Shown here piece by piece: positions 1 through 35,260 of a stretch of 35,260 nt of DNA (positions within the stretch are counted from its first letter, which is position 1; each line of letters opens with the position of its first letter). This stretch comes from Geobacteraceae bacterium (GTDB lineage Bacteria; Desulfobacterota; Desulfuromonadia; Geobacterales; Geobacteraceae), in NCBI GenBank assembly GCA_025356035.1, contig JANXYN010000150.1, positions 1 to 35,260 of the forward strand, read 5' to 3'. A program made the position numbers and the translations under genes. The notes below the pieces were generated by a model. That model did no database searches. It had not been told where the DNA came from and saw only the letters and a program-made list of their open reading frames with translations.

Positions 1-459
1 TTTATCGAAACCGGCTGTTCCGCCATCGACGGGCTCAACCACACCGGCGGCTTCCTCACCACCCGTCAAGACCCGTTTCACCCGCTCCGCAAGGAGGCTT
101 AAGGCAAGGAGTTCAGGGAGCTTTCCTGCTTCCCTTCCTCGCCGGTAGCGGAGGGAAATCAGCAGGGTCCGCAGCTCAAACCAAAAAAATACCGGCGCGA
201 ATCTGTCCCGCACCCTCTCGTCCATCTGACGATAAAGCCAGTCGAGCTCGATCAGGAACCTCAGCCAAACCACAGCCTCCGGCGAACTGTCGGGAACTCC
301 ACCGTAACGTCCTGCGCGAAGAGCTTCCATGGGATCAGCGGCTGCCAGACTTCGCCAATCGCTGATCATCTCCGACCGCCGTCCGTTGATCCTGACCAGC
401 AGGTAATCAATGGGGTATCCGCGGCTTTCCATGGGACGGAGCGGCTCCAATTCGGTCAC
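1..459 (-). CDS. ntpC: V-type ATPase subunit C (AC39/d-like), 5' part, runs off the left edge
   Basis: The frame is open from a GTG at 459-457 to the window edge (153 codons), so only the N-terminal part of the protein is present. The GTG overlaps the TGA of the subunit E gene, which is typical of translational coupling inside an ATPase operon; an in-frame ATG lies nine codons downstream at 432. The residues seen are mostly helical, with several Leu/Arg-rich stretches, in keeping with the all-helical C/d subunit that links the V1 rotor to the membrane ring. The identification rests mainly on position: I, K, E, then this gene is the usual bacterial order, with the catalytic A and B subunits expected beyond the edge. 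Sequence similarity alone would not be decisive by eye. Confidence 0.72.
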   Translation of the reverse strand, partial: MTELEPLRPMESRGYPIDYLLVRINGRRSEMISDWRSLAAADPMEALRAGRYGGVPDSSPEAVVWLRFLIELDWLYRQMDERVRDRFAPVFFWFELRTLLISLRYRRGREAGKLPELLALSLLAERVKRVLTGGEEAAGVVEPVDGGTAGFDK

Positions 460-1019
460 CCTTCCTTTCCGATCTCTGTGAACAGCACCGGCAGGAGTTC
501 CGGCCACAATCGTTCCAGCCGCTTCTCCAGTGTGTTGACGATCCGCAGTCGCCCACCGGCGGCGGCACATTCCATCCCACCGCTGATGGAGCCGTCCGCC
601 ACGATAGTTGCAGCAGCAAACAGGACGGTAGCCCGCTCGGTATCGGCCGGATTCACCCGCACCGTCTCCCACGCTGACAGTGGAAGTTCAGCCGCAAGGA
701 GTGCAAAGGTGCGGTCATAATCGCGATCTCGTAGAAGGGATAACGAGCTGCGAGCCAATGCATGAAGCCGTTCAGCCAGCTTGTTTTCTGCTGCCAGCCT
801 GGTAATCCGCGCCTTGCACTCGGCCTCGGCCAGAATCGCTCTCTCTACATTGTTGCTGGACGCTACCTGTTGCCGCGCATACTCCTCACGTAACCGGTCG
901 AGATCGGCCGACGCATCCGCCCTGAGCCGGGCGATCTCCGCTTCGATTTTACGCCGGAGTGCCTGCGCCTGTTTCTCCCCCTCGCTCCTGAGGGCTTCGA
1001 TCAGTTCCTTCGCTCCCAT
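456..1019 (-). CDS. ntpE: V-type ATPase subunit E (peripheral stalk)
   Basis: This 187-residue protein begins with a long charged coiled coil (about residues 1-80, rich in Glu, Arg, Lys and Ala). It ends in a compact domain with a Gly-Gly-rich segment (IVADGSISGGMEC, about 140-152). This is the layout of subunit E, which pairs with the G/H subunit to form the peripheral stalk holding the V1 head against the membrane part. The ATG at 1019 is preceded by a GGGGGAG ribosome site. The gene lies 10 bp after the proteolipid gene and overlaps the subunit C gene by the TGA/GTG. Length and architecture fit the bacterial V/A-type family. Confidence 0.88.
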   Translation of the reverse strand: MGAKELIEALRSEGEKQAQALRRKIEAEIARLRADASADLDRLREEYARQQVASSNNVERAILAEAECKARITRLAAENKLAERLHALARSSLSLLRDRDYDRTFALLAAELPLSAWETVRVNPADTERATVLFAAATIVADGSISGGMECAAAGGRLRIVNTLEKRLERLWPELLPVLFTEIGKEG

Positions 1020-1029
1020 CGCTCCCCCG

Positions 1030-1242
1030 TCACCTGGTGAGGATCATGATGGCAACCACGAAGCCGAGGATCACCATGGTTTCGGGAATGGCGAGCAGAA
1101 TGATCATGGTGCCGGTCAACTCCGGTTTTTCCGTGATGGCTCCAGCACCGGCGGAGCCGATTTTAGACTGTGCCCAGCCGGTAGCCAATGCACTCAGCCC
1201 AATGGCCAGCGCCGCGGCAAGTGCTACTAATGCCTTTTCCAT
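1030..1242 (-). CDS. ntpK: V-type ATPase subunit K (c-ring proteolipid)
   Basis: This is a 70-residue, two-helix proteolipid. Helix 1 spans about residues 3-30 and helix 2 about 43-69. The ion-carrying glutamate is Glu54 in the sequence AIPETM. The polar loop EKPEL (38-42) is typical of archaeal/bacterial V-type c subunits. Several copies form the rotor ring that moves H+ or Na+ through the membrane. Gln25 lies 14 residues before the loop Pro-Glu, and Thr55 follows Glu54; both are positions linked to Na+ coordination in known sodium rotors, so ion choice is open. The start ATG has a strong GAGGAGG site. The short two-helix form matches A-type c subunits, not the four-helix eukaryotic form. 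Confidence 0.93.
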   Translation of the reverse strand: MEKALVALAAALAIGLSALATGWAQSKIGSAGAGAITEKPELTGTMIILLAIPETMVILGFVVAIMILTR

Positions 1243-1298
1243 ACTAATCCTCCTCTACAGCCTGTTTGCGATTTTGCCGATCCGCAAATTTGCAGCTC

Positions 1299-3179
1299 TC
1301 ATTTTTTCCTGAACGGTTCGAACTTTTTCCCGCCATGCTCAAGGAACTTGCTGAAGAACTCCACGTACTGGAGCCTGAGCGATTGGATGGTGGGGGCGAA
1401 GACCCCGATGACAATGCCGAGCCCGTGCAGCATCACAGCGACAATGGTTCCCGTCACGATATCGCCGGTCATTCCGGCCAGATCATTGGCCACGGTGGCC
1501 AGATACACCGAAGTCAGGCCAATGGCCATGATCCGCACATAGGAGATAATGTTGCCGACATTCTTCAGCAATTCAAAGGGGGCCATGATGCCGCCGCTGA
1601 TTAAAAGGAGCGGAATGGCGGCCAGCATGGCTATGATAACCGGTGTTGTAAGGAGCCGCGGCAAGGGAGTAACTAGCGAGGCGGCCAGCAAAGCCAAGCA
1701 AAGAATGATGAAGATATTGAGCAGCTTGAACAGCGCCTCTTTGACGGTCTTTCTCTTCAGCGCCGAGGAAACGCCGAGGATGAGCCCCAGGGTCACATGC
1801 ACGATCCCCACTGAAAGGGCGAACAGCAGCATCGGCGTAATGGCCGTGCGCCGTTCGGTGATGAGGGGCTTGAAACCGAACAGCTTTCGGCCGAATTCGC
1901 CGAAGAACTCCCCATAGAAGACTCCGAACAGCATGGCATAGAGGGAGGAGATGAACATTATCCGCGCCGCATCCCTCAAGTTCCTGCGTGCTTTCCACAC
2001 TCTCTGCAGAATCAGGGATGCGAGGAGCACCACCAGGCCGTGACCGGCGTCACCCAGCATCATGCCGAAGAAGAGTGGGAAGAAAATGGCGATGAACGGG
2101 GTCGGATCGTAGGAGGTGTAGCGCGGCAACGGCAAAAGCCGGGCGAACAACTCGAAGGGTCGGAAATACGGAGGGTTGCGCAGAGCGACCGGGATCCGCT
2201 CCAAGTCCTCCTCATGGATCTTTTTCTCCTCGACTACCACTGCACCGTGGAATTCCCTGCGCAACTCGTCGTTCACCCTTGCCAGATCCGCGGAAGGGAG
2301 CCAGCCGTGAATGAAAAAACACATGCCAGTCTGATGGAAATAGACCGTGCTCTTGAGGAGTGCGAGCCGTTCGTCAAGCCAGTCCCCCACCCGCCGGTAA
2401 ATAGCCCCCCAGCGCTGGGCAAAACTGGTCAGCTCGCCGTCCAGGATGGCAATCTCGGCGGCAACCTCGCCAATCCGCCTGGTCAGGTAACGGATCTTCT
2501 CCGGGAAGGGGAGCTGCTGCATCGACGCCGGAAAGGTCAACTCCGGGATATGCTGCTCTCCCAGCTTTTTCCTGACCTTTTCCGCCGACTTCCTTTCCAG
2601 GGCGATCAGGCCGATCACGGTACCATTGTCGGCGGTGGCGCTAACCACCTCGAATCTCCCCTCGGTCAAGCGCGTCAGCAGGCGCATGATCTGTTCCAGT
2701 GCCGCCGGGTCCCTGATGGTCACCCCGATAAATTCAAGGTCCCCCCCGCCATCCACCTTGGCAAGTAGCGACTCCAGTGCGCCCAGGAATACCACATAGC
2801 TGCTAAGCTCCGCCAACTCCTTCTGCAGAAGCTCCTTGCGCTGATGGAGCTCACGGCAGGCGGCAGAGTGTCTCTCGACCGTGGCGGCAACGGCATCGAG
2901 CACGCTGAGCGGCTCCAGATAGCTCTCCCGGACCGCCACCATAGGGAGGCAGGCAAATAGCGCATCGAGCTTCGCCTTGAGGTCCTCGAAAAAGATCCGT
3001 TCGGCCAGGGTTTTCTCGTCGAGCAAGAGCGACCTGACCCTGGGCTCTTCCGCCGCCGGGATGAACCCGCTGATATCCGGTTCGATCTGAAACACGCCGA
3101 GTTCCCGGAGCAGAGAAAGGACGCTCAAGAGGTGCTCTTTCGGACCGACGATCTCGACTTTCGACATCCGGACGATCAT
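1299..3179 (-). CDS. ntpI: V-type ATPase subunit I (a subunit)
   Basis: The 626-residue protein has the two-part form of subunit I/a. A soluble N-terminal half (to about residue 340) contains coiled-coil stretches that dock to the peripheral stalk. A C-terminal half carries about seven to eight membrane helices. The membrane half opens with a Pro-rich segment and the glycine-rich helix FFGMMLGDAGHGL, a family signature, and later carries the segment NIISYVRIMAIGL, whose Arg is the expected ion-path arginine. It forms the half-channels beside the K ring. The ATG overlaps the stop of the upstream stalk gene (ATGA), and the K gene follows 56 bp downstream with its own strong ribosome site. Confidence 0.95.
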   Translation of the reverse strand: MIVRMSKVEIVGPKEHLLSVLSLLRELGVFQIEPDISGFIPAAEEPRVRSLLLDEKTLAERIFFEDLKAKLDALFACLPMVAVRESYLEPLSVLDAVAATVERHSAACRELHQRKELLQKELAELSSYVVFLGALESLLAKVDGGGDLEFIGVTIRDPAALEQIMRLLTRLTEGRFEVVSATADNGTVIGLIALERKSAEKVRKKLGEQHIPELTFPASMQQLPFPEKIRYLTRRIGEVAAEIAILDGELTSFAQRWGAIYRRVGDWLDERLALLKSTVYFHQTGMCFFIHGWLPSADLARVNDELRREFHGAVVVEEKKIHEEDLERIPVALRNPPYFRPFELFARLLPLPRYTSYDPTPFIAIFFPLFFGMMLGDAGHGLVVLLASLILQRVWKARRNLRDAARIMFISSLYAMLFGVFYGEFFGEFGRKLFGFKPLITERRTAITPMLLFALSVGIVHVTLGLILGVSSALKRKTVKEALFKLLNIFIILCLALLAASLVTPLPRLLTTPVIIAMLAAIPLLLISGGIMAPFELLKNVGNIISYVRIMAIGLTSVYLATVANDLAGMTGDIVTGTIVAVMLHGLGIVIGVFAPTIQSLRLQYVEFFSKFLEHGGKKFEPFRKK

Positions 3180-3499
3180 GATTGTTCCTCGGGGAGGATG
3201 CCGGTCAAGCGCTTTGCGACAACCTCTTGCAGGGCTTCGTCGCTGATTCGGTCGAGCCGATCCGCCCTGCTCACCGTCTCTGCAAGGAGGGCCACGGCTC
3301 TCTGTGCCGCGGCTTCCCGGGCGTCTGCAAGAACTTTCCCCGACTCCTCTTTCAGCCCCTCTTCAGCAGCTGCAAGCTGTTCGGCAAGCTCACGCTTGAC
3401 GCGCGCAAGCAACTCCTCGGAGCTGCGCTGTTCAGCGGCGAGCCGCTCCTGAACCTCCTTTTCCGCGGCAAAAATCTCCGCCAGGATGTCCTGTTCCAT
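3176..3499 (-). CDS. V-type ATPase G/H-like stalk subunit, first gene of the operon
   Basis: This is a 107-residue, strongly charged protein that is almost entirely predicted coiled coil (long runs of Glu, Ala, Leu, Lys and Arg from about 5 to 95). No membrane segment or signal peptide is visible. Such a small protein immediately before subunit I is the expected place for the G/H-type partner of subunit E in the peripheral stalk. Its stop overlaps the start of the subunit I gene (ATGA), supporting co-translation. The assignment depends on size, coiled-coil character and operon position, because stalk subunits diverge too far for a clear motif. It appears to be the first gene of the ATPase operon; upstream lies a 232-bp intergenic region shared with the divergent cytochrome b gene. 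Confidence 0.78.
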   Translation of the reverse strand: MEQDILAEIFAAEKEVQERLAAEQRSSEELLARVKRELAEQLAAAEEGLKEESGKVLADAREAAAQRAVALLAETVSRADRLDRISDEALQEVVAKRLTGILPEEQS

Positions 3500-3731
3500 G
3501 ACATACCCCGTGCAAAATCCGGCAAACGAGCTTTGCGAAGCAGCTGCAGCGCGAGTAGAAGAAGGAGAACCAGCCTGTTTTTAATAATATCATAAAATTT
3601 CGATGATTTAGGGCCTGCGACGATTTTGCGCCCCATACCCCAAAACTCCGGGAACAAATTATGACTTTAAGTTTCTCTCATTTGTGGTTTAATTCAGTAA
3701 AGGGCTATGTGGCTGACGGAAGGGGGCAAAA

Positions 3732-4382
3732 ATGGGGAGAGTAGTCATCAAATACGTCTGGGAAATACCGGTGCGGGTCACGCACTGGGTCAATGTGCTG
3801 GCCATCGTCACCCTCTGCGTCACCGGCTTCTATATCGGCGCGCCGAAGACCCTGGCGCTCTCGCCTTCCCAGTACGTGATGGGATGGCTGCGGTTTGCCC
3901 ATTTCGTCGCCGGGTATGCTTTGGCCGTCAGCGTGCTGGCCCGCATCTACTGGTCCTTTGTCGGCAACGAATACGCCCGCTGGCGTGTCTTCTTCCCCTG
4001 GTTCACTGCCGCAGGGCGGCGCAAGATGCTGGAAGTGTTCCGCTGGTACGTCTTCCTCAGCAGGCAGGCGCCCAACGAGGTGGGACTGAATGCCATGGCC
4101 GCCACCGTCTATCTGTTGGTGTTCCTCCTCTACCTGTTCCTGATCGTGACCGGTTTTGCCCTGTACGTCCAGTATGCGCCGCACTCCTTGATGCATTTCC
4201 TGTTCGGCTGGCTGGCGCTCTTGGTTCCCAGCCAGTGGCTGCGGCTCGCCCATCACCTGGCCATGTGGTTCCTCATCGGCTTTGTTATCAACCATGTCTA
4301 CAGCGGCTGGCTCGTTGACATCAGGGTGAAGGGAGGCGTCATGTCGGGGATTTTCAGCGGCTACAAATCAATGGAGGAGTGA
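3732..4382 (+). CDS. Cytochrome b of the hydrogenase b-type / b561 family
   Basis: The 216-residue integral membrane protein resembles HyaC/HoxZ-type cytochrome b, which accepts electrons from a periplasmic [NiFe]-hydrogenase and passes them to quinones. Four to five helices are visible. Likely haem-ligand histidines lie in the opening segment (RVTHWVN, His18), in RFAHFVAGY, in LAHHLAMW and in VINHVYSGW. The ATG follows a GGAAGGGGG ribosome site. No hydrogenase subunit is encoded nearby, so the electron partner is unknown, and another dehydrogenase or thiosulfate-reductase-like partner is possible. The last 15 bases overlap, on the opposite strand, the end of the radical SAM gene. It is divergent from the ATPase operon. 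Confidence 0.88.
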   Translation: MGRVVIKYVWEIPVRVTHWVNVLAIVTLCVTGFYIGAPKTLALSPSQYVMGWLRFAHFVAGYALAVSVLARIYWSFVGNEYARWRVFFPWFTAAGRRKMLEVFRWYVFLSRQAPNEVGLNAMAATVYLLVFLLYLFLIVTGFALYVQYAPHSLMHFLFGWLALLVPSQWLRLAHHLAMWFLIGFVINHVYSGWLVDIRVKGGVMSGIFSGYKSMEE

Positions 4383-6068
4383 GCCGAACAGGATTTTCAT
4401 CGCGCGCACCGCGTTGAATCGCCATCCCTTAATGGGCCAGTCGAGCTCACGCTTGTCGCACAGAGAAGCACTCAGGTTCAGGGCAAAGATCTCGGTCCGG
4501 AGCGCGGTATCCATCTCCCGTGGCTCATCCAGTCTCTTGATCAGCTCTTTCGCCCTTCTGATATGCTCCTTGAGCTCCGCCCCCCGCCCCCTGTCGATGA
4601 TGTCATAGTCAATCTTCAAATCGATGAGGCGCAAAGCGCCATCATAGGTGGCATTGACGACGTCGTCCCTGGTCATCCACCTGGTCTCGTAGTTCAGGGT
4701 ATCTTTCCAGCTCGGCTTGAGCATGGCCTGCCGGTGTTCTCTCAGGGTCCGGTAAAAGAGCCGGTAGCCGAACCTCTCCGGCGCCTCGAAGATGCGGCTG
4801 CCGGGATCGATGAAGGGCGCAAGGGGGGCAATCATCGGGAGGAGTTTGCCGCGGCTGCCGTACTTTTTTAACAGCTCCCCGCAGTAGCTGACCGTGTCCA
4901 TGACGGAAGCGTAGTTCTGGTACGGCAGCCCCACCATGAAAAAAAGATCGATCCGCTTGCAACCATGCCGGAGACAAGCCTCGATGGCGTTTTCCAGCTC
5001 CACATTGTCATAGCTCTTGCCAAATGCCCCCCTGACTCGCGGATCATGGGACTCCGGCGACAGCTCCACGTTGAAATTCGCCACCGCGTCGGCCACTTTC
5101 TTTACGAATGCTTCCGGCGGAGGTTGGAAAAACTCGAAGGCCAACTCGTTTTTGATGCGATAGCGCTTCAGACATTGAAGAAAGCGCTCGGCATACTCCT
5201 CCCCTGCCTGGAGCAGATCGCCTACCACCATGATCGGTGCTCCGGTAAACCCGGCTATCTTCTGAACATCATCAGCCAGGCGGTCCGGCGATCTGAAGCA
5301 CGGCGCTTCCCGCTGGCAGATTCTCTGGAATCCCGACAGTGAGCCGCCGCACGAAGCACAATCGTGAAAACATCCCCTGCAGGTAAAGACCGCCGTGACC
5401 GGGTGCGCCAGCCAGCCTTGAAACGGCATGTACCCCGAGAGGTCCCGATATTTCACGGCCATCCGGATCAGGTGCGCGTAATCTAACTGCAGATAATCGA
5501 GGTTGGCGGGGCGGTGGGATAGTGCGTTTGTTACGATGGCCCCTTCCCCATTGCGCCACACCAGATTTGGAACGGCCTCATGCCCTCTGCCGGCTTTGAT
5601 CGCCTGCATGAGGAGCCACAACGGTTCCTCTGTAGAGTCTCCGCACAGAATGAAATCCACAAAGGGATACTCATGCATGATCTCGTCATGATAATAGGTT
5701 GCGGAAAGGCCGCCGAGAATAACCGGGATGTGGGGGTGATGCCTTTTCAAGGATTCAGCCAGGGAAAGGGAGCCGTCCACACGGGGAAGCCAGTGCAGGT
5801 CGATGCCGAAGGCGACGGGGCAGAGCTTGGCGAGCAACCGTTCAGGATCGAAAGCGGCTTCCCCGAGCATCTTGTTGGCGAGGTTGATGATTCGTATCGA
5901 AATGCCGTGTTGCTGAAGATATGCCGAGATGGTCAAAAATCCTACCGGATAGATCTCGAAAATGGACGAGGACGGGACTACGTCACTTACCGGGCCGTGA
6001 AAAATCGGGAGTTCCCGGAATTTGTAGACGCTCGGCGGGTGGAGGAGGATCAAGTCGGGGTGGGCCAT
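4368..6068 (-). CDS. B12-binding domain / radical SAM protein (Ta0216-like)
   Basis: The 566-residue protein has an N-terminal cobalamin-binding-like domain (about 1-180; ILGGLSATY at 117-125 and LCGDSTEE at 141-148). A radical SAM domain follows, with Cys233, Cys237 and Cys240 in the CxxxCxxC arrangement inside the motif TCRGCFHDCASCGG; Cys230 is an extra cysteine just ahead. After the cluster site the sequence FMVGLPYQNY and the region near 330-345 (VELSPESHD) look like the usual barrel strands. Proteins of this type carry out radical methylations or rearrangements on unknown substrates; I recall a family named after Ta0216 with this architecture. The C-terminal 100 residues are charged and helical. 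No neighbour indicates a substrate. The gene is convergent with, and overlaps by 15 bp, the cytochrome b gene. Confidence 0.87.
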   Translation of the reverse strand: MAHPDLILLHPPSVYKFRELPIFHGPVSDVVPSSSIFEIYPVGFLTISAYLQQHGISIRIINLANKMLGEAAFDPERLLAKLCPVAFGIDLHWLPRVDGSLSLAESLKRHHPHIPVILGGLSATYYHDEIMHEYPFVDFILCGDSTEEPLWLLMQAIKAGRGHEAVPNLVWRNGEGAIVTNALSHRPANLDYLQLDYAHLIRMAVKYRDLSGYMPFQGWLAHPVTAVFTCRGCFHDCASCGGSLSGFQRICQREAPCFRSPDRLADDVQKIAGFTGAPIMVVGDLLQAGEEYAERFLQCLKRYRIKNELAFEFFQPPPEAFVKKVADAVANFNVELSPESHDPRVRGAFGKSYDNVELENAIEACLRHGCKRIDLFFMVGLPYQNYASVMDTVSYCGELLKKYGSRGKLLPMIAPLAPFIDPGSRIFEAPERFGYRLFYRTLREHRQAMLKPSWKDTLNYETRWMTRDDVVNATYDGALRLIDLKIDYDIIDRGRGAELKEHIRRAKELIKRLDEPREMDTALRTEIFALNLSASLCDKRELDWPIKGWRFNAVRAMKILFGSLLH

Positions 6069-6330
6069 GGTTCAGTTCCAAAATTTCCCTCAACCTCAGG
6101 GTGATCATAATTTTGACAAGCCTAACAGAAACCGTCTTTCGAAATACCCGCCATTTCCCGGTGCAGCCGGTTGCCAGATAAGTAAACCACAGGAACCGGT
6201 TTTAGCAAGGGGACGCAAGATTCAACGCGCCTGAAAATGGATCGCAACAGCGTGGCATGGAACTGGCATCAGACAACCTGTTACTAAGACAACTTTATTT
6301 GCCGGGAGAATTGACAGGGCACCCGCCATT

Positions 6331-6849
6331 ATGCACGGAAATTTACTCTACAAAATTTTGCCACTGCTGGTCATTTCCCTGACCCTCCTTGCGGCGCCGG
6401 GGTTGCGGGCAGCCCCGCCAAGGGCTAACGCCGACCGGGTGCTGATCGAGAAAAAGGCCCGACGGTTGACGCTATACTGCCGTGGTCAGGCCATCAAGAC
6501 CTTCCAGGTCGCCCTCGGGCAAACCCCTGAAGGGCCGAAAACCAAAGAGGGGGACGGCCGGACCCCCGAGGGTGTCTACCTCATCGACCGGCGCAATCCC
6601 AACAGCAGATTCCATCGTTCCCTGCACATTTCCTATCCAGGCCCGGCAGATCTCCAGCGAGCCAGGGAGCTCGGGGTGCGGCCTGGCGGGGACATCATGA
6701 TTCACGGCATCGCGGATCGCGTGGCCTGGATGGGTGACGCCCACCGGCTCTGGGACTGGACCAAGGGATGTATCGCCGTCACCAACGAGGAAATCGAGGA
6801 AATCTGGCGACTGGTGCCGGACGGCACCGAGATCGAGATCCTTCCGTAA
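6331..6849 (+). CDS. L,D-transpeptidase (YkuD domain), exported
   Basis: The 172-residue protein has a Sec signal peptide (about 1-27, with the hydrophobic run LPLLVISLTLLAA) followed directly by a YkuD domain. The catalytic signature is present: His125-Gly126 in IMIHGI, and Cys147 in WTKGCIAV, the variant of the S/T-x-G-C motif seen in many gram-negative enzymes. Such enzymes form 3-3 peptidoglycan crosslinks or attach proteins to the wall in the periplasm. The protein contains only the catalytic core, without a LysM or peptidoglycan-binding domain. The stop codon lies 2 bp before an inverted-repeat element. Transcription is probably monocistronic. Confidence 0.9.
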   Translation: MHGNLLYKILPLLVISLTLLAAPGLRAAPPRANADRVLIEKKARRLTLYCRGQAIKTFQVALGQTPEGPKTKEGDGRTPEGVYLIDRRNPNSRFHRSLHISYPGPADLQRARELGVRPGGDIMIHGIADRVAWMGDAHRLWDWTKGCIAVTNEEIEEIWRLVPDGTEIEILP

Positions 6850-6851
6850 AT

Positions 6852-7029
6852 AGTGTCCATCCGGAAACGAGGGATGCGCCACTATAGGTTTCCATTTCGG
6901 AAACGAGGATTTTTTTGTCCTGGCTAGGAAATCGAGGAGTTGCGCGGAGGCGTACACAATTACGCCGCACAAGCAAGCCCGAAGATTGACGCCGCCAGGG
7001 CGAAAAAGGACCGTTTCCGGATGGAAACT
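6852..7029. repeat. 178-bp intergenic element bounded by 18-bp inverted repeats (MITE/BIME-like)
   Basis: The left end (6852-6869, AGTGTCCATCCGGAAACG) and the reverse complement of the right end (7012-7029, AGTTTCCATCCGGAAACG) match at 17 of 18 positions. A further copy of the terminus, GGTTTCCATTTCGGAAACG, lies inside at 6888-6906. The interior contains a strong hairpin, GGCGTA at 6949-6954 against TACGCC at 6961-6966. There is no open reading frame. It fills the whole gap between the transpeptidase stop and the leader of the next operon. This layout suggests a non-autonomous, mobilised element or a structured RNA repeat. No convincing target-site duplication is seen. Confidence 0.75.
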
Positions 7030-7134
7030 AATTAGCGGTTGCACTCTTCCCCGGCATATGGCAAAGTAGCGGCCATTAGGAGCACCTCATGGCTCACAGA
7101 GCTCGACAAAACCAGCTCAGACAACGGAGCGCAC

Positions 7135-8139
7135 ATGACTATTGATCCACTCGAGCGGAAAACCACCCCAAGAGAGCTCCACAGATTGGCGCAGGCGGGA
7201 AATTGGAGTCCTGCAACCCTGGAGCGTGCCCTTGCTGTCGCCGGTTGCCTACCGGATAAATCGGACTGGCAAAGGTTTATCAACACCATGCTCCTGCTGA
7301 TGGGGGCGGCGCTTGCCCTCGCCGGCATCATTTTCTTTTTTGCCTATAACTGGGCGGCAATGGGGCGATTTATCAAGTTTGCCGTCCTGGAAGCAGTGCT
7401 GGTAGCGACAGTGGTCATTGCCTGGCAGCGCGGCCTGCAAACCCTTTCCGGCAAAGTTGCATTACTGGCGGCAGCGGTGCTGCTCGGTCCGCTCCTGGCG
7501 GTCTACGGACAGACCTATCAGACCGGCGCCGACCCCTACCAGCTTTTTACCGGCTGGGCCGCTCTCATTGCCGGCTGGGTGTGCATCAGCGCTTTTGCAC
7601 CGCTCTGGTTGCTGCTGCTGGTCCTGCTCAACACCGCTCTTATCCTGTTCTGGGGCCAGGTCCTGGAACCAGGGCGATGGTCGGACGCGGGGCTTTATGA
7701 GGCGCTCTTTCTCCTGAACGGGATGGCACTGGCGGCATGGGAGTTGTTTGCGGCCAGGGGAGTCCGGTGGCTAACCGGCCGCTGGATCCCCCAGATTATT
7801 GCCTGTGCCGCCCTTCTGGCGCTGCTGATCCCGACCATGATGCTGATCTTCGAAAGCGGCTATCGCGCCGAGCACGCCCCCTATCTCGTTTTCGCACCAC
7901 TGCTCTATCTGGTCTCGGTGGCTTTCGCCCTCTGGTACTTCCGCTGCAAAAGCCATGATCTCTTTATCCTTGCCGCCACTCTTCTCAGCGCCATCATCGT
8001 CGCCACCACTTTCATTGTCAGTATTCTGCATGACGGGTTCGCCATGTTCCTGCCGATTGCCCTGCTGATCGTCGCCCAGTCGGTGGCGGCGGCTGCCTGG
8101 CTGCGCGCTACCGCCAAAGCCTGGGAGATAGAACAATGA
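7135..8139 (+). CDS. DUF2157 family membrane protein, first gene of a three-gene membrane operon
   Basis: The 334-residue protein starts at the ATG at 7135, which has a GGAG site 5 bp upstream; the open frame extends back to a TTG at 7039 but that reaches the edge of the repeat element. An N-terminal soluble helical segment (about 1-50) is followed by about ten hydrophobic helices. Family proteins of this type (DUF2157) have no established function. The next gene overlaps by ATGA, and a GDYXXLXY protein follows. This trio is a recurrent conserved arrangement, suggesting a membrane complex. No catalytic residues can be pointed to. Confidence 0.85.
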   Translation: MTIDPLERKTTPRELHRLAQAGNWSPATLERALAVAGCLPDKSDWQRFINTMLLLMGAALALAGIIFFFAYNWAAMGRFIKFAVLEAVLVATVVIAWQRGLQTLSGKVALLAAAVLLGPLLAVYGQTYQTGADPYQLFTGWAALIAGWVCISAFAPLWLLLLVLLNTALILFWGQVLEPGRWSDAGLYEALFLLNGMALAAWELFAARGVRWLTGRWIPQIIACAALLALLIPTMMLIFESGYRAEHAPYLVFAPLLYLVSVAFALWYFRCKSHDLFILAATLLSAIIVATTFIVSILHDGFAMFLPIALLIVAQSVAAAAWLRATAKAWEIEQ

Positions 8140-9233
8140 CCGCCGAACCGACCATCAGGAAAGTGCTGGACACCCTTCGTGCCGAGCGGCTCCTTAGCGA
8201 TGCCGGCGCAGCAAAGATGGCGCTGCTTGCCGTCGAATCAGCGCCCCTGGCCACGCCTTGGTATGTAAGGGCGCTACTGGGCGCCAGCGCCTGGCTGGCT
8301 GCGCTATTTGTGCTGGTCTTCATCGGCATCACCCTCCGGATCAATTCGGCGCAGACCATCTTCCTGCTCGGCGTGGTCCTCATCGCGACCGCAACCGCCG
8401 GCAGAAGATTCTTCGAGCATATCTTCCTCAATCAGCTCCTTCTAGCCGCGAGCTTCGCCGGCCAGGCCATGGTCATTGGCGGCATCGCCAAAGATGGGAA
8501 CGATACAGGGGCCGCGTTGGCCACCATCGTCATGGAAATCGTCCTGCTCATCCTCTACCGTGACGCCACCCACCGCTTCATCTCCACCCTGATCGCAGTT
8601 GTTGCAGCGGTGGTCGTTTGCTCCGAGCTGCACATGCCGAACCTGATCCTTCTCCTCATCATCCTGGTCGCAGTGGGAGCTTTCCTGATCTGGGAGAATG
8701 AAATAGAGCTCGTAACCAGCGGCAAGGGGGACCTGTTCAGGCCAGCCGGTTACGCCTTGGTAGTGGCGCTCCTGATACTGCCCCTCTTGTCGATTACGTC
8801 AGGAGTATGGCACGAGCTAGGCATTAATTTCATGACCCATCAAACAAGCTGGTGGCTTTCCTCCGCCGGGCTGCTGGCTTTGGCAGTAGCCCTTGAATTC
8901 CGAATTCTCCGATCATGCGGGGTACCTGCCGACTCGCCTAGCGCCCTGACATTATTTGCGGCTACCTTTCTACTGGCTCTGTTTCTGCTGGGGGCGCCGG
9001 GCATTACGGCCGCGCTGCTGGTCCTTTTGCTCGGCTTTCACCGGGGTAATCGGGTCCTGATGGGGTTGGCACTGCTGTTTCTCCCCCTGTTCCTGGTGTT
9101 TTTCTACTACAACCTGCAGCAGACCCTGCTACTGAAGTCGCTGACGCTCATGACCAGCGGCGTTACGCTGCTGATAGTGCGTTTTATCTTCCGCCGGCTG
9201 GGCGGACTGTCCAGGGAGGTGCACCATGCGTAA
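8136..9233 (+). CDS. DUF4401 family membrane protein
   Basis: The 365-residue protein has a soluble N-terminal helix pair (about 1-40) and then ten or more membrane helices. Its start overlaps the stop of the DUF2157 gene (ATGA), and its end overlaps the GDYXXLXY gene by 8 bp, so the three are translationally coupled. Assignment to DUF4401 is based on the genomic triad and on its overall form, including the opening helical module (IRKVLDTLRAERLLSD). The function is unknown in the family. The gene shows ordinary local codon use and no sign of damage. Confidence 0.8.
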   Translation: MTAEPTIRKVLDTLRAERLLSDAGAAKMALLAVESAPLATPWYVRALLGASAWLAALFVLVFIGITLRINSAQTIFLLGVVLIATATAGRRFFEHIFLNQLLLAASFAGQAMVIGGIAKDGNDTGAALATIVMEIVLLILYRDATHRFISTLIAVVAAVVVCSELHMPNLILLLIILVAVGAFLIWENEIELVTSGKGDLFRPAGYALVVALLILPLLSITSGVWHELGINFMTHQTSWWLSSAGLLALAVALEFRILRSCGVPADSPSALTLFAATFLLALFLLGAPGITAALLVLLLGFHRGNRVLMGLALLFLPLFLVFFYYNLQQTLLLKSLTLMTSGVTLLIVRFIFRRLGGLSREVHHA

Positions 9234-9723
9234 TCTGCTCCTCTGGCTGATCACTCTCATGGTCCTGGCCGCGGTCAATTTTTTGATCTTCCACAAGGAA
9301 CTGGTGCTGAAAGACGGCACCACCATGCTGATCAAACTGGCGCCGGTGGACCCCCGCTCACTGATCCAGGGGGATTACATGGCGCTCCGGTATGCCCTCC
9401 CAGCGGTCATCACCGACCAGGTCCGGTCTGTCGGAGCCGATGGCCAGCTGGTGGTGGAGCTTGATCCAAACGGGGTTGTCGGCTTCAAGCACGTCTATAA
9501 GCCAGGCACTCCCCTTGCCACCGGGGAACGGCTGCTCCGTTACCGCCGCCGAGGCGAGCGGGTTCGCCTCGGCGCCGAGGCGTTTTTCTTCCAGGAGGGT
9601 CAGGCATCGCTCTACGCCCAGGCCCGTTATGGCGAACTGCGGGTGACTGACTCCGGCAATGCAGTCCTGGTCGGCCTGCGCGATGAGAGACTGAAGCCCC
9701 TCGGCCCGCTAGCCCAAAAGTGA
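9226..9723 (+). CDS. GDYXXLXY domain protein, membrane-anchored
   Basis: The 165-residue protein has one N-terminal membrane helix (about 4-22) and a periplasmic domain. The family-naming motif is plain: GDYMALRY at residues 49-56, after the segment LIKLAPVDPRSLIQ, which is also typical. The start ATG lies 8 bp inside the DUF4401 gene with a GGGAGGTG site. Proteins of this family are conserved and uncharacterised and occur with DUF2157 and DUF4401 partners, as here. The short periplasmic domain is probably beta-rich and may cap or sense for the two multi-pass proteins; that role is inference. Confidence 0.92.
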   Translation: MRNLLLWLITLMVLAAVNFLIFHKELVLKDGTTMLIKLAPVDPRSLIQGDYMALRYALPAVITDQVRSVGADGQLVVELDPNGVVGFKHVYKPGTPLATGERLLRYRRRGERVRLGAEAFFFQEGQASLYAQARYGELRVTDSGNAVLVGLRDERLKPLGPLAQK

Positions 9724-9826
9724 ACAATTGTAAGTAATTTACCCACCCACCCCTCGTCCCCTCCCCGCAAAGGTGGGGGACTCCGCCAATCGATTCCTCC
9801 ACTCCCATGGCCCCCTCCCGCCAAGG

Positions 9827-9855
9827 TTGACGAATACCCCGATTTGTGCTCTAAT
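9827..9855 (+). promoter_or_regulatory. Sigma-70-type promoter of the folK operon, next to the start codon
   Basis: A -35 box TTGACG (9827-9832) and a -10 box TCTAAT (9850-9855) each match five of six consensus bases and are separated by exactly 17 bp. Transcription would start about 9861-9863, essentially at the folK ATG (9863). No Shine-Dalgarno sequence precedes that ATG. A leaderless messenger is therefore predicted. Confidence 0.6.
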
Positions 9856-9862
9856 CAGCCGG

Positions 9863-10351
9863 ATGGAATCGGCAGTTTTCATAGCCCTCGGCTCGAACCA
9901 GGGGGACCGGGAACTCTATCTTCTGCGGGGGGTGGCAGAGGTCGGCAAGCTCCCTGGCACAAAAATCGCTGCGTTATCGAGTTTTTTCGATACCGAACCG
10001 GTCGGGCCGGTGCAGCAGGCGAATTTTCTCAACGCGGTCGCCCGGCTGGAAACCGCCCTTTCTCCCCAGGAACTTCTCCGGCAGCTGCAGCAGATTGAAA
10101 CCGGCATCTTTCAGCGCAAACGCGAAATACCGGGGGGGCCGCGCCCCATGGATCTGGACCTCCTTTTCTACGGCAGCCTGATCCTCCATGAGCCGGGATT
10201 GGTCATCCCGCACCCCCGACTGCACGAGCGGCGATTCGTGCTGGAACCGCTGGTCGAGATCGCGCCCGACTTCATCCACCCCGGCCTGGGCCGCAGCGTC
10301 AAGGCGCTGCTCCGTAGTGTCAAAACAACGGAACGAGTCACGAAAATCTGA
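9863..10351 (+). CDS. folK: 2-amino-4-hydroxy-6-hydroxymethyldihydropteridine pyrophosphokinase
   Basis: The 162-residue enzyme transfers pyrophosphate from ATP to hydroxymethyl-dihydropterin in folate synthesis in the cytoplasm. Family signatures are present in order: ALGSNQGD near the N-terminus (8-15), FFDTEPVGPVQQANFLNAV with the pterin-contacting Phe/Asn, and the ATP/Mg motif PRPMDLDLLFYG. A final PHPRLHERRFVLEPL completes the family pattern. The start at 9863 was chosen because it gives the standard MxxAxIALGSN opening; the open frame extends upstream to 9773 but adds residues absent from the family. There is no ribosome-binding site ahead of the ATG, in keeping with the adjacent promoter. 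It is followed by a YHS-like protein and a transaldolase. Confidence 0.95.
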   Translation: MESAVFIALGSNQGDRELYLLRGVAEVGKLPGTKIAALSSFFDTEPVGPVQQANFLNAVARLETALSPQELLRQLQQIETGIFQRKREIPGGPRPMDLDLLFYGSLILHEPGLVIPHPRLHERRFVLEPLVEIAPDFIHPGLGRSVKALLRSVKTTERVTKI

Positions 10352-10361
10352 GGAGACCACT

Positions 10362-10634
10362 GTGGCAAGATTGCTCATCTGGGCTTTGATCGGCTATGTG
10401 CTGTACATGATGTTCAAGGGGCGGGCCGCCGACAAGGCGCCGACCGAAAAACGGGTCGAGTCCGAAGAGACCCATCTCGACCCGGTCTGCGGTATGTATG
10501 TAACCAAGGAAGACGCCGTTGTCGGCAGGTTGGAAGAAAAGCGCATCTATTTCTGCTCCATGGCATGTCTGGAAAAGTATCGCGACGCCCTGGAGAATAA
10601 ACCGGCAGCAAATAAATCGGGAGGCAATGCATGA
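10362..10634 (+). CDS. Small membrane-anchored YHS/TRASH-like metal-binding protein
   Basis: The gene starts with GTG at 10362, preceded by a GAGGAG site, and encodes 90 residues. An N-terminal membrane helix (about 3-18) is followed by a charged linker. A YHS-type module comes next: DPVCGMYV (Cys43), then [12 protein letters not shown] with Cys65 and Cys69. This Cys pattern is typical of small domains that bind a soft metal such as copper or zinc. It lies 10 bp after folK and overlaps the transaldolase start (ATGA). The role is unknown; delivery or sensing of metal at the inner membrane is plausible. Confidence 0.87.
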
Positions 10635-11275
10635 AGTTTTTTATCGACACCGCGGATGTAAAGGAGATCAGGGAGGCCAACGAGCTCGGTCTGGTGGACG
10701 GTGTCACCACCAATCCGTCGCTGATCGCCAAGTCCGGCCGCAATTTCAAGGATGTGATCAAGGAAATCGTTCAGATTGTCGACGGCCCCATCTCCGCCGA
10801 GGTGATCTCCACCGAGCATAATGGCATGATCAAAGAGGCAGAAGAGCTGGTCAAGATCCACAAGAACATCGTGGTCAAGGTGCCGATGACCGCCGAGGGG
10901 TTAAAGGCGACCAAAACCCTCCATGCAAAGAAGATCAAGACCAACGTCACCCTGATCTTCACCCCGCTGCAGGCGCTGCTGGCTGCTAAAGCCGGCGCCA
11001 CCTACGTCTCCCCCTTCGTCGGCCGGCTTGACGATATCTCCCAGGACGGGATGGGGATCGTTGAAGAAATCCGCACCATCTTCGACAACTACGGCTATAC
11101 CGCCGAAATCATCGTGGCAAGCGTCAGAAACCCGATTCACGTCCTCAACTCCGCCCTGATCGGCGCCGATATCGCCACGATCCCCTACTCGGTGATTATG
11201 CAGCTCACCAAGCACCCGCTCACCGACGCCGGGCTGAAGAAGTTCCTGGAAGACTGGGAGAAGGTGCCGAAGTAG
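10631..11275 (+). CDS. tal: Transaldolase, TalC/fructose-6-phosphate aldolase subfamily
   Basis: The 214-residue protein is the short form of transaldolase (TalC/MipB/FSA type), compared with more than 300 residues for the classical form. It is a cytoplasmic TIM barrel. The Schiff-base lysine is Lys83 in VVKVPMT. Other signatures are FIDTADV at the N-terminus with its aspartate, [29 protein letters not shown] and [11 protein letters not shown]. It exchanges three-carbon units in the non-oxidative pentose phosphate pathway. Whether it acts as a true transaldolase or as an F6P aldolase cannot be settled by eye. It is the last gene of the folK operon, ending at a strong terminator. Confidence 0.95.
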
Positions 11276-11300
11276 CAAAGGGAAATGCAGTAAATAAACA

Positions 11301-11335
11301 AAACCCCGGAGACAAGATAGTCTCCGGGGTTTTTG
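11301..11335 (+). terminator. Intrinsic terminator after the transaldolase gene
   Basis: A perfect 13-bp stem (AAACCCCGGAGAC at 11301-11313 with its complement at 11320-11332) closes a 6-base loop and runs into a T tract. The left side is A-rich, so it could also stop transcripts of the convergent DedA gene. Confidence 0.93.
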
Positions 11336-11405
11336 TCATTTAAAGAGGTGCGTTCACTGCAGATATGAGAATATTCGAAGAGCAGAAGTGGAGCCAGGCT
11401 GAAAG

Positions 11406-12023
11406 CTACACCCGCCCTGTCTGCTTCTGCCCCTTGCGTCGCTGCCACCAGACATAGACGGTTATCAACAGGGCGCTGAAGATCACCACGCCAATCAGGG
11501 CCTGATGGGAGTAACGCATGATGAGCTCTTGCTCCTTGCCGATGAAGTAGCCGATCCAGGTGAGGACCGTTACCCAGATGGTGGCGCCGAGGATTGTGTA
11601 GAAGGAGAACTTGAGGTGATTCATGCCGGCGAGGCCGGCGGGGAGCGAAATCAGGTGGCGCACCACCGGCAGCAGCCGGCCGATGAAGGTAGAGATCTCG
11701 CCGTGGCTCAAGAAGAAGGTTTCCACCCTGGCGAACTTCTTTTCGCTGATCCAGACGTACTTGCCATATTTGAGGAGGAGCGGCCGGCCCAGATAGTGGG
11801 CGGCAAAGTAGTTGAGGTAGGCACCGACCAGACTCCCCAGGGATCCGCAGACGATAGCGAACAGCATGTTCATCTCTCCCTGCTGGGCCAAATACCCCGC
11901 CGGGGGCATCACCAGCTCGCTCGGAATGGGAATGATCGAGCTCTCCATCGCCATCAGGGCAAAGATCCCCAGATACCCCATGGTGCCAATGGTCGTCACC
12001 AGCCAGTTAATCGCTTCGTGCAT
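11406..12023 (-). CDS. DedA family membrane protein
   Basis: The 205-residue integral membrane protein belongs to the DedA/SNARE-associated family, whose members act as lipid (undecaprenyl-phosphate) flippases or maintain membrane potential. Motifs seen include ESSIIPIPSELVMPPAGYLA near the N-terminus with its two acidic residues, and GRLLPVVRHLISLPAGLAGM, the family arginine-glycine signature. About five helices are visible. The ATG at 12023 is chosen because AAAGGA precedes it; a GTG five codons upstream (12038) is possible. The gene is transcribed alone, toward the bidirectional terminator. Confidence 0.92.
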   Translation of the reverse strand: MHEAINWLVTTIGTMGYLGIFALMAMESSIIPIPSELVMPPAGYLAQQGEMNMLFAIVCGSLGSLVGAYLNYFAAHYLGRPLLLKYGKYVWISEKKFARVETFFLSHGEISTFIGRLLPVVRHLISLPAGLAGMNHLKFSFYTILGATIWVTVLTWIGYFIGKEQELIMRYSHQALIGVVIFSALLITVYVWWQRRKGQKQTGRV

Positions 12024-12129
12024 GCTGATTCCTTTCACAAATACGGTTACTAAGCAGTTTTTGCCTTGCCGTTGGTTATACTATGAATTATCATAAAAAC
12101 TCCAGAAAAACTGTGAAACGGAGTAGCTT

Positions 12130-13944
12130 GTGAACTTCCTTGACCGACTAAAATACCAGGTACTGGTAGGTGACGGCGCCACTGGCACCATGCTCTACAG
12201 CCGCGGCGTGAGCCTGGATGCCAACTTCGAACACCTCAACCTGGTCCGGCCAGGGCTGGTGCAGGAACTTCATGCCGAATACATCGCCGCCGGCGCCCAG
12301 CTGATCGAGACCAACACCTTCGGCGCCAACTACACCAAGCTGCAGGCCATCGGCCTGGAGAAGAAGCTGCGCGACATCAACCTGACCGGCGCGGGGCTGG
12401 CCCGGCAGGCAGCGGCAGGCAAAGACGTCTTTGTCGCCGGCTCCGTCGGCCCCCTCGCCCGCATCAAAGGGGAGGAGCGGGAGTTTACCACCGCCGAGAT
12501 GATCGAGATCTTTCGCCAGCAGTGCCAACCACTGGCCGAGGGGGGGGTGGACCTCCTTCTCCTTGAAACCTTCTCCGCCCTCCCCCAGTTGCAGTGTGCC
12601 CTGGCTGCGGCCAAAGAAACCGGACTTCCAGTAATAGCCAGCATGGCCTATCTGGAAACTGGCCGGATCAGCGGCGGAATAAAAGTTGAGCAGGTTGTGG
12701 CCTCACTGGCCGCCGCCGGGGCTGACGTTATCGGCGCCAACTGCGGCGCCGGGCCGCTGGAGATTCTCCGCACACTCCGGCGAATGGCGGCGGTGACCGA
12801 TCTGCCACTGGCAGCTTTTCCCAACAGCGGCTTCCCGGAATATCTGGACGGCCGCTATATCTACCGCACAACCCCCGACTACTTCGCCGAGATGGCGCTG
12901 GAAATGGCGTCTGCCGGGGCCAATCTTATCGGGGGCTGCTGCGGCACCACGCCAGCCCATATTCAGCGGCTGGCCGAGCGGCTTAAGGGACTGAAGCCGG
13001 CGGCGCGGCACGCTCAGCCAGTTGCGGCCGTCGCCGCCGAGCAACGCGAGCCGGAACAGCGGAAGGGAGGATTTCTCGACCGCTGGGGAAAGGAACCGGT
13101 CGTCACCGTCGAGCTCGAACCGCCCCGGGGCCTTGACTGCAGCAAAGTCCTGGCGGGAAGCCGTGCCCTCAGAGAAGCGGGGGCCGACGCCATCAACCTG
13201 GCGGAAAATGCCCTGGCCCGGGTCCGGGTGGGGAACATAGCGCTGGCCAGCCTGATCCAACACGAAGTCGACATCGAGGTTATCGTCCATATCACCTGCC
13301 GCGACCGGAATCTGCTGGGGCTCCAGTCCGACCTTATGGGTGCGAGCCTGCTCGGCATCCGCCATGTCCTGGCGGTGACCGGCGACCCGGCCAGCCTCGG
13401 CGAGCAGGCTGGCGCCTCGTCGGTATTCGACTTGAACTCGTTCGGCCTGATCAAGCTCCTGACCGACCTCAACGCCGGGGTCAACGCCGCTGGCACCCCC
13501 ATCGGCCGCGGCACCGGGTTTACCATCGGCTGCGCCTTCAACCCCAACTCGCCGAAGATCGAGGTGCAGCTCGGTCGCCTGGAGAAAAAGGTCGCCAGCG
13601 GCGCCCGCTTTGTCCAGACCCAGCCGATCTACGACTTGGCCAGGCTTGACGAAATGCTGGCGAAGACCGCCCACCTCAACGTCCCGATCCTCCCCGGCAT
13701 CCTGCCGTTGGTGAGCGAGCGGAACACCGAGTTCCTCCACAACGAGGTACCGGGGATCGTCATCCCCGAGGAGATCCGTGCCAGGATGCGCGGCAAAGAG
13801 AAGGAGGCGGGAGTTCGTGAAGGACTCGCCATCGCCAGGGAGTTCATCGCCGCCGCCAGGGGAAAGGTCGGCGGCTTCTACCTCATGCCGCCGTTCGGCA
13901 AGTACGAGATCGCAGTGGAGCTGGTAAAGTTCATTAAGCAGTAA
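12130..13944 (+). CDS. Bifunctional homocysteine S-methyltransferase / methylenetetrahydrofolate reductase
   Basis: The 604-residue protein is a two-domain fusion, like Bacillus YitJ. Residues 1 to about 290 form a homocysteine methyltransferase barrel with the zinc-binding cysteines in GANCGAGP and GGCCGTTPAH, and an N-terminal DGATGTML motif. After a linker (about 290-315), residues 320-604 form a MetF-like reductase (VELEPPRG at the start, LAVTGDPAS, then FNPNSPK and QTQPIYD). It could both make 5-methyl-THF and use it or another methyl donor for methionine. No cobalamin domain is present, so it differs from MetH. The GTG start has a CGGAG site 6 bp upstream. No SAM riboswitch was recognised in the leader. 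Confidence 0.94.
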   Translation: MNFLDRLKYQVLVGDGATGTMLYSRGVSLDANFEHLNLVRPGLVQELHAEYIAAGAQLIETNTFGANYTKLQAIGLEKKLRDINLTGAGLARQAAAGKDVFVAGSVGPLARIKGEEREFTTAEMIEIFRQQCQPLAEGGVDLLLLETFSALPQLQCALAAAKETGLPVIASMAYLETGRISGGIKVEQVVASLAAAGADVIGANCGAGPLEILRTLRRMAAVTDLPLAAFPNSGFPEYLDGRYIYRTTPDYFAEMALEMASAGANLIGGCCGTTPAHIQRLAERLKGLKPAARHAQPVAAVAAEQREPEQRKGGFLDRWGKEPVVTVELEPPRGLDCSKVLAGSRALREAGADAINLAENALARVRVGNIALASLIQHEVDIEVIVHITCRDRNLLGLQSDLMGASLLGIRHVLAVTGDPASLGEQAGASSVFDLNSFGLIKLLTDLNAGVNAAGTPIGRGTGFTIGCAFNPNSPKIEVQLGRLEKKVASGARFVQTQPIYDLARLDEMLAKTAHLNVPILPGILPLVSERNTEFLHNEVPGIVIPEEIRARMRGKEKEAGVREGLAIAREFIAAARGKVGGFYLMPPFGKYEIAVELVKFIKQ

Positions 13945-13979
13945 GTTTTTTATTTCCTGTTTCGCTAAAAGGAGACTCT

Positions 13980-14384
13980 ATGCGTATCCATTTGTTCATG
14001 TTGCCGCTATTGTTGATCCTGCCCGCCTGCACCACCCTTACCGGCGTGCGGGAGGATTTCGAGCAGAACTCCAAAGAGTATAACCACATGGTGCGCTGGC
14101 ACGAGCTGGACAAGGCCTGCGCCATCTTTCCGCCCGAAGAGCTGAGCAAAGATTTCGCCGCCAGGGTCAAGGCGGCCAAGGACGTGACGGTAGTCGATTA
14201 CCGGGTCCTCAGTATGGAGTGCGAACCGGCCAAGGGCGAGGCAAAGGTCAAGGCGGAGATCGACTACTACCTCATCCCCTCGACTCGGGTGAAGACAGTA
14301 CAGGACAACCAGAAGTGGAGTTACGTGGGGGAGGGCGATATAAAACATTGGCGGCTGATGACGCTACTGCCGGAGTTCAAGTGA
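13980..14384 (+). CDS. Small lipoprotein of unknown function
   Basis: The 134-residue protein has a lipoprotein signal (hydrophobic run, then LPAC with Cys17 as the lipidated residue). The mature part is mixed helix and strand, with Cys47 and Cys81 in the body. The ATG has an AAAGGAGA site. It lies 35 bp after the methyltransferase gene, so it may be read through from it, but a functional link is not evident. I do not recognise a domain. Its size and the alternating-residue C-terminal half recall small SnoaL/NTF2-like or TonB-associated lipoproteins, but that is only impression. Confidence 0.8.
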   Translation: MRIHLFMLPLLLILPACTTLTGVREDFEQNSKEYNHMVRWHELDKACAIFPPEELSKDFAARVKAAKDVTVVDYRVLSMECEPAKGEAKVKAEIDYYLIPSTRVKTVQDNQKWSYVGEGDIKHWRLMTLLPEFK

Positions 14385-14446
14385 GGGGGCAAAATTCATT
14401 TTGATTTCACCGCGGTGGACAATTCCAGCCAGGGAGATTTGTTGCC

Positions 14447-15229
14447 ATGTCCTTAGCGAACAAAGCCGGAGCTTTGCGGGTTTTTGACAGCCATTTCCAT
14501 ATTATCGACCGGCGCTTCCCCTTGGTCCCCAATGAAGGCTACCTCCCCGACGATTTTACCTGCGAGGATTATCTGGCCCGCACCGGAATCCTCAACCTGG
14601 CGGGGGGGGCCATTGTCTCCGGCTCCTTTCAGGCCCTGGACCAGACCTATTTGATCGATGCCCTGCAGAAACTCGGCCCCCGCTTTGTCGGGGTGACCCA
14701 ATTGCCGGCGTCGGTTTCCGATGAGGAAGTAATGCGGCTGGACGAGCTGGGAGTGCGGGCCATCCGCTTCAATCTCAAGCGGGGCGGCTCGGAAAGGGTG
14801 GAGCACCTCGAAAGTCTGGCCCTGCGGATTTTCCAACTGGCCCGCTGGCATGTGGAGCTGTATGTCGACTCCCGAGACCTCCCCGAGCTGCACAACACCC
14901 TGGTAAAGCTCCCCGCGGTAAGCATCGACCATCTGGGGCTCTCAAAGGAGGGCTTCGCTGTCCTGCTGAGCCTTGTTGAGCGCGGCGTCCACGTTAAGGC
15001 GACCGGTTTCGGCCGGGTGAACTTCGAGGTACCGGGGGCCTTGAGGGCAATTTGCGCGGCCAACCCCGACGCCCTGATGTTCGGCACAGATCTTCCCTCA
15101 ACCCGTGCACCGCGGCCCTACACCGATGCCGATCTGGACCTGATAGTGGAAACCTTGGGGGAAGCGATGGCGCGAAAAGTTCTTTACGAGAATGCCGTGG
15201 CCTTTTATCGCCCAAGGAAGGAGCTGTAA
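14447..15229 (+). CDS. Amidohydrolase-2 family metal-dependent hydrolase
   Basis: The 260-residue protein is a TIM-barrel hydrolase. The metal-binding H-x-H motif is near the N-terminus (DSHFHIID, residues 14-21), and further signatures include SIDHLG and MFGTDLPS, where the Asp would be the catalytic acid/metal ligand. The layout matches amidohydrolase-2 proteins related to 2-pyrone-4,6-dicarboxylate hydrolase and aminocarboxymuconate decarboxylase. The substrate cannot be inferred. The gene stands alone, 62 bp after the lipoprotein gene, with an AGGGAGA ribosome site. A 627-bp non-coding stretch follows. Confidence 0.88.
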   Translation: MSLANKAGALRVFDSHFHIIDRRFPLVPNEGYLPDDFTCEDYLARTGILNLAGGAIVSGSFQALDQTYLIDALQKLGPRFVGVTQLPASVSDEEVMRLDELGVRAIRFNLKRGGSERVEHLESLALRIFQLARWHVELYVDSRDLPELHNTLVKLPAVSIDHLGLSKEGFAVLLSLVERGVHVKATGFGRVNFEVPGALRAICAANPDALMFGTDLPSTRAPRPYTDADLDLIVETLGEAMARKVLYENAVAFYRPRKEL

Positions 15230-15856
15230 AGACGGTCTGACTAAAGATCGGACGTACATTGGGTAGTGCATTTTGGAAGCATTTGCGCGCCCAACTGCAT
15301 CCTAAATGAATGACGGTCCTTGTATTAGGTATATTTTCTGTCAAATTAGGGTTCAAGTGACAAATATTGCCGCATAATAGGATCCGAACAGTGAACATAC
15401 TTAGACAAACTTATTTTTACAATTGTCTTGTTCCCTTTTTTCGAGGAAGCCCTTAATCCTTGAGATCTGCTGCCCCATGACGTGCAACCCAGAGATCTCG
15501 CGGAGTGGAATGTTGGCGGCACTCTCCCCTGCTAAGTGCCTGTATTCGGCGACGAAAGTAGTCGGTTGAATTCTTCACCCCACTTGGAAAGCCGAGTAAC
15601 TGCCGTTCCAAATTAGCAAGGGCTGTGTGCTGGGTTTGAAGGGGGAAACCAAAAGGAATAATGCTCTAGCTGCAAGATTGGCAAACATATTGCGGTAACT
15701 TGTTTGCACACGGCTTTGGACAGTGCAACCCTTTTGCATGGAAAACTTTAGCTTATGAGCGGTTATTTTTCTTCCGACTGCATTTTTTGCTTGTTAAATC
15801 TGATGATATTTGAATTAAAGACCAACGGTTAAGAGCGCACCCATGGATGAATCCCT
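15230..15856. other. Intergenic stretch of about 630 bp without a convincing gene
   Basis: The base composition is more A+T-rich than the flanking genes. On the minus strand two stop-bounded runs of about 45-55 codons can be read (near 15410-15570 and 15570-15740). Neither has a ribosome site or a recognisable domain, and they could be a decayed gene. No tRNA, terminator or clear inverted repeat was seen. Regulatory sequence for the pilin-like gene downstream may be included. Confidence 0.5.
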
Positions 15857-16406
15857 ATGAATACTCAAGAAAAAACTAATGTAAACTATGATATTGTAGA
15901 TACCTGCAGCGTGCTGGCTGTTGTCGCTCCGGATCATGTTTCAGCCGCCCTTGACCAAAAGGGGTTTACGCTGGTTGAGCTCATCATAGTCATAGCAATC
16001 CTCGCGATATTAAGCTGCCTTTGCCATCCCTGCTTATCCCGAAATAGTAAACAAAGCCAAGACGGCACGGGCCGCTTCGGAGATTCGCACACTGGACAAA
16101 GAAATCAATGCCTTCGTGATCGACCAGAATAAGCTCCCCGATAATTTGGACGCCATAGGACGTCATGACATGCGCGACCCATGGGGCAACCCTTATGTAT
16201 ACAATAAAACTCCTGTTTATCTGGACATCGCAGAAAATGTCACTAACGAAAAATCTTTTGATATTTACAGCAAGGGCGCAGACGGGGCAACCACGGAAGC
16301 GCTCCCCGTCGACCCCACAGACCCAAGCGACCCAAAACACGCCAGTGCGGATGACATTATCCGCGCCAGCGAAGGAAGTTACGCCGGGCTGGGGGCACGT
16401 TTTTGA
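15857..16406 (+). pseudogene. Type IV pilin / GspG-like pseudopilin gene with a +1 frameshift
   Basis: The first frame (15857-16132) has a prepilin signature: Gly36-Phe37 followed by TLVELIIVIAILAIL, with the conserved Glu at mature position 5. At about 16010-16016 (ata tta a gct gcc) the natural continuation shifts by one base. The second frame then reads AAFAIPAYPEIV and continues without interruption through KARTA-type and DPWGNPY motifs to a stop at 16406. Removing one A restores an intact GspG-like protein of about 183 residues. The leader before the G-F cleavage site is 36 residues, unusually long. The single-base disruption in otherwise healthy sequence means sequencing error or very recent mutation are both possible; programmed shifting is less likely because no homopolymer slip site is present. 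The downstream zinc-ribbon gene lies 48 bp away. Confidence 0.8.
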
Positions 16407-16454
16407 GATGGTTTATATCCAATTAACATGCCCTTATGAGAAGGTGAATAAATT

Positions 16455-17366
16455 ATGACCTGTTCTTGCCCGAAATGCACCGCCAAAATAGAGTTAGATC
16501 TGTCAGAGATCCCGGAACAGGGGACCACCGGCAAATGTCCCGAGTGCAGGGCACGTTTTCTGCTAAGTAAAGAACCATTCGCCGGAAGGGCCTACCGAAA
16601 AGCTGGAGCAATAAATTGCGTGCATTGTGGGGGTGAGCTCGGCAATACCATTCACTGCCCAGCCTGCGGGGTTCTATACCCTGAGTATATTGCGACGGAA
16701 ATTCCCCATGTCATCCGAAAGAAGGCCCGAAAGATATGGGAAGCGATACAGGAACTGGACTTTTCCTTCGGTTCCGGTTACAAAGCGGGTTACTCTGGTT
16801 ACGGCTCGGAGCGGTTGGCTTACGCCGGGACACAATCATCCAGTGAGTCTTCACCGAAGGCACTTCTGATTACTGTCGGCCTTATAGTCATTGTCGTAGC
16901 GTCCGCGGTAATGGGAGGCCGCTACTATCTTAAAGCAAAAGCGGAACAGCAATATTCAGAAAATTTTACCCGAGCACTCTACATAATAAAAAATGGGGCA
17001 GATGTAAGTCTCAAAGCGTGCGCGAAAATCACTGCTTCTGGCGTACCAAGCATCAGTGCGGATGACCAGTCTAAAGTTACTACGGCAAAAGATGCAACCG
17101 AGAAAATCATGCTGCGATTATCTACGCCGCCCCAGAAATTTAGCGACACAAACGAGAAGCTTGGCAAACTCTATAATATATCCACCAATTTATATGCCTT
17201 GACCCTTGCTCCTTCTGGCAACTTGCCCAGTTTTACCAATGCGGCCAACAAGTCTGAGAATGACTTCAAAGCAGCAGCGCAAGAGCTCAAGGCAAATCTG
17301 CCAGCGGAGTTGGCGGCAGAGCTGGAAAAAGCCAAAATTAAGTATAAAGGGTTACAGGATTTTTAG
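16455..17366 (+). CDS. Zinc-ribbon membrane protein (MJ0042-type N-terminus), unknown function
   Basis: The 303-residue protein starts with an MJ0042-type zinc ribbon (Cys3 or Cys5 and Cys8, then Cys28 and Cys31). A second ribbon follows (CVHCGG at about 55-60, CPACG at about 69-73). A single membrane helix lies at about residues 136-157, and a helical C-terminal domain of about 140 residues follows, rich in Lys, Ala and Asn. Topology would put the ribbons in the cytoplasm and the C-terminus outside. It lies just downstream of the pilin-like gene and is probably co-transcribed; a role in assembling or regulating that pilin is a guess. The gene ends at a strong terminator. Confidence 0.78.
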   Translation: MTCSCPKCTAKIELDLSEIPEQGTTGKCPECRARFLLSKEPFAGRAYRKAGAINCVHCGGELGNTIHCPACGVLYPEYIATEIPHVIRKKARKIWEAIQELDFSFGSGYKAGYSGYGSERLAYAGTQSSSESSPKALLITVGLIVIVVASAVMGGRYYLKAKAEQQYSENFTRALYIIKNGADVSLKACAKITASGVPSISADDQSKVTTAKDATEKIMLRLSTPPQKFSDTNEKLGKLYNISTNLYALTLAPSGNLPSFTNAANKSENDFKAAAQELKANLPAELAAELEKAKIKYKGLQDF

Positions 17367-17435
17367 TGAAATAATCTTCGTTATGAGCTTGGTGCATCGC
17401 TGTTCAAAGGCGCACCGAGAATAGTCAACCACACA

Positions 17436-17475
17436 ACAAAGCCCCGTTGCTTCATCCGAGGCAGCGGGGCTTTGT
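17436..17475. terminator. Bidirectional intrinsic terminator between convergent genes
   Basis: A 15-bp stem (17436-17450 with 17461-17475, one G-T pair) closes a 10-base loop. The arms end in AAAG/CTTT, so each strand has a short T run. It separates the zinc-ribbon gene from the convergent dsbC-like gene. Confidence 0.85.
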
Positions 17476-17496
17476 CCTGCAGTAGCATAGTTCCTG

Positions 17497-18306
17497 TTAG
17501 TTGACTTTCAGCGCCTGCTCCAGAAGTGCCTTGATGTCATCCTTTTTCTTGGCGCCGATGCTGATATGGCCGTTGGGGAGAACCAGGGTCGGGGTGGTGC
17601 CAAGGCCGAGGGAGCCGGCGAGTTTGACACTCTCCCCTGCGTAGTCCTTGCCGCAGGCAAGCTTCGACAAAGCCTTCTTGTTGTAACTATCCTCCAGCAT
17701 CTTAAGCGCTCCAGCCATATTATCTCTGGCCTTGCAGAGGATCGACTCGCTCTTCCACTTGGCGTCCGGATGGATCGGAAGCGGATTGAGGACGATGTAG
17801 ACCTTCAGCTGCGGATCTTCCTTGACGAGCTGGCTGAGTTCCTGGTGGATCTTGCCGCAATAGGGGCACTCCGGGTCGGTAAAGAGCCAGAGCGTCTTTT
17901 TCCCCTTGCGGTTACCCATCACCACAGTGTTGTCGAGAGGGATCTTCGTCAGATCCACCACCATTGACTCCTCGACCTTCCGCATGGTGGACTGGGTCAG
18001 GTCCGAACGACTGGCGATGTCGATGATCCTACCCGCCACCAGGTGCTTCTTGGCAAAATCAAGGTAGGCGACCCCTGCCTGCCCATTCTTTTTCACGGTA
18101 AGCTGATAAAGGCCGCCAACCGGGGCAAGCGAGATATCCTCCACCACCATCCCCGGCTCCAGCTTGCTTATAATCGCTGCCGCATCTTCCTTTGTTATCT
18201 TGTGGCAGCCGGTGCAATCCCCCCCACACCCCTCAGCCCCTGTGCCGAAGCCGAAGGCCGCCGTGGCAAAGAACAGGCACCCCAACATCACCATTCCCCT
18301 CATCAT
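17497..18306 (-). CDS. DsbC-like thiol:disulfide isomerase with N-terminal CxxCH motif
   Basis: The 269-residue exported protein has a signal peptide (about 1-20), a dimerisation-like domain (about 40-120) and a thioredoxin-fold catalytic domain with the redox pair Cys147-Pro-Tyr-Cys150 (DPECPYCGKIH). The cis-proline segment is TTPTLVLPNG. This is the DsbC/DsbG layout, acting on mis-paired disulfides in the periplasm. Cys191 and Cys214 form a likely structural pair, as in DsbC. Unusually, just after the signal peptide there are three more cysteines including CTGCH at 31-35, which has the form of a c-type haem attachment site. The start is at the first of two adjacent ATGs. A good promoter lies upstream. 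It is divergent from the FapF-like gene. Confidence 0.92.
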   Translation of the reverse strand: MMRGMVMLGCLFFATAAFGFGTGAEGCGGDCTGCHKITKEDAAAIISKLEPGMVVEDISLAPVGGLYQLTVKKNGQAGVAYLDFAKKHLVAGRIIDIASRSDLTQSTMRKVEESMVVDLTKIPLDNTVVMGNRKGKKTLWLFTDPECPYCGKIHQELSQLVKEDPQLKVYIVLNPLPIHPDAKWKSESILCKARDNMAGALKMLEDSYNKKALSKLACGKDYAGESVKLAGSLGLGTTPTLVLPNGHISIGAKKKDDIKALLEQALKVN

Positions 18307-18353
18307 GTTGTCACCCCATACTGTATTAATTGATGGAAACCATTACGCATGTG

Positions 18354-18382
18354 ATTATAAATGTTTGGGTGGCAATAGGCAA
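18354..18382 (-). promoter_or_regulatory. Sigma-70-type promoter of the dsbC-like gene
   Basis: Reading the minus strand, TTGCCT (18382-18377) and a perfect TATAAT (18359-18354) are separated by 17 bp. Transcription would start near 18347, about 40 bases before the ATG at 18306. Confidence 0.65.
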
Positions 18383-18603
18383 TAGCCATGATGAAGTGGC
18401 AGTACCAAGACCATCCGACGTCAGCCTTCGCCTCTTAACCCCGTCAGCTCCCGGCAACCGGCCAAGGTTGCAATTTTTCCCCCACCCATTCATTGACAAT
18501 AAACTATTTTTTGCTAACGTTTACCAATTGACTTCTTTTAATGCGACGCACGGCTAGAGGGAAAACTATTGAATAACCTCGGCCGGACTCAGGGGGGACT
18601 GGT

Positions 18604-19740
18604 ATGAATTTGAAACTTTCCAGCTGTATTGCCATCTTCATCTGCCTGGTGGCTACCATGCCGGGTTTTGCCGAGGGTGGAACCCCGGACAAGCTTGCGC
18701 CAGCCAACGCCAACCAGCAGGAAAGCCAGCCGGTTCAACAACAACCTGCCCCCAAAAATGACGAGGCTCCGCCCCAGCAGGTCGGCCAGCCGCCGGAACA
18801 GCAAAAGGATACACATCCAGTTGAAGCCACAACCATCTTTGAGCAGACCGGGGTACTAACACCACGAGGTACCTTCGTCCTGGAACCATCTCTCCAATAT
18901 GCCCATTCCTCATCTAATCGGATTGCACTGGTGGGGTACACTTATATTCCCTCCGTTACCATCGGCCTCATCGACATTCGGAACGTGGAAAGCAACACCC
19001 TCGTCGCCGCGCTGTCAGTTCGTTACGGCATCACCAACCGGCTCGAGCTGGAAACCAAGATCCCATACGTATATCGAACCGAGTCGTCAGCAACCCAGTC
19101 AACCACAAATTCTGTCGCCCAGGTTTTCAGCGCTGACGGCAACGGCATTGGCGATGTGGAGTTTGCCCTGCGCTATCAGCTAAACCAGCCCAGTGGCAAC
19201 GATCCTTACTATATCATCGGGCTGCGGATAAAGTCCGATACCGGCAAGGATCCGTTCGACATCAACTATTCAACCACCGTGGCGGGCGCTGGTGGACAAC
19301 TACTCCCTACCGAACTGCCAAACGGATCGGGGTTTTGGGGTATTCAGCCGAGCCTGACCGCAATCTTTCCCTCCGATCCGGTGGTATTTTTCGGCAGCTT
19401 CAGCTATATGTGGAACGCGGAGCGACAAGTCGATACCGGCCCGCTGTCCCTGCAGGGAAGATACGACCCGGGCGATATCATCGGCTTCAATTTCGGGATG
19501 GGGCTGTCTCTGAACGAAAAGGCCTCTTTCAGCATCGGTTATGACCACAGCGTGGTCGGCAAGGTCAAGCAGAATGGCGTAATCATCCCGGGATCACTGA
19601 TTAGTCAGGTGGGAAGCCTGCTGATCGGATACTCCTATAAGTACAACGAAAAGACCAGCTACAACCTTTCGATCGCAGCTGGCCTCACGCAAGCGGCTCC
19701 GGACGTTCAGCTGACACTACGCGTCCCCATCAATTTCTGA
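18604..19740 (+). CDS. FapF-like outer-membrane beta-barrel transporter
   Basis: The 378-residue protein has a signal peptide (about 1-23), then a Pro/Gln-rich low-complexity segment (about 27-70) and a C-terminal beta-barrel (about 80-378). Alternating hydrophobic strands are plain, and the protein ends in Phe (VPINF), as expected for outer-membrane insertion. Phrases such as IGLIDIRNVESNT, GITNRLELETKIPYVYR, GIGDVEFALRYQ and FNFGMGLSLNEKASFSIGYDHS match my memory of FapF, the channel exporting the Fap amyloid of Pseudomonas. FapF normally has a periplasmic coiled-coil domain; here it is replaced by the Pro/Gln-rich stretch. A GGGGGG site precedes the ATG. The other Fap-like genes lie 7-10 kb away on the other strand. 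A general Phenol_MetA_deg-type transporter is the alternative. Confidence 0.82.
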   Translation: MNLKLSSCIAIFICLVATMPGFAEGGTPDKLAPANANQQESQPVQQQPAPKNDEAPPQQVGQPPEQQKDTHPVEATTIFEQTGVLTPRGTFVLEPSLQYAHSSSNRIALVGYTYIPSVTIGLIDIRNVESNTLVAALSVRYGITNRLELETKIPYVYRTESSATQSTTNSVAQVFSADGNGIGDVEFALRYQLNQPSGNDPYYIIGLRIKSDTGKDPFDINYSTTVAGAGGQLLPTELPNGSGFWGIQPSLTAIFPSDPVVFFGSFSYMWNAERQVDTGPLSLQGRYDPGDIIGFNFGMGLSLNEKASFSIGYDHSVVGKVKQNGVIIPGSLISQVGSLLIGYSYKYNEKTSYNLSIAAGLTQAAPDVQLTLRVPINF

Positions 19741-19847
19741 CGAGTTGCGGATTCCTGCCAAAAGCTTGAAGCTGACCATTCAACGCCCCCCCTCCCCTGC
19801 CAGCTCCGCCGGATGCATCTCCAAAACTGCAGCAGACCGTTGCAATG

Positions 19848-21086
19848 TCAATCAACGCTGGCAGAAAAACTAACCCCCGGGATTTCCGCGCCGTTGTCAT
19901 TAAAAACTGCGAAATTTGAAAATGTGAAATCGGGCTGTGGCGGTACGACTGGAAAGTCGCAGCGCAGCAAGGCAAACTCGCCGGTCAAGATCGGTACGTC
20001 AGATGATAGCGCGATTGTCACCGCGGCTGGCTTAGTGCCGTCCGGAGGGGTGTAACTGCTGCCAAATAAAGTATTTTGTGTCGTTGGGGTTACGCCGGAG
20101 GTCATCACGAAGCCACCGATCGGTGTTGTCGGTGTTTTTCCCGTTGTAAAATCGGCCCGCAGTGTCACCCCTGCTGGCAGATTTACGGTGGCATTTAACC
20201 CTTTCATGCTAATAACTCCCGCACTCACGACCGTACTGAGCCTGACAACCCGGACGCTCCCCCCCAAATTGCACAGATTTGTCTGGTTTACATCATTGAT
20301 GCCGGAGATGTTGTTAACCGACCCGAGAAATTCAACCAGTGCCGCCATGATGCTACCAGCCGTCTGCGCCGACATTATGCCGCCGGTGATATCTTTGCTT
20401 ATACTGTTCAGGGTGTTCTGCAACTTCGCGTCGGAATCAGAATCGGCATCTTTGCTCGCCAGCTGGGAAATGGCGGCCAGAACAAGGGTATACTCCTTCT
20501 CCTCCTGCGTTGAATAAGCACTGTCAAATGTAGTAGCCGTGAATTCCAGCGGCTGGGTGTTGATAATGTCCACCTTGAACAGATCCGACAGCAGTGTGTT
20601 TGCCGCATTGATACTGGTTTCAGTCAGCAGATTCCCCGCCTGTCGCACCGCCAACTCCGTCAGGGGTGTGACGGCAATTGTTAACATCGCGGTCTCGGGT
20701 GCTGCCGTAACAGCCGCCCGCAGCGGTTTGCTCGCCGGGATAGTCAAAATCTGGCCGGTCGCCTCATCGAGATATTCGCCAAAGGCCTTTACCAGGAGCG
20801 TCCCGCGATAATGGATTTTGACTGAATAATGACCGCCCGCATCGGTGGTGGTGGTCTGCAGCAGGTTCCCGACAGAGCCGTCGGAGTTTACCGCATAGAT
20901 TTGAACAGTCCCTTTCCTGAGGACTCCCTTGGCGGCCGTGCCACTCACCGCCGTTTCCACTGGGGAGGAACCGGCGGGCGTCGCCCCGCCGGTGTCGCTG
21001 CCACTAAACCCGCCAAATCCGCAACTGACCAAGCCAAAGGCCACCAGGGCAGAGATGAAGCTGCATAATAGGATTCGCATTTTCAT
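19848..21086 (-). CDS. Lipoprotein with carboxypeptidase-regulatory-like and cohesin-like regions
   Basis: The 412-residue protein has a lipoprotein signal with lipobox LVSC (Cys22). After a Gly/Ser/Thr-rich linker (about 23-48) comes a small beta domain resembling carboxypeptidase-regulatory repeats (GTVQIYAVNSDGSVGN, then TTDAGGHYSVKI). A helical middle section (about 115-265) follows. The last 140 residues look cohesin-like: VNLPAGVTLRAD, GFVMTSGV, then a TGEFALLRCDF strand and DFTFSNFAVFNDNGAEIPG. Cohesins bind dockerins, and the adjacent upstream gene encodes a protein ending in a dockerin, so the two may form an anchored pair on the cell surface. The genes are 66 bp apart on the same strand. 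Confidence 0.75.
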   Translation of the reverse strand: MKMRILLCSFISALVAFGLVSCGFGGFSGSDTGGATPAGSSPVETAVSGTAAKGVLRKGTVQIYAVNSDGSVGNLLQTTTTDAGGHYSVKIHYRGTLLVKAFGEYLDEATGQILTIPASKPLRAAVTAAPETAMLTIAVTPLTELAVRQAGNLLTETSINAANTLLSDLFKVDIINTQPLEFTATTFDSAYSTQEEKEYTLVLAAISQLASKDADSDSDAKLQNTLNSISKDITGGIMSAQTAGSIMAALVEFLGSVNNISGINDVNQTNLCNLGGSVRVVRLSTVVSAGVISMKGLNATVNLPAGVTLRADFTTGKTPTTPIGGFVMTSGVTPTTQNTLFGSSYTPPDGTKPAAVTIALSSDVPILTGEFALLRCDFPVVPPQPDFTFSNFAVFNDNGAEIPGVSFSASVD

Positions 21087-21152
21087 GTCCGTCTAACCTT
21101 TTTTGATAAGTAGATTCGGTGCCGAACTGCCAACCTCCCGCTCTCAGTTGGC

Positions 21153-24100
21153 CTATTGCTTTTCGACAATTTTCTTCAGGATCACCACGGCATCGCCTAC
21201 ATCTATCTTGTTGTTCGGCACTGACACAAACTTTCCATCGACTTCCACCAGCGGTGCCACGTCGCCGTGGACCAGGTATTTGTCATCCATTTGGTCAAGA
21301 CCGACGGCAATACGGAGGGCTTGCAGGGCATCGAGGACATCCACCTCGCCTTTACCATCGAGGTTCCCGTCCAGAGCCCCGAAGAGAATCCTGCGCTGGT
21401 CGGTGGTTTCGTTCCCCCCCCCATCCGTAGCCTTGACAACAACCAGGTAGACCTTCTGTTCGGAAAAAGTTATATCCTGGTTAAAAGTTCCGATGTTTCC
21501 ATTGTATGTTACCGTCTGCGTTAACGGATTGTCCTTGGTTTTATCGATGGGATCGGGATCGATGGTGATGGTTACGCTGACAGCAGTCCGGGCGTCGGAC
21601 ACCGTCCCTGTTATCGTCATGCTTTTTTTGTCGAGCGGTGATCGCGTCAAGATCTGGCTTGGGGAGGTTATGATAAGGGACGGCAACGTCTCATCATAGG
21701 TGATTTTGAAACTATTCGAGCCTATGTTCCCGGCCTGGTCCTTGTCGATTATCGTGATGGTATTGTCACCGGGAGCAAGGGTTGCCTGCGCGCTGAAGCT
21801 GTTACTATTCAAGCCGATAGGCTGGGGCGAACCATTTACCTGCATGGTGACCGTCGTGTTCACCTTATCCACCGAACCTTTAACAGTGACCGTTTGCTTG
21901 TTGGTGACCGTTTGCTTGTCGGTCGGCTTGCTGCTGTCGACCGGCTCAGTAAAGCTGATGACCGGCTTGGTAGTAACAAAGGTAACTTTTCTCTGCACCA
22001 AGGTCTCGTTCCCCGCCGCATCGGTCGCCTTGACGGCGATCAGATAAGGATTTTCAGCTGCAAAGGTGATGGTCTGCTCAAACGCGCCGTTTACCACTGG
22101 CGTGGAGACGGTCTCGGTGTCTTTGGAGACGGTTACGCTGACGGTGGTTTGGGTGTCGGATACCGTTCCCTTTACAGTGAGGGAGCTCTGGTTGGTGGTA
22201 ATGTCCGTGGCGGGGACCGTCACGGTAAGGGACGGGGGCTGGTTGTCAAAGGTGACAGTCCTGGTCACCGTGGCGCTGTTTCCCACAACGGTGTCGGTTG
22301 CAGTTATCCCAATGGTGTTGACCCCGCTGCCGAGATTGACCGCTGCCGCCTTAAAGTCGTAATTGGTCATGGTGGCATTGTAGGGAGAGCCGGTGACTGG
22401 ATTCCCGTTGTTGGTCACCGTTATCACCACCGTGCTCGGTTTTCCCACCGTGCCGGTCACATCAATGGTTGCTATGTTTGTCTTCGTGTCTACCGCCGGG
22501 GCCGTAATGGTGATACTAGGAGCAGTCGTGTCATAGTGGACGGTTCTGGTGTCGCTGGTCTGATTCCCTGCATTGTCGGTGGCAATGGTGGTAATAACAT
22601 TGGCACCGGCAGCCAAAGCCAGAGAATAGCTGAACGAGCCGTCTGATGCGGGTGGCACGGCGGTCCCCTTGATGGTGAAGCTTTTCACACCGGTCCCGGC
22701 ATCCGAAACAGACCCTTTCATCAATAGTGTCCCATTGTTGGTGAATGACCCATCGGAAGGCGTTGAGGGATCGAAGGCCAGCGCGGGAGCTATCGTGTCG
22801 ATGGTCCAGGCATAGCTTGCCGGGGTCGGATCGGTGTTGCCTGCCTGATCTATGGCCCGGACGCTGAAGCTGTGGCCGCCATCGGCAAGAGTAAAACTGG
22901 CCGGAGATTGACACGGAGAATAGGGATTATTGCTCTCCAGACTGCACTCAAAGGTGGAACCGGTTTCGGTTGAACTGAACTTAAAGCTGACTGCCACCTT
23001 ATTGGAGAGTTCTAGCGGCTGGGTGCTAATGCTGGTATTGGGCGGTTCCGTGTCCCATACCAAGTTCATGTCGCTGAATGCGGAGTTGCCCGCTGCATCG
23101 GTGACGGTAAAGCGGAGAGTGTAGGTCCCGTCGGCAGTAGCTGTAACAGGAGTTGTCAGGGCGGTTGCCGAACCAAAGCTGATGGTTCCTGATCCCGCCT
23201 GCTTGCTCCAGATGTAGGTCTGCGGGTTGTCGTCAGTAGCCGTGGCCACCTGGGTAAAGGTCCCATTCCTGATCTGATTACCCCCGGCATTCACCTGTGG
23301 CGCGGTGGTATCAATTACCATGACTTTACTATCCGAGAGATTCCGTCCGTCGGGAATGTCAGGGTTGGTTGTTGCGTTTGTCGCGGCATCGGTTATTGTG
23401 CCGGTGAGAGGATTGATGATGCTCAGACTTGGCGAGGTCTGACTGGCTGCCACGGTGTAGCTTCCGCTATAGCTGGTTGCGCCGGTCAATGGGCCGGTTG
23501 TGATGCTGGCTCCCGAATTCAGGGCGATGGTCAGACCACTGGAAGAAACCGGCTTACTGAAGGTCAGCGTGATATTAATGACTTTCCCCGCTTTGTAATA
23601 GCCATCCCCTGTGGTCGAGGTGACGCTGACGACGGTCGGTGCTGTCGTGTCGACGGACCAACTGTACGTCGCTGGCGTTTGGTCAACGTTTCCGGCCTGA
23701 TCTATTGCCCGAACACGGAAGGTATGGCTCCCCGCAGCAAGCGCGCTGTAGCTACTCGGCGTAGTACAGGACACATACGCTGGCGTTGTCCCGCCGTCAA
23801 GGCTGCACTCGAAGATTGCGCCAGTCGGTTTGCTGCTGCTGAAACTGAAGCTGGAGCTGGTCTGGTTCGTCGGGTTCGGCGGCTGCGCCGTGATCGTGGT
23901 GTCCGGCGGCGTGGTATCAATAACGATTTTCCTGTTTGCAAAGTTTTGCCCCCCAGGAAAAGTCGGATCGACGGTGGCATTGCCGCCGCTATCGGTAATG
24001 GTGCCGGTTATTTTAGTTATGCTCAGACCTGGCGAATTCTGACCATCTGCCACGGTATAGTTTCCGCTATAGCTGGTTGCGCCGGTCAATGGGCCGGTTG

Positions 24101-26003
24101 TGATGCTGGCTCCCGAATCCAGGGCGATGGTAAGGCCACTGGAAGAAACCGGCTTACTGAAGGTTAGCGTGATATCGATGACTTTACCAGCTTTGTAATA
24201 GCCGTCCCCCGTGGTCGAGGTGGCGCTGACGACGGTCGGCGCTGTCGTGTCGACGGTCCAACTGTACGTCGCTGGCGCTTGGTCAACGTTGCCGGCCTGA
24301 TCTATTGCCCGGACATGGAAGGTATGGCTACCTGCGGAAAGCGCGCTGTAGCTACTCGGCGTAGTACAGGCCACATACGCTGGCGTTGTACCACCGTCAA
24401 GGCTGCACTCGAAGGTTGCGCCAGTCGGTTTGCTGCTGCTGAAGCTGAAGGTGGCGCTGGTCTGGTTCGTCGGGTTCGGCGGCTGCGCCGTGATCGTGGT
24501 GTCCGGCGGCGTGGTATCAATAACGATTTTCCTGTTTGCAAAGTTTTGTCCCACAGTCGGATCGACGGTGGCATTGCCGACGGAATCGGTGATGGTACCG
24601 GATATTTTAGCTATGCTCAGACCTGGCGAATTCTGACCGGCTGCCACAGTATAGTTTCCGCTGAAGCTTTGGGCATTGGACAACGCCCCGGTGGTGATGG
24701 AAGCCCCTGAATTGAGGTCGATGGTCAAACCGGCGGAGGTAACCGGCTCGCTGAAGTTTACCGTTATGGCGACGACCTTTCCGGCATTATAATAACCGTC
24801 AGGAGTGGCTGATGTGGCGCTTATCACCGTCGGCGCTGTCCCGTCATAAATGATATTTCTTACGACCGTGGTTTCATTCCCCACCTCGTCGGTCGCCTTG
24901 ACCATTATCTGGTAGGTATTCCCAGTGGGGAATGTGATCAGCTGCTCAAAGGTTCCGTTTGTGACCGTCGGCGCGAACGTGTCGGTACCCATGGTTATGG
25001 TGATGGTGACTGCAGTCAGAGCGTCGGATACCGTTCCCCTGATCGTGATGCTGCTTTGTTTTGTTTTTAAGTCTTGCGCCGGATCGGTAACGGCGAGGGA
25101 TGGTTGGGTGTTGTCGTAGGTAACGGATCTTTTCTGCGTGACCTTGTTCTGTGCCGTATCGGTAGCAGTCACTTCGATGGTGTTGAGCCCAGGGTCAACA
25201 TTAACAGATGCCGAAAAGCTGGTGCCCGACATGGTGGCACTGTAGGGAGACCCGCTGACGGAATTCCCGTTGTTGGTTACCGTTACCTCCACCGTACTCG
25301 ATTCGTCCACAGTGCCAGTGACACCAACCGGGATGAGGCTGGTCTTGCTGTTGTCCGCCGGGGTAGTGATGGCGAGCGCAGGAGCAGTCTTGTCGAGGGT
25401 GATGGTTCTCGTGTCGCTGGTTTGATTTCCCGCAACGTCAGTGGCGACAGTAGTTACGGTGTTTGCCCCGGTGGTCAGCACCAGCGGATGACTGAAAGAG
25501 CCGTCTGGCTGGCTGACCGTTACCGTGGCGCCATTGACAGTAAGGGCCGGGATGCCGTTCGCATCGGAGACCGTACCCTGGAGATTGAGAGTACTGATAT
25601 TGGTGTATGCGCCATCGGCAAGGGCGGAAATCTGCAGGGCCGGTGGAGTCAGATCGACCGTCCAACTGGCAATTGTGGGGGTTGCCTGCCAGTTGTCGGC
25701 GCTGTCCTTGCTGAGCACGTCTACCTGGTGCGCCCCTTCCTTGAGTGATGTAAGGTTTATCGGGATACTGATGTCATACTCTGCTGACTCGCCGCTGGCG
25801 GTACCGTTATAGCTGTATATATATTTATAAGCAACCAGATCGGCTCCGCCAATGGTCAAGGTAACGCTGGTGGACTTGGTGAACTCCGACGGAACGCCAC
25901 TGATGACAGCGTCCGCTGCAGAGGCCTTGTTGGCAGCGAAAAAACAAAACAGGAGCGTCGCTCCCGTCAACACTACGCTCATTTTGTTCATCCAGGTAGA
26001 CAT
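21153..26003 (-). CDS. Giant secreted Ig-like repeat adhesin with C-terminal dockerin
   Basis: The 1616-residue protein has a signal peptide (about 1-29, cleaved after ASA) and then about fifteen bacterial Ig-like domains of 80-110 residues. These are joined by recurring phrases such as DTTAPTVVSATS, TVSDA and VRAIDQAGN. It ends in a dockerin-type module (1544-1616): DGNLDGKGEVDVLDA is a textbook calcium-binding loop, and a second loop near NNKIDVGDA follows an insertion. Cysteine pairs occur only in the ECSLDGG-type domains. Such proteins act as surface adhesins; a dockerin implies docking onto a cohesin, possibly the neighbouring lipoprotein. The ATG at 26003 has GGAGG 7 bases upstream. The middle contains a near-identical 600-bp tandem duplication. 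Confidence 0.93.
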   Translation of the reverse strand: MSTWMNKMSVVLTGATLLFCFFAANKASAADAVISGVPSEFTKSTSVTLTIGGADLVAYKYIYSYNGTASGESAEYDISIPINLTSLKEGAHQVDVLSKDSADNWQATPTIASWTVDLTPPALQISALADGAYTNISTLNLQGTVSDANGIPALTVNGATVTVSQPDGSFSHPLVLTTGANTVTTVATDVAGNQTSDTRTITLDKTAPALAITTPADNSKTSLIPVGVTGTVDESSTVEVTVTNNGNSVSGSPYSATMSGTSFSASVNVDPGLNTIEVTATDTAQNKVTQKRSVTYDNTQPSLAVTDPAQDLKTKQSSITIRGTVSDALTAVTITITMGTDTFAPTVTNGTFEQLITFPTGNTYQIMVKATDEVGNETTVVRNIIYDGTAPTVISATSATPDGYYNAGKVVAITVNFSEPVTSAGLTIDLNSGASITTGALSNAQSFSGNYTVAAGQNSPGLSIAKISGTITDSVGNATVDPTVGQNFANRKIVIDTTPPDTTITAQPPNPTNQTSATFSFSSSKPTGATFECSLDGGTTPAYVACTTPSSYSALSAGSHTFHVRAIDQAGNVDQAPATYSWTVDTTAPTVVSATSTTGDGYYKAGKVIDITLTFSKPVSSSGLTIALDSGASITTGPLTGATSYSGNYTVADGQNSPGLSITKITGTITDSGGNATVDPTFPGGQNFANRKIVIDTTPPDTTITAQPPNPTNQTSSSFSFSSSKPTGAIFECSLDGGTTPAYVSCTTPSSYSALAAGSHTFRVRAIDQAGNVDQTPATYSWSVDTTAPTVVSVTSTTGDGYYKAGKVINITLTFSKPVSSSGLTIALNSGASITTGPLTGATSYSGSYTVAASQTSPSLSIINPLTGTITDAATNATTNPDIPDGRNLSDSKVMVIDTTAPQVNAGGNQIRNGTFTQVATATDDNPQTYIWSKQAGSGTISFGSATALTTPVTATADGTYTLRFTVTDAAGNSAFSDMNLVWDTEPPNTSISTQPLELSNKVAVSFKFSSTETGSTFECSLESNNPYSPCQSPASFTLADGGHSFSVRAIDQAGNTDPTPASYAWTIDTIAPALAFDPSTPSDGSFTNNGTLLMKGSVSDAGTGVKSFTIKGTAVPPASDGSFSYSLALAAGANVITTIATDNAGNQTSDTRTVHYDTTAPSITITAPAVDTKTNIATIDVTGTVGKPSTVVITVTNNGNPVTGSPYNATMTNYDFKAAAVNLGSGVNTIGITATDTVVGNSATVTRTVTFDNQPPSLTVTVPATDITTNQSSLTVKGTVSDTQTTVSVTVSKDTETVSTPVVNGAFEQTITFAAENPYLIAVKATDAAGNETLVQRKVTFVTTKPVISFTEPVDSSKPTDKQTVTNKQTVTVKGSVDKVNTTVTMQVNGSPQPIGLNSNSFSAQATLAPGDNTITIIDKDQAGNIGSNSFKITYDETLPSLIITSPSQILTRSPLDKKSMTITGTVSDARTAVSVTITIDPDPIDKTKDNPLTQTVTYNGNIGTFNQDITFSEQKVYLVVVKATDGGGNETTDQRRILFGALDGNLDGKGEVDVLDALQALRIAVGLDQMDDKYLVHGDVAPLVEVDGKFVSVPNNKIDVGDAVVILKKIVEKQ
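23452..24651. repeat. Tandem 600-bp duplication inside the adhesin gene
   Basis: The sequence from about 23452 to 24051 is repeated from about 24052 to 24651 with only scattered differences and a 6-bp length change near 23950/24550. Identical blocks tens of bases long occur at offset 600, for example the block at 23641 against 24241. Each unit encodes about 200 residues, that is two Ig-like domains. A third, more divergent copy of half a unit continues to about 24850. Confidence 0.9.
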
Positions 26004-26320
26004 CCTTCACCCTCCCTAGCGCCAACATCCAAGCGATCACCGGATAGCCGGGAATATTTTCCGCGACGGCTAACCCGAGGGTCGCAGTTCATGCCGCATG
26101 CCTCGGCCAACAACCTGTGGAACCAAATATACCACACGAATTAAATATTTCAAATTTTATGAATTAATTTGTCTTGCCTTACCACCATCAGAGACGTGGT
26201 AACGACTAATATGCCCGGGGCTTTTGGAAACATGCATGGTGGAATCTGCCTGCCTGGCCTGAAAGCGGTTATCTCTGACCGGCTTAGTTCTCGCCGCTAT
26301 CCCTTGTAGGCCTGGCGGGT
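26004..26320. other. Non-coding region upstream of the adhesin gene
   Basis: This stretch between the adhesin start and the terminator of the upstream operon should hold the adhesin promoter. It includes an A+T-rich block at about 26127-26165. No consensus sigma-70 pair with correct spacing and no sigma-54 GG-N10-GC site with good flanks was found. No gene is apparent. Confidence 0.5.
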
Positions 26321-26358
26321 AAAAAAAACAACCCGCTGCCTCGTCGTGAAGCAGCGGG
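26321..26358 (-). terminator. Intrinsic terminator of the Fap-like gene run
   Basis: On the minus strand an 8-bp GC-rich stem (CCCGCTGC at 26332-26339 with GCAGCGGG at 26351-26358) is followed by TTG and eight Ts (26328-26321). It lies about 50 bp after the stop at 26410 and should isolate the five-gene run from the adhesin gene. Confidence 0.92.
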
Positions 26359-26409
26359 AAATGGCAAAATGGGTTTTCAACGAAAACCTTGCGCCTGGAA
26401 TAGCCCCGG

Positions 26410-26910
26410 TCAGCGCCCCGCGCGGATCAGCTGACCTTGCACCACGGAAGAAAGGTTCATTTTGCGAAACAGATCGAGATTCTTGACCGCTGCATTGATC
26501 ATGGTCAGGTTCTGGATGAGCTGTCTGTCCAAGGTGTTTTGGACGAAGGTTTGTCCACCAGGCAGTGTATTACTGCCGGCATTGGTCGGCACAAAACTGT
26601 TGCCTGGACCATTCTGCACCAGTGTAATCATGGAGGCCCGCAACTGCGCGGCCGATGATTGATTGATTGCCGTACCGATCTGGGGAAAGTTCAGCGTATG
26701 AATTGCCTGCATGACACCATTTATATAAATGACCCTTTCGATGCCGACCGAGATCTGCAAATCGTCGTTCATGACGAAGCCTCCGCGCATGGCGGCCAGT
26801 TCTTGATCGGTGGCAATCTGGTATGGTGTTAGTTCATCGGCAATAGCAGGCATCACAAGAGTAAAGACGATGACTGTTATCAGGTATCGTACTTTCAAAG
26901 GCGTTCCCAT
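26410..26910 (-). CDS. Secreted Fap-like small protein with double-glycine-type motif
   Basis: The 166-residue protein has a Sec signal peptide (about 1-24, cleaved after AIA). A motif TDQELAAMRGG at 34-44 resembles the double-glycine leader site recognised by C39 peptidases, followed by FVMNDDLQISVGIERVIYIN. The C-terminal half carries QTFVQNTLDRQLIQNLTMIN (120-139), related to the C-terminal motif of the two other secreted proteins in this run. Function unknown; it occupies the FapE-like position next to the peptidase. The start at 26910 was chosen because AAGGAG lies 6 bases upstream; an ATG at 26925 overlapping the peptidase stop is the alternative. The stretch before the terminator contains nothing else. 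Confidence 0.8.
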   Translation of the reverse strand: MGTPLKVRYLITVIVFTLVMPAIADELTPYQIATDQELAAMRGGFVMNDDLQISVGIERVIYINGVMQAIHTLNFPQIGTAINQSSAAQLRASMITLVQNGPGNSFVPTNAGSNTLPGGQTFVQNTLDRQLIQNLTMINAAVKNLDLFRKMNLSSVVQGQLIRAGR

Positions 26911-26921
26911 GTCACTCTCCT

Positions 26922-27620
26922 TCATAAACCTAAACCGCCTCGCACCGGCAAGAACAGGGACACATCTGCTAATCCCCTCCTTGTCAAAGCGATGTCAAGC
27001 GGCGCCTGCTTCCTCACATGCCAGTCCTGCGTACGATTGAAATAGTTCTTCGCCACATTCTTCTTGTTGCGCGCCAAAAAAACGAGTCCGTTCCACATCT
27101 TCTCGAACTCGGCACGTGGCACGATCCGCAGCCCCAGGGACGGGTCTCCCGTCAGGACCTCCTTCTCCGTCACCCCCTTGATCACGACAAAATGCCTGTA
27201 TCCATTATTGTTGATCAGAGCGATCGCAGGCACTCCTATTTCTCGCAGCCTATCAAGGGGAACTTTGAAGCCGTCCGCCTGGTACCCGTTGTTCTCCAGA
27301 TAGACCTTCATGTCAAGGAGCGAGAATCCTTCTTTGCGGATCTTTTCCTGGTCCCCGTGGTCAAACATGGCCTTCAAGACCACCTGTTCACTGACAGGGT
27401 CCTCGTAATGATAAGTAAGCAAGGTGGCCAGCGCTGCAGACCCGCAACTGTAGTCATACTGTTGCTGGATAACGGTACTGAAGCGGGTTTCCTTCAGGCT
27501 GGTCACCTTGACCGAAAAATTGCCAGGCACCACGACGGACCCTGCCTCCGCAGTGACCGCCGCCATTAACAAGCTAACAACTAAAATGAGGCCAACCAGT
27601 GGCATTTTCATGGCACGCAT
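26922..27620 (-). CDS. Periplasmic C39 family peptidase (FapD-like)
   Basis: The 232-residue protein carries a Sec signal peptide (about 1-26) and a papain-like C39 domain without the ABC transporter parts of bacteriocin exporters. The catalytic set is in place: Gln53 (oxyanion), Cys59 in YDYSCGSAALATLL, His143 in GYRHFVVIKG and Asp159 in TGDPSLG. This is the layout of FapD, the protease of the Pseudomonas Fap amyloid operon. It should cut secreted partners in the periplasm. The ATG at 27620 follows the previous stop by 2 bp, implying coupled translation; the frame also offers a TTG at 27626 and ATGs at 27611 and 27605. It lies between two of its likely substrates. Confidence 0.93.
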   Translation of the reverse strand: MRAMKMPLVGLILVVSLLMAAVTAEAGSVVVPGNFSVKVTSLKETRFSTVIQQQYDYSCGSAALATLLTYHYEDPVSEQVVLKAMFDHGDQEKIRKEGFSLLDMKVYLENNGYQADGFKVPLDRLREIGVPAIALINNNGYRHFVVIKGVTEKEVLTGDPSLGLRIVPRAEFEKMWNGLVFLARNKKNVAKNYFNRTQDWHVRKQAPLDIALTRRGLADVSLFLPVRGGLGL

Positions 27621-27622
27621 AC

Positions 27623-28015
27623 TCAATTCATGTACAAATTCATAATCAGGGGATTCTGGATGATTACCTGGTTACCCGTGTTCTGAATGACCGTCGCGAT
27701 GCCACTCGCGTTGGAAAAAGCATCCTGGTTCAGGGAATTGTTGCCGGTGGCGGTAGAAGTCAGGAAATTCCCGTTAACCGCCGCGTTGACCCTCATGTTG
27801 TTCAGCTGGATCAGCTGATCATTCACCGTATCCTGACGACCGGTTTGCTGCCTCAAATCATCGTTGGATATGGCACTGCCGACCTCTAAGCTGCTCAAAA
27901 CATCATTAGACATGGGCGATTGGAGGCCAACGTTTTCCGCCTGACACACCTGAACCCAAAATGTGCATCCAAGTAGAGAAATTCCAGCTACGAGAGCTTT
28001 TATGATGTGTCGCAT
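27623..28015 (-). CDS. Secreted Fap-like small protein with QNT motif
   Basis: The 130-residue protein is exported, either with a signal cleaved after CQA (residue 26) or as a lipoprotein with LLGC (Cys17). The motif SNDDLRQQTGR (50-60) has the same spacing as the double-glycine-like sites in its neighbours. The C-terminal part is rich in Asn and carries GNNSLNQDAF, then ASGIATVIQNTGNQVIIQ, closely parallel to the end of the repeat-rich protein upstream. Such paired Asn/Gln-rich, Gly-punctuated strands recall curli- or Fap-type amyloid subunits. The ATG at 28015 has GGAGGCGGAG upstream. The stop is followed 2 bp later by the peptidase start. Confidence 0.8.
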   Translation of the reverse strand: MRHIIKALVAGISLLGCTFWVQVCQAENVGLQSPMSNDVLSSLEVGSAISNDDLRQQTGRQDTVNDQLIQLNNMRVNAAVNGNFLTSTATGNNSLNQDAFSNASGIATVIQNTGNQVIIQNPLIMNLYMN

Positions 28016-28074
28016 ACTCCGCCTCCTGATTTTGGGCCGTTCTCACTAATTTGTCCCGCCTCAAACGGGAAATA

Positions 28075-28101
28075 CCCGGTAGCGGAATGACCGCCACCGG
28101 G
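28075..28101 (-). other. Hairpin between the repeat-rich protein and the downstream genes
   Basis: CCCGGTAGCGG (28075-28085) pairs with 28091-28101 with one mismatch around a 5-base loop. No T run follows on the minus strand. It may stabilise the 3' end of the upstream message or reduce read-through, allowing the major secreted protein to be made in excess. Confidence 0.6.
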
Positions 28102-28124
28102 CGAACATCTCAGGTAAGACTTTT

Positions 28125-28946
28125 TTATGGTTTGTTAACCTGCACGGTAACGGATTGCTGAATCAGCGAGTTCACGCCGGTGTTCTGGGCTGCCGCACTG
28201 ATGCCGGCGGCACTGCCAAAGCTGTCGGTCATATTGTTGTTGCCGGTATAAAGCGACGATTTTTTGCCACCGAGATCAATGCAGGTTCCTGAAATTGCTC
28301 CAGCCAAGTCGCTCTTGGCAACGGCGATGTCTACACTACCGATATTGACACTGGAGTTGTTGTTGGAATCTTTTATTTCGCTGCTGGTTTCGGTTTTGGT
28401 TTCGGTGCTTGTCTTGGTTTCAGTATTGTAGGAATGATCATTTTCGCTATTTGTCTTGTTGACGTCTACAGTTTTGCTGTCGTGAGAGTCTTCGCTCTTG
28501 GTCACTGAAATGGTTTTGGAATTGTCGTTGAACGAATCTTCATTCTTCTTCACTTCAACGGATTTGTTAACGCTGACAGTTTTGTCGGCGTTAATAGTTT
28601 TGACGTTGTTAGAGTCTTCGGTTTTGTTAACGGTCGTAGTTTCGGTCGACGTTTTGTCGATGTCAACAGTTTTGGTGTTGCCAGAGTCTTCGGTTTTGGT
28701 AACGGTAGTAGTTTCAGGTTTGTTGACGGTAACAGTTTTGGTGTTATTGGAATCTTCGGCTTTGTTAATGGTAGTAGTTTCAGTTTCGGTGCTGGTCTTA
28801 TTTACGTCTACATTAACAGCCGTGCCGCCGTCCTGGGAAACGGCAGAATCCGAGGTTTTCGCAACGCTTTCGTCTGCCAGTGCCGGGATGCTGAAAGCCA
28901 CTACAAGTGCCAGAATTGCCAATAAGCTGATTAGTGTCCGTTTCAT
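28125..28946 (-). CDS. Repeat-rich secreted protein, candidate FapC/FapB-like fibre subunit
   Basis: The 273-residue protein has a clean Sec signal peptide (about 1-24, cleaved after ALA). Residues 45-200 are a low-complexity region of Thr, Lys, Asn, Asp, Ser, Glu and Val containing five imperfect units built on K-x-E-D-S-x3-K-T-V. The C-terminal 39 residues (235-273) form a separate module with GNNNMTDSFGSAAGI, then QNTGVNSLIQQSVTVQVN. This matches the C-terminal motif of the next gene's product at Gly-Asn-Asn, Phe, Ala, Gly-Ile, Gln-Asn-Thr-Gly and Ile-Gln. Only one cysteine is present (in GTCIDLGG). Composition and context suggest a secreted fibre or matrix protein. AAAGGAGAG precedes the ATG. 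Confidence 0.85.
   Translation of the reverse strand: MKRTLISLLAILALVVAFSIPALADESVAKTSDSAVSQDGGTAVNVDVNKTSTETETTTINKAEDSNNTKTVTVNKPETTTVTKTEDSGNTKTVDIDKTSTETTTVNKTEDSNNVKTINADKTVSVNKSVEVKKNEDSFNDNSKTISVTKSEDSHDSKTVDVNKTNSENDHSYNTETKTSTETKTETSSEIKDSNNNSSVNIGSVDIAVAKSDLAGAISGTCIDLGGKKSSLYTGNNNMTDSFGSAAGISAAAQNTGVNSLIQQSVTVQVNKP
28430..28790 (-). repeat. Imperfect tandem repeats in the repeat-rich secreted protein gene
   Basis: DNA units of roughly 48-78 bp recur, each carrying a variant of agagtcttcggttttg (for example at 28611, 28683 and 28750). They encode five K-x-E-D-S units of 16-26 residues. Units differ at most third positions, so the array is not recently amplified. Unit borders are approximate. 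Confidence 0.75.
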
Positions 28947-29027
28947 TTTGTTCTCTCCTTTGTTGAGTTAGTTTGTGTGCTCCAAATTTTACGCCATCTT
29001 TGTGCAGCCCTGCGAGTTTCAGTCAGT

Positions 29028-29432
29028 TCAGTGTGTCCACTCACCCCCTTTGATTGATATTGTGCTGATGATCTGTCCTTCCCTCAGATTGAGGGTCGTA
29101 GCTGGACTCCGCTTCGGCGTCGTCTCGTCCCATAAAATGATGGCTGAAATTCTGCTGCTACCGCTATCAGGAGTGAGGGGACCAAGTGCGCGCCCCTTTA
29201 CAACTCCAAGCTCCTCATCACTGAGCTTTGCTCCCTCCAAGTCAGGCTGTGCCGGGCTGAAAAAGTTGGCACCATTAATCTCCCCGCAGTCATAAAGAGC
29301 CTTCCCTCTGGCCAGTGGGCTGTATATGGAAACATCCAGCGTCCCCAGCCCGGCAAGCACTATTGTCTCTTCTGCAGCTGCGGTCCCAACAGCAAGAAGC
29401 AGAAAAAGGAAACTTTGAAGGACTCTTTTCAT
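29028..29432 (-). CDS. Small secreted protein, first gene after the sigma-54 promoter
   Basis: The 134-residue protein has a Sec signal peptide (about 1-20, cleaved after AAA). It carries LSDEELGVVKGR at 70-81, which closely resembles a double-glycine leader (LSxxELxxIxGG) except that the last Gly is Arg. The segment after it (82-134) ends in strands with Ile/Thr alternation. One cysteine (Cys49) is present. I do not recognise a domain. The start at 29432 is preferred because AGGA lies at proper distance; a GTG at 29450 is possible. It is the promoter-proximal member of the secreted-protein run, 81 bp before the repeat-rich gene. Confidence 0.75.
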   Translation of the reverse strand: MKRVLQSFLFLLLAVGTAAAEETIVLAGLGTLDVSIYSPLARGKALYDCGEINGANFFSPAQPDLEGAKLSDEELGVVKGRALGPLTPDSGSSRISAIILWDETTPKRSPATTLNLREGQIISTISIKGGEWTH

Positions 29433-29487
29433 TGGGTTTTTCCTGCTCACATTTTACGAATAACATTAGTAATATTTAAGCTTTCTT

Positions 29488-29505
29488 TAGCAACTGCCGT
29501 GCCAA
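29488..29505 (-). promoter_or_regulatory. Sigma-54 (-24/-12) promoter of the secreted-protein run
   Basis: The minus strand reads TTGGCACGGCAGTTGCTA. It has the -24 GG and -12 GC separated by exactly 10 bp and matches the TGGCACG-N4-TTGC consensus almost fully. Transcription would begin near 29479, about 47 bases before the ATG at 29432. An activator gene of the sigma-54 class lies next door. Confidence 0.92.
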
Positions 29506-29553
29506 AGTAAAAAGCGTGTGATATCGGCAACTTGGCAATTGGTGCCATGACAG

Positions 29554-29600
29554 AAGTGTAAAGCTGACGGACGGTTTCACTTTACAGGAGCTTTACACTT
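29554..29600. promoter_or_regulatory. Candidate upstream activator site for the sigma-54 promoter
   Basis: AAGTGTAAAGCT (29554-29565) and its perfect 12-bp inverse (29589-29600) are separated by 23 bp. The core TGTAAAG occurs three times: once forward (29557-29563) and twice inverted (29580-29586 and 29591-29597), the last two exactly 11 bp apart. The array sits about 75-120 bp upstream of the predicted start, the usual place for enhancer-binding proteins. Confidence 0.75.
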
Positions 29601-29850
29601 CGTGAACTAGTAGCGGAATTAAAGGGACTCCACGCTTTTACTTGTGACAGTCTGGAGGATATGGCGGCGGTTAACCATAGGGAGAGGTCCGACCTGTCCA
29701 AAGCTCAGAAATGCGCCCGACAGATGGTTTTGCCGCTGAGGTGGCCGGGGTAGTGCGCCAGAGCCTACAGATAAGCAGCGAGGAAATGACAAGTAGCAGG
29801 AAGTTTCTGTTTGGCGAAAAACAGTGAAAGGAAAACAGCAGGAGATGTTA
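29601..29850. other. Non-coding stretch between the activator site and the activator gene
   Basis: A 38-codon frame (29711-29827, plus strand) lacks a ribosome site and any recognisable motif. No other structure was seen apart from the hairpin immediately downstream (29851-29886). Confidence 0.45.
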
Positions 29851-29886
29851 ACCAGGGTCCATCCGGAAACGTGGATGGACCCTGGT
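29851..29886. other. Perfect 14-bp stem hairpin downstream of the activator gene
   Basis: ACCAGGGTCCATCC (29851-29864) is followed by an 8-base spacer and its exact complement (29873-29886). It lies 40 bp after the stop of the activator gene and may protect or terminate that transcript, although no T run follows. The bases GTCCATCCGGAAACG (29857-29871) are identical to the left end of the 6852-7029 element. Confidence 0.7.
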
Positions 29887-29926
29887 TACTTGCAAACGTG
29901 GGCGGGCAAACTTAGATCTAAACGAC

Positions 29927-31402
29927 TTATTGGGAGGGAAGTTTTATCTCGTACTTTTTCATCAATGCATAGAGACTTGGCCTGCTTATGCGTAAAACCC
30001 TCGCGGCGCGGGCAATGACAAAATTGGAAGTGGCAAGCGCCTCCAGTACCAGGTCTTTCTTGGCTTCAGAGACCTTGTCGCTAAAGGTGGTAGGTTCTTT
30101 GCCAATGGTTATGGTCTGCCGGTCCAGTTCCATGTCACAAGGCTCTATGAACTCTCCGCCGGCCATCACCGCTCCCCTTCGCACCTTATTGATAAGCTCC
30201 CTCACATTCCCTGGCCAGGAATATTCTCTGATCGCCCGCAAGGCTGCCTCGGAAAAACCTTTGAGCGAGCTTTTGCCAGCCAGCCCGATTTTTTTTAAGA
30301 AGTACTTGGCCAGGAGTACCGGATCCTCACCCCGCTCTCTCAAAGGCGGGAGCTTGATGGTAAAGGCATTGAGCCTGAAAAAGAGGTCGTGCCGGAAACT
30401 CCCTTTCTCGATCATGCCGTTCAGGTCGCAGTTCGTAGCCGCGACGATTCGCACGTCCACCTTCCTGCCGCTTTTGGCTCCGACCTTTTCAACCGTCCTG
30501 TCCTCAAGAAACCTTAGCAGCTTGGCCTGCAAGCCGGGTGATAGATCCCCTATTTCGTCCAGGAAAAGCGTGCCACCATCGGCAATTTCGAATTTGCCCA
30601 GTTTCGTTGCGTAGGCGCCGGTGAAAGCCCCCTTTTCATAGCCAAAGAGCTCTGCCTCAAGCAGCCCCTCCGGTATGGCAGCACAGTTGACAGCGATAAA
30701 GGGTTTCCTCTTTCGTTCACTCCTTTCATGAATGGCAGCAGCCGTAAGTTCCTTCCCGGTACCGCTTTCTCCAAGAATGAGAACGCTCATGTCGGTCCGG
30801 GCGACTTTCCTTATCATAGAGAACACATCAAGCAGGGCGGGAGAAGTCCCTACGAACTCACGATCCGGCGATTGCCCTTGAATATTCAGCAATTCCGTAT
30901 CGATAAAACTGATAATCCTCTGGAGGTGCTCAGATTCTAGCCTGTTCTGTCTTCCCTTTATCCTTGCCGTAAAAGTATTTACAAAATGCCTGTCAAGATA
31001 GGCTGCATCCTTGAAATCCAGATAGTTGCCGCATTTCCCGCAGGATTTTCCCCCCGCACCGTTGTTATGGCCACAGTATGGGCACCCCTCCTGGCTCGAC
31101 AGAGCCTCCAGCAGATAATCCCAGAGCATCGGTATGATAGTTCTGTCGGGATAATAGAAGCGCACGGCAGCACGACTATTGTTAGCCCTTACAACCTCGG
31201 CAAACAACTCGATTTTGCCGAGGTTTGGAAATTTTGGCGAGATGGTGATTGGCTCTTTAATCTCAAAAGATAGGCCTTCTATCAAGGCACCGCTTAAACT
31301 TAACTCGTTAACGGTAACCGTTTCCTCACGCTGGTCAACTCCGGAAAGGAAATACACGCTGGCAGGTAATCTTGTTTTAACCCTCACATCCAATCTCGAC
31401 AT
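29927..31402 (-). CDS. Sigma-54-dependent activator with PilZ, zinc-ribbon, AAA+ and Fis HTH domains
   Basis: The 491-residue regulator has a PilZ domain (about 1-100; RxxxR at 7-11 and ELSLSG at 33-38, a near-consensus c-di-GMP site) and a zinc ribbon with Cys107, Cys110, Cys121 and Cys124. The AAA+ domain follows: Walker A GESGTGKE at 211-218, the sigma-54 loop GAFTGA at 258-263, Walker B near LFLDEIGDL. A Fis-type helix-turn-helix ends the protein (about 455-485). No receiver domain is present, so input is probably c-di-GMP rather than phosphorylation. The start at 31402 gives the PilZ domain directly; the frame remains open to 31525 but crosses the promoter. It likely activates the adjacent sigma-54 promoter. 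Confidence 0.93.
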   Translation of the reverse strand: MSRLDVRVKTRLPASVYFLSGVDQREETVTVNELSLSGALIEGLSFEIKEPITISPKFPNLGKIELFAEVVRANNSRAAVRFYYPDRTIIPMLWDYLLEALSSQEGCPYCGHNNGAGGKSCGKCGNYLDFKDAAYLDRHFVNTFTARIKGRQNRLESEHLQRIISFIDTELLNIQGQSPDREFVGTSPALLDVFSMIRKVARTDMSVLILGESGTGKELTAAAIHERSERKRKPFIAVNCAAIPEGLLEAELFGYEKGAFTGAYATKLGKFEIADGGTLFLDEIGDLSPGLQAKLLRFLEDRTVEKVGAKSGRKVDVRIVAATNCDLNGMIEKGSFRHDLFFRLNAFTIKLPPLRERGEDPVLLAKYFLKKIGLAGKSSLKGFSEAALRAIREYSWPGNVRELINKVRRGAVMAGGEFIEPCDMELDRQTITIGKEPTTFSDKVSEAKKDLVLEALATSNFVIARAARVLRISRPSLYALMKKYEIKLPSQ

Positions 31403-31416
31403 GGCATAATCCCCAT
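31384..31416 (-). other. Possible 10-residue leader ORF overlapping the activator start
   Basis: An ATG at 31416 has an ideal AGGAGG (31429-31424) 7 bases upstream and reads ten codons to a TGA at 31386-31384, in a different frame from the activator. The activator's own ATG at 31402 lies inside it with poorer spacing (21 bases) to the same site. Translation of the leader may couple to or limit the activator. Confidence 0.45.
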
Positions 31417-31497
31417 AATTCCACCTCCTGTGGAATAAAGAAATTCCGCGACAATATGAGCGGCACCCAGGAGGAGTGTGATTGTTAAGTTGCGCTA

Positions 31498-31525
31498 ATT
31501 TTATACTTACTCTTGCATTTGTCAA
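31498..31525 (-). promoter_or_regulatory. Sigma-70-type promoter of the activator gene
   Basis: On the minus strand a perfect TTGACA (31525-31520) and TAAAAT (31503-31498) are separated by 16 bp. The start would be near 31491, giving a leader of about 90 bases before the activator ATG at 31402. Confidence 0.75.
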
Positions 31526-31680
31526 GACACTGCTTCGATATTAGGTGTTAAACAAGGACGGGGCTGGTGCAAAGGCAATCACGGTTCTCCGCAGGCGGGC
31601 AGGAAGCAATGGCCCCCGGTCTTGGCAAGACTCCACAGCAGCCTGATGGGCTGGGGAACCTGCAAAACGCGGGGACTCAG

Positions 31681-31953
31681 TTACTCATCTTTGATAAATT
31701 CGAAGGCGATACCCTCAGCAGCGACTCGCACCACTCGCCCCTTCAGGACCGGTGCTGGCTGGCCGTTTACCGGGGAAGTCAGCTGCAGCAGCATCTCATC
31801 GCCCGCTGCAGGCGAAGGCACGAAATCAGCATGGATAAAAGCACCGCCGTTACTGAAATCCCGTGTGGTCCCAACAATGGTTTCCCTGTCTGGTCTCGTT
31901 ACCCGAACCTGCAGGGCAAGCTCAAAGCGTTCGTGCTTACGCAGCTCTCTCAT
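31681..31953 (-). CDS. Single-domain PilZ protein (c-di-GMP receptor)
   Basis: The 90-residue protein is a complete stand-alone PilZ domain. Both c-di-GMP-binding signatures are intact: RKHER (Arg5 and Arg9) and DFSNGG (Asp32, Ser34, Gly37). The start at 31953 is preceded by GGAG; the frame extends back to a TTG at 32007 but adds residues outside the domain. It should bind c-di-GMP in the cytoplasm and act on an unidentified partner. It lies just upstream of the activator gene, 155 bp from its promoter, on the same strand, which ties this area to c-di-GMP signalling. Confidence 0.92.
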   Translation of the reverse strand: MRELRKHERFELALQVRVTRPDRETIVGTTRDFSNGGAFIHADFVPSPAAGDEMLLQLTSPVNGQPAPVLKGRVVRVAAEGIAFEFIKDE

Positions 31954-32036
31954 CGGCAAATGCTCCGTCGTGGCAAGGTAGATAATATCTGGACATAATT
32001 TAAGCAAAAATAATGCCGGCCCCTACCACACTGCGC

Positions 32037-32381
32037 TCACCGGCCACTAACTTTTCCCTGCAGGTAGTCGGCAAGGATCCCCCGGCTATGCTCGTCATCA
32101 TGGCAGTAAACGCAAAGGTTTTCCCAATTGGAGCCATCGGGGGGGTTGTAATTGTGGTTGCCATCCTTATGGTGGACCGTAAGAAGCTGCAGGTTGTTGA
32201 GCTCAAATTCCCGGCCGCACTTGGCGCAGATCCAGCCATGCAGTTTCAACGATTTTTCCCGGTAGTTCTCGCCAGATTCCCGCTCTGTCCTCATTCGGCG
32301 CACAATTTCGTCCAGTTCCGCCTGGGATTTGGCCGGTGGCGACGGCCTACGGCCACCGCCAGGCCTGAATGACTGTCCCAT
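32037..32381 (-). CDS. yajD: YajD family HNH nuclease
   Basis: The 114-residue protein has a basic N-terminal helix segment (about 20-48) and an HNH module. Zinc cysteines are Cys52 and Cys55 (CAKCGREF) and Cys90 and Cys93 (CVYCHDD). The catalytic region reads LLTVHHKDGNHNYNPPDG, with His70 and His71, and then the Asn of NWENL. This matches YajD-type proteins, which are small, conserved nucleases of uncertain role. An AGGGGGA site precedes the ATG. It is followed by the PilZ gene about 80 bp downstream. Confidence 0.93.
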   Translation of the reverse strand: MGQSFRPGGGRRPSPPAKSQAELDEIVRRMRTERESGENYREKSLKLHGWICAKCGREFELNNLQLLTVHHKDGNHNYNPPDGSNWENLCVYCHDDEHSRGILADYLQGKVSGR

Positions 32382-32438
32382 AAAGTCCCCCTGGTCTTAA
32401 CGATTTATAAACTACGACAAGCTCAACCTTATCACTAA

Positions 32439-32575
32439 TACAACGTCAGATTTGAGATGATCACAAGGCGGCGAGGAGGAGGCCCCGGAGGCGTAAAGTA
32501 GGGGCGCACTGCAGTGCGCCCCTGCAGGAGACCGACAACGAGCCAACGCAGTGAGCGCTCAAATATGGCGTTGTA
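32439..32575. repeat. 137-bp intergenic element bounded by 18-bp inverted repeats (second type)
   Basis: The left end TACAACGTCAGATTTGAG (32439-32456) and the reverse complement of the right end (32558-32575) match at 16 of 18 positions. The centre holds a perfect 22-bp palindrome, with arms GGGGCGCACT and AGTGCGCCCC around GC (32501-32522). No open frame is present. The element fills the gap between slyX and yajD. Its ends differ from those of the 6852-7029 element, so this is a separate family. Confidence 0.78.
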
Positions 32576-32581
32576 GGGTCT

Positions 32582-32785
32582 TTAGTAATGGGGCGGCGGC
32601 ACTTCATCCCCTTCATCCCTGATCTCCGAGAAGGCCACCGACTGGAGCTGCTGCTTGAGGATCGCAAACTCGGCCAGCAGGAGTTCGATCTGCCGCTGCT
32701 GGCTGATCACCACCTCATTGAGCTGCTGGATGGTGGATTCCTGGTGCATGAGTTGTATTTCGATATCGGTGATCCGCTCTTCCAT
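32582..32785 (-). CDS. slyX: SlyX family protein
   Basis: The 67-residue protein is a short coiled coil from residue 2 to about 50, with the SlyX hallmarks ERITDIEIQLMHQESTIQQL and then a second heptad stretch. It ends in PPPHY, the Pro-rich tail typical of SlyX. The ATG at 32785 has a GAGGGGG site. It lies 17 bp after the S-adenosylmethionine synthetase gene and is probably co-transcribed with it. The function of SlyX is not established. Confidence 0.93.
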   Translation of the reverse strand: MEERITDIEIQLMHQESTIQQLNEVVISQQRQIELLLAEFAILKQQLQSVAFSEIRDEGDEVPPPHY

Positions 32786-32802
32786 TATATCCCCCTCGTT
32801 CC

Positions 32803-34005
32803 TCAACAGATCGGGTACTTCCCCCGCCCCAGTTCCAGGCATAAATTGGCGATGCCGGCAAACTCCCGCACAAAGATCTCCTCCGCCTGGCGGGCGATCT
32901 CGTCAATCCGCCGGCCGCGCTCCAGCAGTAGCTGGGCTGTTGCCATCTGCGGTCGGTCGATGGGGGTACCGATCCGGCTCAGCAGCAGCACATAGACCTC
33001 CCGAACACCGCCGATCTCCTCATAAATCTGCCGGGCGAGCCGATGGGCCAGGACGTTGTAGATCTTTCCCACATGACTCACCGGGTTCTTCCCTGCTGCC
33101 GCCTCGGTCCCCATCGGACGGTTCATGGAAATCAGTCCGTTGACACGATTGCCACGCCCCACCTGCCCTGAATCGGCATCCTCCGCCGAAGTACCAAGAA
33201 GACTCAGGTATATACCATTCAGCCCGCGTCCGGCGACGTCGAGAGTGTTGAAGTGGACTTCCCGACTGGTATAGCCGGGGCAAGCCGCCACAAACCGTTC
33301 CAGCTCCCTTTGAATCTCCGCTTTCCGGGCGAAGTATGCTGCTTCCGATCCGACCTGGCTGGCCAGGAGCGGCATGGCCACGGTCAGATCGAGAGTTTTC
33401 CCCTGGCGGAGCCCCATCACCTTGACGTCCTCCCCGGTGTCCGGAAAAGCGGCCTTGAACCCCACCGAATTGAGATGGTGCTCCAGTTCCAGGACCACCT
33501 GCTCGGTGGGACTCAGGGGGTAATAGCCGACCGCGGCCGAGGTGTCGTTGGCGGGAAGCACCCGCCCTGGCCGGGCAAAGATGTCGGTCAGCTCCGCCGA
33601 GCCGTGAGCGAGGACCGGCCGGTAGCGGACGTGCTGCTCCGGGTCGACAAAGCGCAGATGCTCACGAAACCATTGCTTGGCTGCACCGATGGCGATCTCG
33701 GCCACCGGCAGCTCCCGGCCACCGGCGCCGAACGTGGCGCGGTCGCCGATGGTAAGTTCCATCGGCTGCAACACACGACCGCCGCCATACCATTTCTCCA
33801 CCCGCCCCGCCGCCAGCAGCCCCTTGTCGATATTGTGGTGGAGAATCGCACCAAACTCCCGGAGGTACGCCCCGGACAGGGCCACCGAGATCGCATCCAT
33901 GACGGCATCACAGATGAAGTCGGGATGGCCGGTCCCCTTCCGCTCAACGATCTCCACACGGTGGTCGGTGACGCTCTTCCCCTTGAAAGTCTCGATGACG
34001 ATCAT
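32803..34005 (-). CDS. S-adenosylmethionine synthetase, archaeal type
   Basis: The 400-residue protein belongs to the archaeal AdoMet synthetase family (the type with about 400 residues found in methanogens), not to bacterial MetK. Signatures are RKGTGHPDFICD near the N-terminus (22-33), GNRVNGLISMNRPMGTEA and AAGKNPVSHVGKIYN. It makes S-adenosylmethionine from ATP and methionine in the cytoplasm. GGTGAGG precedes the ATG at 34005. A minority of bacteria carry this form, sometimes beside a regular MetK; whether this genome also has MetK cannot be seen. slyX follows downstream. Gene composition matches its neighbours, so recent transfer is not obvious. Confidence 0.95.
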   Translation of the reverse strand: MIVIETFKGKSVTDHRVEIVERKGTGHPDFICDAVMDAISVALSGAYLREFGAILHHNIDKGLLAAGRVEKWYGGGRVLQPMELTIGDRATFGAGGRELPVAEIAIGAAKQWFREHLRFVDPEQHVRYRPVLAHGSAELTDIFARPGRVLPANDTSAAVGYYPLSPTEQVVLELEHHLNSVGFKAAFPDTGEDVKVMGLRQGKTLDLTVAMPLLASQVGSEAAYFARKAEIQRELERFVAACPGYTSREVHFNTLDVAGRGLNGIYLSLLGTSAEDADSGQVGRGNRVNGLISMNRPMGTEAAAGKNPVSHVGKIYNVLAHRLARQIYEEIGGVREVYVLLLSRIGTPIDRPQMATAQLLLERGRRIDEIARQAEEIFVREFAGIANLCLELGRGKYPIC

Positions 34006-34246
34006 AGTACCTCACCCAGCGGAATTCTGCTCCTGCAAAATTATAACGCCGCTCACTGGTTTCGCCATTAACCGCATGAAAATTGAACGCCCACCTGCGC
34101 GTACAGCGTAGAGCTGGTATAATTAAGTATTGACAAATAGTGCAAAATGGCAAATCTTAGCTTGGCCTATGACGCGGCGATGTTGGCTATCCAGCGCCGC
34201 TTGCCACCAAGTTCGACTCTTCACCTGCTGTTCAAGGAGCACCCCC

Positions 34247-35239
34247 ATGAAACGTTTGCTGCTTCCCCTTGTCGTCCTGTTGGCAGTCGTTGCCGGCAGC
34301 ATAATCTACTTTGTCGCCCAGCACAACGTTACTGACAAAACTGGCATCCGGGTATCGGGCAATATCGAGACCACCCAGGTGGAGCTGAGCTTCAAGCTCT
34401 CTGGGCGCGTTCTGGAACGGCTGGTCGATGAAGGCGACCGGGTCAAGGCCGGGCAGCTGGTGGCGCGCCTCGACAGCATTGACCTGGAGCAAGAGGTGGA
34501 GTTGCGTCAGGCCGATCTTGCGGCAGCCCGGGCAACCCTCGCCGAGCTAAAGGCGGGCTCGCGAGTTGAAGAGATCGGCCAGGGGGAAGCAACGCTGGCC
34601 AAGGCCCAGGCTGAGTTTGGGCGGTTGAAGGTAGATTATGCGAGACAGCAGGCGCTCTACCGCAAGGAGGTCATCTCCACCCGCGACCTTGACACGACCA
34701 GGAGCGCATTTGAAGCAGCGGAAGCGCAGCTGCGGCTGGCACAGGAGCAGCTTACCCTGCTCCGGAAAGGGCCACGCAAGGAAAAGATTGACCAGGCCCG
34801 CGCCATGGAGAAGCAGGCCGAGGCAGCCCTGGCGCTGGCCAAGACCAGGCTTGGCTACGCCATTCTTGCTGCCCCCTTAAGCGGTGTAGTGCTGGCAAAG
34901 AACATCGAACCGGGCGAGCAGGTGGCGGCCGGCACACCGGTTGTCAGCGTAGCAGAGATAGAAAGCGTCTGGCTGAGGGCCTACATCAACGAGACCGACC
35001 TGGGCCAGGTCAAGCTCGGGCAAAAGGCCCAAGTCACCACCGACACCTGGCCGGGAAGGAAGTATCCGGGGGTGGTGACCTTCATCGCCGCCGACGCCGA
35101 ATTCACGCCGAAGAATGTCCAGACCCAAAAAGAGCGGGTCAAGCTGGTCTACCGGATCAAGATCACCATCGCCAATCCGCAGCTTGAACTGAAACCGGGA
35201 ATGCCGGCCGATGCGGAGATTCTGATCAACAGCAAATAA
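34247..35239 (+). CDS. HlyD-family membrane fusion protein (efflux periplasmic adaptor)
   Basis: The 330-residue protein has an N-terminal membrane helix (about 3-22), a lipoyl-like half (VSGNIETTQVELSFKLSG), a long coiled-coil hairpin (about 75-190) and the second lipoyl half with a beta-barrel domain (LAAPLSGVVLAKNIEPGEQV). This is the YbhG/HlyD adaptor layout that bridges an inner-membrane ABC pump and an outer-membrane channel. The ATG at 34247 has AAGGAG upstream; the frame extends back to 34130 but without a ribosome site. A GGAGG at the right window edge (35256-35260) probably serves the next gene, likely the ABC component. A TATAAT at 34118-34123 may be its -10 box but lacks a good -35. 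Confidence 0.93.
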   Translation: MKRLLLPLVVLLAVVAGSIIYFVAQHNVTDKTGIRVSGNIETTQVELSFKLSGRVLERLVDEGDRVKAGQLVARLDSIDLEQEVELRQADLAAARATLAELKAGSRVEEIGQGEATLAKAQAEFGRLKVDYARQQALYRKEVISTRDLDTTRSAFEAAEAQLRLAQEQLTLLRKGPRKEKIDQARAMEKQAEAALALAKTRLGYAILAAPLSGVVLAKNIEPGEQVAAGTPVVSVAEIESVWLRAYINETDLGQVKLGQKAQVTTDTWPGRKYPGVVTFIAADAEFTPKNVQTQKERVKLVYRIKITIANPQLELKPGMPADAEILINSK

Positions 35240-35260
35240 ACACCTATTTCACCACGGAGG

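Follow-up and report, generated by a model that had tools for sequence, protein, structure and literature searches.

A stretch of 35,260 nucleotides from a Geobacteraceae bacterium, hereafter the window, encodes an exported C39 peptidase in the midst of genes for other exported proteins, which raises two questions: whether the locus is a Fap-type secretion system, and what its peptidase would cut. An initial annotation had described five adjacent minus-strand genes, four for Sec-exported proteins and one for the peptidase, with a sigma-54 promoter and a terminator of their own. This layout was borne out by the coordinates, by a perfect promoter site and a stem followed by a T run, and by Sec-type N-termini in 5/5 proteins, the signal peptides being assigned by a simple heuristic. 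The gaps in the P5-P4-P3-C39-P1 run measure 81, 109, -4 and -4 nt. The relevant features are listed below.

18604-19740, plus strand: FapF-like outer-membrane barrel, matching NCBIfam FapF and FapF crystal structures
19848-21086, minus strand: 412-aa lipoprotein-like protein, a recurrent neighbour
21153-26003, minus strand: 1616-aa Ig-like repeat protein, a recurrent neighbour
26332-26358, minus strand: intrinsic terminator, 11-pair stem and T run
26410-26925, minus strand: P1, FapE-like exported protein; predicted leader ATDQELAAMRGG, followed by F
26922-27626, minus strand: FapD-like exported C39 peptidase; TTG start, with an ATG at 27620; catalytic residues intact
27623-28015, minus strand: P3, Sec-exported subunit; predicted leader ISNDDLRQQTGR, followed by Q; single divergent C-terminal Fap repeat
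28125-28946, minus strand: P4, Sec-exported repeat protein with KxEDS units; C-terminal module in common with P3
29028-29432, minus strand: P5, small Sec-exported protein of the LWDE family; predicted leader LSDEELGVVKGR, followed by A and then ILWDE
29489-29504, minus strand: sigma-54 promoter TGGCACGGCAGTTGCT, the sole perfect match in the window
29553-29601: inverted repeat upstream of the sigma-54 site, with 13-nt perfect arms; likely activator site
29927-31402, minus strand: sigma-54 activator with PilZ-like N-terminus, AAA+ and Fis HTH

Homologues of FapD, FapE and FapF

The peptidase matches Pfam Peptidase_C39 at 2.6e-24 and NCBIfam FapD at 1.9e-45, where its 155 bits fall below the equivalog cutoff of 330. 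The catalytic residues named in the initial annotation, Gln53, Cys59, His143 and Asp159 by ATG numbering (Gln55, Cys61, His145 and Asp161 from the TTG), are indeed intact, and the catalytic Gln, Cys, His and Asp are invariant across 10 FapD-type peptidases. The barrel, which had been placed about 7 kb away, lies approximately 6.7 kb from the run; it matches NCBIfam FapF at 1.1e-44 (153 bits, below the equivalog cutoff of 700) and FapF crystal structures at 4.5e-34 to 1.1e-32. A search upstream of the fapF-like gene for a sigma-54 site, allowing one mismatch, found none. A DsbC/DsbG-like thiol oxidoreductase (17497-18306; 5.2e-16 to DsbC) is encoded divergently from it. P1, whose gene adjoins the FapD-like gene, was aligned with FapE by profile-profile comparison at a probability of 90%, with 40 column-shuffled controls reaching at most 0.6%. 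This alignment covers the N-terminal segment, leader included, and P1 alone matches NCBIfam FapE weakly (1.5e-4; 21 bits against an equivalog cutoff of 250).

Two other known systems with C39 peptidases come close to this locus. The FilB/FilC "putative pilus system" of NCBIfam likewise combines a C39 peptidase with a FapF-like barrel, and the window proteins match FilB at 2.8e-32 and FilC at 1e-13. However, both proteins fit the FapD and FapF models far more closely, and the locus includes a FapE-like protein, which makes a Fil-type rather than a Fap-type system highly improbable. Peptidase-containing ABC transporters (6mpz, 4ry2) share C39 homology with the window protein, which matches the C39 domain of 6mpz at 3.7e-9, and they share leaders with L(-7), a hydrophobic residue at -4 and G(-2). 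In contrast to these transporters, the peptidase here is a stand-alone exported protein without ABC parts, a Sec signal precedes the leader, and position -1 is often R or K.

With the Pseudomonas Fap system (fapABCDEF), the locus shares a FapD C39 peptidase, a FapE-like protein, a FapF barrel, an exported subunit with a Fap-type repeat and the order subunits-D-E. This order reads here as subunit-subunit-D-E with F separated, as compared with fapABCDEF or fapBCDEF; fapF lying apart from the other genes has been described before (PMC3792158). The locus differs from its Pseudomonas counterpart in that FapB and FapC have three repeats whereas each subunit here has one divergent C-terminal repeat, in that the P5-P4 interval, the expected place of FapA, has no gene, and in having an LWDE-family gene and a canonical GG leader in P1.

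A predicted double-glycine-type leader behind the Sec signal

Double-glycine leaders of C39 peptidases have L at -7, a hydrophobic residue at -4 and G at -2. Such leaders, which had escaped the initial annotation, are found in the run: P1 shows L(-7), hydrophobic(-4), G(-2) and G/A(-1) in ATDQELAAMRGG, while the P3 and P5 leaders end in GR and therefore match the double-glycine pattern only in part. P1 and FapE-family proteins have in common [LIVA]xxxx[LM]xxxRG[GRK]/[FY] directly behind the signal peptide, the slash marking the predicted cut. Among 17 aligned P1 homologues the glycines of RGG are the only invariant columns, L(-7) and R(-3) are nearly invariant, and the next residue is Phe or Tyr. 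The P3 leader lies in the same register as that of P1, with G(-2) invariant. Since no FapE above the NCBIfam cutoff was found in 370 gammaproteobacterial genomes, nor in plasmids, the motif was examined in FapE-family members below the cutoff; gammaproteobacterial members carry RG[RK][YF] in the register of P1, for example LSDPELAQMRGR followed by F. AlphaFold2 models of P1 (17 sequences) and P3 (12 sequences) gave a pLDDT of about 49 and no confident globular fold; at this low confidence, both show a short helix immediately before GG or GR.

A weight matrix was built from 22 leaders and applied at a threshold score of 12. The threshold was exceeded by 23 of the 232 exported ORFs outside the training set that lie on the strand of a C39 gene and no more than 3.5 kb from it, and by 0/321 elsewhere; with signal peptides assigned by a simple heuristic and related genomes not being independent, these counts serve as guides and not as probabilities. 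The matrix gives low scores to P3 leaders. Loci fetched later (L118-L124, including Cupriavidus metallidurans CH34) also carry the predicted leader, as VSDHDLSSMRGG, VSDAELATLRGG, LSNSSLEEYRGG and LTDDEMSSLRGG, each followed by F, LADGELAHLRGR followed by Y, and LSEEVLARQRGG followed by I; the P3-type protein of C. metallidurans has VASSKLDDVRGG followed by A. The matrix and these later loci are fairer tests than a leader expression tuned after seeing examples, which in the distant C39/FapF-like loci L029 and L103-L113 was present in 22/61 near and 2/65 far proteins. Exported neighbours in those distant loci have leaders in register ending in GQ, AG, AQ or GG. On an Acinetobacter plasmid (L125 4340-5637), two paralogues adjoining the C39 gene both have LSRQEMKDTQGA in the leader register.

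Previous work located FapD activity in the periplasm and showed its Cys to be required for FapC secretion; complete N-terminal processing was seen for FapE alone, its first ~70 residues yielding no peptides, the FapD target was judged unclear, and Pseudomonas Fap proteins were stated to lack canonical C39 sequences (Rouse 2017, PMC5557850). The same study weighed FapF as a FapD target, given GG/GA motifs near its linker, and a 2025 review states that FapD "is thought to" process FapE and FapF. RG[GRK][FY] might accordingly be a structural or barrel-targeting element with no cleavage at it, the C39 peptidase cutting FapF or another protein, and both the GR ending in P3 and P5, less canonical than GG, and the stated lack of canonical C39 sequences in Pseudomonas Fap proteins also count against a leader. 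We regard this alternative as improbable, since the same register recurs in the otherwise dissimilar P1/FapE, P3 and LWDE families, is concentrated near C39 genes and near-absent from exported ORFs elsewhere, and FapE is itself N-terminally processed. Thus, the P1 leader, placed in the register of bacteriocin-type double-glycine leaders, is probably the C39 cut site behind the export signal. This proposal fits the data of Rouse 2017, with the leader read from FapE-family members, none of them of Pseudomonas. By extension, there are reasonable grounds for expecting a general route of this kind, within Fap systems and outside them: periplasmic C39 peptidases that stand alone would cut proteins exported by Sec at double-glycine-type leaders located behind the Sec signal, with FapE, P3-type and LWDE proteins as substrates and GQ/AG/GA variants in distant loci.

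A divergent Fap repeat in P3 and, by homology, in P4

The QN(T)...IQ C-terminal motif that the initial annotation had noticed in three proteins was found in P1, P3 and P4, and the K-x-E-D-S repeats of one secreted protein were confirmed as five copies in P4, where the units sit on a 66-72 bp tandem repeat. The accompanying statement that the secreted proteins lack the Fap repeat had to be corrected, since both a repeat model and profile comparison identify the motif as a divergent single copy of that repeat. The C-terminal modules of P3 and P4 match each other with a profile probability of 96.7%, and against a profile built from 17 Fap repeats the P3 module reaches 89%, as compared with a maximum of 52% among 40 controls. 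Compared directly with the Fap repeats, the P4 C-terminus did not rise above a shuffled control, and the link between P4 and the Fap repeat therefore runs through P3. In a set of 837 proteins, the Fap repeat model picks out this module in P3 relatives and in P4 relatives, with E values of 3e-5 to 0.03. The three imperfect repeats of FapB/FapC are absent from these subunits, P3 having one divergent repeat and P4 one by homology to P3, and a search of the genome, run without a positive control, returned no FapC match at E 0.1.

The Fap machinery could alternatively secrete non-amyloid matrix or adhesin proteins, with P4 forming no fibres. P4 is highly charged, carries one divergent repeat and lacks a direct Fap repeat match above control, and the Ig-like giant is a recurrent neighbour, all of which speak for this alternative; the match of the P3 module to the Fap repeat and that of P4 to P3 argue against it. 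On balance, secretion of non-amyloid proteins appears unlikely, although clearly less so than the readings set aside above, and we retain fibre-forming subunits as the preferred reading. The Ig-like giant ends in a dockerin-like sequence (GNLDGKGEVDVLDALQALRIAVG), with no Pfam match in its last 115 residues.

P5 and the LWDE family

P5 carries a leader in the register of P1, ending in GR. Across 10 aligned members of its family, only L(-7), G(-2) and LWDE are invariant besides the start Met. Operons that contain FapB and FapC (L080 and L087) also include members of this family, the FapC of L087 scoring above the NCBIfam cutoff. NCBIfam names 0/10 of the LWDE members and P5 has no Pfam match; the family is thus a small conserved part of these operons that goes without an NCBIfam name.

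Promoter and regulation

Nine relatives also have a sigma-54 site, with one mismatch or none, in front of their first gene. A near-identical inverted repeat together with the same sigma-54 site is present once more in the genome (contig C134:1748-1857, L060), where it precedes the gene for a 772-aa protein. This protein has the domains Ice_binding, DUF7933 and DUF11, and the sequence that follows the site is similar to the start of P5. The PilZ domain of the activator adjacent to the run is borderline (2.1e-4), and activators of related loci carry either PilZ domains, with matches down to 1.4e-10, or VpsR domains, with matches down to 4.9e-22. Both domains are linked to c-di-GMP, which makes c-di-GMP control of the operon plausible. 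FleQ control of fap was sought as a precedent, and a FleQ regulon study makes no mention of fap. Just upstream of the activator, the window encodes a small PilZ-domain protein (31681-32007; 1.1e-12). At 32803-34005 lies a gene for an S-adenosylmethionine synthetase of family PF01941 (1.4e-157), which we take to be the archaeal type, here in a bacterium.

Distribution and phylogeny

Loci of this kind recur in relatives with the order sigma-54 activator, P4-type, P3-type, C39 and P1-type, with FapF adjoining and often also the Ig-like giant and the lipoprotein. C39 homologues do therefore adjoin repeat-rich and barrel genes, as would be expected from the association drawn in the initial annotation. 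The C39 search gave matches in 11/48 genomes of the family, that of the window included, and the P3 profile in 13/117 genomes of the order, namely the same 11 with the C39 and two from a sister family, in which the loci likewise include C39 and P1. Colwellia carries comparable loci, as do MAGs labelled Nitrospira and Rhodovibrio, and others lie on replicons of Cupriavidus metallidurans CH34, Vibrio and Photobacterium. In the C39-domain tree, window-type loci form one clade (support 1.00), every member of which has a P3-type subunit and none a Fap repeat subunit of the three-repeat FapB/C kind at E <1e-8; in the sister group of canonical Fap loci, nearly all have such a subunit at that threshold. 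The FapD, FapE and FapF homologues, the recurrent gene order and this separate clade support the initial proposal of a distinct Fap-like secretion branch.

Proposed mechanism and significance

Taken together, these findings lead us to consider it likely that the locus encodes a divergent system of the Fap type for exporting and assembling surface fibres, in which the C39 peptidase cuts double-glycine-type leaders, a FapF-like barrel provides export and c-di-GMP acts as a switch. The reading builds on homology, gene order, catalytic residues, the sigma-54 site, and the leader register with its restriction to C39 neighbourhoods; from this sequence evidence we infer cleavage, the roles of P3, P4 and P5, barrel export, fibre formation and c-di-GMP control. 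All components would reach the periplasm via Sec, where the FapD-like peptidase would remove the second, double-glycine-type leader of P1, after RGG and before Phe/Tyr, and probably also those of P3 and P5, after GR. Leader removal would license passage through the FapF-like barrel. P4 is likely the main subunit and P3 would be a minor or nucleating one, with P1 as a putative FapE-like starter or anchor and P5 as a putative accessory factor. The sigma-54 activator, through its PilZ-like domain, would probably turn the operon on with c-di-GMP.

A 2025 survey found FapB and FapC to have three repeats almost universally and called Fap evolutionarily "fixed" (PMC12822426). The window-type clade departs from this picture, and screens anchored on the FapB/FapC repeats would be expected to miss it. 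The protease activity of FapD is needed for Fap amyloid secretion and its target and site have been an open matter since 2017 in the literature considered here; the conserved leader described here names a candidate site that can be tested and would answer this question about how Fap fibres are matured.
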